64,000 nt of DNA from Egibacteraceae bacterium (GTDB taxonomy: Bacteria; Actinomycetota; Nitriliruptoria; Euzebyales; Egibacteraceae). The DNA lies in assembly GCA_030446775.1 (NCBI GenBank), contig JAUJMQ010000003.1, forward strand, positions 62,001-126,000. The letters run 5' to 3'. Of the stretch, positions 1 through 64,000 are shown piece by piece. The notes beneath the pieces were generated by a model. It was not told the origin of the DNA. It made no database searches and saw nothing but the letters and a program-made list of their open reading frames with translations. Both the position numbers and the translations under genes were made by a program. Position 1 is the stretch's first letter, and the number at the start of each line of letters is the position of its first letter.

Positions 1-14
1 GATACTGCCTCCCC

Positions 15-524
15 ATGGTCGACTATGAGTACGAGCATGAGGACGACTACGGGCCCCGCGTGCTGTGGGGGCGCATCGCCTTCTACGTGGTCGGCCTGCT
101 GCTTGCGTTCCTGGCCGGCCGCTGCGTCTTCGGCGGGGGCGAGGGGGACTCCGCTGAGCTGACCGCGGCCCGGCGCCAGGTCCAGGCGCTCGCGTCCGAC
201 AAGGCCGTGCTCGAACAGCGGCTGGCGGCCAGTCAGCAGGCCGCGAACGAGGGGGAGGACGGCGGCGGACAGGGCGGACAGGGCGACGGGGGGGACGGCG
301 GAGGGGACGGCGGCGGGGCGACCGAGGGGCAGACCGAGCCCGAGGGGCAGGATCCCGTCGACAGCGAAGGCCAGACCTACACGGTGCAAAGCGGTGACAC
401 GCTGATCGACATCGCCGAGGAGTTCTACGGCGAGGCCAGCAAGTGGACGCTCATCCGCGACGCGAACAACCTGGACGCTCCCCTGCAGGTCGGCCAGGAG
501 ATCGTCATCCCGCCGGAGGAGTAG
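15..524 (+). CDS. membrane-anchored LysM-domain protein
   Basis: A 169-residue protein with an acidic N-terminus, one membrane segment (about residues 20-40), a short Ala/Gln/Arg-rich coiled-coil-like stretch (about 48-76), a Gly/Asp/Glu-rich linker and a C-terminal LysM module (about 119-167, YTVQSGDTLIDIAEEFYG, ending VGQEIVIPPEE). LysM modules bind N-acetylglucosamine-containing glycans, so the protein probably tethers the membrane to peptidoglycan or organises wall enzymes. There is no hydrolase domain. It starts with ATG close to the window edge, so its upstream context is not visible. Confidence 0.85.
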   Translation: MVDYEYEHEDDYGPRVLWGRIAFYVVGLLLAFLAGRCVFGGGEGDSAELTAARRQVQALASDKAVLEQRLAASQQAANEGEDGGGQGGQGDGGDGGGDGGGATEGQTEPEGQDPVDSEGQTYTVQSGDTLIDIAEEFYGEASKWTLIRDANNLDAPLQVGQEIVIPPEE

Positions 525-685
525 GCGGGCGTCGGACGTCGGGCGCGGCTGCCCCGCGGCGGCTCGTGCCCGTTGCGCCGCGGGTTCCTCGGTGCACCGA
601 AGGTATCCTCGGCCCGCCGACATCCACCGACCCTCGCGCGCCCCGCCCGTGAGACCGGTCCCGACACGTCCAGGAGGCCATCCCC

Positions 686-2359
686 ATGGACCCGTCCAGC
701 GCCGACGCCCCGCTCCCCTCCCCTTCCTCCGACAGCTCCGACCAGGCTGCCGACACCCTGCCGGCGGTCGACCCCCTGCCCGCGGAGCCCGACCGCGTCG
801 GCGTCGAGCCCGACCCCGAGACGCTGGACCTGCCCCTCCGGGTCGAGCCGAACCCCGAGGCGCTCAACCCCACCGACGTCGAACCCGACCCCGAGGCCCT
901 CGACCCCACCGACGGCGAACCCAACCCCGAGGCGCTCGACCCCACCGACGGCGAACCGGACCCCGAGTCCCTCGACCCCACCGACGTCGAACCCAACCCC
1001 GAGGCGCTCGACCCTCCGGCACCGGCCGGCGCGCCGGCGGCGGAGGCTGCCGGCGCCGGGGACCCCGCCGCGGCGGGCCCCGGGCACGGCCGGCGCGGGC
1101 GCAAGGGCAAGGGTGGCGGCGAGGCGAAGCCGGCCTCCCAGCCGGCGGCGAAGCGCCCGGCGAACAGCCCCGACCCGGCGGAGGTCACGCGCCGGATCGG
1201 CTCGACGAACGCGGCGGCGCTGCGCTACGTCCTGTCCCCCGACCCGCAGCTGTCGCGGCTGTCGCGCAAGGTCCGCGAGGCGCTCATCACCGACATCCCG
1301 CCGGTCACGGCCGGCGCGCTGCTCGGTCCCGAGGCGCTGGCGCGGCACTTCGTGGCGTCGGCGGCCGCCGGCCGCTACCGCGACCTGTTCGCGCTGTGGG
1401 AGCTGTTCCGCGCCCGCCCGGAGGCGTGCAAGCCGGTGCTCGCCGAGCGCCAGCGCGCGCTCGAGCGCGCCCGCCAGGCGCTCACGACCGCGGTGCGACT
1501 GGGCCTGCGCGGGCGCGCCGACCGCGTCGTCGGTGACATCGCCCAGGCAGAGGGGCTCATCTGGACATGGCTGCGCGACGCCCTCACGTCGGACCTGGCT
1601 GCCGTCGGACGGCGACCGCAGGTCGTGGCCGCCCTGCTCGCCCGCGAGCCGGGCCTGGACATCCCGCTGCCGCAGCAGCCGTCGGACGCCTGGCTGGCCG
1701 AGGCCGCGGCCGCCAAGCAGTCGGGCGAGGTGCCATCCGCGCTCGACGCCCTCCTCGCGGGGTCCATCGACCGGCTGCCCGCGACCGTGGCGACGCTGTC
1801 CCTCGTCAGCGAGCACTACCCCGAGCGGTTGCCCGCGCTCGTCGACCGTATCGACCTGTCGGGGCCGGACATCGGCTCGATCCAGGCCTGGGCACGCGAC
1901 CACGGCGTCGCCGACCGCATCACGTCGCGGGTCGCCGGGCTCATCGCCGACACCGCCGCGCACGACCGTGCCGGCGGCCTGGCCATCTGGCAGGCGTGGC
2001 GGGAGCGCGGCGTCGAGGTACCTCTGCCGGAGTCGCTGCAGTCCGCCACGATCGAGGGACTCGACCTGGCCCGGCCGGAGTCGGCGTTCCTGGTCAGGAC
2101 GCTCGTGGATCGCGGCGCCGACCTCGACCCGCAGGGTGAGCTCGACGCGCTCGCGCAGCGCAACCGCCAGCTGGCCGAGAAGGCCTACGAGGCGTTCGTG
2201 TGCGCCGAGCTCGACGTGCATCTGCCCCTCGCGCTCGAGGGCAACCCGATCGTCAGGGACGGCACCCGCTGCCCCGCGTGCCAGGCGTGGACATGGGTCC
2301 GTCCGGGCCACGAGCGGCGCTGCCCGCGCCGCCGGGAGGAGGAGCGGACGCCGGCATGA
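686..2359 (+). CDS. unknown protein with N-terminal 12-residue repeats and C-terminal Cys motif
   Basis: A 557-residue protein I do not recognise. The acidic N-terminus contains five 12-residue repeats (about residues 53-112), followed by an Ala/Gly/Lys-rich linker. A long helical Ala/Leu/Arg-rich region (about 165-520) has no membrane segment or signal peptide. The C-terminus ends in a short Cys pair (TRCPACQAWTW) with a nearby His and Cys (GHERRCPRR), which looks like a small zinc-binding ribbon. A helical repeat scaffold is plausible. It lies just upstream of the S9 peptidase gene (31-bp gap), so co-transcription is likely, but nothing in the sequence assigns a function. Confidence 0.7.
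   Translation: MDPSSADAPLPSPSSDSSDQAADTLPAVDPLPAEPDRVGVEPDPETLDLPLRVEPNPEALNPTDVEPDPEALDPTDGEPNPEALDPTDGEPDPESLDPTDVEPNPEALDPPAPAGAPAAEAAGAGDPAAAGPGHGRRGRKGKGGGEAKPASQPAAKRPANSPDPAEVTRRIGSTNAAALRYVLSPDPQLSRLSRKVREALITDIPPVTAGALLGPEALARHFVASAAAGRYRDLFALWELFRARPEACKPVLAERQRALERARQALTTAVRLGLRGRADRVVGDIAQAEGLIWTWLRDALTSDLAAVGRRPQVVAALLAREPGLDIPLPQQPSDAWLAEAAAAKQSGEVPSALDALLAGSIDRLPATVATLSLVSEHYPERLPALVDRIDLSGPDIGSIQAWARDHGVADRITSRVAGLIADTAAHDRAGGLAIWQAWRERGVEVPLPESLQSATIEGLDLARPESAFLVRTLVDRGADLDPQGELDALAQRNRQLAEKAYEAFVCAELDVHLPLALEGNPIVRDGTRCPACQAWTWVRPGHERRCPRRREEERTPA
842..1021 (+). repeat. 36-bp in-frame tandem repeat, five units
   Basis: Five consecutive 36-bp units encode the 12-residue motif (V/G)EP(N/D)PE(A/S)L(D/N)PTD, the last ending in PPA. 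A diverged sixth unit precedes them. They sit in the acidic N-terminal arm of the unknown protein at 686-2359 and could change copy number by slippage. Confidence 0.85.
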
Positions 2360-2390
2360 ACCAGGCCGCCGACGTGCTCGGCGTGGCGGA

Positions 2391-4688
2391 GTGACGCCGG
2401 CCGAGGCGACGCCCGGAGGTGGTCGCGACACGTTCCCGCGGCAGTACGCGCGGACCCGGCGGTTCACGCTCGGCCAGCCGCGGGCGTTCGTGATCGCACC
2501 TGACGACGCCCGGGTCGCGTTCCTGCGGACGGCCGGCGGCTCGGACCCGGTGGGTTGCCTGTGGGTCGTGGACCTGCCGGGCGGGGTCGAGCGGTGCGTC
2601 GCCGACCCGCGTCAGCTCGGGGCCGACGACGAGGACCTGCCGCCCGAGGAGCGCGCGCGCCGGGAGCGCGTCCGGGAGTCGGGTGGCGGCATCGTGGCCT
2701 ACGCCACCGACCGGGCCGTGCGGACCGCGGTGTTCGCCCTCGGCGCCCACGCGTTCGTCGCCGACCTCGACGGGGGCACGGTCCGTCCCCTGGCGGTGGC
2801 GGGGCCGGTCGTCGACCCCCGCCCGGATCCGCTCGGCATCCGCGTCGCCTACGTGCGGGACCGCGGGCTCCGCGTCACCGAGCTCGGCGGCAGCGGCGAG
2901 CAGCGGCTGGTCGGCGATGACGACCCGGACGTCACCTGGGGGCTCGCGGAGTTCATCGCCGCCGAGGAGATGGGCCGCGAACGCGGCTTCTGGTGGTCAC
3001 CTGAGGGCACCCGGCTCGCCGTCGCGCGGGTCGACGAGACGTCGGTGGTGCGATGGCACCTCAGCGACCCGGCGGACCCCGCCACCGCGCCGGTCGTCGT
3101 GGCCTACCCGGCGGCCGGCACCCCGAACGCGGCGGTGTCCCTGCACGTCGTCGACCTCGGCGGTCACACCGTGCGGGTGGCGTGGGACTCGGACGCGCTG
3201 CCCTACCTCGTCGACGTGCTCTGGTCAGCCGACGGCCCGCTGACCGCGGTCGTGCAGTCCCGTGACCAGCGCACCGTCCAGGTGCTGGCCGTCGATCCGG
3301 ACACCGGCGCGACCCGGGTCGTCGCCGAGCAGCGGCAGCCCTCCTGGGTGGAGCTCGTCGCCGGCGTCCCCGGCTGGCTGCCCGGCGGGCGTCTCCTGAC
3401 GACCATCGACGACCGCGACACACGCCGGCTGGCGGTGGACGGCCGTCCCGTCACGCCGGTCGGCCTGCAGGTCCGGCGGGTCGTCGCCAGCGACAACGGG
3501 ATCGTGACGTTCACCGCCTCCGGCGCAGACCCGACCGCCGTCGGGGTGTGGCGCGTCGACCCCGACGGCGGTGAGCCCTCGTCGCTGGCGGGCCTCGACG
3601 GTGTCGCCGACGCCGCCGTCGCCGGCGGTGTGGCGGTGACCGTGACCCGCAGCCTCGACGAGCACGGTGCCCGTGTGCGGGTGCGCCATCGGGTGGGTGA
3701 GCTGGAGCTGGCCTCGCTGGCCGAGACACCGCTACTGTCCGCGCGCGTCGAGATGCTGACGCTCGGCGAGCGGGCGCTGCGGGCCGCGCTGCTGCTGCCG
3801 GCCGACCATGACCCGGCGGGGGGCCCCCTGCCGCTGCTGCTGGACCCCTACGGCGGCCCGCACGCGCAGCGCGTGGTGCGCAGCGCCGACGCCCACCTGT
3901 CGTCGCAGTGGTTCGCCGACGCCGGCTTCGCGGTCCTCGTCGTCGACGGCCGCGGCAGCCCCGGACGGGGTCCCGCCTGGGAGCGCACGCTCGCCGGCGA
4001 CCTGGCCACGGCCCCCCTCGACGACCAGGTCGACGCGCTGCACGCCCTCGCCGCGGCCCGGCCCGGCCTGCTCGACCTCGACCGGGTCGCGATCCGCGGC
4101 TGGTCGTTCGGCGGCTACCTCGCCGCCCTCGCCGTCCTGCGGCGCCCCGACGTCTTCGCCGCGGCGGTCGCCGGCGCGCCGGTCACCGACTGGGCGCTGT
4201 ACGACACTCACTACACCGAGCGCTACCTGGGGCTGCCCGACCGCGACCCCGCGGCCTACCGGCGCAGCTCCCTGCTCGACGGGGCCGCCTCGCTGGACCG
4301 GCCCCTGCTGCTGATCCACGGGCTCGCCGACGACAACGTCGTCGTCGCCCACACGCTGCGGCTGTCGCGGGCGCTGACCGAGGCGGGCCGTCCCCACACC
4401 GTCCTCCCGCTGTCGGGCGTCACCCACATGACGCCGCAGGAGTCGGGCGCCGAGACCCTGCTGCTGCTCCACCTGGACTTTCTGCGCCGCGCGCTCGGCG
4501 CCCCGGGACCGCCGGAACCGCACGCCGCAGCCCATGCGCCGCGTACGGCGGGGTTCACCCTCGTGAATGAGCCCGGCGCACCGGCGCCGGCGCGGGTTAG
4601 TGCGGCGCCTCGGGCCGTCGCGACCCCCGAGGGGAGCTGTCACCGGCGGCTTCCAGCTGGGCGCGGCGCTGCTCGGCGTGGCCCTTGA
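2391..4688 (+). CDS. S9B-type dipeptidyl-peptidase / prolyl oligopeptidase family serine peptidase
   Basis: 765 residues from GTG 2391. The N-terminal two thirds matches the DPP-IV N-terminal beta-propeller. The C-terminal alpha/beta-hydrolase domain carries a full catalytic triad: Ser572 (GWSFGGY), Asp647 (HGLADDN) and His679 (VTHMT). A conserved DPYGGPHAQ segment precedes the catalytic domain. Family members release N-terminal dipeptides, usually X-Pro. There is no signal peptide, so a cytoplasmic peptide-recycling role is likely. The last roughly 30 residues overlap the 3' end of the convergent gene at 4597 and look non-conserved, so the true C-terminus may be shorter. Confidence 0.9.
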   Translation: MTPAEATPGGGRDTFPRQYARTRRFTLGQPRAFVIAPDDARVAFLRTAGGSDPVGCLWVVDLPGGVERCVADPRQLGADDEDLPPEERARRERVRESGGGIVAYATDRAVRTAVFALGAHAFVADLDGGTVRPLAVAGPVVDPRPDPLGIRVAYVRDRGLRVTELGGSGEQRLVGDDDPDVTWGLAEFIAAEEMGRERGFWWSPEGTRLAVARVDETSVVRWHLSDPADPATAPVVVAYPAAGTPNAAVSLHVVDLGGHTVRVAWDSDALPYLVDVLWSADGPLTAVVQSRDQRTVQVLAVDPDTGATRVVAEQRQPSWVELVAGVPGWLPGGRLLTTIDDRDTRRLAVDGRPVTPVGLQVRRVVASDNGIVTFTASGADPTAVGVWRVDPDGGEPSSLAGLDGVADAAVAGGVAVTVTRSLDEHGARVRVRHRVGELELASLAETPLLSARVEMLTLGERALRAALLLPADHDPAGGPLPLLLDPYGGPHAQRVVRSADAHLSSQWFADAGFAVLVVDGRGSPGRGPAWERTLAGDLATAPLDDQVDALHALAAARPGLLDLDRVAIRGWSFGGYLAALAVLRRPDVFAAAVAGAPVTDWALYDTHYTERYLGLPDRDPAAYRRSSLLDGAASLDRPLLLIHGLADDNVVVAHTLRLSRALTEAGRPHTVLPLSGVTHMTPQESGAETLLLLHLDFLRRALGAPGPPEPHAAAHAPRTAGFTLVNEPGAPAPARVSAAPRAVATPEGSCHRRLPAGRGAARRGP

Positions 4689-5394
4689 GGTCCTCCTTGG
4701 AGGTGTTCGCGGCCTCGCTCTTGATGGCCGGGGCCCTCTGCTCGACGCGGGACAGCGCCTGCTGCCACTTCTGCTGCATCGGCTGGATGCCGCCGCCGCC
4801 GATCGCGATGATCGCCGACCCGGCGATGACGGCCAGGAAGGCGTAGAACAGCCCGTTGACGATCGCCGGGGCGATCTCGATCTGGTTGAGCGCGGCGAAC
4901 ACGCCCACGGCCAGGATGGCCACCGAGGCGACCGTGCCCAGCGTCTTGCCGTAGGACAGCCCGCCGAACGAGGCGACGACGAGCTCGCGGACCCCGCCGC
5001 GGCGATCGCGGCGGCGACGACGAGGATGATGATCGCCACGATGAGCTTGGGCAGAAAGGCGATGACGGCGAAGATCAGCTCGGAGATGAAGTTGTCGCCG
5101 AACACCCCGAACGCCATCTGCAGCACGAACAGGAACAGCGCGTAGAACACGATCTTGGACAGGATGCTGCTGGCGTCGTACTGCGACTTCGCCAGCGCCT
5201 TCTTGACGCCGCCGCGCTCCACCGCGCGGTCGAAGCCGACCTGCTCGAGGACCTTGTCGACGACGCCGGCGACGATCTTGGCGACGATGTAGCCGATGAT
5301 CAGGATCGCCAGGAAGGCCAGGAACGTCGGCAGGAACTCCCGCGGCGGTGGTCAGCGCGTTGCGTAGCGGGTTGGTGTCGATCTGAGCAAGCAT
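4597..5394 (-). CDS. conserved TM-helix (MscS-related) membrane protein, frameshifted
   Basis: Reads from ATG 5394 (MLAQIDTNPLRNALTTAA) through at least two frame changes, near 5340 and 4985. Conceptual repair gives a hydrophobic protein with repeated TM segments (for example ISELIFAVIAFLPKLIVAII and ILAVGVFAALNQIEIAPAIV) and the pattern FGGLSYGKTLGTVA. This matches the conserved TM-helix repeat family (PF05552) found in small mechanosensitive-channel-like proteins. The C-terminal tail is charged and helical. It is the third gene of a minus-strand operon with the OB-like membrane protein and the PRC/DUF2382 protein. The breaks could be sequencing errors or real decay. Confidence 0.7.
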   Translation of the reverse strand: MLAQIDTNPLRNALTTAAGVPADVPGLPGDPDHRLHRRQDRRRRRRQGPRAGRLRPRGGARRRQEGAGEVAVRRQQHPVQDRVLRAVPVRAADGVRGVRRQLHLRADLRRHRLSAQAHRGDHHPRRRRRDRRGGVRELVVASFGGLSYGKTLGTVASVAILAVGVFAALNQIEIAPAIVNGLFYAFLAVIAGSAIIAIGGGGIQPMQQKWQQALSRVEQRAPAIKSEAANTSKEDLKGHAEQRRAQLEAAGDSSPRGSRRPEAPH

Positions 5395-5479
5395 GAGTTG
5401 TCGTCCTTTTCTGCGTTCTGGGAGAGTGCGAGCTGGAGCCGGGCTGGGCTGCCTTGGCGACCCAGCTCCCCGGGTGCGG

Positions 5480-6174
5480 CTATGCCTCCTGGTCGAGTTG
5501 CAACTCGTCGACCTCGATGTGACCGCCCTGCTGTCGCAGCATGTCGGCGCCCTCCTCGGCCGTGACGCCCAGTTCCCCCTCGAGGTCTGACGGGTTCTGT
5601 GTGACCGTGCCCTCGAAGCTGACCGTCTGGCCGGCCTGGACCTGGAACGGGACCTTCGCCACCGGTCTTGGCCGACGAAGACGCGGTCGGACTCGCTGTT
5701 GCCGACCCAGAAGCCCTCGTCGCTGACGACCGACTCCACCACCACCTGGGTGCCGGTGGCCGCCTGGCCGGCTGTGCCCGTGATCTGTGCCGCCGCTCCT
5801 GGCAGCACGTCGTCGCCGGCGACCGCAACCGTCCCTGCCTGTCGGGTCGCACCCGACCCGCCGCCGACGCGCCGGAGTCGCTGGCCTCGCTGGCGCCGGC
5901 CGCCACACCGGAGTCCTCGCCCTCACTGGCATCGGCGGTCGCACCGGAGTCCGGGTCGGCGTCAGCCTGGCACTGCTCGCCGCGACGTCGTCGGTCGCGA
6001 TCCCGGCGGCACCGGCCGCGTCGGGGTTCCCGCCACGAGCGCACGCGAAGAAGAGCACGCCCACCAGCAGGGCCAACCAGCAGTAGCAGCCACCACGGAA
6101 CGCCCGTGCGCCTGCGTCTTTCGCCGCCGGGGGCGTAGCTACCGGTCGACCGGCTTCGATCCTGATGACGACAT
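5480..6174 (-). CDS. membrane-anchored protein with OB-like domain, frameshifted
   Basis: ATG 6174 follows the upstream gene's stop by ten bases, and the stop overlaps a GAGG ribosome site. Conceptual repair of several frame changes gives a short polar N-terminus, one membrane segment (VPWWLLLLV then ALLVGVLFFACA), an Ala/Ser/Glu/Asp low-complexity linker and a C-terminal beta-rich domain. That domain contains ESVVSDEGFWVGNSESDRVF, then VQAGQTVSFEGTVTQNPSDL, then a helix ending HIEVDELQL. The same domain recurs at the end of the divergent sigma-factor gene (7239-8491). I infer an exported sensor or effector domain; function is unknown. Confidence 0.6.
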
Positions 6175-6184
6175 GCCGATGTCC

Positions 6185-7045
6185 TCAGTTGTACGGCGGA
6201 CGGCGCGGCTCGGCGCGCGTCCGCCGTTGGATGGATGGCCGTCGGCGCCGCGGGGCGGCTGGTGTCGGTGCGCTCCGTTGCCGCGACCGACTCGTCGGCG
6301 TCGACCTCGATGCGCCTGGTGACCTCCTCGTCGACTCGGACCTGCTCGGTGACCGTGTCCGTGTCCACGCGCACGCGCTCCACGGGGACGGCCTTTCTGG
6401 ACCACGGGCCGTTCCTCGGTGAGCGTGACCTCGTGCTCCTCGGGAGAACGCCGCCGCCGTGGCGGCGTCGACGTTGGCATCGGTGATCGGCTCGCGCTCG
6501 ATGCGGACCTCCTCACGCGTGACCGGCACCGTCTCGGTGACGTGCTCGGTGTCGACGTACTTGCGCAGCCGCACCCGGCCGGCCTCGGTCCGCTCGGTGC
6601 CGACACGCAGCTGCCCTCCGACCGCGTCATCGCGTCGTCGGCGGTCGGGCCGCTCGTGTCGTGGCCGACCGTGTCGTAGTCGCCACCGCTGGTCGGGGTG
6701 CCCTGGGGCAGGCCGCTGTCGGAACGCGCCTCGGAGTAGTCCATCCCGTAGTGGCGGTAGAGCTCGCCCTCCTCGACCGGGGACAGCTCGTGTTCCGCCT
6801 CGATGGTGGGAGCGTCTTTCACCTGCGCCTTGTCGACCGGCACCCGAAGCTCGTCGCCGGTCACCTGCGCGCCCTGCAGGCGGCACGAACGTCGACTTGG
6901 TCCCGGAACATGCCGGTGTTGACCAGTGCCCACTGGCCTGAGCCGAGTCGCGGTCGAGGTAGATCTCCTCGACCTTGTCGATTCTCTCGCCGTTCGCGTC
7001 GATCATCTTGGCGCCGCGAAGCTGGTCGTAGGAGCCGGCTTGCAT
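6185..7045 (-). CDS. PRC-barrel / DUF2382 (YsnF-type) stress protein, frameshifted
   Basis: Start ATG 7045 with an AAAGGA ribosome site. The N-terminus (MQAGSYDQLRGAKMIDANGE, then IDKVEEIYLDRD) is a PRC-barrel domain. After frame changes near 6900, 6600, 6450 and 6390 comes the DUF2382 signature: RKYVDTEHVTETVPVTREEV and later HEVTLTEERPVVQK and VRVDTDTVTEQVRVDEEVTR. The two-domain layout matches stress-induced YsnF/AvaK-type proteins common in desiccation- and osmotic-stress regulons. First gene of an operon with the OB-like membrane protein and the channel-like protein, divergent from a sigma factor. The count of breaks suggests base-level errors rather than several independent mutations. 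Confidence 0.75.
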   Translation of the reverse strand: MQAGSYDQLRGAKMIDANGERIDKVEEIYLDRDSAQASGHWSTPACSGTKSTFVPPAGRAGDRRRASGAGRQGAGERRSHHRGGTRAVPGRGGRALPPLRDGLLRGAFRQRPAPGHPDQRWRLRHGRPRHERPDRRRRDDAVGGQLRVGTERTEAGRVRLRKYVDTEHVTETVPVTREEVRIEREPITDANVDAATAAAFSRGARGHAHRGTARGPERPSPWSACAWTRTRSPSRSESTRRSPGASRSTPTSRSRQRSAPTPAAPRRRRPSIQRRTRAEPRRPPYN

Positions 7046-7238
7046 GCAGACGTCCTTTCGAAGGGGTGTGCGGGCGAAGGCCGGCCGCGCGGTTGCGGGC
7101 GCGGGCAGCGGCGTGCCTGGGGCCTTCAGAGGGGAGAACGCCGTCGGGGCCGCGGCATTACGCACGGCCGCGATTTTTCTCGGCACGGATGCGGCACCAA
7201 AGCCGCTGTGCGCAGCGGGGGAGCCAGAGGGGAGGACG
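7046..7238. promoter_or_regulatory. divergent promoter region between stress operon and ECF sigma gene
   Basis: A 193-bp gap separates two divergently oriented genes. It holds an AT-richer tract around 7165-7185 (GCGATTTTTCTC) in otherwise extremely G+C-rich sequence. No consensus -35/-10 pair is convincing on either strand. Autoregulation by the adjacent ECF sigma factor is an inference from gene order. Confidence 0.4.
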
Positions 7239-8491
7239 GTGGTGGCGCGTTCGGCGGGGGCCGGGCACGCCGACGTGGCCGAGTCGGCGCCGGTGATCCG
7301 GCGGGTGGTCGCCGCGCGCGTCGGACCCGGAGACGGTCGGTGACCTCGTGCAGGAGACCTTCGCGCGGCTCACGGTGCGCTCCCGGCTCAGCGACGAGGC
7401 CGTCATCCCTTACGCCGTCGTCACCGCTCGCAACCTCGTCCGGTCGATGGTACGCTCCCAGGGCACGGCGCAGCGTCACCTCCATCAGCTCGTCGACCTG
7501 CGCGAACCCTCGTCACCCGCGGAGGAGGCGCTGCGCCGCGAGGAGGCGGAGGCGCGTGAGCGCCGCGCTGGAGACGCTGCGACCTCGGGACCAGACACGT
7601 TGATCGCCCACGAGATCGAGGGCGTGGACACCGCCGCGCTGGCGGACAGCCTGGGCTCGACTCCCGGGGCGGTGGCGGTCTCGATGGCGCGCACCCGCTC
7701 CAAGCTGCGCGTGGCGTACCTGCTGGCGCTGCACCGCACCGAGCTGCCGACGCCCCGCTGCCGACTTCCTGGTGCTGCTGTCGCTGTCGGCCGGCGACCG
7801 CCGCCGGCAGCTGGCGGTCTGGACGCCGGCGCGCACTCGCTGGAGTGCGCGACCTGCGCCGAGCTCAGCCAGTTGCTGCTGCGCGGGCGCGTGCCGGCGG
7901 TCGCCGTCCTGCTGCCCGCCGATGGTGGCTCGCCGGCCAGTTCCGCGCCTGGGTGCGCGACCGGCCCTGTCCAGAGCTCGGTGGCGGCATCGGGCGTCGC
8001 CGCGGCTGCCGTGGTGACACGCCGCGGTCGTCCTGGGTGGTGGATGTCCGGCGCCCGAGGCGGGGAGCGGCGCGCCGGCGGCGGCGGGCCAACCTGCTCC
8101 TGTCCCGGACCGCAAGCCAGCGTCGCCGGCGCAGGCCGGTCCCCTGCGCATCGACGACGCGGCGTCCCGCGCTCGCTGGCCCGGGCGGGCTGGCTGAGCA
8201 CATCGGCCGGCGGGCGGTCGCCGAGGAGGTCAGCGTGCAGTCGGTGGTCGCCGACGAGGCCTTCTGGGATCGGCAGACGACGCCTGGGGTGCTGGTGCGC
8301 CTGCGTCCGAGCGGCGAGTCGTCTCAGCGGGTGCGGGCGGGGCAGCGCGTCGACTTCACCGCGAGGGTGGTCGGCAACGGCGACGACCTGGCCGCGCGGC
8401 TGGGGGTGGACGCCGACCAGGGCGCCGGCCTGCTCGGCGAGCAGGGGCGCACCTGGAGGCCGCCGAGGTGCGGGTAACCCGGCGCCGGTGA
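7239..8491 (+). CDS. ECF sigma factor apparently fused to zinc anti-sigma-like, TM and OB-like domains (frameshifted)
   Basis: GTG 7239 (or 7242) lies just behind a GAGGGGAGG ribosome site. Repairing breaks near 7317, 7555, 7598, 7765 and 7815, plus more before 8100, yields sigma region 2 (VGDLVQETFARLTVRSRLSD, then VVTARNLVRSMVRSQ). Region 4 follows (LETLRPRDQT, then IEGVDTAALADSLGSTPGAV and VSMARTRSKLR). Next come an H-x3-C-x2-C motif (AHSLECATCAELSQ) like zinc anti-sigma domains, a likely TM segment near 7990-8040, a Pro/Ala-rich linker and an OB-like domain paralogous to the one in the gene ending at 5480. I see no stop/start pair between the sigma and zinc parts, but the breaks make a two-gene arrangement possible. 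Confidence 0.6.
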
Positions 8492-8585
8492 CCGCGACGG
8501 AGCCGACGCCGAAGGGCGGACCAGCATCGGCGCGTGTACCGAGACGGATCACCGGCCGATGGCGAAAGTGGCCTGACCAGCGGGC

Positions 8586-8828
8586 TTAGCACTGTGGTTG
8601 AAGGCGATGTCTAAGCGAGTGCTCACAGCAGCGCCGTGAGCGGTAGCCGTCAGCCGGAATCGCGCCCGGGGCGAGCGCGGTGCAGCCCTCGCCGTCGCCG
8701 GGCATGCCGTGGGCGTACGTCCGCAGGGTGATGGCAGATGCCGCGTGGCCGGGGCGTTGACTGGCCGCCCGCATCGGGGACGCGCCGGCGGCCAGCGCCG
8801 CGGGTCGCGCAGCCGTGTCGTGGTCGTG
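8586..8828 (-). pseudogene. C-terminal remnant of a tyrosine recombinase (phage-type integrase)
   Basis: Minus-strand translation shows an eroded catalytic C-terminus: HDHDTAARPAALAAGASPMR (box II-like HDLRHT region), then RPGHAASAITLRTYAHGMPG. The second part matches the family's LGH-x-ITL-x-TY-x-H-x(2)-PG segment, which contains the nucleophilic Tyr and conserved His. The N-terminal core-binding domain and the rest of the catalytic domain are absent. It marks a past integration event in this indel-rich region. Confidence 0.6.
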
Positions 8829-8959
8829 TTACCCAGAGGCTTTAAGGATTGCGGTGAGCATTCCGATCTCCTCAGTCCAGAGGTATCGATGCTACCGCCG
8901 GAAGGGACCCGGCGGTGGCGAACAGGCGGTGATCCCGCCCATCGATCAGCGGACTCCCA

Positions 8960-9654
8960 ATGCGACGCCGACGCCGCGCTCGCGGCTTCCGCGATCGTGC
9001 CGGAGGCGACGCACGACGTCGGACGGCGAATGGCCGGATCGCTGGGAGGCGACGCACGACGCCGAGAACCCGCTACGACCTCCGATCACGACGGGCTGGC
9101 TAACCGCGGCGAGTTTCCGCAACCACGCCGACCCGCGCGACGAGGACTCTGACAACGACGGTGTGGACGACCGCGACGAGGAGGTGCGTGTTCGACACCG
9201 AGCCCGACGACCGCGACGACGACAACGACGGCGTGCGTGATGGTGACGAGGACTTCGACCACGACGGGGTCGAGAACGAAGACGAGGACGACCTGCTCGA
9301 GGGCTGCCGCGCCGACGACGACGACCACGACTCTGACGGCGTCGACGACGAGGACGAGAACGAGGTCCGCCACACGGCCGGGGACTTCGACGCCGACGAC
9401 GACGGGGTCGCTGACCGCCGCGACGGCGACGACGACAACGACGGCCGGAACGACGTGCGCGACGCCGACGGCAACGCTGACGGCTTCGAGGACGGCGAAG
9501 ACGACTTCGACGGCGACGGTGTCGACAACGAAGACGAGGACGACGACGCCGACGACAGGTGCGACATCGACGATGAGGACGACGACGACACCGCGAGGAC
9601 GAGGACGCCGAAGATCTGGACGGCGACGGCGAGGACGACGACAGCGACGACTAA
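8960..9654 (+). CDS. acidic thrombospondin type-3-like calcium-binding repeat protein, frameshifted
   Basis: The start is uncertain. The recognisable part opens with SDGEWPDRWEATHDAENP and DHDGLANRGEF, the usual beginning of bacterial TSP3/EF-like proteins. It continues through many DxDxDG repeats (DSDNDGVDDRDEE, DRDDDNDGVRDGDEDFDHDG, FDGDGVDNEDEDDDADD). After frame changes near 9075, 9115, 9190 and 9590 the last frame ends DLDGDGEDDDSDD and a TAA at 9652-9654. Such proteins bind calcium and are normally secreted; no clear signal peptide can be recovered. A strong hairpin follows the stop. Confidence 0.6.
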
Positions 9655-9683
9655 TCCGCGCCAGCGCCGCGTAGGACACGAAC

Positions 9684-9718
9684 GACGCCCCGTCCCGGAC
9701 AACCGGGAGCGGGGCGTC
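9684..9718 (+). terminator. Strong G+C hairpin downstream of the TSP3-like gene
   Basis: The arms GACGCCCCGTCCCGG and CCGGGAGCGGGGCGTC pair over 15 base pairs with one bulged base and an ACAA loop. It lies 30 bases after the stop codon. The following T content is low (CTGCTC), so it is a probable but not canonical Rho-independent terminator. Confidence 0.55.
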
Positions 9719-9758
9719 TGCTCACGGCGGTCCCTGCTCTGTGGGGACACAGGGCAGG

Positions 9759-10201
9759 ATGACCGTCATGTATCGCGACGACGTGTGCGCCGTATGCGGG
9801 AGCCGCCGCCCGGACCACTTCTACTGCCGTGAGCACGCGGCCACGGTCGACGACCGGCTCCACGAACTCGGCACGCTGCTCGCCCGGGTGGGCGCCGACC
9901 TGCCGCGGCTCGCCGAGCTGCTCGACGGGGTCGCGCCCGAGACCTGGGACTACCTCGCCGAAAGGCACGGCCAGGACGGCGGCGACGAGCCGGACTGGCC
10001 GCCGGCCGCCCCCGTCGATCTCCGGGCACACGCCGACGACGTCGAGGTCGACGTCGACACGGAGCCGGGTCACGTGCGGGTGCGCGTCGACGCGTCACTC
10101 GGGCCGCTCGTCGCTGCTGTCGCCCGGGCGCTGGATTCGCCGGCGCCGCGCGGCTGGCCGCGGCCTGCCGGGCCGCCGAGGGTGCCGACGCCACCCACTG
10201 A
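9759..10201 (+). CDS. small Cys/His-rich unknown protein
   Basis: Begins MTVMYRDDVCAVCGSRRPDH and continues to FYCREH, a compact C-x2-C ... C-x2-H knuckle likely to bind zinc. A helical region (DRLHELGTLLARVGADLPRL) and an acidic Val-rich segment follow. The given reading frame runs on to 10319 through an interspersed repeat. A one-base change of frame near 10145 instead gives a natural C-terminus (LAAACRAAEGADATH) and stop at 10199-10201, which I prefer. No family recognised. Confidence 0.55.
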
Positions 10202-10231
10202 AGCGCGTCCGGGACCCAGGCGGCGCGCACT

Positions 10232-10297
10232 GGGACGCACCTCAAACGCCGGGCGGCTCATGTCCAACGACTCCTTCCGGGAGACAGGCCCTAGCAT
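10232..10297 (-). repeat. interspersed 61-bp repeat, copy A (inverted relative to copies C and D)
   Basis: Reverse complement matches the copies at 16855, 18136, 18197 and 51424. The block reads from a CTAGGGCCTGTCTCCC edge to GGCGTTTGAGGTGCGTCCC. It lies between the small Cys/His protein and the aldo/keto reductase gene and is read as spurious extensions of neighbouring frames. Confidence 0.85.
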
Positions 10298-10332
10298 TGG
10301 CCGCCGTCGTCGCCGATGAGAGGAACCGCGCG

Positions 10333-11283
10333 ATGCAGTACCGCAAGCTTTGGAAGGTGGGGGCAGGTGTCCAGCGCGTGGGGCTGGGCTCGTGGCTCAC
10401 CTACGGCGGCTCGGTGGAGACTCGGCCGCCGTGGACTGCATCCACCGCGCCTACGACCTCGGCGTCAACTTCTTCGACACCGCCAACGTCTACATGCGCG
10501 GGCGCGCCGAAGAGGTCGTCGGCAAGGCGCTGGCCGGCTTCCCACGCGAGTTCTACGTCCTGGCGACGAAGGTCTTCTTCGACATGGGCGACGGCCCCAA
10601 CGACGGCGGCCCGTCGCGAAAGCACGTTCTGGAGCAGGCCCACGCCAGCCTGCGGCGGCTCGGCGTCGACTACGTCGACCTGTACCAGTGCCACCGCTAC
10701 GACGAGGACAGTCCGCTGGGCGAGACCCGCCGGGTGATGGACGACTCATCCGCCAGGGCAAGATCCTCGTACTGGGGCGGCCGGGAGGACCGCCGACCAG
10801 ATCGCGCACGCCGTGTCGCTGCGCCGCGCGAAGGGCTACGCGCCGCCGGTGTCAAACCAGCCGCAGTACTCCGCGCTGTGGCGAGGGATCGAGGAGCGCG
10901 TCCTGCCGGTGTGAGGACCTCGGCCTCGGCAACGTCGTCTGGTCACCGCTGGCCATGGGGATCCTGACCGGCAAGTACAGCTCGGTCGACGACGTGCCGG
11001 CCGGCAGCCGAGCCGCCGGTGACGACGCGAAGATGATGCAGCGCTACTTCACCCAGGACGTCCTCGACGCCGTCGGCGAAGCCAAGGGCGTCGCCGACGA
11101 GGCGGCATCGCCGGCCAGCTGGCGCTCGCGTGGTGCCTGCGCCAGGAGTTCGTGTCCTCGGTGATCGTGGGTGCGACGAAGACCTCGCACGTCGAGGACA
11201 ACGTCGCGGCGGCCGACCTGGAGATCGACGACGAGGTTCTCGACGCCTTCGACGAGCTGCTCGAGTCCGTCGCCGCGTCCTAG
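10333..11283 (+). CDS. aldo/keto reductase, K+-channel beta-subunit-like, multiply frameshifted
   Basis: Starts MQYRKLWKVGAGVQRVGLGS. Conceptual repair recovers the full family body: the catalytic-site region NFFDTANVYMRGRAEEVVGK with Asp and Tyr, LATKVF with the Lys, and LYQCHRYDEDSPLGET with the His. Downstream are SPLAMGILTGKY and the NADPH-binding SSVIVGATKTSHVEDNVAA. At least four frame changes are needed (near 10425, 10745, 10790-10915 and 11105). It resembles the beta-subunit-like AKR clade that reduces aldehydes with NADPH. A second, intact AKR lies at 24140-25120. Confidence 0.8.
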
Positions 11284-11286
11284 CGC

Positions 11287-11706
11287 TTGACCTCGACTCG
11301 ACGGCCGTCGCTATCCGGGGCGCTGCGCGCCAAGCCCGGGTTCCTTGTCGCGCTCGTGCGCTTCGGGGTCGTCGGGGCCATCGGCACCGGGGTCAACCTC
11401 GCCGTGCTCGAGCTGCTGCACGGCCAGCTCGGATGGGGCTTCACCTGGTCGTCGGCGATCGCGACCGAGGTCGCGATCGCCGGCAACTACCTCGGCAACG
11501 AGCTGTGGACGTTCCACCACCGGCGGCTCCGCCTGCGCCGGCTGGCCCAGTTCAACCTCACGATGCTCGTGGGGGCGGCGGTGCAGGTCGGCGCGGCGAC
11601 ACTGCTCAAGGAGTTCCTGCCCTACCTCGTCGCGCAGACCCTCGGCATCGGCATCGGCAGCGCGCTGAACTTCGCGTTCAACTTCGGCTGGACCTGGCGG
11701 CGCTGA
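11287..11706 (+). CDS. GtrA-like membrane protein
   Basis: 139 residues from TTG 11287, four bases after the aldo/keto reductase stop. It has four predicted membrane segments and family hallmarks: LVALVRFGVVGAIGTGVNLA, the NYLGNELWTFHHRR loop, and C-terminal GIGIGSALNFAFNFGWTW. GtrA proteins help move undecaprenyl-phosphate-linked sugars across the membrane for wall or surface glycan modification. No partner glycosyltransferase is adjacent; the glycan locus lies 20 kb away. Confidence 0.9.
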   Translation: MTSTRRPSLSGALRAKPGFLVALVRFGVVGAIGTGVNLAVLELLHGQLGWGFTWSSAIATEVAIAGNYLGNELWTFHHRRLRLRRLAQFNLTMLVGAAVQVGAATLLKEFLPYLVAQTLGIGIGSALNFAFNFGWTWRR

Positions 11707-11734
11707 CAGCCCGCCGGCGGACGGCCCGCCGCGC

Positions 11735-12520
11735 TCACACGGCGCGGCCGCGGTCGACGAGCTCGCCGCCGCCGCGTACCGACAGGTCGTTGCGCAGGTC
11801 CCACAGGTGCGGGAAGTAGCGGTACCGGGTCGTGCGCTCGAGGTAGCTGATCGCGGTGCCGGCGGTGCCGCGCACCCGGGCGCCGAGGGTCCGCTCCACG
11901 AGCGTCACGTGCTCGTTGCGCCAGCGGATCCAGCGCTCGTCGTAGTCGACGAGCGACTCGCAGACGACGTAGAACGCCCCGTCGGGCCCGGGGTCGGTGT
12001 AGAAGTCGGCCCAGTCGCGGATGCCCAGCCTCCGCGCCGCGTCGGCGTGGGCCTCGGCGAGGCTGCGCTGCTCCAGGCGCCGGCGCAGCTGCGGCGGCAG
12101 CTGCCCGCCGCTGAACGACGCGAGCGCCTTGAGGTGGGCCGGCTCGCGCAACCCCGACAGCAGCTCCAGCTCGCGGAACTGCACCGACTGCAGGCCGCTG
12201 GCGGTGCCGAGGTAGCTGCGGAACTGCTGGAGGCTCCACGGCGGCATGTCGTGGAGGCTGCGCATCTGGTCCAGTCCGAACGCCATGACGTCGTTGACCC
12301 GCCGGAGCAGCACGAGCGTGCCCGCCCAGTCGTCGGCGTCGAGCGCGGCGACGATCCGCTCGAGGTCGTGCAGCAGCAGCTTGAACCACAGCTCCAGCGA
12401 CTGGTGCACGACGATGAAGTGCAGCTCCTCAGGATGCGGGGGCTGGCTGCGCAGGTGCTGGAGCGACAGCAGCTCACCGACCCGCAGGTACGTCAGGTAT
12501 GTCAGCTCCTCGTCGTCCAT
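11735..12520 (-). CDS. kynA: tryptophan 2,3-dioxygenase
   Basis: 261 residues, normal for bacterial TDO. It converts L-tryptophan and O2 to N-formylkynurenine, the first step of the kynurenine pathway, in the cytoplasm using heme. Visible motifs are TYLTYL, FIVVHQSLELWFKLLLHDL (active-site His39), FRSYLGTASGLQS, the proximal heme His202 in RNEHVTLVERTLG, and GTAGTAISYLERTTRYRYFP. No kynurenine formamidase or kynureninase gene is in the window, so it stands alone. Convergent with gtrA. Confidence 0.95.
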   Translation of the reverse strand: MDDEELTYLTYLRVGELLSLQHLRSQPPHPEELHFIVVHQSLELWFKLLLHDLERIVAALDADDWAGTLVLLRRVNDVMAFGLDQMRSLHDMPPWSLQQFRSYLGTASGLQSVQFRELELLSGLREPAHLKALASFSGGQLPPQLRRRLEQRSLAEAHADAARRLGIRDWADFYTDPGPDGAFYVVCESLVDYDERWIRWRNEHVTLVERTLGARVRGTAGTAISYLERTTRYRYFPHLWDLRNDLSVRGGGELVDRGRAV

Positions 12521-12585
12521 GACGCGAGGCTAGACCCATCAGGTCGCCGAGAGAGCCGGTCGAAGGCCTGCCAGCGCCGGCAGAA

Positions 12586-13155
12586 TCAGTGCCCCTGTCG
12601 GTCGGTGGTCGCGGAGTCGGTGTCGACGAGGCGCTCGAACAGCGCGCGGAAGTGCCGCATCGCCTGGCGGAGGTCCTCGGTGCTCGCGTCGCCACGGTCG
12701 TTGGCCTGCGACACCTCGTGACCGGCGCGGTAGTCCTGGACGACGTCGGGATGGTCGACCGACAGCTCGGTGGACCGGGTCTCGAAGTCGTCGACGGGGT
12801 AGCCCCGATCGCGCATGACCTCCGCGATGAGGACATGCGCCTCGTGCACGGCGGGGCCCGGCTCGTCCACGAAACGCGACTGCGCGTCGCGCCACGCCGA
12901 CCGGTAGCGGTCACGCTGCTGCGGATCCAGCGGCCGGATGTCGAGCTCGTCGTGGCGGCGCTGCCGCTGGGTGAGCTCGGACTCGGCGGCGCGGCGGTCC
13001 CCGGTGGAGGCGACGGTCCGCTCGTACTCGGGGCCGAAACGCTCCCGCAGCCGCGAGCTGCGGCTCTTGCGGAGCCCGAACACGATCGCGCCCACGAGCA
13101 GGGCGAGCACGACCAGGACGACGACCAGGACGACGACGATCTCGACAGGGCCCAC
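12586..13155 (-). CDS. conserved actinobacterial membrane-anchored protein of unknown function
   Basis: I chose GTG 13155 because AAGGGAG lies at good spacing. This gives 189 residues with an N-terminal membrane helix (VEIVVVLVVVLVVLALLVGA) followed by a soluble helical domain. Conserved stretches RLRERFGPEYERTVASTGDR, HDELDIRPLDPQQRDRY and DHPDVVQDYRAGHEVSQAN match a family widespread in actinobacteria and usually labelled hypothetical or secreted protein. The membrane helix probably anchors the domain. No catalytic motif is evident. Confidence 0.75.
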   Translation of the reverse strand: MGPVEIVVVLVVVLVVLALLVGAIVFGLRKSRSSRLRERFGPEYERTVASTGDRRAAESELTQRQRRHDELDIRPLDPQQRDRYRSAWRDAQSRFVDEPGPAVHEAHVLIAEVMRDRGYPVDDFETRSTELSVDHPDVVQDYRAGHEVSQANDRGDASTEDLRQAMRHFRALFERLVDTDSATTDRQGH

Positions 13156-13241
13156 GACGGCTCCCTTGTCCAGCGGGGTCTCGCCGCCTCGCAGATGGTT
13201 CCCGGCCGAGCCCGTCGTCACGCCGTCGCTACCATGCCCAC

Positions 13242-13694
13242 ATGGCGCTCGCCGAGCAGATCTCCCGCGACCTCACCGCCGCGATGAAGGCTCGCGACGC
13301 CGAAACCGTGGCCACGCTGCGCATGGTCGTCGCGGCGATCCGCAACGCCCGGGTCGCGGCGGGCAGCGGCGGCGAGGTCGGCGACGCGCAGACGCTGGAG
13401 CTGCTCGGCCGCGAGGCGAAGAAGCGCCGGGAGGCCGCCGACGCGTTCCGCGCCGCCGGTCGCCCCGAGCTCGCCGACAAGGAGTCCCGGGAGCTTGCCA
13501 TCGTCCAGCGGTACCTGCCCGTCCGGCTGACCGACGAGGAGCTGGAGGCCGCCGTCGACGAGGCCGTGGCCGAGACGGGGGCGTCCGCACCCGGCGACCT
13601 CGGCAGGGTGATGAGCGCGGTCATGCCCAAGGTCAAGGGCCGCGCCGACGGCAAGGCCGTCAACGCGGCCGTGCGGGCGCGTCTCGGGAGCTGA
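13242..13694 (+). CDS. yqeY: GatB/YqeY domain protein
   Basis: 150 residues covering the whole YqeY family: LRMVVAAIRNARV, then GREAKKRREAADAFRAAGRP, ELAIVQRYLPVRLTDEELEA and DLGRVMSAVMPKVKGRADGK. YqeY resembles the tRNA-binding tail of the GatB amidotransferase subunit. Its exact role is not settled; tRNA-related amidotransferase function is the usual suggestion. ATG 13242 is well supported by the conserved N-terminus. Confidence 0.93.
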   Translation: MALAEQISRDLTAAMKARDAETVATLRMVVAAIRNARVAAGSGGEVGDAQTLELLGREAKKRREAADAFRAAGRPELADKESRELAIVQRYLPVRLTDEELEAAVDEAVAETGASAPGDLGRVMSAVMPKVKGRADGKAVNAAVRARLGS

Positions 13695-13920
13695 CGCCGC
13701 CCGGCGACACCGGCGACCACGTCGAGATCCTCGGCGAGCCGCCCATTCCAACGCTGATGCCAGAGGCGTTCGAGCACGGCCGTCCCTGGAACTCCTTCGC
13801 CACGGCGGCCGGCTTCTTCGTCTCCTCCGTGCTCGCCAACGCCTGAGCGGGGAGCGGGGCGTGCGGGGTCCGCCACTGCGACCGAGCTTGTTCCGGTCGC
13901 CGTGGCCGGCCGGGCCGAAC

Positions 13921-13949
13921 AGAACAAACCCCGGGTCGCTAGCCCGGGG
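13921..13949 (-). terminator. Rho-independent terminator of the PQQ sugar dehydrogenase gene
   Basis: CCCCGGG (13929-13935) pairs with CCCGGGG (13943-13949) around a 7-base loop that contains the gene's TAG stop. Read on the minus strand, the stem is followed by TTTGTTCTG. Confidence 0.75.
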
Positions 13950-15219
13950 CGAGGCGGAGGACGTCGCCGGACAGCGACAGGACGTACAGCTCCCCGTCGG
14001 GGCCCTCGCCGAAGGAGACCGGCTGGGCGACGTCGACGCCGAGCCCCGCCTGCTGGGTGACCTCGCCGTCGCGCTGCGCGAGTGCGCGCAGGTCCCCGGC
14101 GCACAGGTCGGTGTAGACGTAGGCGCCCCGCAGCGCCGGCAGGGCCTGCCCGCGGTAGACGAACCCGCCGGTGATCGAGCAGCCGTCGTCGTGGGAGTAC
14201 TGGCCGATCGGGTCGACGTTGCGGTCGGGCCGCTGGCCGCCGTTGTACGGCTCGGTGCCCTCGCGCAGGTTCCACCCGTAGTTCGCCCCGGCGCCCTCGC
14301 CGGCGGGCGCGAAGTTGATCTCCTCCAGCGCGCTCTGCCCGACGTCGGCGATCCACAGGTCGCCGGTCTCCCGGTCGAACGAGAAGCGCCAGGGGTTGCG
14401 CAGGCCGTAGGCCCAGATCTCCGGCCGGGCATCGCCCTCGCCGACGAACGGGTTGCCCTCGGGTATCGAGTACGCGTCGTCGCCGGTCGGCCGGGGGTCG
14501 ATGCGCAGCAGCGATCCCAGCAGGGTCGAACGGTCCTGGCCGTTGCCCTGAGGGTCGCCGGCGCTGCCACCGTCGCCCAGCCCCAGGTACAGCATCCCGT
14601 CGGGGCCGAGCACGACGTTGCCCCCGTTGTGGTTGCTGTAGGGCTGGTCGACGGCCAGCAGCTCCCGTCGCGACCCGGGGTCGACGACGCCGCCGTCGAC
14701 GGCATAGGCGTCCAGCCGGCTGTCGCCGTCGAGGTTGGTGTAGCTGACGTAGAGCTCGTCGCCGCCCGGCGACACCGCCAGCCCGAGCAGCCCGCGCTCG
14801 CCGTCGGTGGTGGTGCGGTCGCTGATGTCCAGGACCGGCTCGTCGGCGACGTCGCCGCCCGACAACGCCCGCACGCGGCCGCCCTTGCTCGCTGACCCAC
14901 AGCGTCTCGCCGTCGGGCGCAACCGTCATGGCGGTCGGGGCGTCGAGCCGGGCGACGGGCTGCAGGGCGACGGCGACCTCGCCGAGCCGCGCTCGTCGGC
15001 GCCGTTCCGCCGCCGGCCCGGCGCCCCGGTGGCGGCCTCGGGTCGCCCCCGTGCGTTCGGGCGCCCGGCTCTCGGATGCCTCGACGACCTCGCTCGGCGA
15101 CGCCGCGGCGGTGACCGGGCCGGGGGTGCGGCCTGCGGCGGGCTCCCCGGCGAGCAGGCTCCCAGCATCACCGCGACGGCGGCGGCGACGGTGAGCCGCC
15201 GCCGGACGTCAGCTCCCAC
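13939..15219 (-). CDS. PQQ-dependent glucose/sorbosone dehydrogenase-like lipoprotein, frameshifted
   Basis: GTG 15219 overlaps the PAC2 stop and opens a lipoprotein signal (RRRLTVAAAVAVMLGAC, lipobox LGAC). After breaks near 15040 and 14885 comes a six-bladed soluble quinoprotein propeller: MTVAPDGETLWVSEQG, GERGLLGLAVSPG, NHNGGNVVLGPDGMLYLGLG, EIWAYGLRNPWRFSFDRETG, IADVGQSALEEIN and NYGWNLREG. The family oxidises sugars outside the membrane with PQQ and calcium. The core from 14885 down to the stop is intact. The substrate cannot be told from sequence. A terminator hairpin sits on its stop codon. Confidence 0.85.
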
Positions 15220-16078
15220 CCCGGTCCCGCAGGTACCGCTCGAACTCCGCGGCCAGCTCGTCGCCGCTGACCTCGGTGTCGGGCAGCGCCCGCTCGTCGG
15301 TTGGCGGCGGAGTCCGCTGCTCGAGCTCGGCGACGTACTCGGCGAGGTCGTCGTCCTCGGCGAGCAGCGCCCCGATGTCGTCGGCCTGTGACACGGCCTC
15401 GCGGGCGAGCGCATCCAGCGACACGTCGGCACCGAGCAGGCCCAGCACCCGCTCGGTCAGCGCGAGCGTCGCGGTCAGGAACGGCGTCCCCGACAGGTAA
15501 TGGGGGACGCCCGCCCACACGCTGACCGCGTCCAAGCCCGCCTCGACGCAGGCGTGGTGCAGCACACCGGTCATCCCGGTCGGCCCCTCGTAGGTGCTGC
15601 GCGCCAGCCCGAGGCGGGTCGCGAGCACCGGGTCGGAGGCACTGCCCGTCACCGGCACCGGACGGGTATGCGGGACGTCGACCTGCAGGGCGCCGAGCGT
15701 GACGACCATCTCGACGCCGAGGTCCAGCGCCGTGTCGGCGATCCCAGCGGCGAACGTGCGCCAACGCAGGTTGGGCTCCGTGCCGTCCAGCAGCACGACG
15801 TGGCGGTCGGCGCCGGGCAGGTCCGCCCAGTACAGGCGGTTGTCGGGCCAGTCGATGCGACGGACTCCCTCGACGCGGCGCACCGTCGGCCGGGTCGCCT
15901 GGAAGTCGAAGAAGTCCTCGGCGTCGACGTCGGCGAAGCCGGTCGCGCCGAGCTCGCGCACCAGCAGCTGCACCGCGCCGCTGGCCGCCTCGCCCGCGTC
16001 GTTCCAGCCCTGGAAGGCGACGAGCAGCACGGGGCGACGCAAGGTCGGGGGCTTCCGGCGGATCCGCACGACCTCCAC
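15209..16078 (-). CDS. PAC2 family protein
   Basis: 289 residues from GTG 16078 (GGAG nine bases upstream). PAC2 hallmarks include PVLLVAFQGWNDAGEAASGA at the N-terminus, LLDGTEPNLRW, EMVVTLGALQVDVPHTRPVP, EGPTGMTGVLHHACVEAGL and AGVPHYLSGTP. Actinobacterial PAC2 proteins are related to eukaryotic proteasome-assembly chaperones, but their bacterial role is unproven. The acidic C-terminal tail is typical. Its stop overlaps the lipoprotein start downstream, suggesting a coupled operon with the hydrolase upstream (38-bp gap). Confidence 0.9.
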   Translation of the reverse strand: MEVVRIRRKPPTLRRPVLLVAFQGWNDAGEAASGAVQLLVRELGATGFADVDAEDFFDFQATRPTVRRVEGVRRIDWPDNRLYWADLPGADRHVVLLDGTEPNLRWRTFAAGIADTALDLGVEMVVTLGALQVDVPHTRPVPVTGSASDPVLATRLGLARSTYEGPTGMTGVLHHACVEAGLDAVSVWAGVPHYLSGTPFLTATLALTERVLGLLGADVSLDALAREAVSQADDIGALLAEDDDLAEYVAELEQRTPPPTDERALPDTEVSGDELAAEFERYLRDRGGS

Positions 16079-16116
16079 ACACGCTCCTGTCGCCGGTACC
16101 AGTCTGGCACGGCCGG

Positions 16117-16845
16117 TCAGTCTCGCCGGGACGCCCTGGTGAGGAAGTCCAGCAGCACCGGCTCGACCAGCCGGGCCCGGGTCAGCTGCACATCGTGTCC
16201 TCCTGCGGGGACGACGAACTCGTCGGCCTGCGGCCACACCCGCCGCAACTCGGCGTACTGCGCCGGGTCCACGGCGCCGTCCCGGTCGCCGCGCACGAGC
16301 AGGACCGGGCAGGTCAGCGCGGCCAGGCCCGGCACGTCGACGTCGATGCGCATGCCCTTGCTGTCGCGCCGGCACACCTGCATCCAGCCGTCGGGTCCCA
16401 GCGGGGCGTGGATCTTGGCCAGGTGCCGCGCCCACACCGGGTACTCGCGCTGGAGCACCTCCGGGTCGAAGTGGGTGCGCCAGTCGTGCAGGCCGGGGTG
16501 CTCGCGGACGCTGACGCCGACGAGGGTCAGCGACGCGAACAGCTGCGGCGCGGCGGCCGCCAGCGCGAGGCTGGCGTGCCCGCCCATCGAGAAGGCCGCG
16601 ACGTCGACCGGCGCCCCGAGCGTGTCGAGGTAGCCGCCGACGGCCTCGGCGAGGACCTCGCGCCCGTAGCGGTCCGGGTCCTCCAGTGGCGTCCGCCCGT
16701 GGCCGGGCAGGTCGGGAAGGTGCAGCCGGTACCGGGCCGAAAGGCCTTTGACGAGCTTGGACCAGTGGTAGCGCCCCGTGCCGATGCCGCCGTGGAGGAG
16801 CACCAGGTCGGGTCCGTCGTCGGGCCCTACGATCTCGGCATACAT
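16117..16845 (-). CDS. alpha/beta hydrolase
   Basis: 242 residues from ATG 16845. It has the oxyanion HGG motif (LVLLHGGIGTGRYHWSKLVK), nucleophile elbow FSMGGHAS, acid Asp in LLVRGDRDGAVDP and His in PAGGHDVQLTRA, a complete catalytic triad. LPDLPGHGRTP is the usual strand-4 loop. It is a small soluble esterase- or lipase-type enzyme of unknown substrate. Upstream codons run into the interspersed repeat copy B, so longer reading frames through that repeat are artefacts. Confidence 0.88.
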   Translation of the reverse strand: MYAEIVGPDDGPDLVLLHGGIGTGRYHWSKLVKGLSARYRLHLPDLPGHGRTPLEDPDRYGREVLAEAVGGYLDTLGAPVDVAAFSMGGHASLALAAAAPQLFASLTLVGVSVREHPGLHDWRTHFDPEVLQREYPVWARHLAKIHAPLGPDGWMQVCRRDSKGMRIDVDVPGLAALTCPVLLVRGDRDGAVDPAQYAELRRVWPQADEFVVPAGGHDVQLTRARLVEPVLLDFLTRASRRD

Positions 16846-16854
16846 GGCTATCGA

Positions 16855-16945
16855 TGCTAGGGCCTGGCTCCCGAAGGGAGTCGTTGGACCCGAGCCGCCC
16901 GGCGTCTGGGGTGCGTGCTGGCCCCCGGCGTTTGAGGTGGGTCCC
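16855..16945 (+). repeat. interspersed 61-bp repeat, copy B with duplicated end
   Basis: Begins CTAGGGCCTGGCTCCCGAAG and matches copies C over most of the unit. The final third is present twice in diverged form (GGCGTCTGGGGTGCGTGC, then GGCGTTTGAGGTGGGTCCC). It occupies the gap between the divergent hydrolase and FAD oxidoreductase genes, so it may carry or disturb their promoters. Confidence 0.8.
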
Positions 16946-18082
16946 CGCGACGGGTCCGGCCCCGTCTGGGACGACCGGCCCTGGGCGCCCCTGCCGGCGC
17001 TGCGCGGGACGGTGTCGGCCGACGTGTGCGTCGTCGGGCTCGGCGGCTCCGGCCTGGCGGCCGTGCACGAGCTGGTCGCGCTGGGCGCGGACGTCGTGGG
17101 CGTCGACGCCGGACGCGTGGGCGGGGCGGCTGCGGGACGCAACGGCGGCTTCTTCCTCGCCGGGACGCCCGACTTCTTCCATCGGGCGGCGGCGGCGATG
17201 GGGGCCGACCGTGCCGCGGCGCTGTACCGACTGACGCTCCACGAGCTGGACCGCATCTGGGTCCAGACGCCGCAGGCGTTCCGCCGCACCGGCAGCGTGC
17301 GGATCGCCGCCACCCAGGAGGAGATCACCGACTGCCGGGCGCAGCTCGCCGCGATGCGGTCGGCCGGCCTGCCGGTGCAGCCCTACGCCGGCCCCGAGGG
17401 CCACGGGCTGCTGTTCCCGCTCGACGTCGCCGGCCAGCCGCTCCTGCGTTGCCGGCTCCTGGCGTCGCGTGCCCGGATGCTGCGGGCGAAGCTGTACGAG
17501 GGGTCGCCGGCCGTCGACGTCGCCGGACGGCGGGTCCGCACCCGCGGCGGCGAGGTCCGCTGCGGGTCGGTGGTGGTGGCCGTGGACGGCGGCTTGGAGC
17601 GGGTGTTGCCCGAGCTGGCCGGGCGGGTGCGCTCCGCTCGCCTGCAGATCCTGGCCACCGCGCCGGCACCCGAGGTCCACATCCCCCGCCCGGTGTACGC
17701 GCGCTGGGGGCTTGACTACTGGCAGCAGACGGCCGGCAAGCGGGTCGTCCTCGGCGGCTTCCGCGACCTGGGCGGCGAGGGTGAGTGGACGCTCGAGGCG
17801 ACCCCGACCGCAACCGTCCAGTCCGCCTTGGAGGAGTTCCTGCGAGTGGGGCTGGCGGTGCGGGCGCCGGTCACCCACCGCTGGGCGGGATGCATCGCGT
17901 TCACCGACGACCGGCTCCCCGTGTTCGAGCAGGTCCGCGACGGCGTCTGGGCGATCGGCGCCTACAGCGGCACGGGTAACGTGCTGGGCGCGATCTGCGG
18001 GCGTGCGGCGGCCCAGCGGATCGCGACGGGCAGGTCGCTCGTCGACGGTCTCCTCGACGAACAGCCCGCGCCGGTGGCGTGA
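16937..18082 (+). CDS. FAD-dependent amine/amino-acid oxidoreductase (DAO family)
   Basis: About 381 residues if GTG 16937, at the end of repeat copy B, is the start; the start is uncertain. It has the FAD-binding Rossmann motif VCVVGLGGSGLAAVHELVAL and a second FAD motif in the GRNGGFFLAGTPDF segment typical of gamma-glutamylputrescine oxidase-like enzymes. The C-terminal fold contains HRWAGCIAFTDDRLPVFEQV and IGAYSGTGNVLGAICGRAAA. Such enzymes oxidise secondary or primary amines to imines with FAD and release H2O2. No polyamine genes are adjacent, so substrate is open. Confidence 0.82.
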   Translation: MGPRDGSGPVWDDRPWAPLPALRGTVSADVCVVGLGGSGLAAVHELVALGADVVGVDAGRVGGAAAGRNGGFFLAGTPDFFHRAAAAMGADRAAALYRLTLHELDRIWVQTPQAFRRTGSVRIAATQEEITDCRAQLAAMRSAGLPVQPYAGPEGHGLLFPLDVAGQPLLRCRLLASRARMLRAKLYEGSPAVDVAGRRVRTRGGEVRCGSVVVAVDGGLERVLPELAGRVRSARLQILATAPAPEVHIPRPVYARWGLDYWQQTAGKRVVLGGFRDLGGEGEWTLEATPTATVQSALEEFLRVGLAVRAPVTHRWAGCIAFTDDRLPVFEQVRDGVWAIGAYSGTGNVLGAICGRAAAQRIATGRSLVDGLLDEQPAPVA

Positions 18083-18135
18083 CCGCCCCGCGCCTGTGAC
18101 CGCCCAGCGAAGCCGCCGGCACGCAACCGCCGGCC

Positions 18136-18257
18136 CTAGGCCCTGTCTCCCGAAGGGAGTCGTTGGACATGAGCCGCCCGGCGTTTGAGGTGCGTGCTAG
18201 GCCCTGTCTCCCGAAGGGAGTCGTTGGACATGAGCCGCCCGGCGTTTGAGGTGCGTG
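18136..18257 (+). repeat. interspersed 61-bp repeat, tandem copies C1 and C2
   Basis: Two head-to-tail 61-bp units (18136-18196 and 18197-18257) appear identical. Each starts CTAGGCCCTGTCTCCCGAAG and ends GTTTGAGGTGCGTG. A third CTAGG at 18258 begins the next unit's edge and coincides with the TAG stop of the convergent P1 peptidase. They fill the space between two convergent genes. Each unit contains the mini-hairpin CTCCCgaaGGGAG. Confidence 0.92.
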
Positions 18258-19469
18258 CTAGGCGCCGCGCGTGCTCGCGCCCGGGTCGCGCAGCCGGTGC
18301 ATCGCGTCGAGCAGCGCGTCGGCCTCGAGCGCGTGGGCGACGATGCCGTCACGCCCGATCATCGTCTCGGCGGCGAGCAGCGCGTTGACGATGGCTTGCT
18401 CGGTCGCCTCCACCGCGGCGTCGAACAGCGCGTCGAGATGGGAGTCGGCGAGCATCGTGACGCCCACGGTGACCGGCTCCCCAGCACCGACCGCAGCGGC
18501 AGCCGGCTGCTGGCGGGCGGTCGAGAAGGCCAGGGTCAGGTCACCGCTGCCGTGCTCGCCGACGCCGCCGGTGCGGCCGACGCCCAGCGAGCAGCGCTGC
18601 GCCACCCGGCGGCACTGGTGCGGCAGCAGCGGCGCGTCGGTCCCGCACAGCACGATGATCGAGCCGGCGCCCTCCGACGCCCCACCGGCAGGCGGCGCGA
18701 CGCCGCGCGACGGTGCCCCCGGCAGCGGCGCGGTGCCGCCGGGCGGGGCGCCGGGCAGCGGCACCACGGACGGTCCCAGCAGCCGTCCCACCGGCACCCC
18801 TGCCACCGTCAGGCGCTCGCGTCGACCGTGGTTGGCCTGCACGAGCACCCCGAGCGTCCAGCCGCCGGCAGACGCCGGCACGACGCGTGAGGACGTTCCC
18901 AGCCCGCCCTTGAAGCCGTGGCAGATCATGCCGGTCCCACCCCCGACCGAGCCCTCCTCGACCCGCCCGCCCGCCGCGCGGGCGAGTGCGGCGTGCACGT
19001 GCTCGGCGCGCACGTGGAAGCCGTGGATGTCGTTGAGCAGGCCGTCCCAGGTCTCCCCGACGACCGGCAGGCTCCAGAACAGCGCCCGCTCGTCGAGCTG
19101 CGCGGCGTCCGCCGCCACCAGGGCGTCGCGGACCACGCCCACGCTGGAGGTGTTCGTCAGCCCGATGGGCGTGGTGAGCAGGCCCGACTCGCGCACCCAC
19201 TCCAGCCCGGTCATCTCACCGTTGCCGTTGAGGCGGTGGCAGCCGGCGAACAGCGGCTCGTCGAACAGCCGCCCCGAAGAGGGCACCACGACGGTGACAC
19301 CGGTCCGCACGGGCCCCGCGCCCCGCCGCAACGGCCCGTCGCCGGTCACGAGCGCGACCGAGCCCACGCGCACTCCCGGCACGTCGGTGATCGCGTCGTG
19401 CGGTCCCGACGGCAGGCTGCCGATGTCCAGCCCGAGGTCGCGGGCACGGCGCCGGGAGCCGCCCGTCAC
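18258..19469 (-). CDS. P1 (DmpA) family peptidase, L-aminopeptidase/D-esterase type
   Basis: 403 residues. Family features run [70 protein letters not shown] and [20 protein letters not shown]. The self-cleavage/catalytic site is Gly269-Ser270 in [18 protein letters not shown], equivalent to Gly-Ser of DmpA; the Ser becomes the N-terminal nucleophile of the beta chain. It should release N-terminal D- or beta-amino acids or L-residues. The proline/glycine-rich insertion before the cleavage site (about residues 236-265) is longer than usual. GTG start at 19469. Confidence 0.92.
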
Positions 19470-19620
19470 GACCAGGCTCGTTGGGCGTTGGCGGCTGCGT
19501 CGACGGCCACGCGCGACACGCTACCGAACGGGTGCGACCGGACGGGACAGCTCCCCTGGTTGGCGCCGGCCGCTGACAGCCGCGATCCTGCGGCCTGTCC
19601 CCGGTCAGGAGCGCTCCGCA

Positions 19621-20911
19621 TGGGTCTGCAGGTCGGCATCGTCGGGTTGCCCAACGTCGGCAAGTCGACGCTGTTCAACGCGGTGAGCGCCGCCGGCGCC
19701 GAGGCGGCCAACTACCCGTTCGCGACCATCGAGCCCAACGTCGGCGTGGTCGCGGTCCCCGACGGGCGCCTCGACACCCTCGCCCGCCTCGCCAAGTCGG
19801 CCAAGGTGGTGCCCACGAGCGTGGAGTTCCTCGACATCGCAGGCCTGGTGAAGGGCGCGCGAGCCGGGGCGAGGGTCTTGGCAACCAGTTCCTGTCCCAC
19901 ATCCGCGAGGTCGACGCCGTCGTGCACGTCGTGCGCTGCTTCGACGACCCCGACGTCGTCCACATCGACGGGTCGGTCGACCCGGCCCGCGACATCGAGG
20001 TCATCGACACCGAGCTGCTGCTCGCCGACCTGGCCACCGTCTCCAAGCGCGCCGACCGGGCGGCGCGCAGCGCCCGCACCGGCGACCGGGCGGCCGTCCG
20101 CGACGCGGAGGTGGTCGCCCGTCTCCACGCCCACCTGCAGTCGGGGCAGCCGGCCCGCGCGCTTCCCGCCACCGACCTCGAGCGCGCCGCCTACTCCGAC
20201 CTCGGCCTGCTGACGGCCAAGCCGGTGCTGTTCGCCGCCAACGTCGCCGAGGCCGACCTGCCCGACGCGGCCGGCAACGCCATGGTCGACGGCGTGCGCG
20301 CGATCGCCGACAAGCAAGGCGCCGGCGTCATCGTCGTCTGCGCGGAGGCGGAGGCGCAGATCGCCGAGCTCCAGCCGGCCGAGCGGGCGGAGTTCCTGGC
20401 CGACCTGCGGCTCGAGCGCTCCGGTCTGGATCAGCTGACCACCGCCGCCTACCGCCTGCTCGGGCTGGCGACGTTCTTCACCGCCGGCCCCAAGGAGTCG
20501 CGCGCCTGGACCGTGCGCCATGGCACCAGGGCTCCGCGCGCCGCACGCGAGATCCACTCCGACATCGAGCGGGGCTTCATCCGCGCGGAGGTCATCGCCT
20601 TCGACGACTACGCGGCCCTCGGCAGCGAGGCGGCGGTCCGCGACGCCGGAAAGCTCCGCGTCGAGGGCAAGGACTACGTCGTCCGCGACGGCGACGTCGT
20701 CCACTTCCGCTTCAACGTCGGACGCCGGCCGGCGCGCGGACGCGAGGCCTCAACCGCCCTCGAGCAGGGTTGGTCACGGTATGGTGACCAACCCTGCTCT
20801 TTGGGGCGGGGGCGACCGTGGCGCAGCGGTCGGTGCGGCCGGTGCGGCTGGTGGGGCGTAGCCGTCCCGCTGAGGTCTGACACGGCGCCACTGCGGGTAT
20901 CCGCTGTGTGA
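19621..20911 (+). CDS. ychF: redox-regulated ATPase YchF, one frameshift
   Basis: Starts [20 protein letters not shown] (P-loop) with GGAG upstream. Switch region DIAGLVKGA is followed by a break at about 19860-19870: GGCGCGCGAGCC seems to hold two extra bases before [20 protein letters not shown]. The TGS domain ends [20 protein letters not shown] and [14 protein letters not shown]. YchF/OLA1 is an ATP-preferring OBG-like GTPase that binds the ribosome and modulates translation and stress responses. YchF normally ends at FNV (here about 20722). The open frame continues to 20911 through a perfect hairpin, so the extra 60 residues are doubtful. Confidence 0.9.
20762..20799. terminator. perfect 16-bp inverted repeat (terminator or operator)
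   Basis: GAGCAGGGTTGGTCAC at 20762-20777 is exactly complementary to GTGACCAACCCTGCTC at 20784-20799, with loop GGTATG, followed by TTTGGGG. It lies 40 bases after the conserved C-terminus of YchF and 110 before the kinase start. A ychF terminator is most likely; its TGGTCAC-N6-GTGACCA core would also suit a dimeric repressor. Confidence 0.65.
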
Positions 20912-22625
20912 TGGCCGAGCCACCTCCCGATCGCCGCATCGCGGGCCGCTACCAGTTGCTGTCGTCCTCGGGCGGGGCGGCATGGGCGTGGTGTGGCTCG
21001 CCGAGGATCTGACGTTGCAGCGCAAGGTCGCGGTCAAGGAGTTGCAGATCCCGCCGGCCCTGTCCGACGCCGAGGAGGCGTCGATGCGGGCTCGGGTCAG
21101 CCGCGAGGCGGGGCCGCCGCCCGGCTGAACAACCCCAACGTCACGACCGTCTACGACGTCGTCAACGACGACGGCCACTCCTGGATCGTCATGGAGTACG
21201 TCGACGCCCCGACGCTGACCGACATCGTCGTGCGCGACGGCCCCCGCCACCGGCTCGCGCCGCGTCGATCGGCCTGGCGGTCCTCGGCGCGCTGGAGGCC
21301 GCGCACCGCGAGGGGATCATCCACCGTGACGTCAAGCCGAGCAACGTGATGGTTTCGGACGCCGGTGGGTCAAGCTCGCGGACTTCGGCGTCGCGGTGCT
21401 CCAGGGTGACGAAGATCACGATGACCGGGCTCATCATCGGTCCCCGTCGTACATGTCGCCGGAGCAGGCGCGCGGAGGTGACAGCGGCCCGGCCACCGAC
21501 CTGTGGGGGCTGGGAGCGACGCTGTACTTCGCCGTCGAGGCGGCGCCGCCGTTCGAACGCGGGCAGGCGCTCGCGACACTCAACGCGGTCGCGTACGACG
21601 AGCCCCGCCCGATGACGCGGGCGGGGCCGCTGAACCCGGTGCTGCGAGACCTGCTGGCCAAGGATCCGGAGCAGCGACCCGACGCGGGCGAGCTGCGCGC
21701 CCGGCTGCGCCGCGTCGCCGAGACGCCGGACCGCCCAGCCGCGACCCTGGTGGCGCCACCGCTGCCGGCGCCCGCCCCACGCGAGGCTTCACCTCCGCCG
21801 GTTGCGTCCCCGCCGCCAGACGAGGAGCCGTGGACCGCGCCCGCGGAGACCCGCCGCAGCCGTGCGGCGGCGGCCTTGATGCTCGCCGGCGTCGTGGCGG
21901 TGATCGCGCTGACGGGCCTGTTGTTCGTCCGCGCACTGCGGGGCCCCGATCCGGGACCCGGACTGGCGGCCGGGGCAGGCAACCCCGCCGAGACGGAGCC
22001 CCGCGCGACCCAGCCCGTGCCGACCGAGGACCCGGAGCCGCAGCCGACGGATGCCGCACCGACCGGGCCGCCACGCACCGAGCCCGCCGACGACCCCGAG
22101 CCGACCGAACCGGCGGACGACCCGGAGCCCGACGAGCAGCCGACCACCGCGGATCCGGCCGTCGACGACAGTGACGGGGCGCTGGTGCCCGAGGACTGGG
22201 AGCCGTTCGCGTTCGGCCCGCCCGGCACGACCATCGCCATCCCACCCGGCTGGCAGGTGCGCGACCGCGAGGGCACCACCACCGACCTGGTGGACCCCGA
22301 GACCGGCACCTACCTTCGGCTGGACTACACCGACCAGCCCAAGCCCGACCCGGTCGCGGACTGGCAGAGACAGTCGCAGAGCTTCGGCGCCCGCAAGTCC
22401 AACTACGACGAGCTGCGCATCGAGCCGGTCGACTACCGCGACTACGACGCGGCGCTGTGGGAGTACACCTACTCCGAGGGCGGCGCCGACCTGCATGCCT
22501 ACAACCTGGGCCTGGTCGCGGGCGACTACGGCTACGCGCTGAACTTCCAGACGCGCGAGAGCCAGTGGGACGACTCCCAGGAGCTGTTCGAGCAGTTCAA
22601 GCGCGCCTTCGACCCGGCCGCGTAG
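20911..22625 (+). CDS. transmembrane Ser/Thr protein kinase (PknB-like), frameshifted
   Basis: ATG 20911 overlaps the YchF frame's TGA. Repair of breaks near 20969, 21112, 21250, 21367, 21412 and 21440 gives a Hanks-type kinase. It has Gly loop GRGGMGVVWLAEDL, VAVKEL, catalytic HRDVKPSNVMVSDAG, DFGVAV and activation segment PSYMSPEQARGGD. A Pro-rich linker and one membrane helix (AAALMLAGVVAVIALTGLLF, about 21860-21930) lead to a Pro/Glu/Asp/Thr-rich stalk. The extracytoplasmic domain of about 140 residues contains TIAIPPGWQVRDREGTTTDL and DPVADWQRQSQSFGARKSNY. There are no PASTA repeats, so its ligand is not peptidoglycan by analogy. Confidence 0.85.
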
Positions 22626-22642
22626 CGGCGCGACCGCACCCG

Positions 22643-23380
22643 ATGGCACCCATGGCGGCAGACCGCACGGTTCCGGCGCACGCCCAGGGCCGGCTGCGCG
22701 CCCGTCCCGTCCGACCCGTGGCAGCGGCGCCCGTGCCGGGTCTGCACCGTCTGGGGTACGGCCACCGGCGCGACGGGCTGCTGTACGTGCCGGCCGGGCA
22801 CCGGCGCGACCGGCCGGCGCCGCTGGCGGTGCTCCTGCACGGCGCGGGAAGCGACGCCTCACGTGGCCTGGCGTTGCTGCGCGACCTCGCCGACGACGCG
22901 GGGCTGCTCCTGCTCGCGCCCGACTCGCGGGGCGGGACCTGGGACGTCCTGCTCGGCGGCTTCGGCCCGGATGTCGCGTTCCTCGATCGCGCCCTCGCCG
23001 ACATGTTCGACCGCCACGCCGTCGACCCGGCGCGGGTGGCGGTCGGCGGGTTCTCCGACGGCGCCTCCTACGCCCTTTCGCTCGGCATCGGCAACGGCGA
23101 CCTGTTCGGGCACGTGCTCGCGTTCTCCCCGGGATTCGCCGCGCCGCCGGCGCCGGTGGGGTCACCGCGGCTGTTCCTGTCCCACGGGACCGGCGACCGG
23201 GTCCTGCCGATCGACCGGTGCAGCCGGCGGCTCGTCCCCGCCCTGCGCACGGCCGGCTACCAGGTGCGCTACGACGAGTTCGACGGACCCCACGTCGTGC
23301 CGCCCGCCATCGCCGTCGCGGCGCTGCGCTGGTTTCTCACGGACTCGCCCGCCACACCAGCGCGCCGCCCTCCCCGCTGA
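22643..23380 (+). CDS. alpha/beta hydrolase, phospholipase/carboxylesterase-like
   Basis: About 245 residues from ATG 22643 (ATG 22652 is also possible). It has oxyanion LLHGAGSDASRGLALLRDLA, nucleophile GGFSDGASYALSLGIGNGDL, acid Asp in SHGTGDRVLPIDRC and His in FDGPHVVPPAIA, a complete triad of the predicted-esterase (PF02230-like) type. The N-terminus is Arg/Pro/Ala-rich with no convincing signal peptide. It lies 17 bp after the kinase gene and is probably co-transcribed. Substrate unknown. Confidence 0.85.
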   Translation: MAPMAADRTVPAHAQGRLRARPVRPVAAAPVPGLHRLGYGHRRDGLLYVPAGHRRDRPAPLAVLLHGAGSDASRGLALLRDLADDAGLLLLAPDSRGGTWDVLLGGFGPDVAFLDRALADMFDRHAVDPARVAVGGFSDGASYALSLGIGNGDLFGHVLAFSPGFAAPPAPVGSPRLFLSHGTGDRVLPIDRCSRRLVPALRTAGYQVRYDEFDGPHVVPPAIAVAALRWFLTDSPATPARRPPR

Positions 23381-23528
23381 GCCGAACGGCGCGTCTCGTC
23401 AACGCCCGTCATGGCCCCAGCCTGCGTTGCGCAAAGGGCAGGACAAAGCTCGGTCATCAGGGTCACCGGCGGCCATATGCCTCGATACGGTCGTTCGCGT
23501 GCCGGTCCATCCACGACAGGAGACGACG

Positions 23529-23996
23529 ATGCGAAGTGCAACAAAGGCGGCGGCGGCGCTGTTGGCGCTCGCCATGGTGACCACCGCCTGCGGAGGCGAC
23601 GGGCCCGAGGTCACGGCCGCCGAGGACCGCCTGGCGGAGCCGGAGGCAGGCGTGGACTCCGGGGTGGTCTTCACCGATCCCGCGCAGCTGCTCGACCAGG
23701 AGGTCGAGATCACCGGCGTCGTCACCGAGCTCGTGGGCGACAACGGCGCGCTGCTGACCAACCCCGAGCTCGGGACCGAGCAGATCCTCGTCGTGGCATC
23801 CGGCGACGACGCCGCGGAGATCCGCAGCGAGGCCGTCATCGACGTCGCCGGGACGTTGCAGGCGCTCGACCCCGCGGAGGTCGCCGAGGCCGTCGGGGAG
23901 GACTTCGACCCCGAGCTGCTCGGCGCCTATGAGGGCGACCCCGTGATCGTGGCCGAGACGATCACGCCGGCACCCGAGGAGGAGGTCGAAAGCTGA
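23529..23996 (+). CDS. lipoprotein with OB-like domain
   Basis: 155 residues with a clear lipoprotein signal (MRSATKAAAALLALAMVTTA then Cys; lipobox TTAC) and a GGAG ribosome site at about 23518. After a short acidic linker the domain reads FTDPAQLLDQEVEITGVVTE ... GTEQILVVASG ... VIDVAGTLQALDP ... DPVIVAETITP. This is the alternating beta pattern of small OB-fold, nucleic-acid-independent exported domains. It resembles in layout the OB-like domains of the 5480-6174 and 7239-8491 genes, but the relation is distant. Function unknown. Confidence 0.75.
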   Translation: MRSATKAAAALLALAMVTTACGGDGPEVTAAEDRLAEPEAGVDSGVVFTDPAQLLDQEVEITGVVTELVGDNGALLTNPELGTEQILVVASGDDAAEIRSEAVIDVAGTLQALDPAEVAEAVGEDFDPELLGAYEGDPVIVAETITPAPEEEVES

Positions 23997-24139
23997 GGCA
24001 TCCGCGCCAGAAGCGCGCTACGGCGCCTTGTGGATGCCGTAGCGTTGCACCTCCACGCCGATGCACAGCTCGTCGGCGCCGGGGTTGAACCGGGATGATC
24101 CGGAAGCCGCGCGCTCGAGGATCTCCCGGGGACCGGCGC

Positions 24140-25120
24140 TCAGGGAAGGTCGCGCCCAGGCCGCCCCGAGTCGGGCGGGAAGTCGTAGGGGTAGCCCTGC
24201 GCGGGAGCGCTGACCTCGTCCAAACGCGTCAGGGCGGCCGGCTCGAGCGTCATGTCGGCCGCCGCGAGGGTCGCGTCGAGCTGGTCGGGCCGGGTGGCGC
24301 CGACGATCGGGACGACGTCGGGACGCGCACGCAGCCAGGCGATCGCAACCGTGGCGGGCTGCACGCCGGCCGCGTCGGCGATGTCGCGGACCGCGTCCAG
24401 CGTCGCCCAGCCCTGGTCGGACGTGTCGTCGACCCAGCGGGCGAAGCGGCCCTCCGCCGGCGGCTCGCCGCGCGCGTACTTGCCGGTGAGGAACCCCGCG
24501 GCGAGCGGCGACCAGGCGAGGACGGCCATGCCGTTGGCCCGGGCCGCCGGAAGCGTCTCGAGCTCGATCTTGCGCTCGATGAGCGAGTACTGCGGCTGCA
24601 GGCTCACGAAGGGGTCGTAGCCGGCCATCTCCTGCAGGCGCACGGCGCGCTCGAGCTGCCAGCCCAAGAAGTTGCTGACGCCGACGTGGAGGACCTTGCC
24701 GGCACGGACCAGGTCCTCCAGCGTCGACAGCGTCTCCTCCAGCGGCGTCGTCGCGTCGAAGCGATGCAGCTGGTACAGATCGATCCAGTCGGTGCCGAGG
24801 CGGGTCAGGCTCGCGTCGACGGCCCGCACCAGGTGGCGCCGGGACGCCGACCGATCGTTGACCCCGTCGCCGGTCGCGCCGTACGCCTTCGTGGCGATGA
24901 CGACGTCGTCGCGGTCGGCGCCGAGGATCTCGCCCAACAGCTCCTCGCTGCGGCCGCCGGTGTAGACGTCGGCCGTGTCGAAGAACGTCCCGCCTGCGTC
25001 CCGGAAGCGCCCGACGATCGCGCGGGACGTGTCCAGATCCGCGGTGCCGCCGAAGGTCATGGTGCCCAGGCACAGCTCGCTGACGACGAGACCGGTCGGG
25101 CCGAGATAGGTCTGCTTCAT
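24140..25120 (-). CDS. aldo/keto reductase
   Basis: 326 residues, intact. The catalytic tetrad is visible: Asp and Tyr in FFDTADVYTGGRSEELLGE, Lys in VVIATKAYG, His in LYQLHRFDATTPLEETL. NADPH-binding SPLAAGFLTGKYARGEPP and VPIVGATRPDQLDATLAA complete the family pattern. It reduces carbonyls, with substrate unclear. The 24018-24095 stretch downstream shows an open minus frame ending GADELCIGVEVQRYGIHKAP that I cannot assign. Convergent with the OB-like lipoprotein gene. Confidence 0.9.
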   Translation of the reverse strand: MKQTYLGPTGLVVSELCLGTMTFGGTADLDTSRAIVGRFRDAGGTFFDTADVYTGGRSEELLGEILGADRDDVVIATKAYGATGDGVNDRSASRRHLVRAVDASLTRLGTDWIDLYQLHRFDATTPLEETLSTLEDLVRAGKVLHVGVSNFLGWQLERAVRLQEMAGYDPFVSLQPQYSLIERKIELETLPAARANGMAVLAWSPLAAGFLTGKYARGEPPAEGRFARWVDDTSDQGWATLDAVRDIADAAGVQPATVAIAWLRARPDVVPIVGATRPDQLDATLAAADMTLEPAALTRLDEVSAPAQGYPYDFPPDSGRPGRDLP

Positions 25121-25200
25121 GCCGGCAGCCTAGCCCGGCGGCGGAACGGGTCCGCGTGGCGGCTGCCGGTGGCCTCGGCTATCCTCCGCCGCACCCTCGG

Positions 25201-25272
25201 GGGCGATTAGCTCAGGGGGAGAGCGCTTCCTTGACACGGAAGAGGTCAGAGGTTCAAATCCTCTATCGCCCA
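25201..25272 (+). tRNA. tRNA-Val (GAC anticodon)
   Basis: Acceptor arms GGGCGAT (25201-25207) and ATCGCCC (25265-25271) pair perfectly, with discriminator A at 25272. The D-arm is TTAGCTCAGGGGGAGAGC. Anticodon stem CTTCC/GGAAG encloses loop TTGACAC with anticodon GAC (Val). The T-arm is CAGAGGTTCAAATCCTCT-like with the TTCAAAT loop. CCA is not encoded (bases after the discriminator are CCG). Confidence 0.96.
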
Positions 25273-25274
25273 CC

Positions 25275-25512
25275 GCACCGACCAGGCCAACCGTGCCGTC
25301 TCCACGGGTGAACGGCGCCGGAACATCGGGATGACGCGGTCGCGCCCCTCGACGCGTACCTCGTGGACCACAGCCTGCAGCAGGATCTCGCGCTCGGGAT
25401 CTGAAGCGGAACACAGCTGGCGGTCGCCATCATCTGGCCGCTGGCTGCGGTAGGCGTAGCCGACCGTTACCGAGATCCGCGAGCTCGACCGCTGTGCCGG
25501 CCTACCGACCAC
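25275..25512 (-). pseudogene. possible C-terminal remnant of a serine recombinase beside tRNA-Val
   Basis: The minus frame reads SDPEREILLQAVVHEVRVEG, then RDRVIPMFRRRSP, before running into the tRNA gene (its last residues are the meaningless tRNA-derived AIEDLNL). The LLQ-A-V-x-E-(I/V)RV-(D/E)-x-R-x-x-(I/V)-x-P-x-FR pattern matches my memory of the extreme C-termini of large serine recombinases. No resolvase catalytic domain is present. Between this and the next gene (25513-25587) I see nothing else. Confidence 0.35.
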
Positions 25513-25587
25513 TCATCCGCCGCACGCGAGAGGGAGCGACGACGTCGTCGCCCCTCTCGGGTGTGGGTCGTCGAACTCCGACGGAGG

Positions 25588-26900
25588 TCAGTCGAAGCTC
25601 ATCTCCTGGGTCTGCGGGTTCAGGTGGTCCAGCTCGACCGCCCGGCGGAGGGTCCGGCAGGTTCTTGTTGGCCGGCCGGTACCGGAAGACGTTCATGCCT
25701 TCGGAAGACGTCTATGCCCGGTGATCGAGCTTTCGTAGATGAAGTTGTTGTAGTAGTACGACGTCCACGCTCCACCGAGGTCGACGGGATCCAGCGCCCG
25801 CGGGTCCGAGTACGCCAGCGCCTTGGGCTTGGCGGGGATTGGTGAAGTTCGTGACCCGGGGTGCCGGCCTGGTAGTTGCCGCTGACCAGCAGGTACACGC
25901 CCTCGACCGGGATCACGTTGAAGTTGTGGATCGTGCAGTTCTCGTCAGCCGTCTGGGCCCGCGGGAGCGTCCACTGACCGACCTTCTCCCGGTCTTGGCG
26001 TCGTAGAAGAAGACGGTCCTCTGCACGTCCGCGTCAGTGGCCTCGCACTCGGCCTCGGCGCCACCACCGCTCCCAGCCAAGGACGATGACCTCGCCGTCC
26101 CAGGTGAACGTCGCGGAGTGCCAGCTGCCACCCACGCCGACCCCCTGTTCTTCGATCGTGTAGAGGAACTCGGGGTCGTCGACGCTGCCTCCGGCCCACT
26201 CGTTGTCACCAATGTCGAAGACGTTGGCGGAGTGACCGCTGGCGCACACGACCATGTTCACGTCACCGAGGATGACGCTGGAGTCGTGGCACCCGCGCGG
26301 GCGGAGGGCGTCCTCCGCGTCGTCCTCGTGGTGCTCCATCGGCACCTGGCGGAGGAGCGCGGCGAATGATGACCTGGCGGGGTTGTCGAGTGGGACCTCG
26401 ATGACGTCCATGAACAGGCACAATCCTCCAGAGCTCTGGTTGTAGATGATGACCCTGCCGTTCTCCTCGTCTGTGGCGGTGTGAGCCGCACGGGACATCA
26501 GTCCTCCACGTCGCTGATGTCGAAGATGTGGAGGAGCCGCACCGTCGCACTCGGTGTCCCTCGGGTCTCCACCGTCCTCCCAGACGACGATGTCGCCCTG
26601 GTTGCCCTCGCAGCGCTGGTGGACGATCTCTTCGGGCCTGGCGGGATCGAAGATGTCGATGATCCGGAAGCCGTCGTAGTTGCCGTTGAAGGCCAGGTCG
26701 CCCCAGAAGGCGAGGTCGGAGTTGATCTCCGGCGGGGCGATGTCGGGGTTGAAGAAGCTCGCGGGGTTCGGGCTGTGGCCGCGCGCGATCAGGTTCTCCG
26801 TGCTCGGTCGCGATGCGTGGTCGGCGACGGCCGGAACGGACAGAAGCACGAGCGCGAGTGCGGTCAGGACAAGAACAGGCAGGCGGACGACGCGGTGCAT
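25588..26900 (-). CDS. secreted LVIVD-repeat protein, frameshifted
   Basis: ATG 26900 has a strong GAGGAGGTGAC site and a Sec signal peptide (RLPVLVLTALALVLLSVPAVA). LVIVD-type blades follow: DLAFNGNYDGFRIIDIFDPA, GRVIIYNQSS and VMVVCASGHSANVFDIGDNE-like segments. After breaks near 26530, 26070, 25990, 25870 and 25700 the frame resumes with VFFYDAKTGEKVGQWTLPRA-type text, NFNVIPVEGVYLLVSGNYQAG and ends HLNPQTQEMSFD with TGA at 25588-25590. Such beta-propeller proteins are surface or secreted; their function is not established. It follows the larger LVIVD/RTX gene on the same strand. Confidence 0.75.
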
Positions 26901-27295
26901 GTCACCTCCTCAGCGGGTTTGCGGCTGGTCGCCGCAATGGTCGAGGCTCGATGAAGCCTCATGCCGCGATCAGCCAGCCGCACCCCCGTCGACAGAGGCC
27001 TGAACCATGTGGCGCGCTACGCGTCGCCTCCCGTCAACCTCCACACGCCGACACGCCGACCGATCGCATGCGCCGGGAATCCTTGCCCCCCGTCATCGGG
27101 CATGTCAAGGGGGGTTCACCGGGCCGGTCATCGCCCGGACGCAGGCCAGGAGGGTCTAGTCGTGGGTTCAGGGACTCGCCGGCGCGTCCTACGTCGTCGG
27201 CCGGGGCCGCCGGCGCCGTCGAGCGCGGTGGCCGGTCACAACAGAACGGCGCCGGGGCCCGCAGGTCCCCGGCGCCGTCGTGCTGTGAAGCGCGG
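26901..27295. other. 395-bp intergenic region
   Basis: It lies between two minus-strand secreted-protein genes. It holds the terminator of the upstream gene (27246-27278). On the minus strand a Shine-Dalgarno GAGGAGGTGAC sits at 26901-26912. I see no coding sequence or recognisable RNA in the rest; the open plus-strand frame across it continues as the shadow of the next gene. Confidence 0.6.
27246..27278 (-). terminator. Rho-independent terminator of the LVIVD/RTX gene
   Basis: ACGGCGCCGGGG (27246-27257) pairs perfectly over 12 bp with CCCCGGCGCCGT (27267-27278). On the minus strand the stem is followed by TCTGTTGTG, 18 bases after the stop codon at 27296. Confidence 0.8.
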
Positions 27296-30202
27296 TCAGC
27301 CGAGCTGGCCGCGCACCGCTCCGGCCGGGAACTCCTCGTTGTGGATGTTCACGTAGTAGTTCGCCGGGTTCCGCAGCAGGTCGCGCACGAGCCCTGCGTC
27401 GACGTCTTCGACGCAGCCGCTGGACGCACCGTCGGCGCCCGGGGCCACGAGCGGGATGACGACCGGGCCGGCCTCCCCTACCGGCGCCTCGTGGATGTGC
27501 GCCCCTGTGGCGGGCAGCATGATGTCAGCCACCGAGATGTCGAAGCACACGCTCCGCTCGGTCGAGTTGATGGTCACGGTAGCCGTGCCCGAACCGTCAG
27601 GGTCGCCGACACCGACGGCACCGGTCTCCGGGTCGACCTCCTCCGCCCCGGTCAGGGTGGTGGTGATCGTCGTGCCCTGGTCGTCCTCGATGTTGAGCAG
27701 CCGCTCGCAGTTCATCGCGGAGTCGCCACGACCGCCGGCGCCGTTGCAGGTGTCGACACCCGGGCCGCCGTCGTGAGCATCGTCGCCCTGGCTGCCGTGC
27801 AGCAGGTCGTCACCCTCCTCGCCGTGCAGCCGGTCGTTGCCCCGGTCGCCGTAGACGTCGTCGTCGCCCTCCTGGCCGTGGAGCATGTCGTTGCCACGGC
27901 CGCCGCGGACGTCGTCGTCGCCGAGTCCGCCCCAGACGGTGTCGCGGTAGCGCCCGCCGGACAGGCGGTCGTCGCCGGCGTTGCCGTGGAGCTCGTCGCG
28001 GCCGCGGTCACCCTTGAGGTGATCGTCGCCCGCGCCGCCCCAGACGACGTCGTTGCCGTCGCCGCCGGAAACCGTGTCGTCGCCGGCGCCGGCGAAGACC
28101 AGGTCGTTGCCGCCGCGGGCGTGGATGGTGTCGTCGCCACCCATGCCGCAGATGACGTCGCGCCTGTCGGTACCGCGCAGCATGTCGTCACCATCCGTGC
28201 CGGTGATCGTGCACGGGGCGTGCTGGAAGATCCACAGTCCGCTGTCGCGGTCGCTCAGCAGCTGGTACTGCTGACCGTTGATCTCGTGCACCTCGACGCC
28301 CCAGAAGTTGTTGCCCTCCTCGGCGACGTAGTGCGCGATCTCACGAATGCCGTCCTCCCCGAACTCCGCGACCCGGAAGCCGCCGGCGTAGTAGGAGAAG
28401 TAGGCAAGGTTCTCGTCGGGGTCGGTGGCGACCTCGTGGACGCTGAGGTCACCGAACCCCTGCGCGAACGCCGGGTCCAACGCCTCATCGATGGCATAGG
28501 TGCCGATCTGCTCCATGTTCTCCTGGTTCAGCAGCCGCACATAGCCCCACCCGTCGAACACGGCCTCGAACACGACGTCCTCGCCGAGCGTCCCGATCGG
28601 CGGCTCGTCCGCGACCCCCTCGCCGTACTGCGGCTCGGTGTTGAACAGCAGGTGGAAGGCACGGTGGCCGATGCACGTGGCCGAGCGGGTCGGGGTGAAC
28701 TCGTGACCCTGGCTGCCGCAGATGGTGGCGTCCGGTGACGCCCCGAAGTCCGAGCCGGCGTGGCTGTTGGCGATGACGATGTGGTCATAGCCGGCGTTCT
28801 GCCCGGCCTCGATCTTCTCGGAGAAGAAGCACGTGCCGCGCAGCAGCACCACGATCTTCTCCTCGCCCTCGCCGGCCTCCAGCGCCGAGGCGTCGGGAAT
28901 CTCCTCGTCGTCGCCCGGGCAGCCCAGGCCGCCGTAGATCGTCGGACCGTTGACCAGACCGTCCTCGTGCAGGTCCACGATCGGAACCGAGAAGCCGAAC
29001 TCGCCGCCCGGGAACTCGCCGGCGTTCGCGCCGGTCGTGATCTCGAAGCGCGCCCGGTACGGCGCGAAGTCCTCGTCCGTGCCCACGATGAAGCGGTCGT
29101 CGAAGGAGTACTCCGCCTGGTGGGCGTTGCCCTCCGACGGGGTCAGCCCCGTCTCGGCGTCGACCACCGGGTAGTCGAAGTCGTCGACGTAGACAGGGTT
29201 GGAGGGGTCCTCGACGTTGACCTGGACCCAGCCCCCGTCCCAGTAGGAGATCAGCATCATCTGGACGCCGTCGATCTCCTTGACCGTCATGTCGTGGATG
29301 AACGACGCTTCACCGAGCGGGGTGCCCTCGTCGTCTTGGAGCACGCCGCCCTCGCCGCCCTCGACCAGGCCGCCCTCGCCTGGGTTGAGGCTGAACTCGG
29401 TGACGAAGGTCGGGTTGCGCGGGTCGGTGATCTCGACGATGTCGACGTCGGTGGTCTCGAAGTTGTCGACGAGCACGGTGAACGCCCGCCCCTCGTCCTG
29501 CCACGCGAAGGCGCTGTGGATGTCGTTGAAGAAGCCGGCCCCGAACCCGGGAATCTCGGCGAGGACGTCGGGGTCACCGAAGTTGGTGACGAGGTACTCG
29601 GGGTTCAGCGGGTCGGTGACGTCGACGAGCGTGATGCCGCCGCTGCCGCCGGCCTCCTGAGCCGCCGTCTGGTCGCACAGCTCGTTGTTGAACACCAGCA
29701 CCTGGCCGGTGAACGCGTCGGTTTCCATGTCAAGGATGTCGGCGCCCTCACCCGGCTGCGAGCCGCCGGTGGCGTTGATGAAGTTCACCTGGACGGGGTC
29801 GCGCGGGTTGGAGATGTCGAACACCGCCACGCCGGCGGCCTCGTCGCCGGTGCAGTTGACGGGGTCGCGCACCGTCAGGTACGCATAGTTGCCGAACGCG
29901 GCGACGTCCGCCACGCGGCCCTCAGCCCCTCCGCGGATGTTCTCCTGGCCGATCAGCGCCACCTGGTCCGCCGAGCCCGGAATGTGCCCGTGACTCTCCT
30001 CGACCGGATGCTCATGGGCCGCGTGGAACTCCGGCGCCGTGTCGATGACCTCGTCGTCGGTGCGCCGCTGCTGGGCGCGGTCGTCGCCGTCGGAGGCGGA
30101 GGCCTGCCGCTGCGTGTCAGGCGGCGCGGCGGCCGCGAGACCAGGCAGGGACAGGACGGACAGGGCCAGGACGGCCAATACGACGAACAACTTCCTTCGC
30201 AT
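27296..30202 (-). CDS. large secreted protein: LVIVD propeller, PA domain, RTX repeats, CHRD domain
   Basis: 968 residues from ATG 30202 (GAGGGGGA site), intact. The Sec signal (FVVLAVLALSVLSLPGLAAA) precedes a beta-propeller-like LVIVD region (about 85-400; GVAVFDISNPRDPVQVNFIN, DVDIVEITDPRNPTFVTEFS). A protease-associated insert follows (about 445-490; KIVVLLRGTCFFSEKIEAG). RTX nonapeptides fill about 665-825 (GGDGNDVVWGGAGDDHLKGD and 15 or more similar), folding as a Ca-binding beta-roll. A C-terminal CHRD domain (about 845-968; GAHIHEAPVGEAGPVVIPL, NYYVNIHNEEFPAGAVRGQL) ends it. RTX repeats suggest folding outside the cell on calcium. No protease active site is visible. Confidence 0.9.
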   Translation of the reverse strand: MRRKLFVVLAVLALSVLSLPGLAAAAPPDTQRQASASDGDDRAQQRRTDDEVIDTAPEFHAAHEHPVEESHGHIPGSADQVALIGQENIRGGAEGRVADVAAFGNYAYLTVRDPVNCTGDEAAGVAVFDISNPRDPVQVNFINATGGSQPGEGADILDMETDAFTGQVLVFNNELCDQTAAQEAGGSGGITLVDVTDPLNPEYLVTNFGDPDVLAEIPGFGAGFFNDIHSAFAWQDEGRAFTVLVDNFETTDVDIVEITDPRNPTFVTEFSLNPGEGGLVEGGEGGVLQDDEGTPLGEASFIHDMTVKEIDGVQMMLISYWDGGWVQVNVEDPSNPVYVDDFDYPVVDAETGLTPSEGNAHQAEYSFDDRFIVGTDEDFAPYRARFEITTGANAGEFPGGEFGFSVPIVDLHEDGLVNGPTIYGGLGCPGDDEEIPDASALEAGEGEEKIVVLLRGTCFFSEKIEAGQNAGYDHIVIANSHAGSDFGASPDATICGSQGHEFTPTRSATCIGHRAFHLLFNTEPQYGEGVADEPPIGTLGEDVVFEAVFDGWGYVRLLNQENMEQIGTYAIDEALDPAFAQGFGDLSVHEVATDPDENLAYFSYYAGGFRVAEFGEDGIREIAHYVAEEGNNFWGVEVHEINGQQYQLLSDRDSGLWIFQHAPCTITGTDGDDMLRGTDRRDVICGMGGDDTIHARGGNDLVFAGAGDDTVSGGDGNDVVWGGAGDDHLKGDRGRDELHGNAGDDRLSGGRYRDTVWGGLGDDDVRGGRGNDMLHGQEGDDDVYGDRGNDRLHGEEGDDLLHGSQGDDAHDGGPGVDTCNGAGGRGDSAMNCERLLNIEDDQGTTITTTLTGAEEVDPETGAVGVGDPDGSGTATVTINSTERSVCFDISVADIMLPATGAHIHEAPVGEAGPVVIPLVAPGADGASSGCVEDVDAGLVRDLLRNPANYYVNIHNEEFPAGAVRGQLG

Positions 30203-30426
30203 GCGTTCCCCCTCGTAAGAACCGGCGCCCGCCTCCTTGCGGGCGCTCGGGTGCACCGCGGCCTGACCAGGGCCGTGCAGCCGACGTCGTCGTCGCGAGA
30301 ACCGGCGGCGGCTCATCCTAGGCGGGGACGGAGCCGAGCGCTGACGCTCGCCATACGCAGCGTAGGCCTCTGAGGCCCCGAGGGAAAGAGGCGCCTCATG
30401 CCGATCGCCATCAGGCGCCCTGGGCG

Positions 30427-30831
30427 TCAGTCGGAGGACGGCTGCAGCTCCAGCGACACCGAGTTCATGCAGTAGCGTTGACCACCCGGCGCGGGGCCGT
30501 CGTCGAACACATGACCGAGGTGGGCGTCGCAGCGGGCGCACAGCGCCTCGGTCCGGCGCATGCCGTAGGCGGTGTCGGACTCGTAGCGGACCGCGTCGGG
30601 CCTGACCGGCTCGGTGAAGCTCGGCCAGCCGGACCCCGAGTCGTACTTCGTGTCGGAGCGGAACAGCTCGGCGCGGCAGGCCGCGCAGCGGTAGACCCCC
30701 GGCTCCTTGGTATCCCAGTAGGCGCCGGTGAACGCGCGCTCGGTCCCCTTGCCCCGCATCACCGCGTACTGCTCGGGCGTCAGGCGCTCACGCCACTGCT
30801 CGTCGGTCAGCTGCACATGGTCGTCCGTCAT
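30427..30831 (-). CDS. msrB: peptide-methionine (R)-S-oxide reductase
   Basis: 134 residues from ATG 30831, chosen over an upstream start because GGAG precedes it. It reduces methionine-R-sulfoxide in proteins using thioredoxin. Zinc Cys49/Cys52 (CAAC) and Cys98/Cys101 (CARC) and the catalytic Cys121 in [13 protein letters not shown] are all present, with the conserved [10 protein letters not shown] and GHVFDDGP segments. Cytoplasmic, single-domain form without MsrA fusion. Confidence 0.96.
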
Positions 30832-31041
30832 CTGGGGGGCTCCTCGCCGGCGCGTGCGGAAGACCAAGGCTACGGCGCTGCCGTCGGCGTGCCCTCACCG
30901 TGCCGTGACGGTGGGCGGTCATCCACGGGTGCCCGCCGCCAGGCGGTCACCAACATGGCGGCCAGCATCGTCCTGGCGAGGACCGCCCCGGCCGCCGGCA
31001 TCGCCCCGCCGGCTCCTGACGCGACGCCGTACGTGCCGGCC

Positions 31042-32025
31042 TCAGCCGCGGGACGAGGCTCTCGAGCGGCGCAGCGTCTCAGCGGCCGTGTACCACCGCA
31101 GCCACTGCATCGCCTGCGCCTTGCGACGCGGGTCGACGTTGCGCCGGTAGCCCGCGCGCCCGGCGGACGGGGCGATCAGGGCGACGGCGCCGCGGGCAAG
31201 GGACTTGAGGTCGCCGTTGCGGGCGGAGAGCAGGTAGGCCCGGAAGGCGGTGCGGCGCTGGCCCCGCCGCCAGGCCAGCCAGCCGAGGTAGCGGTACGCC
31301 GCCGCCCAGTCCAGCGGCCGCCCGCCCCGCAGGCTGCGGTAGCGCGCCTCGATGGTGCGCCGGGCGTCCATCGTCCCGTCGAGGTCCATGGAGCGGTGGC
31401 GCATGTGGAGCCGGTACGCGGTGAGGGGCTCGGGCACCAGCACCGGAACCTCCGCGGCCGCGAGCCGGATCCACATGTCCCAGTCCTCCATGTGGGGCAG
31501 CGACTCGTCGAACGGCCCGACCTCGTCGAGGAGGTCACGCCGCACCATGACATTGGAGGGGCCGGCCCCGATCACGTTGCGGTACGGCAGCAGCTCGCGC
31601 ACCTGCTCCGGCGACATCGGCGGCCGGGCCGCGATCACCTCCAGGCGCTGGCCGCGCTCCTCGACGGTCACCCAGCCCGCGTACACCCAGCGCCGCTCCG
31701 CCGCGGTGACGGCGCGCAGCTGCGCGCGCAGCTTGTCCGGAGCCCACAGGTCGTCGTCGTCGAGGAAGGCGATCCAGTCGGCCCGCGACTTCGCGATGCC
31801 CGTGTTGCGCGCCACTCCCGGTCCCGACCCTGGCACGGCCGTGTGCACGACCCGGATCCGGGCGTCGTCGAAGGCGGCGAGCATGGCGGCGGTCTTGTCG
31901 GTGGAGCCGTCGTCGACGACGACCACCTCCACGTCGACGTCGCGCTGGGCCAGTGCTCCGGCCAGGCTGGACGACAGCAGGTGGGCGCGGTTGCGCGTCG
32001 GGATGACCACGCTCACCTCGACCAC
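31042..32025 (-). CDS. family 2 glycosyltransferase
   Basis: 327 residues from GTG 32025, one base after the stop of the upstream oxidoreductase. GT-A fold markers: VSVVIPTRNRAHLLSSSLAG, VVVVDDGSTDKTAAML, FLDDDDLWAPDKLRAQL (DXD-type metal site) and HMEDWDMWIRLAAAEVPVLV. It is closely similar across its whole length to the GT2 at 36915-37868 (both have the DDDDLWAPDKL and EDW(D)xWIRL motifs), so the two are paralogues. It probably adds a sugar to the exported polysaccharide; donor and acceptor unknown. Last gene of the minus-strand glycan operon. Confidence 0.9.
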   Translation of the reverse strand: MVEVSVVIPTRNRAHLLSSSLAGALAQRDVDVEVVVVDDGSTDKTAAMLAAFDDARIRVVHTAVPGSGPGVARNTGIAKSRADWIAFLDDDDLWAPDKLRAQLRAVTAAERRWVYAGWVTVEERGQRLEVIAARPPMSPEQVRELLPYRNVIGAGPSNVMVRRDLLDEVGPFDESLPHMEDWDMWIRLAAAEVPVLVPEPLTAYRLHMRHRSMDLDGTMDARRTIEARYRSLRGGRPLDWAAAYRYLGWLAWRRGQRRTAFRAYLLSARNGDLKSLARGAVALIAPSAGRAGYRRNVDPRRKAQAMQWLRWYTAAETLRRSRASSRG

Positions 32026-32026
32026 C

Positions 32027-33355
32027 TCAGGCTCCCCCCTCCCGCGAGCCGACGGCCCCGGGCAGGCCGGACGCCTCATCCTGCTCCGCCCGGAGAGTGT
32101 CACACATGCGGCCTGGTGGCAGGCGCACGTCGGCGCGGGTCATGACGGCGTCGATCGGCACGTCGCGCACCAGGGTGCAGCCCTCGGCCAGGCCGAGCGG
32201 CAGCAGCCCTTGGGCCGCGGCGACGTCGGCGTTCTCGCACAGACCGTAGGTCAGGTAGCCGCCGATCCCGTCGACGACCTGCCCGGCGCGCAAAGCCGTC
32301 TTGGCGGTCGCGACGACCTCGACGGACGGCGTTCCCGCCGACGCGATCGTGGCGTCGCCGAACAGCACCGCCCGTGCGACGGTCGTGGGCACCTCGAAGT
32401 GGCACAGGTGGTAGGGGGTGTAGAAGCAGTAGAACGGCCCGGTGCCGAGCTTGTACAGGTTCAGGTAGTGCTGTTGCACGGGGTCGTCGTGCATCCCGAG
32501 CACGAAGACACCTGGGCTGGGCATGGCGCCGACGACGTAGTCCACGAGCCGCTCGCCCGCCTGGAGCCGGTCCAGGGGCAGGCCGTCCAGCGACTGCTCC
32601 AGCGGCGTCCCCGACGGCACCGTGGGCCCGAACATCCCCCGCCGACCGACGCGCATCCCCGTGGCGTTGGCGACGATCGCCTGCTCGAAGGAGATCTTGC
32701 TGCCGTCCGCGAACGACGTGACCATCGACGGCTGCTGGCCCCAGCGCTCGGCGAACTCCCGCTGCGTGGTGGGGGTGCGATACGGGTCGTGCAGACCCTT
32801 GATGTTGCCGCACAGGACCGGCTCGACGCCGATGCCGCGGACGAACCGGTAGAGGTTGGCGATGACGCCGGGCTGGTCGCCGTCGGCGTTGGTGAAGACC
32901 ACCCCCGCCGCGTCGGCGCGCCGCTTGAGGATGCTGCCGACCGTGCCGTCGAGCTCGGCGTTCATGGCGACGACGTGCTTGCCGGCGTCGATCGCGGCGG
33001 TCACGACCACCGCGGCGTGCTCGACCGTGCCGGTGACCTCGACGACCGCGTCGACCCGCTCGGCGCGGCACAGCAGCAGGGGGTCGTCGGTGACGACCGG
33101 CCGTCCGGCGGCGACCGCGGCCTCGACCTGCGCCGGCGAGTCGGCACGGGTCACGTCGCCGGCGCCGGCCTCGGTGTAGGCGCGCTCGGCGGCGTCCACG
33201 GAGCGGTTGGCGATCCCGACCAGCGACATGCCGGGCACCGCGCGGACGATCTGCCGCGCGATGCCGCGGCCCATGAAGCCGGCGCCGACCATGGCGACGC
33301 GCACCGGGTCGCCTGCCTCGGCCCGCCGCTGCAGGGCCCGGTCGACGAGGATCAA
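32027..33355 (-). CDS. NAD(P)-dependent oxidoreductase of the SAF/homoserine-dehydrogenase-like type
   Basis: 442 residues from TTG 33355, two bases past the cytidylyltransferase stop region. It has Rossmann motif VRVAMVGAGFMGRGIARQIV, then a homoserine-dehydrogenase-like body (DAVVEVTGTVEHAAVVVTAA, GKHVVAMNAELDGTVGSILK, FTNADGDQPGVIANLYRFVR). The C-terminal part (CHFEVPTTVARAVLFGDATI, GIGGYLTYGLCENADVAAAQ) is SAF-like. Relatives are often found next to glucose-1-phosphate cytidylyltransferase in surface-sugar clusters, so I infer a role in an unusual nucleotide-sugar or its precursor. Its reaction is not established. Confidence 0.8.
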   Translation of the reverse strand: MILVDRALQRRAEAGDPVRVAMVGAGFMGRGIARQIVRAVPGMSLVGIANRSVDAAERAYTEAGAGDVTRADSPAQVEAAVAAGRPVVTDDPLLLCRAERVDAVVEVTGTVEHAAVVVTAAIDAGKHVVAMNAELDGTVGSILKRRADAAGVVFTNADGDQPGVIANLYRFVRGIGVEPVLCGNIKGLHDPYRTPTTQREFAERWGQQPSMVTSFADGSKISFEQAIVANATGMRVGRRGMFGPTVPSGTPLEQSLDGLPLDRLQAGERLVDYVVGAMPSPGVFVLGMHDDPVQQHYLNLYKLGTGPFYCFYTPYHLCHFEVPTTVARAVLFGDATIASAGTPSVEVVATAKTALRAGQVVDGIGGYLTYGLCENADVAAAQGLLPLGLAEGCTLVRDVPIDAVMTRADVRLPPGRMCDTLRAEQDEASGLPGAVGSREGGA

Positions 33356-33359
33356 GCGG

Positions 33360-34136
33360 CTACCAGACCTTCCACGGGGCGACGCCGCGGTGCCACAGGT
33401 CCTCCAGCACCGTCTTGTCGCGCAGCGTGTCCATCGGCTGCCAGAATCCCTCGTGGCGGTAGGCCGACAGCTCGCGGTCCTTGGCCAGGCGCTCCAGCGG
33501 CTCGCGCTCCCACACGCTGTCGTCCCCGTCGACGTAGTCCAGCGCCCGCGGCTCGAGTACGAAGAAGCCACCGTTGATCCACGCGGTCTCGCCGTGGGAC
33601 CCCTTCTCGCGGAAGGCGCCCACCTCGGCGCTGCCCGGCTCGAGCACGAGGGCGCCGAAGCGCCCCGGCGTCTGCACGGCGGTGAGCGTCGCCAGGCTGC
33701 CGCGGCTGCGGTGGAAGGCGACGAGGTCGCCGACGTCGATGTCGCTGACGCCGTCGCCGTAGGTCATGCAGAACGCCTCGTCATCGAGGTAGCGCCGGAC
33801 CCGCGCGAGACGGCCGCCGGTCATCGTGTCCTCGCCGGTGTCGGCGAGCGTCACCCGCCAGTCCTCGGCGTCGGTGCGGTGGAACTCCGCCCGGTTGCGC
33901 CCGAGGTCGAACGTGACGTCGGCCGAGCGCAGCGCGTAGCTGGCGAAGTACTCCTTGATGAGGTGGCCCTTGTAGCCGCAGCAGATCACGAAGTCGGCGA
34001 TGCCGTGGGCGGCGTAGGACTTCATGATGTGCCACAGGATGGGATGGCCGCCGATCTCGACCATCGGTTTGGGCCGGACGGCGCTCTCCTCGCTGATGCG
34101 CGTCCCGAAGCCGCCGGCGAGGATCACCGCCTTCAC
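33360..34136 (-). CDS. rfbF: glucose-1-phosphate cytidylyltransferase
   Basis: 258 residues. It makes CDP-glucose from CTP and glucose-1-phosphate, the entry to CDP-3,6-dideoxyhexoses. Nucleotidyltransferase signature [20 protein letters not shown] with [20 protein letters not shown]; RfbF-type features [33 protein letters not shown] and [17 protein letters not shown] 34136 overlaps the stop of the epimerase gene, indicating translational coupling. No CDP-glucose 4,6-dehydratase (rfbG) or rfbH is visible in the locus. Confidence 0.93.
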
Positions 34137-34687
34137 GCCGACCGCCTCGCCCGCGCCGGGTCTGCGAGGAGCGGCCAGGAGCGGTCCTTGTCCGAGATCA
34201 CGGTGACGGCCCGCGGCCAGGCGATGCCGAGCGCCGGATCGTCGTGGCGCAGGCCCCGCTCGGCGCCGGGGGTGAAGAACTCGCTGACCTGGTAGGTGGC
34301 CTCGGTGTCGTCGGCCAGGGTCACAAAGCCGTGGGCGAACATCGCCGGGACGTACAGCATCCGATGGTTCGCAGCGGTCAGCTCGACGCCGAAGTGTTGG
34401 CGGTACGTCGGCGAGTCCGGTCGCAGGTCGACGATGACGTCGTACAGGGCCCCGGCGGTGCAGCGTACGAGCTTCGTCTCCGCGGCGGGAGGCAGCTGGT
34501 AGTGCATCCCGCGCAGCGTGCCGGCGCGGGCGCTGAACGACACGTTGGTCTGCGCGACGACCGGCTCCATGCCACGGTCGGTGAACTCGTTGACGCAGAA
34601 CGCGCGGGCGAAGAAGCCGCGCTCGTCGTGGTGGCGCTCCAGGTCAAGCACCCAGGCGCCGGCCAGCGGGGTCTCAGTGAAGCGCAT
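34133..34687 (-). CDS. dTDP-4-dehydrorhamnose 3,5-epimerase-like (RmlC family) protein
   Basis: 184 residues from ATG 34687, which overlaps the end of the upstream SDR gene. Cupin signature: [60 protein letters not shown] and [20 protein letters not shown]. RmlC enzymes epimerise C3 and/or C5 of 4-keto-6-deoxy sugars. In this CDP-sugar setting the substrate may be a CDP- rather than dTDP-linked sugar, which is inference. Confidence 0.9.
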
Positions 34688-35747
34688 CCACGGCCTCCTC
34701 ACTGGACGCGGGCGCGCCCGGGCCGTGCGTCCGACGCAGCGTCTCGTCGACGCCGCCGGCGGTCCGCAGGGACTGCAGCTGCGGCAGCCGCTGGTAGCGG
34801 GAGGTGAACCCCGCCGAGGTCAGCCCATGGCGCGTGTAGGCCTCGGCGAGCTCGACGGCGCCCTTGCGGGCCGTCCACTGCGGGCGGAACGCCGGCAGGA
34901 CGCGGCCGACCTTGGAGAAGTCGACCCGGTAGGAACGCGGGTCGGGTCCGCTCTCGGAGCCGATCTCGATGGTGCACCCCGGGACGGCCTCGCCGGCGAA
35001 CTCGGCGATCTCACGGACGCGGTAGTTCTCGCTGGCGCGACCGATGTTGAGCGCCTGACCGGAGACGACCTCGCGCGGAGCCTCGAGCGCGGCCAGGAAC
35101 GCCCGGGCGATGTCCTCGACGTGGCAGATCGGACGCCACGGTGTCCCGTCGGACAGGACCCGCACCCGACCGGTCAGCAGCGCCCAGCCGACGAGGTTGT
35201 TGAGCACCAGGTCGGTGCGCAGCCGCGGCGAGACGCCGTAGACGGTGGCGTTGCGCAGGTAGACGGGGCTGAAGTCGGCGTCGGCGAGACCGGCGAGGTC
35301 CTGTTCGACCTGCACCTTGGAGATCGCGTACGGCGTGACCGGGCGCAGCGGCGCCTCCTCGTCGAGCTCGTCGTCGGCGCCGGCCGCGCCGTAGATGCTG
35401 CACGACGACGAGTACAGGAAGCGGCTGACGCCGGCGTCGCGGGCCAGCCGGGCGAGTCGCGCCGAGGCGTGCCGGTTGATGGCGTAGGTCAGCTCGGGGT
35501 CGAGGTCGCCGAGCGGGTCGTTGGACAGCGCCGCCAGGTGCACGACGGCGTGGAAGCCTTCGAGCTGCTCGCGGGTGACGTCGCGGACGTCGACCGCCAG
35601 CGAGGGGACACGCTCCGGTCCGGGGCCGAAGTCCGCGGCGGCGAACAGGTCGGTGTCAAGGCCGACCACCTCGTGTCCGGCGCGGCGGAACAGCGGTGTC
35701 AGCACGCTGCCGATGTAGCCGCGGTGTCCGGTGATCAGGACACGCAT
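34674..35747 (-). CDS. NAD-dependent epimerase/dehydratase (extended SDR)
   Basis: 357 residues. NAD-binding MRVLITGHRGYIGSVLTPLF, DVRDVTREQLEGFHAVVHLA, a Ser-rich catalytic strand (FLYSSSCSIYGAAG) and YAISK active-site Tyr/Lys. Substrate side: LRNATVYGVSPRLRTDLVLN and CHVEDIARAFLAAL. It falls in the nucleotide-sugar epimerase/4-reductase group. It might be the CDP-sugar 4-ketoreductase or epimerase of this cluster; the dehydratase motif set of rfbG (TDH-x-ExxG) is not evident. Between it and the GT2 gene upstream is a 131-bp gap that could hold a promoter. Confidence 0.88.
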   Translation of the reverse strand: MRVLITGHRGYIGSVLTPLFRRAGHEVVGLDTDLFAAADFGPGPERVPSLAVDVRDVTREQLEGFHAVVHLAALSNDPLGDLDPELTYAINRHASARLARLARDAGVSRFLYSSSCSIYGAAGADDELDEEAPLRPVTPYAISKVQVEQDLAGLADADFSPVYLRNATVYGVSPRLRTDLVLNNLVGWALLTGRVRVLSDGTPWRPICHVEDIARAFLAALEAPREVVSGQALNIGRASENYRVREIAEFAGEAVPGCTIEIGSESGPDPRSYRVDFSKVGRVLPAFRPQWTARKGAVELAEAYTRHGLTSAGFTSRYQRLPQLQSLRTAGGVDETLRRTHGPGAPASSEEAVDALH

Positions 35748-35878
35748 TCAGGGCCGCTCCTCGCATGAGTCGAAGACCCTCGCGTGCTGGTGACAGGAAC
35801 GCGGGGCCGGGTGACTCACTGTAACGGAGGCGGGCCCTCCTCCACAACCGGCCGGCCCCTGTCCGGCAGCACAGCGGC

Positions 35879-36889
35879 TCACCGTCGGTGTCCGCGGCGC
35901 AGCAGCCGCGAGGCGCGCCGGGGACCTGCGACGAGCGCCGCCAGGCAGGCGTAGGTGCGCCACTCCAACAGCACCCCCGGAACGTGTCGGACGGCTCCGG
36001 TGACGTCGCTCACGACCGCGCGGCGGTCGGGGGCGGTGTCCAGGCCCCGCACCAGGACCCAGCTCGCCTGACGCCGGGGTGCGCGCCGGGACGCCGCCCG
36101 CAGCCCGGGAAGCCGGCTGCCCAGCCGCTCGGCGTTGCTGCGCAGGAAGCGCTCCTTGACGGCCGCGACGTTCGCGAGGTGGGCGGGGGTGACCGCGGTG
36201 GTCGCGGCCCGCTCGACGAGCAGGCCCTGGCTGAAGCTGTGCGCCCCCGAGTGCACGCGCCGCACGGACAGCGTCCGGGGCACGAACGCGACGGCGCCTC
36301 GCTGCGACACGCGCAGCCACAGCCCGACGTCGGCCTGCGCGCCGTCGGACTCCTCGAAGGCGTCGCCGGCCACAGCCTCCCGGCGCATGACCGCGGCGGT
36401 GAGGTTGATCCGGCAGTTGGCCTCCATGGCCCGCTCACAGAACACGGCTCCGGGTTCCACCGGGTCGACCCGTCGACCGGTCCAGTCGACGTCGGCACGC
36501 ACGACGGCCCCCGTGGCGTCGACGTAGTGGAAGCGCGAGTGCACCACCGCGACCTCGGGATGCGCGTCGAGCACGGCGACCTTTTCCGCCAGGCTGCCCG
36601 GGAGCAGGAAGTCGTCGTCCTGCAGGATCGTGACGTAGGGGGCGCTGCCCAGCGTCAGGCACCGCGAGAGGTTGCCGTGCAGCCCGATGTTGCGCTCCAG
36701 GCGCGTGTAGGACACCCGGGGATCGTCGAAGGCGGCGACGACATCGGCGGTGTCGTCGGTGGAGGCGTTGTCCGACACGATGATCTCGATGTCGTCGAGG
36801 GACTGCTCCACGGCCGACTGCAGGGCCTGGCGCAGCATGGCGGCGCGGTTGCGGGTGGGCACGGCGACGGTCAGCCGCGGAGCGCTCAT
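35879..36889 (-). CDS. family 2 glycosyltransferase
   Basis: 336 residues. GT-A motifs LTVAVPTRNRAAMLRQALQS, IEIIVSDNASTDDTADVVAA, YVTILQDDDFLLPGSLAEKV and a downstream GLWLRVSQRGAVAFVPRTLS acceptor-side segment. It is more distant from the other two GT2s in this locus. It probably builds the repeat unit or terminal residues of the polysaccharide exported by Wzm/Wzt. Starts ATG 36889, 25 bp after the previous gene's stop, so the two are one operon. Confidence 0.9.
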   Translation of the reverse strand: MSAPRLTVAVPTRNRAAMLRQALQSAVEQSLDDIEIIVSDNASTDDTADVVAAFDDPRVSYTRLERNIGLHGNLSRCLTLGSAPYVTILQDDDFLLPGSLAEKVAVLDAHPEVAVVHSRFHYVDATGAVVRADVDWTGRRVDPVEPGAVFCERAMEANCRINLTAAVMRREAVAGDAFEESDGAQADVGLWLRVSQRGAVAFVPRTLSVRRVHSGAHSFSQGLLVERAATTAVTPAHLANVAAVKERFLRSNAERLGSRLPGLRAASRRAPRRQASWVLVRGLDTAPDRRAVVSDVTGAVRHVPGVLLEWRTYACLAALVAGPRRASRLLRRGHRR

Positions 36890-36914
36890 GCCCGCACCTC
36901 AGTCGCCGGGCGGC

Positions 36915-37868
36915 TCATGCGGCGGGTCCGACGGGCACGGCCTCGATCCACGCCTCGGCGGCGGCGCGCCACGCCGGCTCGACCCGACGGGGGCGGTGGG
37001 CGCGGGCCACGGCGCCAGGTGACAGGAGCCCGGCCGCTCGTCCCAGCGAGCCCAGGTCACCGTGGCGAACGGCTCCGAGGTAGGCCAGGAGCGCCGGGGC
37101 CCGCCGACCCGCTCGCAGGCACAGCCACGCGAGGTGCCGGTGGACGCCCGCCCAGTCGATCGGCCGACCGCCCCGCAGGGCTGCGTACCGCTCGGAGATC
37201 GTCCTGGCGGCCGCGAGGGTGCCGGCCACGGCGACCGAGCGCTGGTCGTCATGGATGCGGTAGGCCACCAGCGGCGCGGGGACGACCGCGGGGGCGGCGG
37301 CGCGCGACAGCCGGATCCACAGGTCCCAGTCCTCTTTGTGGGGAAGTGATCCGTCGAAGCCCCCGACACGGTCCAGCAGCGCCCGGCGGACCAGGACGAG
37401 CGCCGGCCCACCCCCGAGTGCGTTGCGGTAGGGCAACCGCGCCCGCACCTCATCCGGGCTCGAGCACGGGGCGCCGCCGACGATCTCCAGCCGGCCGTCG
37501 CGCTGTTGCACGTTCACCGCGCCCGTGTAGACCCACTCCGCACGGGTCGACGTCGCCGCGTCGAGCTGGCGGCGCAGCTTGTCGGGCGCCCACAGGTCGT
37601 CGTCGTCGATGAACGCAACCCACGCGGCCGCCGCCGCGGCGATGCCGCGGTTGCGCGCGACGCCGGGACCAGCGCTGCTGTGCGAGCGCAGCAGCCGGAC
37701 GCGCGGGTCGCCCAGCGAGCGGACCACTTCCGGGGTCCCGTCGGTGGAGCCGTCGTCGGCCACGAGGACCTCGATGTCCACCGCTCGCTGTCCCAGCACG
37801 CAACCCAGCGTGTGGCGCAGCAGGTCGCGGCGGTTGCGGGTGGGGACGACCACGCTGACCTCCGGCAC
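36915..37868 (-). CDS. family 2 glycosyltransferase
   Basis: 317 residues from GTG 37868, chosen because GAGAGGAGGTC sits 7 bases upstream and the conserved EVSVVVPTRNR follows at once. Markers are IEVLVADDGSTDGTPEVVRS, FIDDDDLWAPDKLRRQLDAA and HKEDWDLWIRLSRAAAPAVV. It is paralogous over its length to the GT2 at 31042-32025. First gene of the minus-strand glycan operon, divergent from the ABC exporter. Confidence 0.92.
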   Translation of the reverse strand: MPEVSVVVPTRNRRDLLRHTLGCVLGQRAVDIEVLVADDGSTDGTPEVVRSLGDPRVRLLRSHSSAGPGVARNRGIAAAAAAWVAFIDDDDLWAPDKLRRQLDAATSTRAEWVYTGAVNVQQRDGRLEIVGGAPCSSPDEVRARLPYRNALGGGPALVLVRRALLDRVGGFDGSLPHKEDWDLWIRLSRAAAPAVVPAPLVAYRIHDDQRSVAVAGTLAAARTISERYAALRGGRPIDWAGVHRHLAWLCLRAGRRAPALLAYLGAVRHGDLGSLGRAAGLLSPGAVARAHRPRRVEPAWRAAAEAWIEAVPVGPAA

Positions 37869-38124
37869 GACGGCTGACCTCCTCTCATGACGTAGCGCAA
37901 GTACAGTGTGACAGATAGTTGCCCGATGGTGTACCCTGGCCGCTCGCCGTCGCACCGCGCGACGGCTACGGTAACCGGCGGGCCCGCAGCGCTGCCGGGT
38001 GACCGCGCCGGCGCGAGCCGTCGCCCGCCGAGCCCTCCTCCCACTGGGGACGGCAGCCGCTCAGCCACCGCAGACCGCTACCCGACCGCCCGCCGGCTCG
38101 CAGGGGCGGCTTCCGACGGAGCCC
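37869..38124. promoter_or_regulatory. divergent promoter region of the glycan locus
   Basis: 256 bp separate the GT2 operon from the wzm-wzt operon. The stretch around 37890-37930 (GTACAGTGTGACAGATAGTT) is the AT-richest sequence nearby and the likely site of promoters in both directions. I cannot pick a -35/-10 pair with confidence. Confidence 0.5.
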
Positions 38125-38979
38125 ATGACCGCAACCCGCACCGACGTCGAGCCCGGCCCGCCCCGCGAGCTGCTGTACCGCCGACGCGTCGGCCTCGTCG
38201 CCGCGGCTCGCGAGCTGTGGGCGTCCCGCGAGCTGGTCTGGACCCTCGCGGAGCGCGACTACCTCGCCCGCTACAAGCAGGCGGTGCTCGGCTTCGGCTG
38301 GGCGCTGTTCACCCCCGTGGCGCTCATGGTCGTGTTCACCGTGTTCTTCCGGCGCGTGGCCGACGTCGACACCGGCGGTGCGCCCTACCCGCTGTTCTCC
38401 TACCTCGGCCTGCTGCCGTGGACGTTCTTCTCCACGTCGATCTCCCAGGGCGGGCTGAGCCTCATCACGAACAAGATGCTGCTCAACAAGGTCTACTGCC
38501 CGCGCGAGGTGTTCCCGGTGTCCAGCGTGGTGGTCGCCGGCATCGACACCGCGATCGCGCTGCTCGCTCTGGGGGCGCTGTTCGTCATCTACGGGTTCGT
38601 CCCACGTCTGACGTCGGTGTGGGTGCCGGTGCTGCTGCTCATCCAGGTGACCTTCACGACGTCGGTGGCCCTGATCTCCTCGGCGGTGGTGGTGCACCTG
38701 CGCGACATCCGGCACGCCCTGCCGATCCTGCTCCAGCTCGGCCTGTTCGCCACGCCGGTCGCCTACGGGATCGACACCATCCCGGCCCACCTGCGCGGGC
38801 TCTACTCGGTGCTCAACCCTCTGGCGCCGGTCATCGACGGCTACCGGCGCACGGTGCTGCTGGGCCAGCAGCCGGCCTGGGACCTCGTGGGGCTCGGCGG
38901 GGCGAGCAGCGTCGTCCTGCTCCTCGTCGGCTACCGCCTGTTCAAGCGCCTCGAGACGGGACTCGCCGATGTTGCCTGA
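38125..38979 (+). CDS. ABC-2 type polysaccharide export permease (Wzm-like)
   Basis: 284 residues from ATG 38125. An upstream in-frame ATG at 37999 would add a Pro/Ala-rich extension not typical of the family. Six membrane segments and ABC-2 permease signatures: TLAERDYLARYKQAVLGFGW, LFTPVALMVVFTVFFRRVAD, LLPWTFFSTSISQGGLSLIT, NKMLLNKVYCPREVFPVSSV and VLNPLAPVIDGYRRTVLLGQ. It moves lipid-linked polysaccharide across the inner membrane with the ATPase immediately downstream, whose start overlaps its end by 11 bp. Confidence 0.92.
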   Translation: MTATRTDVEPGPPRELLYRRRVGLVAAARELWASRELVWTLAERDYLARYKQAVLGFGWALFTPVALMVVFTVFFRRVADVDTGGAPYPLFSYLGLLPWTFFSTSISQGGLSLITNKMLLNKVYCPREVFPVSSVVVAGIDTAIALLALGALFVIYGFVPRLTSVWVPVLLLIQVTFTTSVALISSAVVVHLRDIRHALPILLQLGLFATPVAYGIDTIPAHLRGLYSVLNPLAPVIDGYRRTVLLGQQPAWDLVGLGGASSVVLLLVGYRLFKRLETGLADVA

Positions 38980-40198
38980 GGGGGCGATCTCCGCCCGGCA
39001 CGTGTGGAAGCGGTTCCGTGCCGACCGCAGCAAGCGCGACCTGCGCGACTCGATGCGGCGGCTGAAAGCCCAGCTCGGCGGGCGGCGGACGCCTTGGACC
39101 TGGGCGCTGCAGGACGTGACCCTCGACGTCGAGCCCGGCGACTCGGTGGCCCTGCTCGGCCCCAACGGCTCGGGCAAGTCCACGTTGCTGAAGATCCTGA
39201 CGCGGGTCATGTACCCCTACGCGGGCTCCGTCGACGTCTCGGGCCGCGTGGGCGCCCTCATCGAGGTCCGTGCCGGGCTGCACCCCGAGCTCAGCGGACG
39301 CGAGAACGTCTACCTGTACGGGACGCTGCTGGGGCTGCGCCGACGCGAGGTCGCCAAGCGCTTCGACGACATCATCGAGTTCGCCGAGCTCCAGCAGGCC
39401 GTCGACCGGCAGGTCAAGTTCTACTCGTCGGGCATGCAGATGCGGCTCGGCTTCGCCGTGGCGGCGTTCCTGGAGCCCCACGTGCTGCTCGTCGACGAGA
39501 TCCTGGCCGTCGGTGACGCGAGCTTCCAGCACCGCTGCACCGAGCGGATGCACGAGGTCCTGGCGCAGGGCACCACCCTGGTCTTCGTGTCCCACGACCT
39601 CGCAGCCGTCGAGGCGACGTGCCGGCGCGGCCTGTGGCTGCAGAACGGGGTGGTACAGGCCGACGGTCCCCTCGCCGGGGTCATGGGCGGCTACCGGGAG
39701 TGGATCGACGCGTCGGCTGCCTCCGGCGGGACCATGGACGGGATCGTCCGGCTGCGGCGGACCACGGTGGCCCCGCCCCGGCGGGACGAGGTGCCGCGGT
39801 CCCACGGGCCGCTCGACGTCGAGCTGTCCATCGAGAGCCCCGAGAGCACGCCGGCCACCGTGTGTGTGGGCATCACGGAGGGGACCGCGGCGCCGATCAT
39901 CCTCCTGGAGCGCCAGCTGCACCTCGCCGAGGGCAGGACCGACGTGCGCTGCTCGATCGCGAGCCTGCCGCTGCCACGCGGCCGCTTCTACGTGTGGGTC
40001 GTCGCCTACGACGTGAAGCGCACCCTCCTGCCGTGGCAGCCGGCGGGGTCCTTCGACGTCGTCGGGCCGGACCTCGACCGCTCCCCCCACGGCATCGTGC
40101 AGCTCGCGCCGGTGCACGTCGAGACGACCTGGGATGAGGACCGGGGCGACGCCATCCCATCCGCTCCCGTCCGCCGCCTCGGCTCGTCGCGCGGCTGA
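38969..40198 (+). CDS. ABC transporter ATPase for polysaccharide export with C-terminal glycan-binding-like domain (Wzt-like)
   Basis: 409 residues. Walker A LLGPNGSGKSTLLKIL, ABC signature YSSGMQMRLGFAVA and Walker B HVLLVDEILAVGDASF with H-loop VFVSHDLAAVEAT are all intact. Residues about 250-409 form an extra beta-rich domain (LDVELSIESPESTPATVCVG, GRFYVWVVAYDVKRTLLPWQ) like the carbohydrate-binding C-terminus of Wzt proteins that recognise the finished chain end. It powers export of the polysaccharide made by the divergent operon. Convergent with the truncated asparagine-synthase-like gene. Confidence 0.93.
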   Translation: MLPEGAISARHVWKRFRADRSKRDLRDSMRRLKAQLGGRRTPWTWALQDVTLDVEPGDSVALLGPNGSGKSTLLKILTRVMYPYAGSVDVSGRVGALIEVRAGLHPELSGRENVYLYGTLLGLRRREVAKRFDDIIEFAELQQAVDRQVKFYSSGMQMRLGFAVAAFLEPHVLLVDEILAVGDASFQHRCTERMHEVLAQGTTLVFVSHDLAAVEATCRRGLWLQNGVVQADGPLAGVMGGYREWIDASAASGGTMDGIVRLRRTTVAPPRRDEVPRSHGPLDVELSIESPESTPATVCVGITEGTAAPIILLERQLHLAEGRTDVRCSIASLPLPRGRFYVWVVAYDVKRTLLPWQPAGSFDVVGPDLDRSPHGIVQLAPVHVETTWDEDRGDAIPSAPVRRLGSSRG

Positions 40199-40199
40199 G

Positions 40200-41101
40200 G
40201 CGGCGCCGCCGGGCATGCGCCGGACCGCCTTGTGCGCCAGGCGGCGGGGGTTGGTGCGCAGCCCCGACGCGACGGCTCGCGCGAGGCCGAAGTGGCGGCC
40301 GGGCGGCGTCAGCGGGAACTCCAGCAGCGCCGGCGCGAGCCGGCGGACGATCTCGAGGTGGTGCCGGCCGGGCAGCCGCAGCTCCAGGGGCAGGCTGAGC
40401 ACCAGCGCGTAGCTGGAGGCGGCGTTGGCCACCCGCACGCAGGACATGTCGCTGAGGTCGGTCTGCTGGTCCAGCGCCGACAGCCAGCCCCCGAGACGCT
40501 GCTCGATGCGGAACCGGTCACGCCAGTCGAAATGCTCCTGCGGGGTCTGCTCGACCCATCGCGCCCACTCGCGCAGACCCGTGGGCGCCATGGACGTGGG
40601 CGGCTCGCAGTAGGCGGCGAGCAGCGCTGCGACCCGCTGCTCGACTGTGTCGAGCCCCTCGGGCAGATGCGTGCGCGGAAACGACCCCTTGCCGATGCCA
40701 CAGCTGTTTCCGCGCAGCGCGAGGCCGCGCCCGAAGTCCCACAGCCCGTCGAGCAGCAGCTGCTCGGGCACCGGCGGTGCCTGGCCGCCGGTGTGGCGCT
40801 CGACCAGCTCGTGGAAGAACGCCGTCGACCGTCGCCGACGCACCAGCACGTGCTCGTAGCCGGCGGCCGCGGAGATCCCGGTGCCTGGGCAAGCTCTGCG
40901 CGGCCACGCCGAGCACGACCCACAGTTGGCCTTCGGCGTCCTGCTGCCACGCGACCGCACCGTCGGGCAGTACCAGATCCACAGCTGCCGTCCGAGCTGC
41001 CTGGTGTGCCAGCCGTCGCGGACGGCTACGGCTTCCGGCCCCACGAGGTACTGGCGGCGGTACAACCGGGCATCACGCTGCCGCATCGCGCATGTCTCCA
41101 A
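40200..41101 (-). pseudogene. asparagine-synthase-like paralogue with core deletion
   Basis: The minus strand reads RLYRRQYLVGPEAVAVRDGW, then (another frame) WQQDAEGQLWVVLGVAAQS. It jumps to AGYEHVLVRRRRSTAFFHEL and continues intact to LRTNPRRLAHKAVRRMPGG. Against the full paralogue at 45808-47352 about 200 residues are missing, including the PP-loop-like SLTAGRDTRL. Two or more frame changes add to this near 40890-40990. No stop occurs near the expected end; the frame runs on under wzt. An inverted repeat GATGAGAGAGGCCTCATC lies upstream at 41191-41208. Almost certainly non-functional as a synthetase. Confidence 0.75.
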
Positions 41102-41339
41102 TACCCGCGGCGCAGCGTCGGCGCCGCCGCGGACGCACGTCGACCTGACCCAGGACGATGCCCGGCGCCGTGAAAGCGCGATGGGAACCTGATGAGAGAG
41201 GCCTCATCGACGGCCGCTGTCCGGCTCGCATCTCGCCGTGTCTTGACGCCTCCGGCGCAGGGGGCATGCTGGGGGACAAATCGGTCGTAGACGCTGATCC
41301 CGGTTGCCAGCGGGCCAGTGCGGCCTGAGGAGGGCAAGC

Positions 41340-41501
41340 GTGGAGACGTGGGCGTACTGCCGCTCCTGCTCGCGGTGGTTCTACTGTCCTGGCCAGGTGG
41401 TCGAGGACCTTGCCGCCGCGACGTGTCCGGTGTGCTGCGCCGCCCCGTGGCGTTCCAGGAGCGGCCCCGCGCGGAGCACCCCGGCGATCGCCGTCGAGTG
41501 A
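41340..41501 (+). CDS. small zinc-ribbon protein
   Basis: 53 residues from GTG 41340 with a GGAGGG site at 41328-41334. Two Cys pairs, CRSCSRWFYCPGQ and ATCPVCCAAP, form a C-x2-C ... C-x2-C ribbon likely to bind zinc. I do not recognise the family. The 240 bp before it, back to 41101, hold only the small inverted repeat noted for the neighbouring pseudogene. It is convergent with the DksA-like gene; its good ribosome site is the main reason to call it. Confidence 0.55.
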   Translation: METWAYCRSCSRWFYCPGQVVEDLAAATCPVCCAAPWRSRSGPARSTPAIAVE

Positions 41502-41514
41502 CGCGACGGCGCGG

Positions 41515-41880
41515 TCACGCCTCGGTGCGGTCCTCGAGCTCGGCCCGGTGTCTGACGCAGTACCGGGCGGCGGGCAGCGCCTGGAGCCGCTCGTCGGGGA
41601 TCGGCTCGCCGTCGACCTCGCAGCGGCCGTAGGAGCCGTCGTCGAGTCGCCGCAGGGCGGCGTCCACCTCGGCCAGCGACTCCTCGACGGACCCGGCGAT
41701 CGCCATGTCCTTCTCGCGCTCGAAGGTGTCGCTGCCGAGGTCGCCCGGATGCTGGTCGATCGACGACAGCTCCGACATCGAGTCCTTCTGGGACTCGACG
41801 TCGCCCCGGACGGCCTCCAGCATCGGCGCGAGACGGTCACGCTCGTCGGTCAGAAGCTTGCGTGCGGTGTCGGCGTCCAC
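41515..41880 (-). CDS. DksA/TraR-type protein with degenerate zinc finger
   Basis: About 121 residues from GTG 41880 (an upstream ATG at 41961 gives a longer, Arg-rich N-terminus). A coiled-coil stretch (RKLLTDERDRLAPMLEAVRG) is followed by the family hallmark DLGSDTFEREKDMAIAGSVE, a match to actinobacterial TraR/DksA proteins. The finger YGRCEVDGEPI ... ARYCVRHR retains one Cys per pair and has Asp and His where the second Cys should be, so normal C4 zinc binding is lost or altered. Its N-terminus overlaps the BON-domain gene. Confidence 0.8.
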   Translation of the reverse strand: MDADTARKLLTDERDRLAPMLEAVRGDVESQKDSMSELSSIDQHPGDLGSDTFEREKDMAIAGSVEESLAEVDAALRRLDDGSYGRCEVDGEPIPDERLQALPAARYCVRHRAELEDRTEA

Positions 41881-42448
41881 GGTCAGCGCCTCGTCGCGGC
41901 TCCGGGTGCGCCGCGCGGCGCAGGTCCTCGGGTGACAGGTCGGGCAGCGACGGTTCGACACCCTCCGCCTCGTCTTCGCTCAGCGGCCCCGCGGCCGCCG
42001 GCTCGAGGGCGGTCACGTCGTGGTCGACGACGCCGCGCTCCTCGGCCAGGGTCGGCGCCTCGGTCGGCTGGTCGGGAGGGTCCCACGGCACGTTCTCCGC
42101 CAGCGCGTCCCCGACGTCGGTGACGAGGTCGTCGCCCTCGTCGAACGACCCTTCGTAGGAGCTGGCGCGCACCTCCTCGCCGCCACCGCGCTCGTAGGTC
42201 GCCGAGAGCCCTGGGCTGGGGTCCTCACGCAGGTTGGGGTCGACCCGTAGCTCATTGCGTACCGCCATCGTGCCGCCGTGCTGCTCGGCGATCGCGGCGG
42301 CGAGCGTCGCCTCCTCGAAGCTCGGCACGGCGCCGCGCAGCACCACGGCGCCGCCCTCGTCGCGCAGCTCGATGCCGCTGGCGTCCACGGCGTCGGTGTC
42401 GCGCAGCGCCTCGGCGATGCGGTCGAGCTCTTCGGGTCTGGTGGCCAT
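41837..42448 (-). CDS. BON-domain protein
   Basis: About 203 residues from ATG 42448. Near the N-terminus is a BON module (about 5-65: DAVDASGIELRDEGGAVVLR, GAVPSFEEATLAAAIAEQHG), which in other bacteria binds phospholipid or sugar and is linked to osmotic protection. A long acidic disordered region follows. The last roughly 14 residues overlap the start of the DksA-like gene and may reflect a frame change. There is no signal peptide. Confidence 0.7.
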   Translation of the reverse strand: MATRPEELDRIAEALRDTDAVDASGIELRDEGGAVVLRGAVPSFEEATLAAAIAEQHGGTMAVRNELRVDPNLREDPSPGLSATYERGGGEEVRASSYEGSFDEGDDLVTDVGDALAENVPWDPPDQPTEAPTLAEERGVVDHDVTALEPAAAGPLSEDEAEGVEPSLPDLSPEDLRRAAHPEPRRGADRGRRHRTQASDRRA

Positions 42449-42601
42449 GGCGCTCGATGTACCCAGGCGCATGCCCCCCATGCCCCGTGGCCCCGTGCGC
42501 CCGTCGAGCGTTTGTGCGCTCACGGGCTCGGGCAGGATCGCGGGGTCGGCCTTGACCCCGTCGTGGTTCTGCTCGCCCTCTTGTTCGTGAGGATATGACG
42601 C

Positions 42602-42826
42602 GTGACGGATTCAGGAGCCACCCCTCGTCGCCGTGTTGAGCGCGCCATGGCGCTCAACGGCGGCACCCCGCTGACCCAGTTCGACGGTGGCCGCTCGTGT
42701 GCGCATCCGGAGTGCTCCTCCCGGCTGTCGCGCTACAACCCGAATCCGACCTGCGCCGCGCACGGCGGCTGGACCGAGGTCAAGGAGCCGCGGCGGCGCA
42801 ACCGCGCCACGACCGACGCGCCGTAA
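42602..42826 (+). CDS. small Cys/His-rich protein of unknown function
   Basis: 74 residues from GTG 42602 (ATG 42648 would give 59). The core CAHPECSSRLSRYNPNPTCA ending in AHGGW shows C-x4-C ... C-x2-H spacing, a compact zinc knuckle seen in short actinobacterial and phage proteins without assigned function. The tail is basic (EPRRRNRATTDAP), which could bind nucleic acid. Isolated between divergent and convergent neighbours. Confidence 0.65.
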   Translation: MTDSGATPRRRVERAMALNGGTPLTQFDGGRSCAHPECSSRLSRYNPNPTCAAHGGWTEVKEPRRRNRATTDAP

Positions 42827-42880
42827 CGGAGCGCCGGCGAGCCTGGAGGGCCGGGCCGGCAGCGGCCCCGCCCGGGATCC

Positions 42881-43775
42881 CTATCGGGTACCTGCGGGCA
42901 GCCAGCGCGACGCAAATGCCTCCCGCTCGGCGGGGCTGTAGAAGTGGCGGGCGAAGCGTGAGCCGTACATCCGCTCGATGTAGGCCTGCGGCAGGCGCAG
43001 CTGGCGTCTGAACCCCAGGTACAGGTCGGCGTAGCTCTTGTCCGTGGCGACGTTGGCCTTGGGAAGCGTCAATCCGCGGCTGCCCAGGAAGGCGCCCAGC
43101 GCCGGGTCCAGCGCGCGGCGTCGAGGTCTTCCAGCCGGATGACGAGCACCTCGGCGCGAGGTCCTCGCAGCACGCCCAGCCGCGGTCGTGCGGGAAGGGC
43201 GCCGCGTAGACGTCGACACCGAGCACGCCTCGCAGCTCCCGGTCGCACCACCGCAGCGGCTCGTCGTGGTCGTGGCGGCTCAGGAACAGCTCCACGAGGT
43301 CGGCCGCCAGTCGCTCGGTGTCACCCGACGCCAGCCTGCTGGCGTACGGGAAGTCGGGATGACGCAGCTGCAGGTCCTGGAAGAACGACGAGACGTTGCG
43401 CGCGATCGGGTCGCGCACGAGAGTGAGGACCTTCCAGCGCCCACGCGGCTGGCCCCGCTCCAGGTCGCTGCGCAGATGGCGGCTCGCCATGAGGTGGTGC
43501 GGCACGACGCCGCGCAGGTGGTAGGTGCGCGCGTACGACCGCTGCGCGGAGGCCATCTGCTCGGCGTCCAGCGTGTGGACGTGGTAGACGGAGTACTCCG
43601 GCGCGGCCGCCTGCAGCGCCCGGTACACCGAGGTCGAGCCGACCTTGCCCATCTGGTAGACGACGAGGGGCCGGCCCTGATGGCGGGACGGCCGCCCGTA
43701 GCGCCACAGGTCATAGCTCCACGCGAAGCGGTAGCTGCGGCGCAGCAGCTGCTTGACGCGCGACTCGATCCCCAC
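42881..43775 (-). CDS. capsular-polysaccharide-type sulfotransferase-like protein, frameshifted
   Basis: ATG 43775 ([20 protein letters not shown]). [20 protein letters not shown] is a 5'-phosphosulfate-binding-loop-like segment. [20 protein letters not shown] and [20 protein letters not shown] (3'-phosphate-binding-like RDP) follow. Breaks near 43185 and 43115 lead into [32 protein letters not shown] and [14 protein letters not shown]. It fits the sulfotransferase-like 'capsular polysaccharide synthesis' family. Possible role: sulfation of the surface glycan made in the cluster 5 kb away, which is inference. Confidence 0.75.
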
Positions 43776-43905
43776 GGGCGAACCCTACGCGGAGCCGCCG
43801 GCGTCCCGCGAGCAACCCAGGCCGGGACGGGCTCGGCCGTACACTCGCCTCCGACCGCGCGCGCTCGCGCGCCGTTTCAGCGTCCTCCAGTGGAGCCTGT
43901 CCCCC

Positions 43906-45736
<1,831 letters not shown>

Positions 45737-45807
45737 GTCGCCGGCGGGCCGCTGGCGCGCGTCAGGCCGTGGCACACCGTCGGGCCGATGGCGCGGCACG
45801 ACGTCGG

Positions 45808-47352
45808 TCAGTGGCCGCCACCGGGTAGCCGGCGACGCCGGCGCCCAAGCCGCCGGCGCGGGTTCGTACGCAACACCAGGGACACGGCCCGGACCCGGCC
45901 GAAGTGCCGGCCGGAGGGGTTGCACGGATAGCTCCGGAGATCCGGTGAGAGCCGCCGGATGAGCTCCTCGTGGTGTCCGCCGCGGCGCCGGAGGTCCTCC
46001 GGCAGGCTGAGCACGAGTGCGTAGACGGCAGCGGCGTTGGCCGGCTGCACGCACTCGAACGGGGTCACGTCGGTCTGCTGCTCGATGGCGGCCAGCCAGC
46101 CGGCGTCGAGCTGCTCGATGTGGAAGCGGTCACGCCAGTCCAGGCTCTCATGCGGGGTGACTGCCACCCACTCCAGCCACTCGCGCAGCCCGTGGGCGGC
46201 GCTGGACGACGCCGGCTCCCCGTAGGCGGCCAGCAAGGCCTTGACACCCTGCTCGACCGTGTCGTACGTCGTGGGGACCCGTCGGACGAAGACGCCCTTG
46301 CCAACCGCGCAGCTGTTGCCCCGGATCGCGAGGCCGTGGCCGAACTCCCACAGGCCGTCGAGCAGATGCCCCCTGGGCCGTACGGGATCGTGACCGCCGG
46401 TGTGTCGCTCGATGATGGCCTCAGACATCGACGTCACGGGCCGGCGCCGCACCCGCAGGTGGTCATAGCCGGCCAGCGCGGCCAGGCGGGGGGGCAGCAG
46501 GCGGTCGGCCACGCGGGCGTTGCGGGTCTCCTGCGTATAGGTGACGGCCGGGAGGTTGACCTGGTGAGCCAGTGACAGCAGAAGCCGCGTGTCACGTCCC
46601 GCGGTCAGCGACAGCCACAGGGGTCGGTCTCGCGGGAGGTGGCGCATCGAGCTTGCGAGGCGGCGTTGGAGGAGGTCGAGTATCTCCTCCGGGTCGCGGT
46701 CGGGTTCCAGCGGCGGCATCAGCTTCCGCGGCTCGACGGCACCGTCGTCGATGCGCAGTGCCTGGCTCGGCAACAGCCGCCGGATCCCCGGAAGCCGGGA
46801 GCCTGGCAGCGGATACCAGGTCATTCCCTCGGGCTGAAGTCGCCGGGGGTCGCGGGGCCCGGTCAACGGCTCCGGCACCTCGCTCAACAGCCCCGCGCTG
46901 GACGAGATCCACGCGCGCGCGTCGACGATCCGCACGTAGCAACCGAGGGTGGCGGCCGCGTCGGGGTAGACCCGCTCGGCGTCCACGAGCACCCAGCGTC
47001 CGGCCCAGCCGTGCGTCGCCTCGGGGATCGCCCCCGTCGAGGTCGCGCCGATCTGTTCGATCGGGTCAGGCGCGCCAGGCGAGGTCTGCACGGCCACCCC
47101 GACGATCCCCCACCCGCGCCCGTCGCCGTCGTGCCCCCACGCGACCCGAAGCTGCGGGCAGTGACTGATCCACGCCCGCGGGCCGAGCTGCCGGTTCACC
47201 CAGTCGGCGCGGACACGCACCGGCTCGGGCCCGATGAGAAACTGCCGCCGGAACAGTCGTGTCGCCGGCTCGCCCCACCTGTCGCCCGCGGGAGATGCGT
47301 CGGTCGGCAGCTTCAACCCGTTCTCACCGACCACAATCGGCGTGCCCTCCAT
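45808..47352 (-). CDS. asparagine-synthase-like protein
   Basis: 514 residues from ATG 47352 (a longer frame opens at 47412). The N-terminal half looks like a degenerate amidotransferase-type domain without an N-terminal Cys: FRRQFLIGPEPVRVRADWV, RPDPEEILDL and GMTWYPLPGSRLPGIRRLLP. The centre holds a PP-loop variant LWLSLTAGRDTRLLLSLAHQ, as in asparagine-synthase-related proteins that sit in polysaccharide clusters. The C-terminus (HLRVRRRPVTSMSEAIIERH, RGNSCAVGKG, HIEQLDAGWLAAIEQQTDV) is shared with the truncated copy at 40200-41101. It may amidate or transfer amines onto a sugar; no substrate is evident. Confidence 0.75.
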   Translation of the reverse strand: MEGTPIVVGENGLKLPTDASPAGDRWGEPATRLFRRQFLIGPEPVRVRADWVNRQLGPRAWISHCPQLRVAWGHDGDGRGWGIVGVAVQTSPGAPDPIEQIGATSTGAIPEATHGWAGRWVLVDAERVYPDAAATLGCYVRIVDARAWISSSAGLLSEVPEPLTGPRDPRRLQPEGMTWYPLPGSRLPGIRRLLPSQALRIDDGAVEPRKLMPPLEPDRDPEEILDLLQRRLASSMRHLPRDRPLWLSLTAGRDTRLLLSLAHQVNLPAVTYTQETRNARVADRLLPPRLAALAGYDHLRVRRRPVTSMSEAIIERHTGGHDPVRPRGHLLDGLWEFGHGLAIRGNSCAVGKGVFVRRVPTTYDTVEQGVKALLAAYGEPASSSAAHGLREWLEWVAVTPHESLDWRDRFHIEQLDAGWLAAIEQQTDVTPFECVQPANAAAVYALVLSLPEDLRRRGGHHEELIRRLSPDLRSYPCNPSGRHFGRVRAVSLVLRTNPRRRLGRRRRRLPGGGH

Positions 47353-47473
47353 CCGGGCCGATATCGCGCCGGCGCTGTTGAAGAAGGTATCGAGGCCAGC
47401 CGACCCGGGCAACCGACTCGCCCGAATGGCCTACGCTGGCACGCCTCGAGTCGCCGCGGTCCACGCCCGTTCC

Positions 47474-47575
47474 ACGCCCACGAGGGAGAAGACGCTGACG
47501 AAGCCGCGCTCGGCGACCGGCGACGAGCTCGTGTGGCCGGCCGTTCACCCGACCCCGTCACCGGCCGCGGGATAG
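47474..47575 (+). pseudogene. fragment of a duplicated typA 3' end
   Basis: The frame TPTREKTLTKPRSATGDELV is followed by WPAVHPTPSPAAG and a TAG at 47573-47575. It aligns with TypA's [20 protein letters not shown], with about 13 of 20 positions identical by eye. [11 protein letters not shown] is a TypA hallmark. No other part of typA is near. Confidence 0.6.
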
Positions 47576-47579
47576 CGCG

Positions 47580-48593
47580 CTGGTTCCCGACGATCTGCGG
47601 CGCGCGCTCGACGGTGCCCTCGGTTCCCTGCCGGCGCAGGACGTCGTCAGGACCGCCGGCCGGCTGATCGAGCGGTACCGCGGCGGCTCGGGCGGCGACG
47701 GGCCGATCCTGCGGTCCGACATCGACGCCGCCGCGTACGCCGCGTACCGGATGCCGGCCACCTACGCCGCGGCGAGGTCCGCGCTCGGCCGGTGCGCACA
47801 GCTGACACCGGAGTTCCGGCCCCGCACCCAGCTCGACGTCGGCGGCGGTACCGGAGCCACCGTGTGGGCCGCCGCCGAGACCTGGCCGTCGCTGCAAGCG
47901 GTCACGGTGCTCGAGCGGGTCCCCGCCCTCATGGGGCTGGGCGAGCGGCTGGCGGCGACGGCGACGTCCGAGGCGGTCCGGCGAGCGGTGTGGCACCCGG
48001 CGACGATCGGTCCCGACGTCGCCCTGCCCGGCGCCGACCTCGTCACGATGTCCTACGTGCTCGGCGAGGTCCCGCAAGCGGCGCGAAGCGGCGTGGTCGG
48101 GCGGCTCGCCGCATCCGGCGCCGTCGTCGCGCTGATCGAGCCGGGGACGCCGGACGGCTACGACCGGGTGATCGCCGCTCGGGACCTGCTCATCGCGCTC
48201 GGCATGACCGTCGTCGCGCCCTGTCCGCACGACCTCGAGTGCCCCATCCCGCGGGGCCGTGACTGGTGCCACTTCTCGGTCCGGGTCGACCGCAGCCCGC
48301 TGCACCGGCGCACGAAGGCGGCCACCCTCGGGTTCGAAGACGAGAAGTTCTCCTACGTCGTCGCGTCGGCCGTGCGACGGCAGCAGGCGGCGAACCGGGT
48401 GGTGCGTCATCCCCAGCAGCGCAAGGGCCTGGTGTCGCTGCGGCTGTGCACCGCCCACGACGGGCTCGCCACACAGACCGTCTCCAGGCGTCAGGGCGAC
48501 GTCTACCGTGCCGCGCGACGTCTGGCCTGGGGCGACGCCTGGCCGCCGCTGGCCGGCGCCACAGGCCACCCGGTTGGTGGCGCGCGGCCGTAG
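47580..48593 (+). CDS. Rsm22-family putative rRNA methyltransferase
   Basis: About 337 residues. The family N-terminus is present from about 47580 (LVPDDLRRALDGALGSLPAQ, RLIERYRGG), but no ATG/GTG/TTG lies in frame before ATG 47751, so the start is either CTG 47580 or hidden by an indel. SAM-binding LDVGGGTGATVWAAAETWPS and the Rsm22 Cys cluster CPHDLECPIPRGRDWCHFSV followed by R-x-K and GFEDEKFSYVVASAVRRQQA are diagnostic. Bacterial and mitochondrial Rsm22 assist small-subunit ribosome assembly, possibly with an Fe-S cluster. Confidence 0.88.
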   Translation: MVPDDLRRALDGALGSLPAQDVVRTAGRLIERYRGGSGGDGPILRSDIDAAAYAAYRMPATYAAARSALGRCAQLTPEFRPRTQLDVGGGTGATVWAAAETWPSLQAVTVLERVPALMGLGERLAATATSEAVRRAVWHPATIGPDVALPGADLVTMSYVLGEVPQAARSGVVGRLAASGAVVALIEPGTPDGYDRVIAARDLLIALGMTVVAPCPHDLECPIPRGRDWCHFSVRVDRSPLHRRTKAATLGFEDEKFSYVVASAVRRQQAANRVVRHPQQRKGLVSLRLCTAHDGLATQTVSRRQGDVYRAARRLAWGDAWPPLAGATGHPVGGARP

Positions 48594-48623
48594 CTGCCCC
48601 CCGGACGCGCGGCGGGCGACGGG

Positions 48624-49019
48624 TCAACCCCGCCGCGGGTCGTTGGCCGACAGGTCGTCGGCGTCCAGCGGGTGCAGGAACGCCAGGTCCACCCACAGCC
48701 ACAGCGTCTTGGACAGTGGGTAGAACGCGATCGGCAGCCCGATCATGACGACGAAGCCCGCGACCATCAGCGGCGTCCAGGGAACGTCGGGGTACGTCGC
48801 GATGACGCCGCCCAAAAAGATGAGGCCGAACAGCGCCTCCGCCGCGGCGATGTTGGCGATCATCGCGCCGACCCAGTAGCCGTCCTCGCGCTCGAACGAG
48901 AAGTTGCAGCCCGGGCAGCGGTCGCGCAGGGCGAACCACCCGTCGAAGATCGGGCGCGTCCCGCACACCGGGCAGCGTCGGCGCAGCGCCCGGCCCAGGC
49001 CCCGCCTGCGCGAGCCCAC
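48624..49019 (-). CDS. DUF983 family membrane protein
   Basis: 131 residues. The N-terminal zinc-ribbon CPVCGTRPIFDGWFALRDRC, then PGCNFSFEREDGYWVGAMIAN, and two membrane segments (AAAEALFGLIFLGGVIATYP, MVAGFVVMIGLPIAFYPLSK) are the DUF983 pattern. Elsewhere in bacteria it lies near cytochrome oxidase or Rsm22 genes; its role is unknown. Here it neighbours Rsm22 (convergent) and PspA. Confidence 0.92.
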   Translation of the reverse strand: MGSRRRGLGRALRRRCPVCGTRPIFDGWFALRDRCPGCNFSFEREDGYWVGAMIANIAAAEALFGLIFLGGVIATYPDVPWTPLMVAGFVVMIGLPIAFYPLSKTLWLWVDLAFLHPLDADDLSANDPRRG

Positions 49020-49046
49020 CTCGTCTCCGCCCGAGCTCGGCCGGCT

Positions 49047-49820
49047 CTACGACCCCGGCGCGCCCTCGTCGATCTCGCGGTGCGCCGGCTCACCGGCGCC
49101 CGAGCCGAGTCCCATCTGAGCGCGGATCTGGGCGAGCCGGGCCTGAGCCTCGCTGTCCATCTGCGCGGTCTCGACCTCGAGCATGCGGCCCTCGACCGAG
49201 TCGGCGTTGAGCTCCCCGACGCTCTTGGCCTTGGCGTAGCGTCCCTCGATCTTGTTGCGCACCTGGTCGAAGGTGGGGACGTCGGTGCCCACCGTCTCCG
49301 ACAGCGACGTCATGGCCTTGTTCATCTGCTCGGCCATCTTGGCCTGGTCCAGCTGTGACAGCAGCTTCTGGCGCTCGGCGAGCTTGCGCTGCATGACCGT
49401 CGCGTTCTGGTTGACCGCCGCCTTGGCCTGGTCGCTGGCCTGGCTGGCCTGCAGGTGCAGCTGCTTGAGGTCCTCGACCTCGCGCTCCAGCGCGATCATG
49501 CGGGAGGCGAACGACTCGGCCGCGCGGTTGTAGTCGCCCGCCTTGTCGGTGTCGCCTCGCGCCTCGGCCTCCGCACTCATGCGGATCGCCTGCTGGGCGC
49601 TCGCGTTGACCTTCTCCAGCTCCGTCATCGTCCGGGCCAGGCGCATCTCCGTCTGCTTCTGGTTGGCGATGACGTTGGCCGCCTGCTCCTTGAGCCGGCG
49701 GTGCTCCTGGGCCTCGGCGATGGCCTGCTCGAGCTGGATCTTGGGGTCGGCCAGCTCGTCGAACTTCCCGCCGCCCGCGGCGGTCAGGTAGCGCCAGATG
49801 CGCCGGAGAAGCTTGCCCAT
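49047..49820 (-). CDS. pspA: PspA/IM30 family phage shock protein
   Basis: 257 residues from ATG 49820 with GGAG upstream. The amphipathic N-terminus and long coiled coils are typical: MGKLLRRIWRYLTAAGGGKF, DPKIQLEQAIAEAQEHRRLK, NQKQTEMRLARTMTELEKVN and ALEREVEDLKQLHLQASQAS. It binds the inner face of the membrane, oligomerises and preserves its integrity under envelope stress. It lacks the extra psp regulatory genes; DUF983 follows 27 bp downstream on the same strand. Confidence 0.94.
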   Translation of the reverse strand: MGKLLRRIWRYLTAAGGGKFDELADPKIQLEQAIAEAQEHRRLKEQAANVIANQKQTEMRLARTMTELEKVNASAQQAIRMSAEAEARGDTDKAGDYNRAAESFASRMIALEREVEDLKQLHLQASQASDQAKAAVNQNATVMQRKLAERQKLLSQLDQAKMAEQMNKAMTSLSETVGTDVPTFDQVRNKIEGRYAKAKSVGELNADSVEGRMLEVETAQMDSEAQARLAQIRAQMGLGSGAGEPAHREIDEGAPGS

Positions 49821-50002
49821 CGGAGGACTCCTGTCTGGTCGCGTCTGCTCGCGTCTGCTCGCGCCCGGGTTGCCGCCGCGCGTGCGGCGGTCGCCGGCGC
49901 CGGGACGACAGTGTGCCGCGCCCGTGCGCCGGGTGACAGCCGGGTATCCCCCGACGGTCCGCGCCCTACCCTTGGAGCACCCGTCGAGCCAGGAACTGCG
50001 CC

Positions 50003-51413
50003 ATGAGCCCCGCCCCGCCACTGCGCCGCGCGACCTTCGCCGTGGCGCTCGCGCTCGCCGGCGCCGTGCTGTCCGCCGGTGCCGCCACGGCCGCGTCGCT
50101 GGACTCGCTGGCCCGCGACCTCGCCGAGCGTGGATACGCGGTGGAGCCCGGAGCCGACGTCGACGAGGCCGCCGTCGCCGACGTCGTCGCCGGCGCCCGG
50201 GCGGGGGGCGAGCGGTTGTCGGTCGCGGTGCTCGCCACCGAGCCGGACACGCCGACGGCGGACGCCGAGCCCGAGACGGGCGCGATGGTCGCCGCGGAGG
50301 CGCTCCGGCAGGAGGTGGGCGACGGCACGGTGCTCGTCGTCACCCCCGGCGCGATCGGCTACGCCAGCACCGTGCACGACGACGCGCGGCTGGACGCCGC
50401 CGCGGACCAGGCCGTCGCGGGCTTTGACGCGGGCGGCACGGCACAAGGGGTGGCGGCCTTCGCCGAGGCGCTGTCGTCGCGCGCGGATCCCGCCCGGGGG
50501 CCGGCGGAGGGCAGCGGCCGGATCGGCATCCGACGCTGCTCGTCGTGGGGCTGCTCGGCGTCGGCGGCGTGGCGTTGCTGCAGGGCTCGCGGTCGAGCAG
50601 GCGGGTCGGGCAGCGCCGCTTGACCGAGGCCCGCACCGAGGTCCGCCACCAGCTCGACGCCGTCGCCGACAGCATCCTGGCGCTGTCCGACCGGGTCAGC
50701 ATGGGCTCCGCGGAGGCGCAGCGGATCTTCGCCGAGGCCGGCGGTGAGTTCTCGGAGGTGTCCGACGCCTTTCCCGACGCGACGACGGAGGGCGACCTCG
50801 TGCGGCTGTCCGACCGCCTCGACCGGGTGCGCTGGCAGCTGGACTCCACCACCGCGCTCCTCGAGGGGCGCACCCCGCCTCCCGAACCGTCGGACTACCC
50901 GTCGGCCTGCTTCTTCGACCCCGACCACGGCGCGGGCAGCCAGCAGGCCGAGCTCCGCACGCCCGCCGGGACGCGGTCGGTCGGGGTCTGCCCGACCTGC
51001 GCGGACCAGCTGCGGCGGGGGAGGCGCCGGAACCACGGCGGGTCGCCGTCGACGGCCGTCCCGTGCCGGCGGCGCAGGCGCCGCGCGGCTACGGCGGCGC
51101 CGGGATGGGGGCCTGGACGTGTTCTCGATCCTGCTCGGAGGCGGCCGGCCGGTCGGCTACTCGTGGGGCCGTCCGCGTGCCCGCCGCCGCTACGGCGGCG
51201 GCTGGGGTGGCGGTGGATACCCAGGCGGCGGGTTCGCCGGCGGGTTCGGCGGGGGCGGTGGGTTCGGCGGGGGCGGGTTCGGCGGCGGGCGGCGGGGGCG
51301 GAGTCGGCGCCCGCGGGCGCGGCGGCGGGCGCAGCGGCGGGCGCAGGCTCGGCGGCAGCGGCGGGCGCAGGCTCGGCGGCGGCAGCCGTGGACGGGGTGG
51401 ACGGCGACGGTAG
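50003..51413 (+). CDS. TPM-domain membrane protein with Gly-rich tail, frameshifted
   Basis: ATG 50003 with a Sec signal (FAVALALAGAVLSAGAATAA). The exported N-terminal half is TPM-like (LDSLARDLAERGYAVEPGAD, RLSVAVLATEPDTPTADAEP, VLVVTPGAIGYASTVHDDAR). After a break near 50525 comes one membrane helix (LLVVGLLGVGGVALLQGSR) and a cytoplasmic helical domain (RRLTEARTEVRHQLDAVADS, PTCADQLRRG). Further breaks near 51020-51110 lead to DVFSILLGGGRPVGYSWGR and a tail of tandem GGGGFGGG repeats. TPM proteins with Gly-rich tails are common in actinobacteria; function unknown. Repeat copy D follows. Confidence 0.7.
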
Positions 51414-51423
51414 CCGGAACCGG

Positions 51424-51489
51424 CTCGGGCCTGTCTCGGAGAAGGGAGTCGTTGGACGTAAGCCGCCCGGCGTTTGAGGTGCGTCCCAG
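51424..51489 (+). repeat. interspersed 61-bp repeat, copy D
   Basis: Matches copies C from GGGCCTGTCTC to GGCGTTTGAGGTGCGTCCC. Small differences are CGGAGAAGGGAG in place of CCCGAAGGGAG and GTA in place of the ATG. It lies between the TPM-type gene and the SDR gene, in the same orientation as both. Confidence 0.85.
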
Positions 51490-51523
51490 GGGTCGCCGGC
51501 CGCCGGCGGGGTAGCGCTGCGCC

Positions 51524-52289
51524 ATGAGCGCAGACAGCAACGGCCGGATCGCGATCGTCACCGCCTCCGACTCCGGCATCGGCAAGGCCACGGCGGTCGC
51601 GCTGGCGCAGGCGGGTTGCGACGTCGGGATCACCTGGCACAGCGACGAGCAGGGCGCACACGACACCGCCGCACAGGTGCGCGCCGCAGGGGCGCGCGGA
51701 GGTCCGGCGCCTCGACCTGTCCGACCCGTCGTCGGGAGCCGCCGTGATCGACGACCTCGCCGAAGCGCTCGGCGGCATCGACGTGCTCGTCAACAACGCG
51801 GGGCGCGGAGGCCGCGCCGCGTTCCTGGAGCAGACCCTGGCCGACTTCGAGGCCGAGCTGGCCGTGAACCTCACCGGTGCCTTCGTGTGCGCCCAGGCGG
51901 CCGCCCGCCGGATGGTCGCGGCCGGCCGCGGCGGGCGGATCGTGAACGTGACGTCGGTCCACGAGCATGTGCCGCTGCCGGACTCGAGCGCCTACTGCGC
52001 CACGAAGGGCGGCCTCGGGCTGCTCACCAAGTGCATGGCTTTGGAGCTGGCTGAGCACGGCATCACCGTCAACGCCGTGGCGCCAGGGGAGATCGCCACC
52101 CCGATGACCGGCGCCCACGATGTCGACCCGCACGGCGAGGACCGGCCGGGTATCCCGCTCGGCCGCCCCGGCGACGCGCACGAGATCGCCGCGACGATCG
52201 CCCACCTCGCCTCAGCGGAGGCCTCCTACACGACCGGTGCCTCCTTCGTCGTCGACGGCGGTCTGCTGCTCATGGCCGCGGTCCGCTGA
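51524..52289 (+). CDS. short-chain dehydrogenase/reductase, one frameshift
   Basis: ATG 51524 (MSADSNGRIAIVTASDSGIG; TGxxxGIG cofactor motif in the variant form TASDSGIG). A break near 51700 joins AAGAR to EVRRLDLSDPSSGAAVIDDL. The rest is intact: VLVNNAGRGGRAAFLEQTLA, VNLTGAFVCAQAAARRMVAA, catalytic Ser in VNVTSVHEHVPLPDSSAY, YCATK Tyr/Lys, NAVAPGEIATPMTG and YTTGASFVVDGGLLL. A classical NAD(P)-dependent SDR of about 255 residues; substrate unknown. Confidence 0.88.
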
Positions 52290-52558
52290 TCCCGGCGGGT
52301 CACCCTCCCGGCGGCGTCGACGCGCAGGCCTTCGCCGCGCAGCAGGCGCGCCTGCTCTGCGGCGCAGCGCGACACGATGCGGTCGCCGGCGCCCACCACC
52401 CGGTGCCACGGCACGCCCTCGGCGCCGCGCAGCCAGTTGCCGACGGCGCGCGCGGCCCCCGGGGAGCCGGCCTCGGCGGCGACCTCGCCGTAGGTCAGGA
52501 CCTCACCGGGCTCCAGCGCCAGCAGCACCGCACGCACCCGCTGGGAGAAGTCACTCAC
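52226..52558 (-). CDS. alkyltransferase-like DNA repair protein (ATL)
   Basis: About 110 residues from GTG 52558. It is the MGMT DNA-binding fold: FSQRVRAVLLALEPGEVLTY, GEVAAEAGSPGAARAVGNWL and VPWHRVVGAGDRIVS. The Cys acceptor of MGMT (PCHRV) is Trp here (PWHRV), the mark of ATL proteins, which bind O6-alkylguanine and hand it to nucleotide excision repair. The C-terminal 20 residues overlap the convergent SDR gene and may not be native. Upstream, DUF4127 ends 19 bp before its start, so they may be co-transcribed. Confidence 0.88.
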   Translation of the reverse strand: MSDFSQRVRAVLLALEPGEVLTYGEVAAEAGSPGAARAVGNWLRGAEGVPWHRVVGAGDRIVSRCAAEQARLLRGEGLRVDAAGRVTRRDQRTAAMSSRPPSTTKEAPVV

Positions 52559-52577
52559 GGCCGGCAGGGTAGGCACC

Positions 52578-54086
52578 TCAGCGACGCTCCGCGGGTGGGA
52601 CGTCGAGGCGCTCGAGCTCGAAGTCGCACTCGTCGGTGCGTCCCCACGGCAGCCGGACGCTGCCGGGAAAGACCCGGTAGCGCCCGGCGAACCGCGGCAG
52701 CTGCGCCAGGACGTTGCCCAGCTCGCGTTCGGCCTCGGCCTCCGCGCCGGCGAGGGTCTCGGGAGTCGGCTCCGGCGACCCGGTCTCGTTGGCGAGCCTG
52801 CGGCGCAGCCGCCACCGCACCTTCGTGCGGTAGCCCCACCCGTCGAGGAACCGGTGGAGGACGAGCAGCTCATGGGCGGCCCTGCCCGCATCCCCGGCCA
52901 GGCGCCGGGAGACGGTTCCCTGCGCGAGCGCCGCGCCGATCGCGTCGCCCGCCGTGCTGCCGGCCGCGTAGCCGGCCAGCTTGAGCAGGTCGACCCGTGA
53001 CCGCAGCCGCTCGACGAGGACGGGGTCGCCGCCGTCGACGTAGGCGGCGTCGGCGAGCACCACACCGATCCCCAGCGCCTGCAGGCGGGTCGCCTCGTCG
53101 GCGAGCGCGGCGGCCGCGTCTGCGGAGTCGCCTCCGACCGGCGCGGCGGCGCCCCAGTCGCGCGGCCCGTCACCGGCCACGGGCGGGTGCAGGGCGAGGA
53201 CGACGTCGACGTCGCTCTCCGCCAGGTCCGCCCCGACCGTCCGCAGGCACCGCAGGACGGTGCGGGCGACAGGGCCGTCCTCACGGGGCGCGACGCGCTT
53301 CTCGGCCTCGGGCACCGGGCAGTAGAAGCCCACCGTCACCCGCTCGGGGGCGGCGGCGTTGAGCAGGCGCGCGACGAGGACCCCGCCAAGCTCCGCCGCC
53401 CCGGGCTGCGGGTACGTGACGGCGCCCACATCCAGGGGCTGGGTCCAGCCTTTCAGCCACGACCTGCGCAGCGCGGCGGTGCCGGGGTCGCCGCCGGTCG
53501 CCGTGGCATGGACGAGCAGGTCCAAGGTGCCATCGGCGGCGAGCCCGAGCGCGGCGAGGGCGGTCACCTCCGCGCGCATCCGGCGCAGGACGAGCGCCCG
53601 GCGCTGCGCCGGCGTCAGCCCGGCCTCGGCGGCACGCAGCTCGTCGCCGACGTCTTCGCCCAGCGCCCGGCGGTCCAGCAGCGTCCCCCACCCGGCAAGC
53701 GCGGGCGGTCCCGGGTCGCGCGGGCCCGCGAGCACGCTGAAGGCCAGCAGCGGCAGGTCCGGGGCAGCGCGGGCGATATCGCGCAGGACGCTCAGGCGCG
53801 CGGTCGCGGCGAGCGGGTCGGGCGGGCGGTCGACGTCCGGGGCGTCGGTGTCGGGAGCGTCCACGCCGCCGGCGACGAGCTGGTCCAGCGACACGACGAG
53901 CCCGTCGACGCCGTCGGCCGTCTCGCGCAGCCGCTCGGCGAGCGCGTCGAGGTCACCCGTGTCGCCCAGACCTCCCACCAACGCCGGCGGGGGGGCGACG
54001 AGCTCGGCTCCCGCGGCGCGCGCCAGCAGCGCCGGCACGCGGACGCCGGCGGGACGGTTGTCGAGCGGGACGAGGCCGATGCGCAC
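52578..54086 (-). CDS. DUF4127 family protein
   Basis: 502 residues, intact. The N-terminus MRIGLVPLDNRPAGVRVPAL, the VDGLVVSLDQLVAGGVDAP segment, LLAFSVLAGPRDPGP and the C-terminal WKVRWRL-like and CDFELERLDV parts follow the family layout of DUF4127, whose members are long single-domain soluble proteins of unknown function in Firmicutes and Actinobacteria. The usual 'GGL...SR' segment is replaced by QLVAGG. I infer no activity. Confidence 0.85.
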   Translation of the reverse strand: MRIGLVPLDNRPAGVRVPALLARAAGAELVAPPPALVGGLGDTGDLDALAERLRETADGVDGLVVSLDQLVAGGVDAPDTDAPDVDRPPDPLAATARLSVLRDIARAAPDLPLLAFSVLAGPRDPGPPALAGWGTLLDRRALGEDVGDELRAAEAGLTPAQRRALVLRRMRAEVTALAALGLAADGTLDLLVHATATGGDPGTAALRRSWLKGWTQPLDVGAVTYPQPGAAELGGVLVARLLNAAAPERVTVGFYCPVPEAEKRVAPREDGPVARTVLRCLRTVGADLAESDVDVVLALHPPVAGDGPRDWGAAAPVGGDSADAAAALADEATRLQALGIGVVLADAAYVDGGDPVLVERLRSRVDLLKLAGYAAGSTAGDAIGAALAQGTVSRRLAGDAGRAAHELLVLHRFLDGWGYRTKVRWRLRRRLANETGSPEPTPETLAGAEAEAERELGNVLAQLPRFAGRYRVFPGSVRLPWGRTDECDFELERLDVPPAERR

Positions 54087-54201
54087 TGCGGTTCCTGGCC
54101 GGGCGGGCGATGGGACGCCCCGACGCTAGCGGCTGCCCGGAGGGTTTCCGGCGAACCTGCCGGACGGGTCAGCGGTGCCTGGCCTCGGCTCGGGCGCCGC
54201 C

Positions 54202-54843
54202 TCAGGCGGGCGTCGAAAGCGTCGCGAGCTCCTCGCGCAGGTTGCGCCGCGCGGGCTGCTCCCCGCGCTCCCGCATGGTCGCCGTGACGTAGATCCGGTC
54301 CCGCGCGAGCATGGCGCGCAGGAACGCCGCCCGTCGCGTGCGCCACTGCTCCTCGGACAGTCGGGGGTGCTCGACCCGGACGCCGCGCCGGTACAGGTCG
54401 TAGGCCGCCGGCTCGGCCGCCAGGATCGCCAGATCGGCGTCGACCAGCAGACTTTCGTCGGCGTCGCGGGCGACGTGGTCACGGGTCGCGAGCACCATCG
54501 CCGCCACCCGCTCGGTGCGGTCCTCGGCGGCACCGAGGCGGCCGAGCTCGACGCGCGCGAGCTCGGCGCTGGCCAGCTCGTTGCCGTCGTCGCCGGCCAG
54601 GTAGACGGCGTCGTGGAACCACGCGGCGAGCCGCACGGCAGTCGGGTCGTCGGCCCGCTCCCCTGAGGCCAGCAGCATGTCGAGGGTGGCCAGGACGTGA
54701 CGCAGATGCGCCAGGCCGTGATAGGCGCGGTGCGGCTCGGCGTAGCGCCCGGCGAGGTCGTCGAGCACGCGCCGCACCTCGCCGCCCGGCGCACCGAGCG
54801 GCTCGGTGAGCCGGTGCCAGGCGCCGGCGAGCCGGTCGTCCAC
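54202..54843 (-). CDS. HD-domain metal-dependent phosphohydrolase
   Basis: 213 residues from GTG 54843 (longer in-frame extension to 55005 would cross the divergent DUF4031 gene). The HD metal sites are present: H in HRAYHGLAHLRHVLATLDML, HD in AAWFHDAVYLAGDDGNELAS, H in VLATRDHVARDADESLLVDA and D in LLVDADLAILAAEPAAYDLY. It resembles predicted HD hydrolases that act on phosphate esters or nucleotides. The C-terminus (RIYVTATMRERGEQPARRNL) is the usual tail of this family. Confidence 0.88.
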   Translation of the reverse strand: MDDRLAGAWHRLTEPLGAPGGEVRRVLDDLAGRYAEPHRAYHGLAHLRHVLATLDMLLASGERADDPTAVRLAAWFHDAVYLAGDDGNELASAELARVELGRLGAAEDRTERVAAMVLATRDHVARDADESLLVDADLAILAAEPAAYDLYRRGVRVEHPRLSEEQWRTRRAAFLRAMLARDRIYVTATMRERGEQPARRNLREELATLSTPA

Positions 54844-54864
54844 CGCTGCTCCTATCGTGGCGGG

Positions 54865-55308
54865 ATGGCCATCCTCGTCGACCCGGCGATCTGGCGCTGG
54901 CGGGGCCGGCGCTGGGCGCACCTCGTGAGCGACACGAGCCACGACGAGCTGCACGCGTTCGCCGAGCGGCTGGGGCTGCGCCGGGAGTGGTTCCAGGGTG
55001 ACCACTACGACGTCCCCGACGCGGTGCGCACCGAGGCGCTGCTGCTCGGGGCGGTCGCGACCCCGTCGGGCGAGCTCGTGCGGCGGCTGCGCGCGGCGGG
55101 GCTGCGGTGCCCCCCGGCGTGGTGCGGCGGGGAACGCCGCGGCCGGCGGGATGCCCGCCGGTGGCCAGGCGCCACGCAGCTCGCCGGGCGGGCCCGCCGG
55201 GTCGGCCGGGCGGGCGCCCGCCGGCGGTCAGGCGTAGCGCAGCTCGTCGGCCTCGGCGTCGGCCACGCCGACGTCGCAGGTCGGGCAGTACCAGCGGGCC
55301 TGCAGTGA
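54865..55308 (+). CDS. DUF4031 protein with low-complexity tail
   Basis: ATG 54865. Residues 1-90 match DUF4031: MAILVDPAIWRWRGRRWAHL, VSDTSHDELHAFAERLGLRR, WFQGDHYDVPDAVRTEALLL and ATPSGELVRRLRAAGLR. The family is short (about 90-100 residues) and of unknown function. The Arg/Gly-rich tail from about residue 95 overlaps the convergent regulator gene at 55228 and is probably not native or is out of frame after an indel. Divergent from the HD hydrolase by 21 bp. Confidence 0.85.
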   Translation: MAILVDPAIWRWRGRRWAHLVSDTSHDELHAFAERLGLRREWFQGDHYDVPDAVRTEALLLGAVATPSGELVRRLRAAGLRCPPAWCGGERRGRRDARRWPGATQLAGRARRVGRAGARRRSGVAQLVGLGVGHADVAGRAVPAGLQ

Positions 55309-55647
55309 CGTTCCGCACAGCGAGTGCGACGGCGGGGCGGCCTCGTCGCTGTGCGCCGCACCCCAGGCCGTCAGCAGCAGCAGCGCCCCGGCCAGCTCCG
55401 CCCCGGCCACCGTCAGCGCGTAGGCGTGGCGCGGCGGGCGGCGGGAGTACGGCTGCGCGACGACCAGGCCCTCGCGCTCGAGGTGCTTGAGCCGCTGGGA
55501 CAGGATGTTGGGAGCTATGCCGGCCACCGCGGCCTGCAGCTCGCCGAACCGACGCGGCCCGTCGAGCAGCGCCTCGACGACGAGCAGCGTCCAGCGGTCG
55601 CCCACGCGCTCCATCGCGGCGGCGAGCGGGGGCAGCAGATCGGCCAT
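55228..55647 (-). CDS. HxlR-type winged-helix regulator with C-terminal zinc ribbon
   Basis: 139 residues. HxlR fold: MERVGDRWTLLVVEALLDGP, RRFGELQAAVAGIAPNILSQ and RLKHLEREGLVVAQPYSRRP with PRHAYALTVAGAELA. A C-terminal ribbon (CGTSLQARWYCPTCDVGV) is common in actinobacterial members. HxlR regulators usually repress nearby redox or detoxification genes by binding dyad sites. It is divergent from the two HtrA-like genes, which are its likely targets. Confidence 0.9.
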   Translation of the reverse strand: MADLLPPLAAAMERVGDRWTLLVVEALLDGPRRFGELQAAVAGIAPNILSQRLKHLEREGLVVAQPYSRRPPRHAYALTVAGAELAGALLLLTAWGAAHSDEAAPPSHSLCGTSLQARWYCPTCDVGVADAEADELRYA

Positions 55648-55729
55648 CGCCTCCAGCCTAGAGGCGCTGCATCCTCAGGCAGAGGATAGTACATTGCAAG
55701 CCACTACCGTACGGACATGGAGTGCTGCC
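55648..55729. promoter_or_regulatory. promoter/operator region between HxlR-type gene and HtrA pair
   Basis: A dyad ATCCTC-AGGCA-GAGGAT lies at 55671-55687 and two GTAC half-sites lie at 55689-55692 and 55709-55712. TGTACTAT on the minus strand could be an extended -10 for the regulator gene. The dyad is well placed to be the operator of the HxlR-type protein; that assignment is inference. Confidence 0.5.
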
Positions 55730-56644
55730 ATGAACCTGCTCGAGGAGATCAGCGAGGCGACCCGGACTGTCACCGCGGCGGCCGGAGCGTCGGTCGTCGT
55801 CATCGGCCGCAACGGGCGCGGCGCCGGGATCGTGGTCGGCGAGGGCCGGGTGGTGACCAGCGCGCACAACCTTCGCGACCGCACCACCCAGGTGACGTTC
55901 GCCGACGGCCGCAGTGCCCAGGGCACGGTCGCGGGTGTCGACGCCGACGGCGATCTCGCCGTGCTCGACGTCGACACGAGCGGCACGAGCCCCGTCGAAT
56001 GGGGCGAGACGACCGCTGTGCGCCCCGGCAGCCCGGTGTTCGCTCTGGCCAATCCTGGCGCGCGCGGGCTGCGCGCCACCTTCGGTACGGTCTCCGCGGT
56101 CGACCAGACCTTCCGCGGGCCGCGCGGTCGGCGGGTGACCGGCGCGTTCGAGCACACCGCTCCCGCGGCCCGGGGCTCCTCCGGTGGCCCCGTCGTCGAC
56201 CCGCACGGCCGGCTGCTGGGGATCAACACGCACCGCCTCGGCGACGGCTTCTACCTCGCGCTGCCGGCCGACGCGGGCCTGCGAAGCCAGGTGGAGGCCC
56301 TCGCCCGCGGGGAGAGCCCGATCCGGCCGCGCCTGGGTGTGGGCCTGGCCCCCAGCGCGGTGGCGAACCGCCTGCGCCGTTCCGTCGGCCTGCCCGAGCG
56401 CGACGGCCTGCTCGTCCAGGCCGTGGAGGACGGCGCACCGGCCGACCGGGCGGGCATCCGGCCGGGGGACCTGCTCGTCGAGGTCGCCGGCGCGCCGCTG
56501 GCACGGGCCGACGACCTGCTCGACGCCGTGGAGGCATCCGAGCGGGGCGCCACGTTGGCGCTCACGGTGGTGCGCGGCGTCGAGGAGCGGGCCGTGTCCG
56601 TGCGCTTCGACGACGACGGCGGCGGGACGGAGGGTTCGGTGTGA
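55730..56644 (+). CDS. HtrA-like trypsin/PDZ serine protease, first copy
   Basis: 304 residues from ATG 55730. A trypsin-like domain with His46 (VVTSAHNLRD), Asp75 (DGDLAVLD) and Ser151 (ARGSSGGPVV) is followed by one PDZ (LGVGLAPSAVANRLR ... GLLVQAVEDGAPADRAGIRP). There is no signal peptide or membrane anchor, which is unusual because HtrA proteases normally act outside the cytoplasm. The next gene starts inside its stop codon, so they are translationally coupled and probably work together. Confidence 0.88.
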   Translation: MNLLEEISEATRTVTAAAGASVVVIGRNGRGAGIVVGEGRVVTSAHNLRDRTTQVTFADGRSAQGTVAGVDADGDLAVLDVDTSGTSPVEWGETTAVRPGSPVFALANPGARGLRATFGTVSAVDQTFRGPRGRRVTGAFEHTAPAARGSSGGPVVDPHGRLLGINTHRLGDGFYLALPADAGLRSQVEALARGESPIRPRLGVGLAPSAVANRLRRSVGLPERDGLLVQAVEDGAPADRAGIRPGDLLVEVAGAPLARADDLLDAVEASERGATLALTVVRGVEERAVSVRFDDDGGGTEGSV

Positions 56645-57608
56645 CCGCCGTGGACCTCCGGCCCACGGTGGCGCTGGACGCCTACTCGCAGGTCGTCACC
56701 GCTGTCGCCCGCCGGCTGCTGGGGTCGGTGGCGAGCCTGCGGGTGACCGCCCCGGTGCCCGGCGGCCGCCGGACGGCCGGCACCGGATCGGCGTTCGTCG
56801 TGTCGGGCGACGGGCTGCTGGCCACCTCCGCGCACGTCGTCGCCGCCGGCGACGGCGGTGTCGCGACGTTCTCAGACGGACGCGCCGTCGACTTCGAGGT
56901 CATCGGCACCGACCGGCTCAGCGACCTCGCGGTGGTCCGTGCGCGGGCGTCGGACCTGGACGCCGCCGAGCTCGGCGACGCCGACGACCTCGTCGTCGGG
57001 CAGCTCGTCGTCGCGATCGGTAGCCCCCTGGGCTACGCGGGATCGGTCAGCGCGGGCGTCGTCAGCGCCCTCGGACGCTCGTTCGCGTCGCGCGACGGCG
57101 CGAACGCGCGCCTGGTCGAGAACGTCATCCAGACCGACGCCGCCCTGCACCCGGGCAACTCCGGCGGGGCGCTGGCCGACGGTGACGGTCGTGTCGTGGG
57201 GGTCAACACCGCCGTCGTGGGGCCGGGGATCGGGCAGGGCCTCGGGCTGGCCGTCCCGATCAACGCGACGACCCGCGCGATCGTCGCGGCGCTCATCGGC
57301 GATGGGCGCGTCCGGCGAGCGTACCTGGGCATCGCCGGCGGCACGCGACCGCTGCCTCCACGCGCGGCCGCGGCGACCGGCCGCACCGAAGGCGTCGAGG
57401 TGACGACGGTCGTCGCAGGCAGCCCCGCGGATGTGGGCGGCCTGCGGCCCGAGGACGTGATCCTGGACCTCGACGGCGAACCGGTGCACGCCGTCGGCGA
57501 CCTGCAGCGGCTCATGGATGCCCGGCGGATCGACCGGGACGTGCGTGACCGGGTGCTGCGGGCGGCGGCGAGACGACGATGACGGTGCACCTCCGCGAGC
57601 TGCGCTGA
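56641..57608 (+). CDS. HtrA-like trypsin/PDZ serine protease, second copy
   Basis: GTG 56641 overlaps the previous TGA by 4 bp. Catalytic His65 (LLATSAHVVAAG), Asp95 (DRLSDLAVVRAR) and Ser174 (LHPGNSGGALAD) are intact, and one PDZ follows (YLGIAGGTRPLPPRAAAATG, VVAGSPADVGGLRPEDVILD). The annotated frame stops at 57582, but breaks near 57545-57575 restore the family tail ETTMTVHLRELR with stop at 57606-57608. It too lacks a signal peptide or TM segment. Confidence 0.88.
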
Positions 57609-57632
57609 CCCTGCCGTCAGGTGGCGGCCAGG

Positions 57633-58473
57633 TCAGTCGACGCGGTCGACGTCGGCCCAGCGCGCCTGCACCCCGCAGTACACGCCGTACGTGAACAGGC
57701 CGATCGCCACGACGCCGAGCAGCCACGGCCCGTAGGGCTGGGCGGTCAGCCGCTGGAGCGCCCCGTCGAGCCCGTGGCCTGCCGCGGCTGGGACTCCAGC
57801 GCCGCCTTGACGACGAAGAAGCCCAGCAGGCAGAACACGGCGCCCCAGGCCACCAGGCCGGCGACGCCGATCCGGGTCGCCCAGGTGCGCTGACCCGGCG
57901 TCATCCGCGCTGTCCGGAGCTCCTCCAGGAACCGCTTGCTCACGCCCTTGTACCCCTGGTACAGCCCGACGCCGACGACCGCCAGGCCGACGCCGACGAC
58001 GAGCGCGACACCGAGGGGCAGCTGCAGCACCCGCGCCGTCAGTGACGACTCGGAGGGCGAACCACCCGACCCGCCGCCGGAGCCCATGAGCAGCCGCAGG
58101 GTCGCGGCGAACAGCGAGCCGTAGACGACGGCACGCAGCAGGCAGCTCCCGCGCTTGGCCCACGCCTCGGCCCGGCTGTCCTCGCCATGGTGCCCGAACA
58201 CCTGCGACAGTCGCCACAGCGCGTAGGCGAGCAGGCCGACGGCGAGCACGGCGAGCAGCACCTTGCCGAACGGCTGCTGGGCGACGGTGCGCAGGGCGCC
58301 CTGCTGGCTGGCGCTGCTGGCGAGAGCGAGCTGCAGCGCAAGGAACCCGATGACGGCGTAGAGCACCTTGGCCGCGAGTCCGGCCTGGCCCAGGCGCGGC
58401 CGGGGCCGGCGGCCGCCGACCTCGCAGCGGCCCCCGCGTCCGCGGCGCTGTCGATCCCACCGGCTCTGCTCAT
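57633..58473 (-). CDS. DUF1206 membrane protein, frameshifted
   Basis: ATG 58473 (MSRAGGIDSAADAGAA). After a break near 58430 the family body follows: GQAGLAAKVLYAVIGFLALQ, ALRTVAQQPFGKVLLAVLAV and GLLAYALWRLSQVFG. LRAVVYGSLFAATLRLLMG, KRFLEELRTARMTPGQRTWA and TRIGVAGLVAWGAVFCLLGF continue it. A second break near 57780 leads to LQRLTAQPYGPWLLGVVAIG and the family end. Six predicted TM segments in three repeats; function unknown. Confidence 0.85.
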
Positions 58474-58651
58474 CGGCGTCCAGCCCCTCAGGGCGCCGGC
58501 CACCCCGCATGCGCCCGGGATGATCGTGCCACGGGACAGGGTCGGCTGCGCGTCGGTGCGCGCTGCGTGCCCGGCGCCCCGGCCGTCGGCCGGCGCCGCG
58601 GTCGCCGGCGCGATGACGCCGGCCCGGCCACGACACGGGCCGCGGTGCGGG

Positions 58652-59650
58652 TCATGGTCCCGGCGCGGCCCGCAGATGGGCGCGCAGCCGTGCCATCCCC
58701 TCGTCGACCGACACCCGCGGTGCGTAGCCGAGGTCGCGCCGGGCCGCGCCCAGGTCGAACCAGTGCGCGGTTGCGAGCTGCCGGGCGAGGAAGCGGGTCA
58801 TCGGCGGCTCGTCGTCGCGGTGCAGCGCCCGGTACGCCGTCTCGGCGGCCGCGCCGAGGATGTAGGCCACGGGGAACGGGATGCTCGCGGTCACCGGTGG
58901 CAGGCCGGCGGCGTCGAGGATGCGGTTCACGAGCTCGGCGACGGGCAGCGGCTCGCCCGCGGACACGAAGTAGGCGCGCCCTGCCGGCGCGGCGCCGGGC
59001 GCCAGACGGTCGGCGGCGAGCAGGTGCGCCGTGGCGGCGTCGTCGACGTATGTCGTGTCGACCACGGCGGCACCGCCGGCGACGAGCCGCAGCCGGCCGG
59101 CGCGGGCACGCGCGAGGATCCCCGGCACGAGGTTCGTGTCGCCCGGGCCCCACACGAGATGGGGCCGCAGCGCCACCGTCGCCAGGTCCGGGCCGTTCGC
59201 GGCGAGCACCAGCCGCTCGGCGACGGCCTTCGTCCGCGGGTACGCGGCCGGATAGGAGCGGGCATACGGCAACGCTTCGGTGCCGCCGGCGATGGGGCGC
59301 CCGGCGTGGACGACGCTGGGGGTGCTCGTGTGCACCAGACGGCCGACGCCGTGGCGCCGGCAGGCGGTGACGACGGTGCGGGTCCCCTCGACGTTCGTGT
59401 GCTCGTACGCGCCCGGTGGCCCGCCGACCCCTGCCTTCCCGGCGACGTGGAAGACGACGTCGACGCCTCGCACCGCCGCGCCGACCGCAGCGGGATCGGT
59501 GATGTCGCCGCGCAGGGCGGACACGCCTCGCGCCGCGAGATGGGGGGCGCCGCTGCGGTTGAGGGTGCGGACGTCGTCGCCGCGCGCCAGCAGCAGGCCG
59601 GCCACGGCGCCGCCGAGGAACCCTCCTCCCCCGGTGACGAGCGCCTTCAC
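58652..59650 (-). CDS. oleD: 2-alkyl-3-oxoalkanoate reductase OleD
   Basis: 332 residues from GTG 59650, which overlaps the OleC stop by 4 bp. Extended SDR with NADPH-binding VKALVTGGGGFLGGAVAGLL, HVAGKAGVGGPPGAYEHTNV, active-site VHTSTPSVVHAGRP, YPRTKAVAERLVLAANGP and ALRPHLVWGPGDTNLVPGIL. OleD reduces the OleA product to a beta-hydroxy acid with NADPH for OleC. Assignment rests mainly on the ole gene order. Confidence 0.9.
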   Translation of the reverse strand: MKALVTGGGGFLGGAVAGLLLARGDDVRTLNRSGAPHLAARGVSALRGDITDPAAVGAAVRGVDVVFHVAGKAGVGGPPGAYEHTNVEGTRTVVTACRRHGVGRLVHTSTPSVVHAGRPIAGGTEALPYARSYPAAYPRTKAVAERLVLAANGPDLATVALRPHLVWGPGDTNLVPGILARARAGRLRLVAGGAAVVDTTYVDDAATAHLLAADRLAPGAAPAGRAYFVSAGEPLPVAELVNRILDAAGLPPVTASIPFPVAYILGAAAETAYRALHRDDEPPMTRFLARQLATAHWFDLGAARRDLGYAPRVSVDEGMARLRAHLRAAPGP

Positions 59651-61326
59651 CGCAGCCGCCGCGCCGCCCAGCGGGCGAGTGCGGGACGGTCGATCTTGGC
59701 GTTGTGGCGGATGTCGACGGGAAAGCCGGGGTGGTACAGCACCGCGTTGACCGGGCGGCTGGCGGGGGCGGTGCCGGCGAGATGGAGCAGCTCGGCGGTC
59801 AGCGCGGCGCTCGCCCGCTGCCCCGGCTCGAGCTCGACGCAGGCCACGGGGCGCTGGCGGCCTGGCGGGCCGATGCCGACCAGCGCGGAGCGGCGCACGG
59901 CCGGGTGGCCGTTGAACACGGCCTCGCAGGGCACGGGGTACAGCGTGCCGGCGGCGGTGGTGACCCGGTGGGCCTTGCGCCCGCAGAACCACAGCCGCCC
60001 GCGCTCGTCGCGGTAGGCGACATCGCCCATGCGGTGCGCGACCCGGTCGTCCCAGTCCAGCTTGGCCGCCGCGGTCGCCGCCGGCCGCCGCGCATAGGAC
60101 GCCGTCACCACGGGGCCGCGCACGACGACCTCCCCCACGGCGCCGTCGGGCACGAGAAGGTCCGGCGACAGGCGGCGGTGCGGAGCGTCGGTGACCTCGA
60201 TCAGCGCGACGTCGACGCCGGGCACAGGACGGCCGACGCAGATGCCGGTGGCGTCGTCGGCGAGGATCTCGTCGCTGCCGATGGAGGTCACCGGCAGGGC
60301 CTCGGTGGCGCCGTAGGGGGTGAACACCTGCGCGCCCGGCCCGAGCAGCCGCAGGAAGCGCCGCTGCACGGCGGGTGCGACGGGGGCGCCGGCCGACACG
60401 ACGGTCCGCAGGGTCGGCATGCTGCCGTCGGCGGCACCGCAGCGCCCGACGGTGTCCAGCAGCGCCGGTGAGCCGAACATGAACGTCGCGGCGAACGTGT
60501 TCGCCGCGTCGAGGATGCGGGCGGGGTCGACACGCGCGGGGCGGGACGGGTCCATCCGCGGCACGACGGTGGTCATGCCCAGCGGCGGACCGAACAGCGC
60601 GAACGGCGGAAACGTCGCGAGGCTCACGTCGCCTCCACCCAGGCCGTACAGCTCGCGCAGCAGCCGCGACTGTGCCAGGAACTGGCCGTGGCGGTACTCC
60701 ACCCCCTTCGGGGGTCCGGTGCTGCCGGAGGTGAACAGCACGGCGGCGGGAGCCCCGAGGTCGGGCGGCGGCGGCCGGAACGGCAGGAGCTCGCGACCTC
60801 GCCGCTCGACGTCGCGCAGGGTCGGCCCGGCGCCGGGCAGGCGGAGACCGACGCTCACGCGGATGCGGGCGCCGGGGCACCAGCGCAGCGCCGCTCTGGC
60901 GGCGTGCGCCCTGGGTACTCCGATGAACGCCGCCGGCGCCATCTCGCCGAGGCATGCGCCGAGGTTGCGGGCGCCGATCCCCGGGTCGACGAGCACCGGC
61001 ACGGCCCCCGCCCGCAGCAGTGCGAACGCGAGCGCGAAGAAGTCCTCGCCGGGTGGCACGAGCAGCGCGGTCAGCACTCCGGGTCCGACGCCGGCGGCGG
61101 TCAGTCCGGCCGCGAGCGCGTCGCAGCGGCGGTCGAGCTGGGCGAACGTGGTCCGGCGGTAGCCCGCCGCACCGGCACGGTGGCGCCTGCCGCGGGGCAG
61201 CCAGGTGGCCAGGCGGTCGGGGTGGTCGCGGGCGGCGGCGGCGAGCAGCTCGGCGAGCGTCCGCACCGGCGACGCCGGCGACGCCGGCGTCGGGGCCGCC
61301 CCTGCGGCGCCAGCGGGCGCCCTCAC
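59647..61326 (-). CDS. oleC: olefin beta-lactone synthetase OleC
   Basis: 559 residues. The AMP-forming acyl synthetase fold has P-loop-like VLFTSGSTGPPKGVEYRHGQ, the OleC-characteristic PFALFGPPLGMTTVVPRMDP and TPYGATEALPVTSIGSDEIL. LWFCGRKAHRVTTAAGTLYP and the C-terminal Lys in FPVDIRHNAKIDRPAL complete it. OleC adenylates the beta-hydroxy acid and closes it to a beta-lactone. It starts 147 bp downstream of oleB and overlaps oleD by 4 bp. Confidence 0.93.
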   Translation of the reverse strand: MRAPAGAAGAAPTPASPASPVRTLAELLAAAARDHPDRLATWLPRGRRHRAGAAGYRRTTFAQLDRRCDALAAGLTAAGVGPGVLTALLVPPGEDFFALAFALLRAGAVPVLVDPGIGARNLGACLGEMAPAAFIGVPRAHAARAALRWCPGARIRVSVGLRLPGAGPTLRDVERRGRELLPFRPPPPDLGAPAAVLFTSGSTGPPKGVEYRHGQFLAQSRLLRELYGLGGGDVSLATFPPFALFGPPLGMTTVVPRMDPSRPARVDPARILDAANTFAATFMFGSPALLDTVGRCGAADGSMPTLRTVVSAGAPVAPAVQRRFLRLLGPGAQVFTPYGATEALPVTSIGSDEILADDATGICVGRPVPGVDVALIEVTDAPHRRLSPDLLVPDGAVGEVVVRGPVVTASYARRPAATAAAKLDWDDRVAHRMGDVAYRDERGRLWFCGRKAHRVTTAAGTLYPVPCEAVFNGHPAVRRSALVGIGPPGRQRPVACVELEPGQRASAALTAELLHLAGTAPASRPVNAVLYHPGFPVDIRHNAKIDRPALARWAARRLR

Positions 61327-61473
61327 GGCCAGCGCGGCCTCGGCCGGCGGCGCGGCACCCGGCCGGGTGCAGTTGCGGGCGTCTGCGCTCGAAGCTGCAC
61401 CCGCTGTGGGTGGAGGGCGTCTTTGGGGCCCAAGCTCGTGCCCGTCACGACCGGGCCGCCGCCGCGGTGCGGG

Positions 61474-62339
61474 TCAAAACTCCCGGATCACCGGCAGGAC
61501 CTCCTCGCCGGCGTCTTCGAGCAGGTAGTGGCCGGCGTCGAAGGCGCACACCTCGGCGTCCGGGAAGCGGCGCTGCCACTGCTGGAGAAAGTCGGCGTCG
61601 AACACGGGTCGCGCCGCGCCCAGCACAGCAGCATCGGGACGTCGCGCAGCCGCGGCAGGCCCGTGGCGATCCGGCTGACCGTGCCGTAGGAGCGGTCCGA
61701 CGGGCGCAGCGGGATGTCCTTGACGAACTCCGCGACGGCGACCCGGTGCGCCCAGCTGTCGTACGGGGCCAGGTAGGCCCGCCGGACCGCCGGCGGCAGC
61801 GGTCCGCGGGTGACGGCCGCCCGGGCGGCGCCCCGCGCGAAGGCGTTTCCCCCCCGCACGGCGAGCTCGCCGAGCGGCCAGGAGCGGGCCAGCCGCAGCG
61901 CCGCGGGAAGCCGCTTGCCCGGCGGCAGGTGGAACGCGGCGGTGTTGAGCACCACGAGCGCCGCCACCCGCTCGGGGTGCGCCACCGCCCAGCCCATCCC
62001 GATGGCGCCGCCCCAGTCATGGACGACGAGGGTGACGGGGTCGTCCAGGTCGAGGCCGTCCACGACGGCCGACAGGTCGGCGACCCGGCGGGCGAGGGTG
62101 TAGGGGTAGCGCTTCTTGGGGGGCTTGTCCGACGGTCCGCAGCCGATGTGGTCCACGGCGATGACCCGGTGGTCGCGGCGCAGGTCGGCGACGAGGTCGC
62201 GGTAGTACAGCGACCAGGTGGGGTTGCCGTGCACCGCGACGACGGGCGGGCCCGAGCCCTCGTCGACGTAGTGGTACTGCAAGCCGCCGACGTCGGCGAA
62301 CCGGGAGCGGAAGGGGTACAGCCCGGGCGGCAGGCGCAC
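61474..62339 (-). CDS. oleB: beta-lactone decarboxylase OleB (haloalkane-dehalogenase fold), one frameshift
   Basis: GTG 62339. Alpha/beta-hydrolase with PPVVAVHGNPTWSLYYRDLV, nucleophile Asp in LVVHDWGGAIGMGWAVAHPE and LNTAAFHLPPGKRLPAALRL typical of OleB. A break near 61600 disrupts the end; the alternate frame gives VFDADFLQQWQRRFPDAEVC, the catalytic His in AFDAGHYLLEDAGEEVLPVI and stop TGA at 61474-61476. OleB expels CO2 from the beta-lactone to give the cis-olefin. Confidence 0.9.
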
Positions 62340-62344
62340 GGCTG

Positions 62345-63400
62345 CTACCAGATCACCTCGGCGGCGGCCGTGTTCACGCCGCTGCCCACGCCCATGAGGA
62401 TCAGACGGTCGCCGACGTTCAGCCGCCCGTCCTGGGCGCACTTGGACACGACCATGGGGACCGAGGCGGGCCCGATGTTGCCGAAGCGGGGGAAGATCAA
62501 CGGCATCTTCTTCTCGTCCACGCCGAGCGTGTCGCACACCGCCTTCGTGTGGACACGACTGATCTGGTGCAGCGCGTACATGTCGACGGTGTCCTCGGGC
62601 CACTCGAACGTCGACGCCGCCTCCTTCCAGGTCCGCGCGGCGAGCTCGAGCCCGGCCAGCAGCAGGCCCTTGGTGTCGGTGCGCATCTCGTCGACCTGCC
62701 CGGTGCACAGCAGCGCGTGCTCGGTGGCCGCGCGGCTCAGCCCGCCGAGGAAGCGGTGCCCGCCGGCGACGAGGTCGGCGCGCGACAGCAGCATCGCCAC
62801 GGCACCCGAGCCGATCGTCAGGGTGGCGAACTGCTCGCGGAACATCACCTCGTCGGCCCCCTCGCCCAGCAGCCGCGCGATCGTCTGCTCCACGGCGTAG
62901 CGGCTGCCCTCGGCGTTGACGACGAGCCCGTGGTCGATCTCACCCCGCTCGATCATCGCCGCGGCGATGTTCATGCCGTTGATGAAGCCCAGGCAGGCGT
63001 TGCCCACGTCGAAGTTCCCGCACTCGTAGGGCAGCCCGAGGTTGCCGTGGACGATGCTCGCGACCGACGGCTCGATGAAGTCGCGGCTGACCGAGGTGTT
63101 GATCAGCACGCCGATGTCGTCGCGCCGCACGTCGCTGCCGGCGAGCAGGACCTCGGCGGCGTGGCTGGCCGCGGAGCTGGGCTGCTTGCCGACCTCCCAG
63201 AAGCGCCGCTCGACGATGCCGGCGAGCCCCTCGAGCAGCCCTGGGCGTACCCCCAGGCGTTGCAGGGTCGGCTCCAGCTGCGCCTCGATCGAGGCTGACG
63301 TGATGACGTGCGGAGCATCGACGTGCGCGACGCCGCTGATGACGACGTCGCGGTAGCGCTGCGTTGCTCTGACCAAGGTCGGCTCTCCGCTTGCGGTCAC
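62345..63400 (-). CDS. oleA: acyl-CoA head-to-head condensing thiolase OleA
   Basis: About 351 residues from GTG 63400; longer starts to 63463 are possible. Thiolase/KASIII fold with nucleophile Cys136 (DVGNACLGFING), Glu110 (SRDFIEPSVA, the OleA general base), His in MYALHQISRVHTKAVCDTLG and Asn in FPRFGNIGPASVP. OleA condenses two fatty acyl-CoAs into a 2-alkyl-3-keto acid. Its stop is five bases before the oleB start. First gene of the oleABCD operon. Confidence 0.94.
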   Translation of the reverse strand: MTASGEPTLVRATQRYRDVVISGVAHVDAPHVITSASIEAQLEPTLQRLGVRPGLLEGLAGIVERRFWEVGKQPSSAASHAAEVLLAGSDVRRDDIGVLINTSVSRDFIEPSVASIVHGNLGLPYECGNFDVGNACLGFINGMNIAAAMIERGEIDHGLVVNAEGSRYAVEQTIARLLGEGADEVMFREQFATLTIGSGAVAMLLSRADLVAGGHRFLGGLSRAATEHALLCTGQVDEMRTDTKGLLLAGLELAARTWKEAASTFEWPEDTVDMYALHQISRVHTKAVCDTLGVDEKKMPLIFPRFGNIGPASVPMVVSKCAQDGRLNVGDRLILMGVGSGVNTAAAEVIW

Positions 63401-63562
63401 GCGGCTCGCCGACCAGCGGGAGCCAGGAACACATAGACGCTCAATCCTATGTCCAGGGGTCACCGTCGCGGTCCCGGCGTAAACAGCCGGACCGGCCGCC
63501 GGGGTGCCGGGTGGTCACTACGGTTCACCGTGGGCCGGCTGTCAGGGATCGCAGGAGTGGCG

Positions 63563-64000
63563 ATGAGGTACGCGTTCCACACGCTCGACGTCTTCACCGA
63601 CCGGGCGCTGAGCGGCAACCCGGTGGCGGTGCTTCCCGACGCGCGGGGGCTTTCACCGGAGCGTATGCAGCGGGTCGCCGCGGAGCTGAACCTGTCCGAG
63701 ACCGTGTTCGTCCTGCCACCGGAGACGCCGGAGGGCACGCGCCGGCTGCGGATCTTCACGCCCCGCACCGAGCTGCCATTCGCGGGCCACCCGACGATCG
63801 GCACCGCGCACCTGCTGGCGTCGTTGGGGGCCGTCGACGTCGCGGACGGCACGACGAGGATCGTGCTCGAGGAGGGCGTCGGCCCCGTCCCGGTCCTGCT
63901 GACCCGATCCGACGGCGACCTGTTCGCCCAGCTGACGGCAGCGCCGCCGGAGCTGGGGCCTTCGCCGGCCGGAGCGGCGCAGCTCGCCGCCGTGCTGTCG
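63563..64000 (+). CDS. PhzF-family isomerase (partial, runs off the window)
   Basis: ATG 63563 with CAGGAGTGG upstream. Diaminopimelate-epimerase-like fold: [20 protein letters not shown], the PhzF catalytic-Glu region [20 protein letters not shown] and GHP motif [20 protein letters not shown]. PhzF and relatives isomerise small acids such as trans-2,3-dihydro-3-hydroxyanthranilate; most genomic copies have no known substrate, and no phenazine genes are in view. About half of the protein lies beyond the window. Divergent from oleA by about 160 bp. Confidence 0.9.

Follow-up and report, generated by a model that had tools for sequence, protein, structure and literature searches.

Can a sigma factor, its inhibitor, a membrane anchor, and an outer sensor be encoded as one polypeptide, and what, if so, would such a protein control? 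The question is raised by a locus within a 64,000-nucleotide stretch of DNA (here, 'the window') from an Egibacteraceae bacterium, i.e., part of contig G000:C22 of a MAG which, going by its relatives and gene content, is of actinobacterial type, and which is 2.4 Mb in size and 59.8% complete. A first-pass annotation of the window had described two genes, found on opposite strands, as possessing homologous C-terminal domains, with one of those domains preceded by sigma and anti-sigma parts. The peptides which it quoted are all present in the window and at the positions given. The homology is seen as well, at 42% identity over 52 residues in a search of the window's own genome, with a single profile matching both copies (E of 1.7e-28 for the plus-strand copy; the minus-strand copy is matched in two halves, at 1.2e-18 and 1.0e-15). 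The best reading of the locus is that of a membrane-tethered sigma factor which would control a small, envelope-stress operon.

The plus-strand gene extends from a GTG start at 7239 to a TGA at 8489-8491 (7239..8491), and is frame-broken. A frame-mended reading of this gene was used solely for searching. Its sigma-70 region 2 part (7239..7554) matches Pfam Sigma70_r2 at 5.9e-6 and its region 4 part (7565..7764) matches Sigma70_r4_2 at 7e-4, the latter being below cut-off. There follows, as had been claimed, a zinc anti-sigma (ZAS) motif (7759..7857). This has its first Cys codon at 7759-7761 and its H-x3-C-x2-C portion at 7834-7857 (His 7834-7836, Cys 7846-7848, and Cys 7855-7857), such that the motif reads C-x24-H-x3-C-x2-C across two frame changes, with all four ligand codons kept. 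A juxtamembrane or membrane helix and a Pro-Ala-rich linker come next (7929..8189), where the window's frame is uncertain, and then the C-terminal domain (8184..8488; alignment A4), which is uncatalogued and is here described as 'OB-like'. Further downstream, also on the plus strand (9120-9655), is a long, Asp/Glu-rich protein of DxDxDG repeats which, as judged by eye, has the appearance of a thrombospondin type-3-like, calcium-binding protein.

Head-to-head with this gene is a minus-strand operon. Its first gene (6230..7045) encodes a PRC-barrel plus DUF2382 protein (DUF2382 at E 2.4e-25 and PRC at 0.0015, mended reading). Its second (5480..6168) encodes a stand-alone membrane protein which consists of an N-terminal TM helix (6002-6101), an acidic Ser/Ala linker, and the other OB-like domain (5483-5835). 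Its third (4600..5394) encodes an MscS-type conserved TM-helix protein (PF05552; E 1.6e-16). Between the fused gene and this operon, at 7134..7167, lies a promoter-like element, bipartite and conserved, which reads GTGCGTAATG-N12-CGGCGTT on the minus strand, i.e., towards the PRC-DUF2382 gene.

Within the window by itself, the sigma and OB-like parts are not connected in any one frame, and this is because of single-base breaks. That is not the case among relatives. Nine other actinobacterial genomes, spanning several genera and families, encode the whole of the fused protein as one open frame, and for that reason the fusion is real in the family. Searching with the mended reading found single-frame homologues within the window's family and phylum (G077, 466 aa; G020, 520; and G013, 463), with a sigma-ZAS profile search then bringing in G105, G141, G249, G268, G229, and G219. 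The order in these intact proteins is ECF regions 2 and 4, the ZAS motif, one membrane helix, a linker that is Pro/Ala/Thr-rich in most members, and the C-terminal domain. Thus nine intact homologues bear out the single-polypeptide sigma, ZAS, membrane, and external-domain protein which the first-pass annotation had proposed, and all of them run unbroken through the stretch from region 4 to the zinc motif, where a stop and new start might have separated two genes.

Details of these intact homologues agree with what is seen in the window. Sigma70_r2 and Sigma70_r4_2 are both over their Pfam cut-offs. Regions 2 and 4 are present without regions 1 or 3, as defines an ECF factor, and matches to the NCBIfam sigma70-ECF model are 60-73 bits versus a cut-off of 42.9. 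Directly after region 4, C-x22-H-x3-C-x2-C is invariant among the intact relatives (12 of 12), which places it within the general ZAS pattern of C/H-x(22-26)-H-x3-C-x2-C. A strongly hydrophobic segment then follows in all nine OB-type proteins, though this is weak or absent in the RsbT-type proteins considered below. As scored over 297 genomes, the family obtains 190-352 bits versus no more than 58 for every other sigma factor, and four other fused sigma-ZAS proteins, whose own ECF group is unlabelled, fall apart from the family at 100/100 tree support. The OB-type members do not resolve as a clade within the family tree. A scan of genome contigs returned only distant ECFs, from other phyla, and the G141 protein, when compared with plasmids by tblastn, matched nothing. 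G219 possesses also a second, degenerate ZAS-TM-OB copy (L089, 7815-8597), which carries a stop and of which the sigma part is not intact.

What, then, of the window's own copy? The first-pass annotation spoke of 'one frame correction', which understates the damage: about nine frame changes are needed for the plus-strand gene to be read through. This number might be viewed as pointing to an artefact, that is, to separate genes that only seem to be joined, by read-through of sequencing errors. The same domain order exists, however, as one open frame in nine other genomes, long contigs included (G141, G219), which refutes that idea for the family and leaves it exceedingly improbable overall. Somewhat less improbable, while still unlikely, is that the family is real but that the window's copy is a decayed pseudogene, for which one can point to the many frame breaks as well as to the existence, in G219, of the degenerate copy just described. 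Against decay, all four genes of 4600-8491 contain single-base frame breaks, i.e., the adjacent PRC-DUF2382, OB, and MscS-TM genes are similarly broken, and both residues and promoter element have been kept. As neighboring genes share similar one-base breaks, indel errors in assembly are more likely than gene decay.

The nature of the outer domain is less readily described. It corresponds to no Pfam or NCBIfam entry, its matches to OB-type families are sub-threshold (WCOB, 0.0036; RsgA_N, 0.05), and the predicted structure of the window's domain part, which is based on the window's frames only, is of low confidence (mean pLDDT of 44) and not usable as a fold model. For these reasons 'OB-like' serves here as a working name, with the matches hinting weakly at an OB fold. 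A PDB profile search with the domain was unconvincing, its best match being 0.0038 over 29 residues of carbonic anhydrase, and none of 16 domain sequences contains a carbohydrate-binding family. A free OB protein is found beside the fusion only in the window and in G229, in both instances within the divergent operon. Other genomes, too, possess stand-alone OB proteins (G012, G016, G022, G026, and G177), and one in G328 is found near PRC-DUF2382. In G328 (L093, 2280-3179), a zinc-ribbon membrane protein with a diverged OB-like C-terminus, i.e., a different sensor-like head on the OB-like domain, is encoded divergently to a PRC-DUF2382 gene and a 4-TM gene. The idea that the free protein arose from the fused domain by recent duplication at this locus finds no support, as the two window copies are not supported sisters in a tree.

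The gene neighborhood is conserved beyond the window. A PRC-DUF2382 gene, an MscS-TM gene, or both are found head-to-head with the fused gene at seven of ten loci (the window, G141, G249, G229, G268, G013, and G020), so that the co-occurrence which the first-pass annotation had suggested be looked for does exist, with the free membrane copy of the domain in the operon at two of the ten. At G219 an MscS-TM gene is located approximately 5 kb from the fused gene, and at G077 and G105 the divergent neighbor is instead a GAF-ANTAR gene. The neighbor families match Pfam PF09557, PF05239, and PF05552, with PRC below cut-off in the mended window but over it in G141. These families are scarce in these genomes, at 0-3 matches per genome for DUF2382 and 0-5 for PF05552, and because of this scarcity the repeated adjacency is not chance; a rough estimate, based on DUF2382 neighbors alone, is less than 1e-6. 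Around these loci, a recurrent envelope-stress gene set is seen, at L062 (4057-8479), L059 (1973-5011), L134 (7452-8623), and L135 (5670-7091), consisting of 4-TM DUF3792-like, DUF2382-only, apolipoprotein-like membrane, and actinobacterial holin-X (PF07332) proteins along with, possibly, a ferritin-like protein.

G300 provides a 'split' version of the fusion. There (L090, 548-4188) the sigma gene is a plain ECF one, and the gene directly after it encodes the ZAS-TM-OB anti-sigma factor as a protein of its own, with MscS-TM and PRC-DUF2382 genes coming next. The parts of the fusion are here laid out in the canonical manner, as two genes. As this separate ZAS factor ends in the same domain, and does so beside both sigma factor and effectors, the comparison supports the ZAS-OB part of the fused protein as a putative anti-sigma factor and sensor acting in cis.

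The bipartite element is found upstream of the sigma gene at ten of ten fused loci, and with constant spacing, versus at none of three sister, RsbT-type loci. Its consensus, allowing for variation, is nACGCC-N13-CATTACGCAC. Read forward, as nACGCC-N13-CATTACGC, it faces the sigma gene at 99-294 bases before the sigma domain; its reverse complement is GTGCGTAATG-N12-nGGCGTt. In leave-one-out analysis the true site ranks first at all ten loci and at eight lies above all of 200 shuffles, with the weaker loci being G229 (3 of 200) and G219 (7 of 200). As the element may be found inside or outside of open frames, and as frame varies between genomes, this is a signal at the level of DNA rather than of peptide. 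Indeed, a conserved N-terminal peptide (HYAR in some frames) was considered and rejected, with the element outside the sigma frame in G141, G249, G105, G229, and G219 and read in another frame in G268.

How widely might this element be used? Scanning ten genomes with one mismatch allowed gave no genome-wide excess versus a reversed control. With ranking by PWM in G141, a 95% complete genome, three sites nonetheless stand out, the sigma locus among them. One of the additional sites is upstream of a DUF3792-like TM / DUF2382 pair, while the other is upstream of a TMapoA gene that is followed by a possibly ferritin-like gene (so named by reading its sequence); genes at both belong to the set which adjoins the sigma gene elsewhere. 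At all three sites it is the reverse complement that faces a stress-type gene, and it is for this reason that the element can be read as a putative ECF promoter of the divergent operon, which supports the earlier suggestion that the fused protein may regulate the separate envelope protein. The window's own genome, at 60% complete, has a high-scoring element at the sigma locus only, so that a wider regulon is suggested by the one genome, G141.

Putting these parts together, the following is, in our judgment, a likely account of the whole. The ZAS helices would hold the adjoining sigma part inactive in cis, a supposition that the two-gene form in G300 supports, with the single membrane helix placing linker and OB-like domain on the outside. 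Upon perception of an envelope signal by that outer domain, the sigma part would be freed, most likely via regulated proteolysis, as has been proposed for ECF52 and as seen with IutY, or instead via zinc loss. Free sigma factor could then transcribe the divergent PRC-DUF2382, OB protein, and MscS-TM operon from its GTGCGTAATG...GGCGTT promoter, with the products of all three genes presumably working at the envelope. The OB-like domain in its free, membrane-bound form would probably compete for ligand or partner, and in so doing damp or 'tune' the response; the exported domain may also, as the first-pass annotation supposed, sense this free copy. What is observed here is that the parts are fused, that the ZAS motif and hydrophobic helix are present, that the head-to-head layout is conserved, and that the DNA element exists. 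Cis inhibition, topology, proteolytic release, recognition of promoter by sigma factor, and feedback, i.e., mechanism that goes beyond anatomy, neighborhood, and element, are inferred or are taken from the known or proposed behavior of fused ECF groups (PMC8999054, PMC5826349).

Two of these steps can be envisaged differently. The element could serve some other regulator as its operator, or be the sigma gene's forward promoter, with the fused sigma factor not recognizing it. Read forward, the site is two-box-like and does face the sigma gene, and its link with the sigma factor is in silico only. Fixed spacing fits an ECF promoter, however, and RsbT-type sigma loci lack the element; the additional G141 sites, furthermore, both face stress-type genes, and since one of them comes just after a ribA-like, co-directional frame has ended, a gene start is faced there by the reverse reading alone. 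We consider this alternative to be unlikely, if by no means negligible, and the fused sigma factor probably does recognize the element. Of much the same low probability is that there is neither tethering nor release, with the sigma factor working in place by way of a reversible conformational switch (zinc, redox, or ligand) and without proteolysis, as has been argued for ECF41-type extensions. ZAS domains can respond to redox, which suits such a switch, as too does the existence of ECF groups that are under conformational control (PMC8999054). A cytoplasmic redox switch, though, would need neither membrane anchor nor external domain, and proteolysis is the route that has been proposed for the closest known groups (PMC8999054).

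The same sigma-ZAS core is found with a different C-terminus in G002 (L037, 2280-5342), G004 (L038, 965-4003), and G145 (L061, 7920-10675). Here the core is followed by an RsbT/SpoIIAB-type HATPase (PF13581, 1.2e-13, with PDB matches to anti-sigma F), and the three proteins form one branch within the family (support 98/96). Downstream of these fusions are RsbR-like and RsbS-like genes along with a gene possessing an RsbU_N domain. Since RsbT of Bacillus binds to RsbU at the N-terminal domain of the latter (PMC12143880), each of the three known RsbT partners has a gene downstream here. No report of RsbT fused to an ECF sigma factor was found in the open-access literature searched. It is possible that the sigma-RsbT protein is a sigma factor that is directly held by a stressosome. 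With rather more doubt than belief, the sigma-ZAS core may be viewed as an exchangeable 'chassis', one that could carry either an external sensor with free-copy feedback or an RsbT-like kinase, through which the sigma factor would itself sit upon an RsbR/RsbS stressosome and be let go from it, bypassing RsbU-RsbV-RsbW.

A little-studied class of self-anti-sigma proteins thereby gains an external domain that is new to it, a target operon that is conserved, and a promoter that can be tested. As the regulon appears to be very small, and its promoter element strong, one could reconstruct the entire signal path in a laboratory host. The family supplies, as well, a route to the function of the mostly unexplained PRC-DUF2382 and MscS-TM-helix stress proteins, while the sister sigma-RsbT fusions offer a direct way of asking if the usual phosphatase cascade is needed at all for a sigma factor to be held by a stressosome.

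With regard to known systems, ECF48, ECF52 (SCO4117 of Streptomyces coelicolor), and ECF53 are actinobacterial sigma factors which are fused to a ZAS domain and membrane helix, and they have in common with the present family a C-terminal ZAS, membrane helix, linker, and external domain (PMC8999054, PMC5826349). Activation through release of the sigma part has been proposed for the ECF52 type (PMC8999054, PMC5826349). Of ECF52 features, the zinc finger, TM helix, and proline-rich extension are all present here but the C-terminal carbohydrate-binding module is absent, and it is given this absence from its domain sequences that the family is not filed as ECF52. Other fused sigma-ZAS proteins recovered from the phylum, ECF group unlabelled, are separated by the 190-352 versus at most 58 bits noted above. 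IutY of Pseudomonas putida (ECF243) likewise combines sigma factor and membrane anti-sigma factor in one polypeptide, and is activated by regulated proteolysis (PMC8999054), but it serves in Gram-negative, iron-starvation surface signaling, and the ZAS-OB arrangement is not described for it. Canonical pairs of ECF sigma factor and ZAS membrane anti-sigma factor employ the same ZAS motif and membrane logic, with G300 being such a pair that possesses the same external domain, though as two genes rather than as one chain. The stressosome module (RsbR, RsbS, RsbT, and RsbU) shares parts with the operon of the sister branch, though not with the window. The principle of fusion, that is, is already known from ECF48, ECF52, and ECF53, and what is new in the present family is its uncatalogued, OB-like outer domain, its conserved, divergent PRC-DUF2382/MscS-TM operon, and its promoter element.
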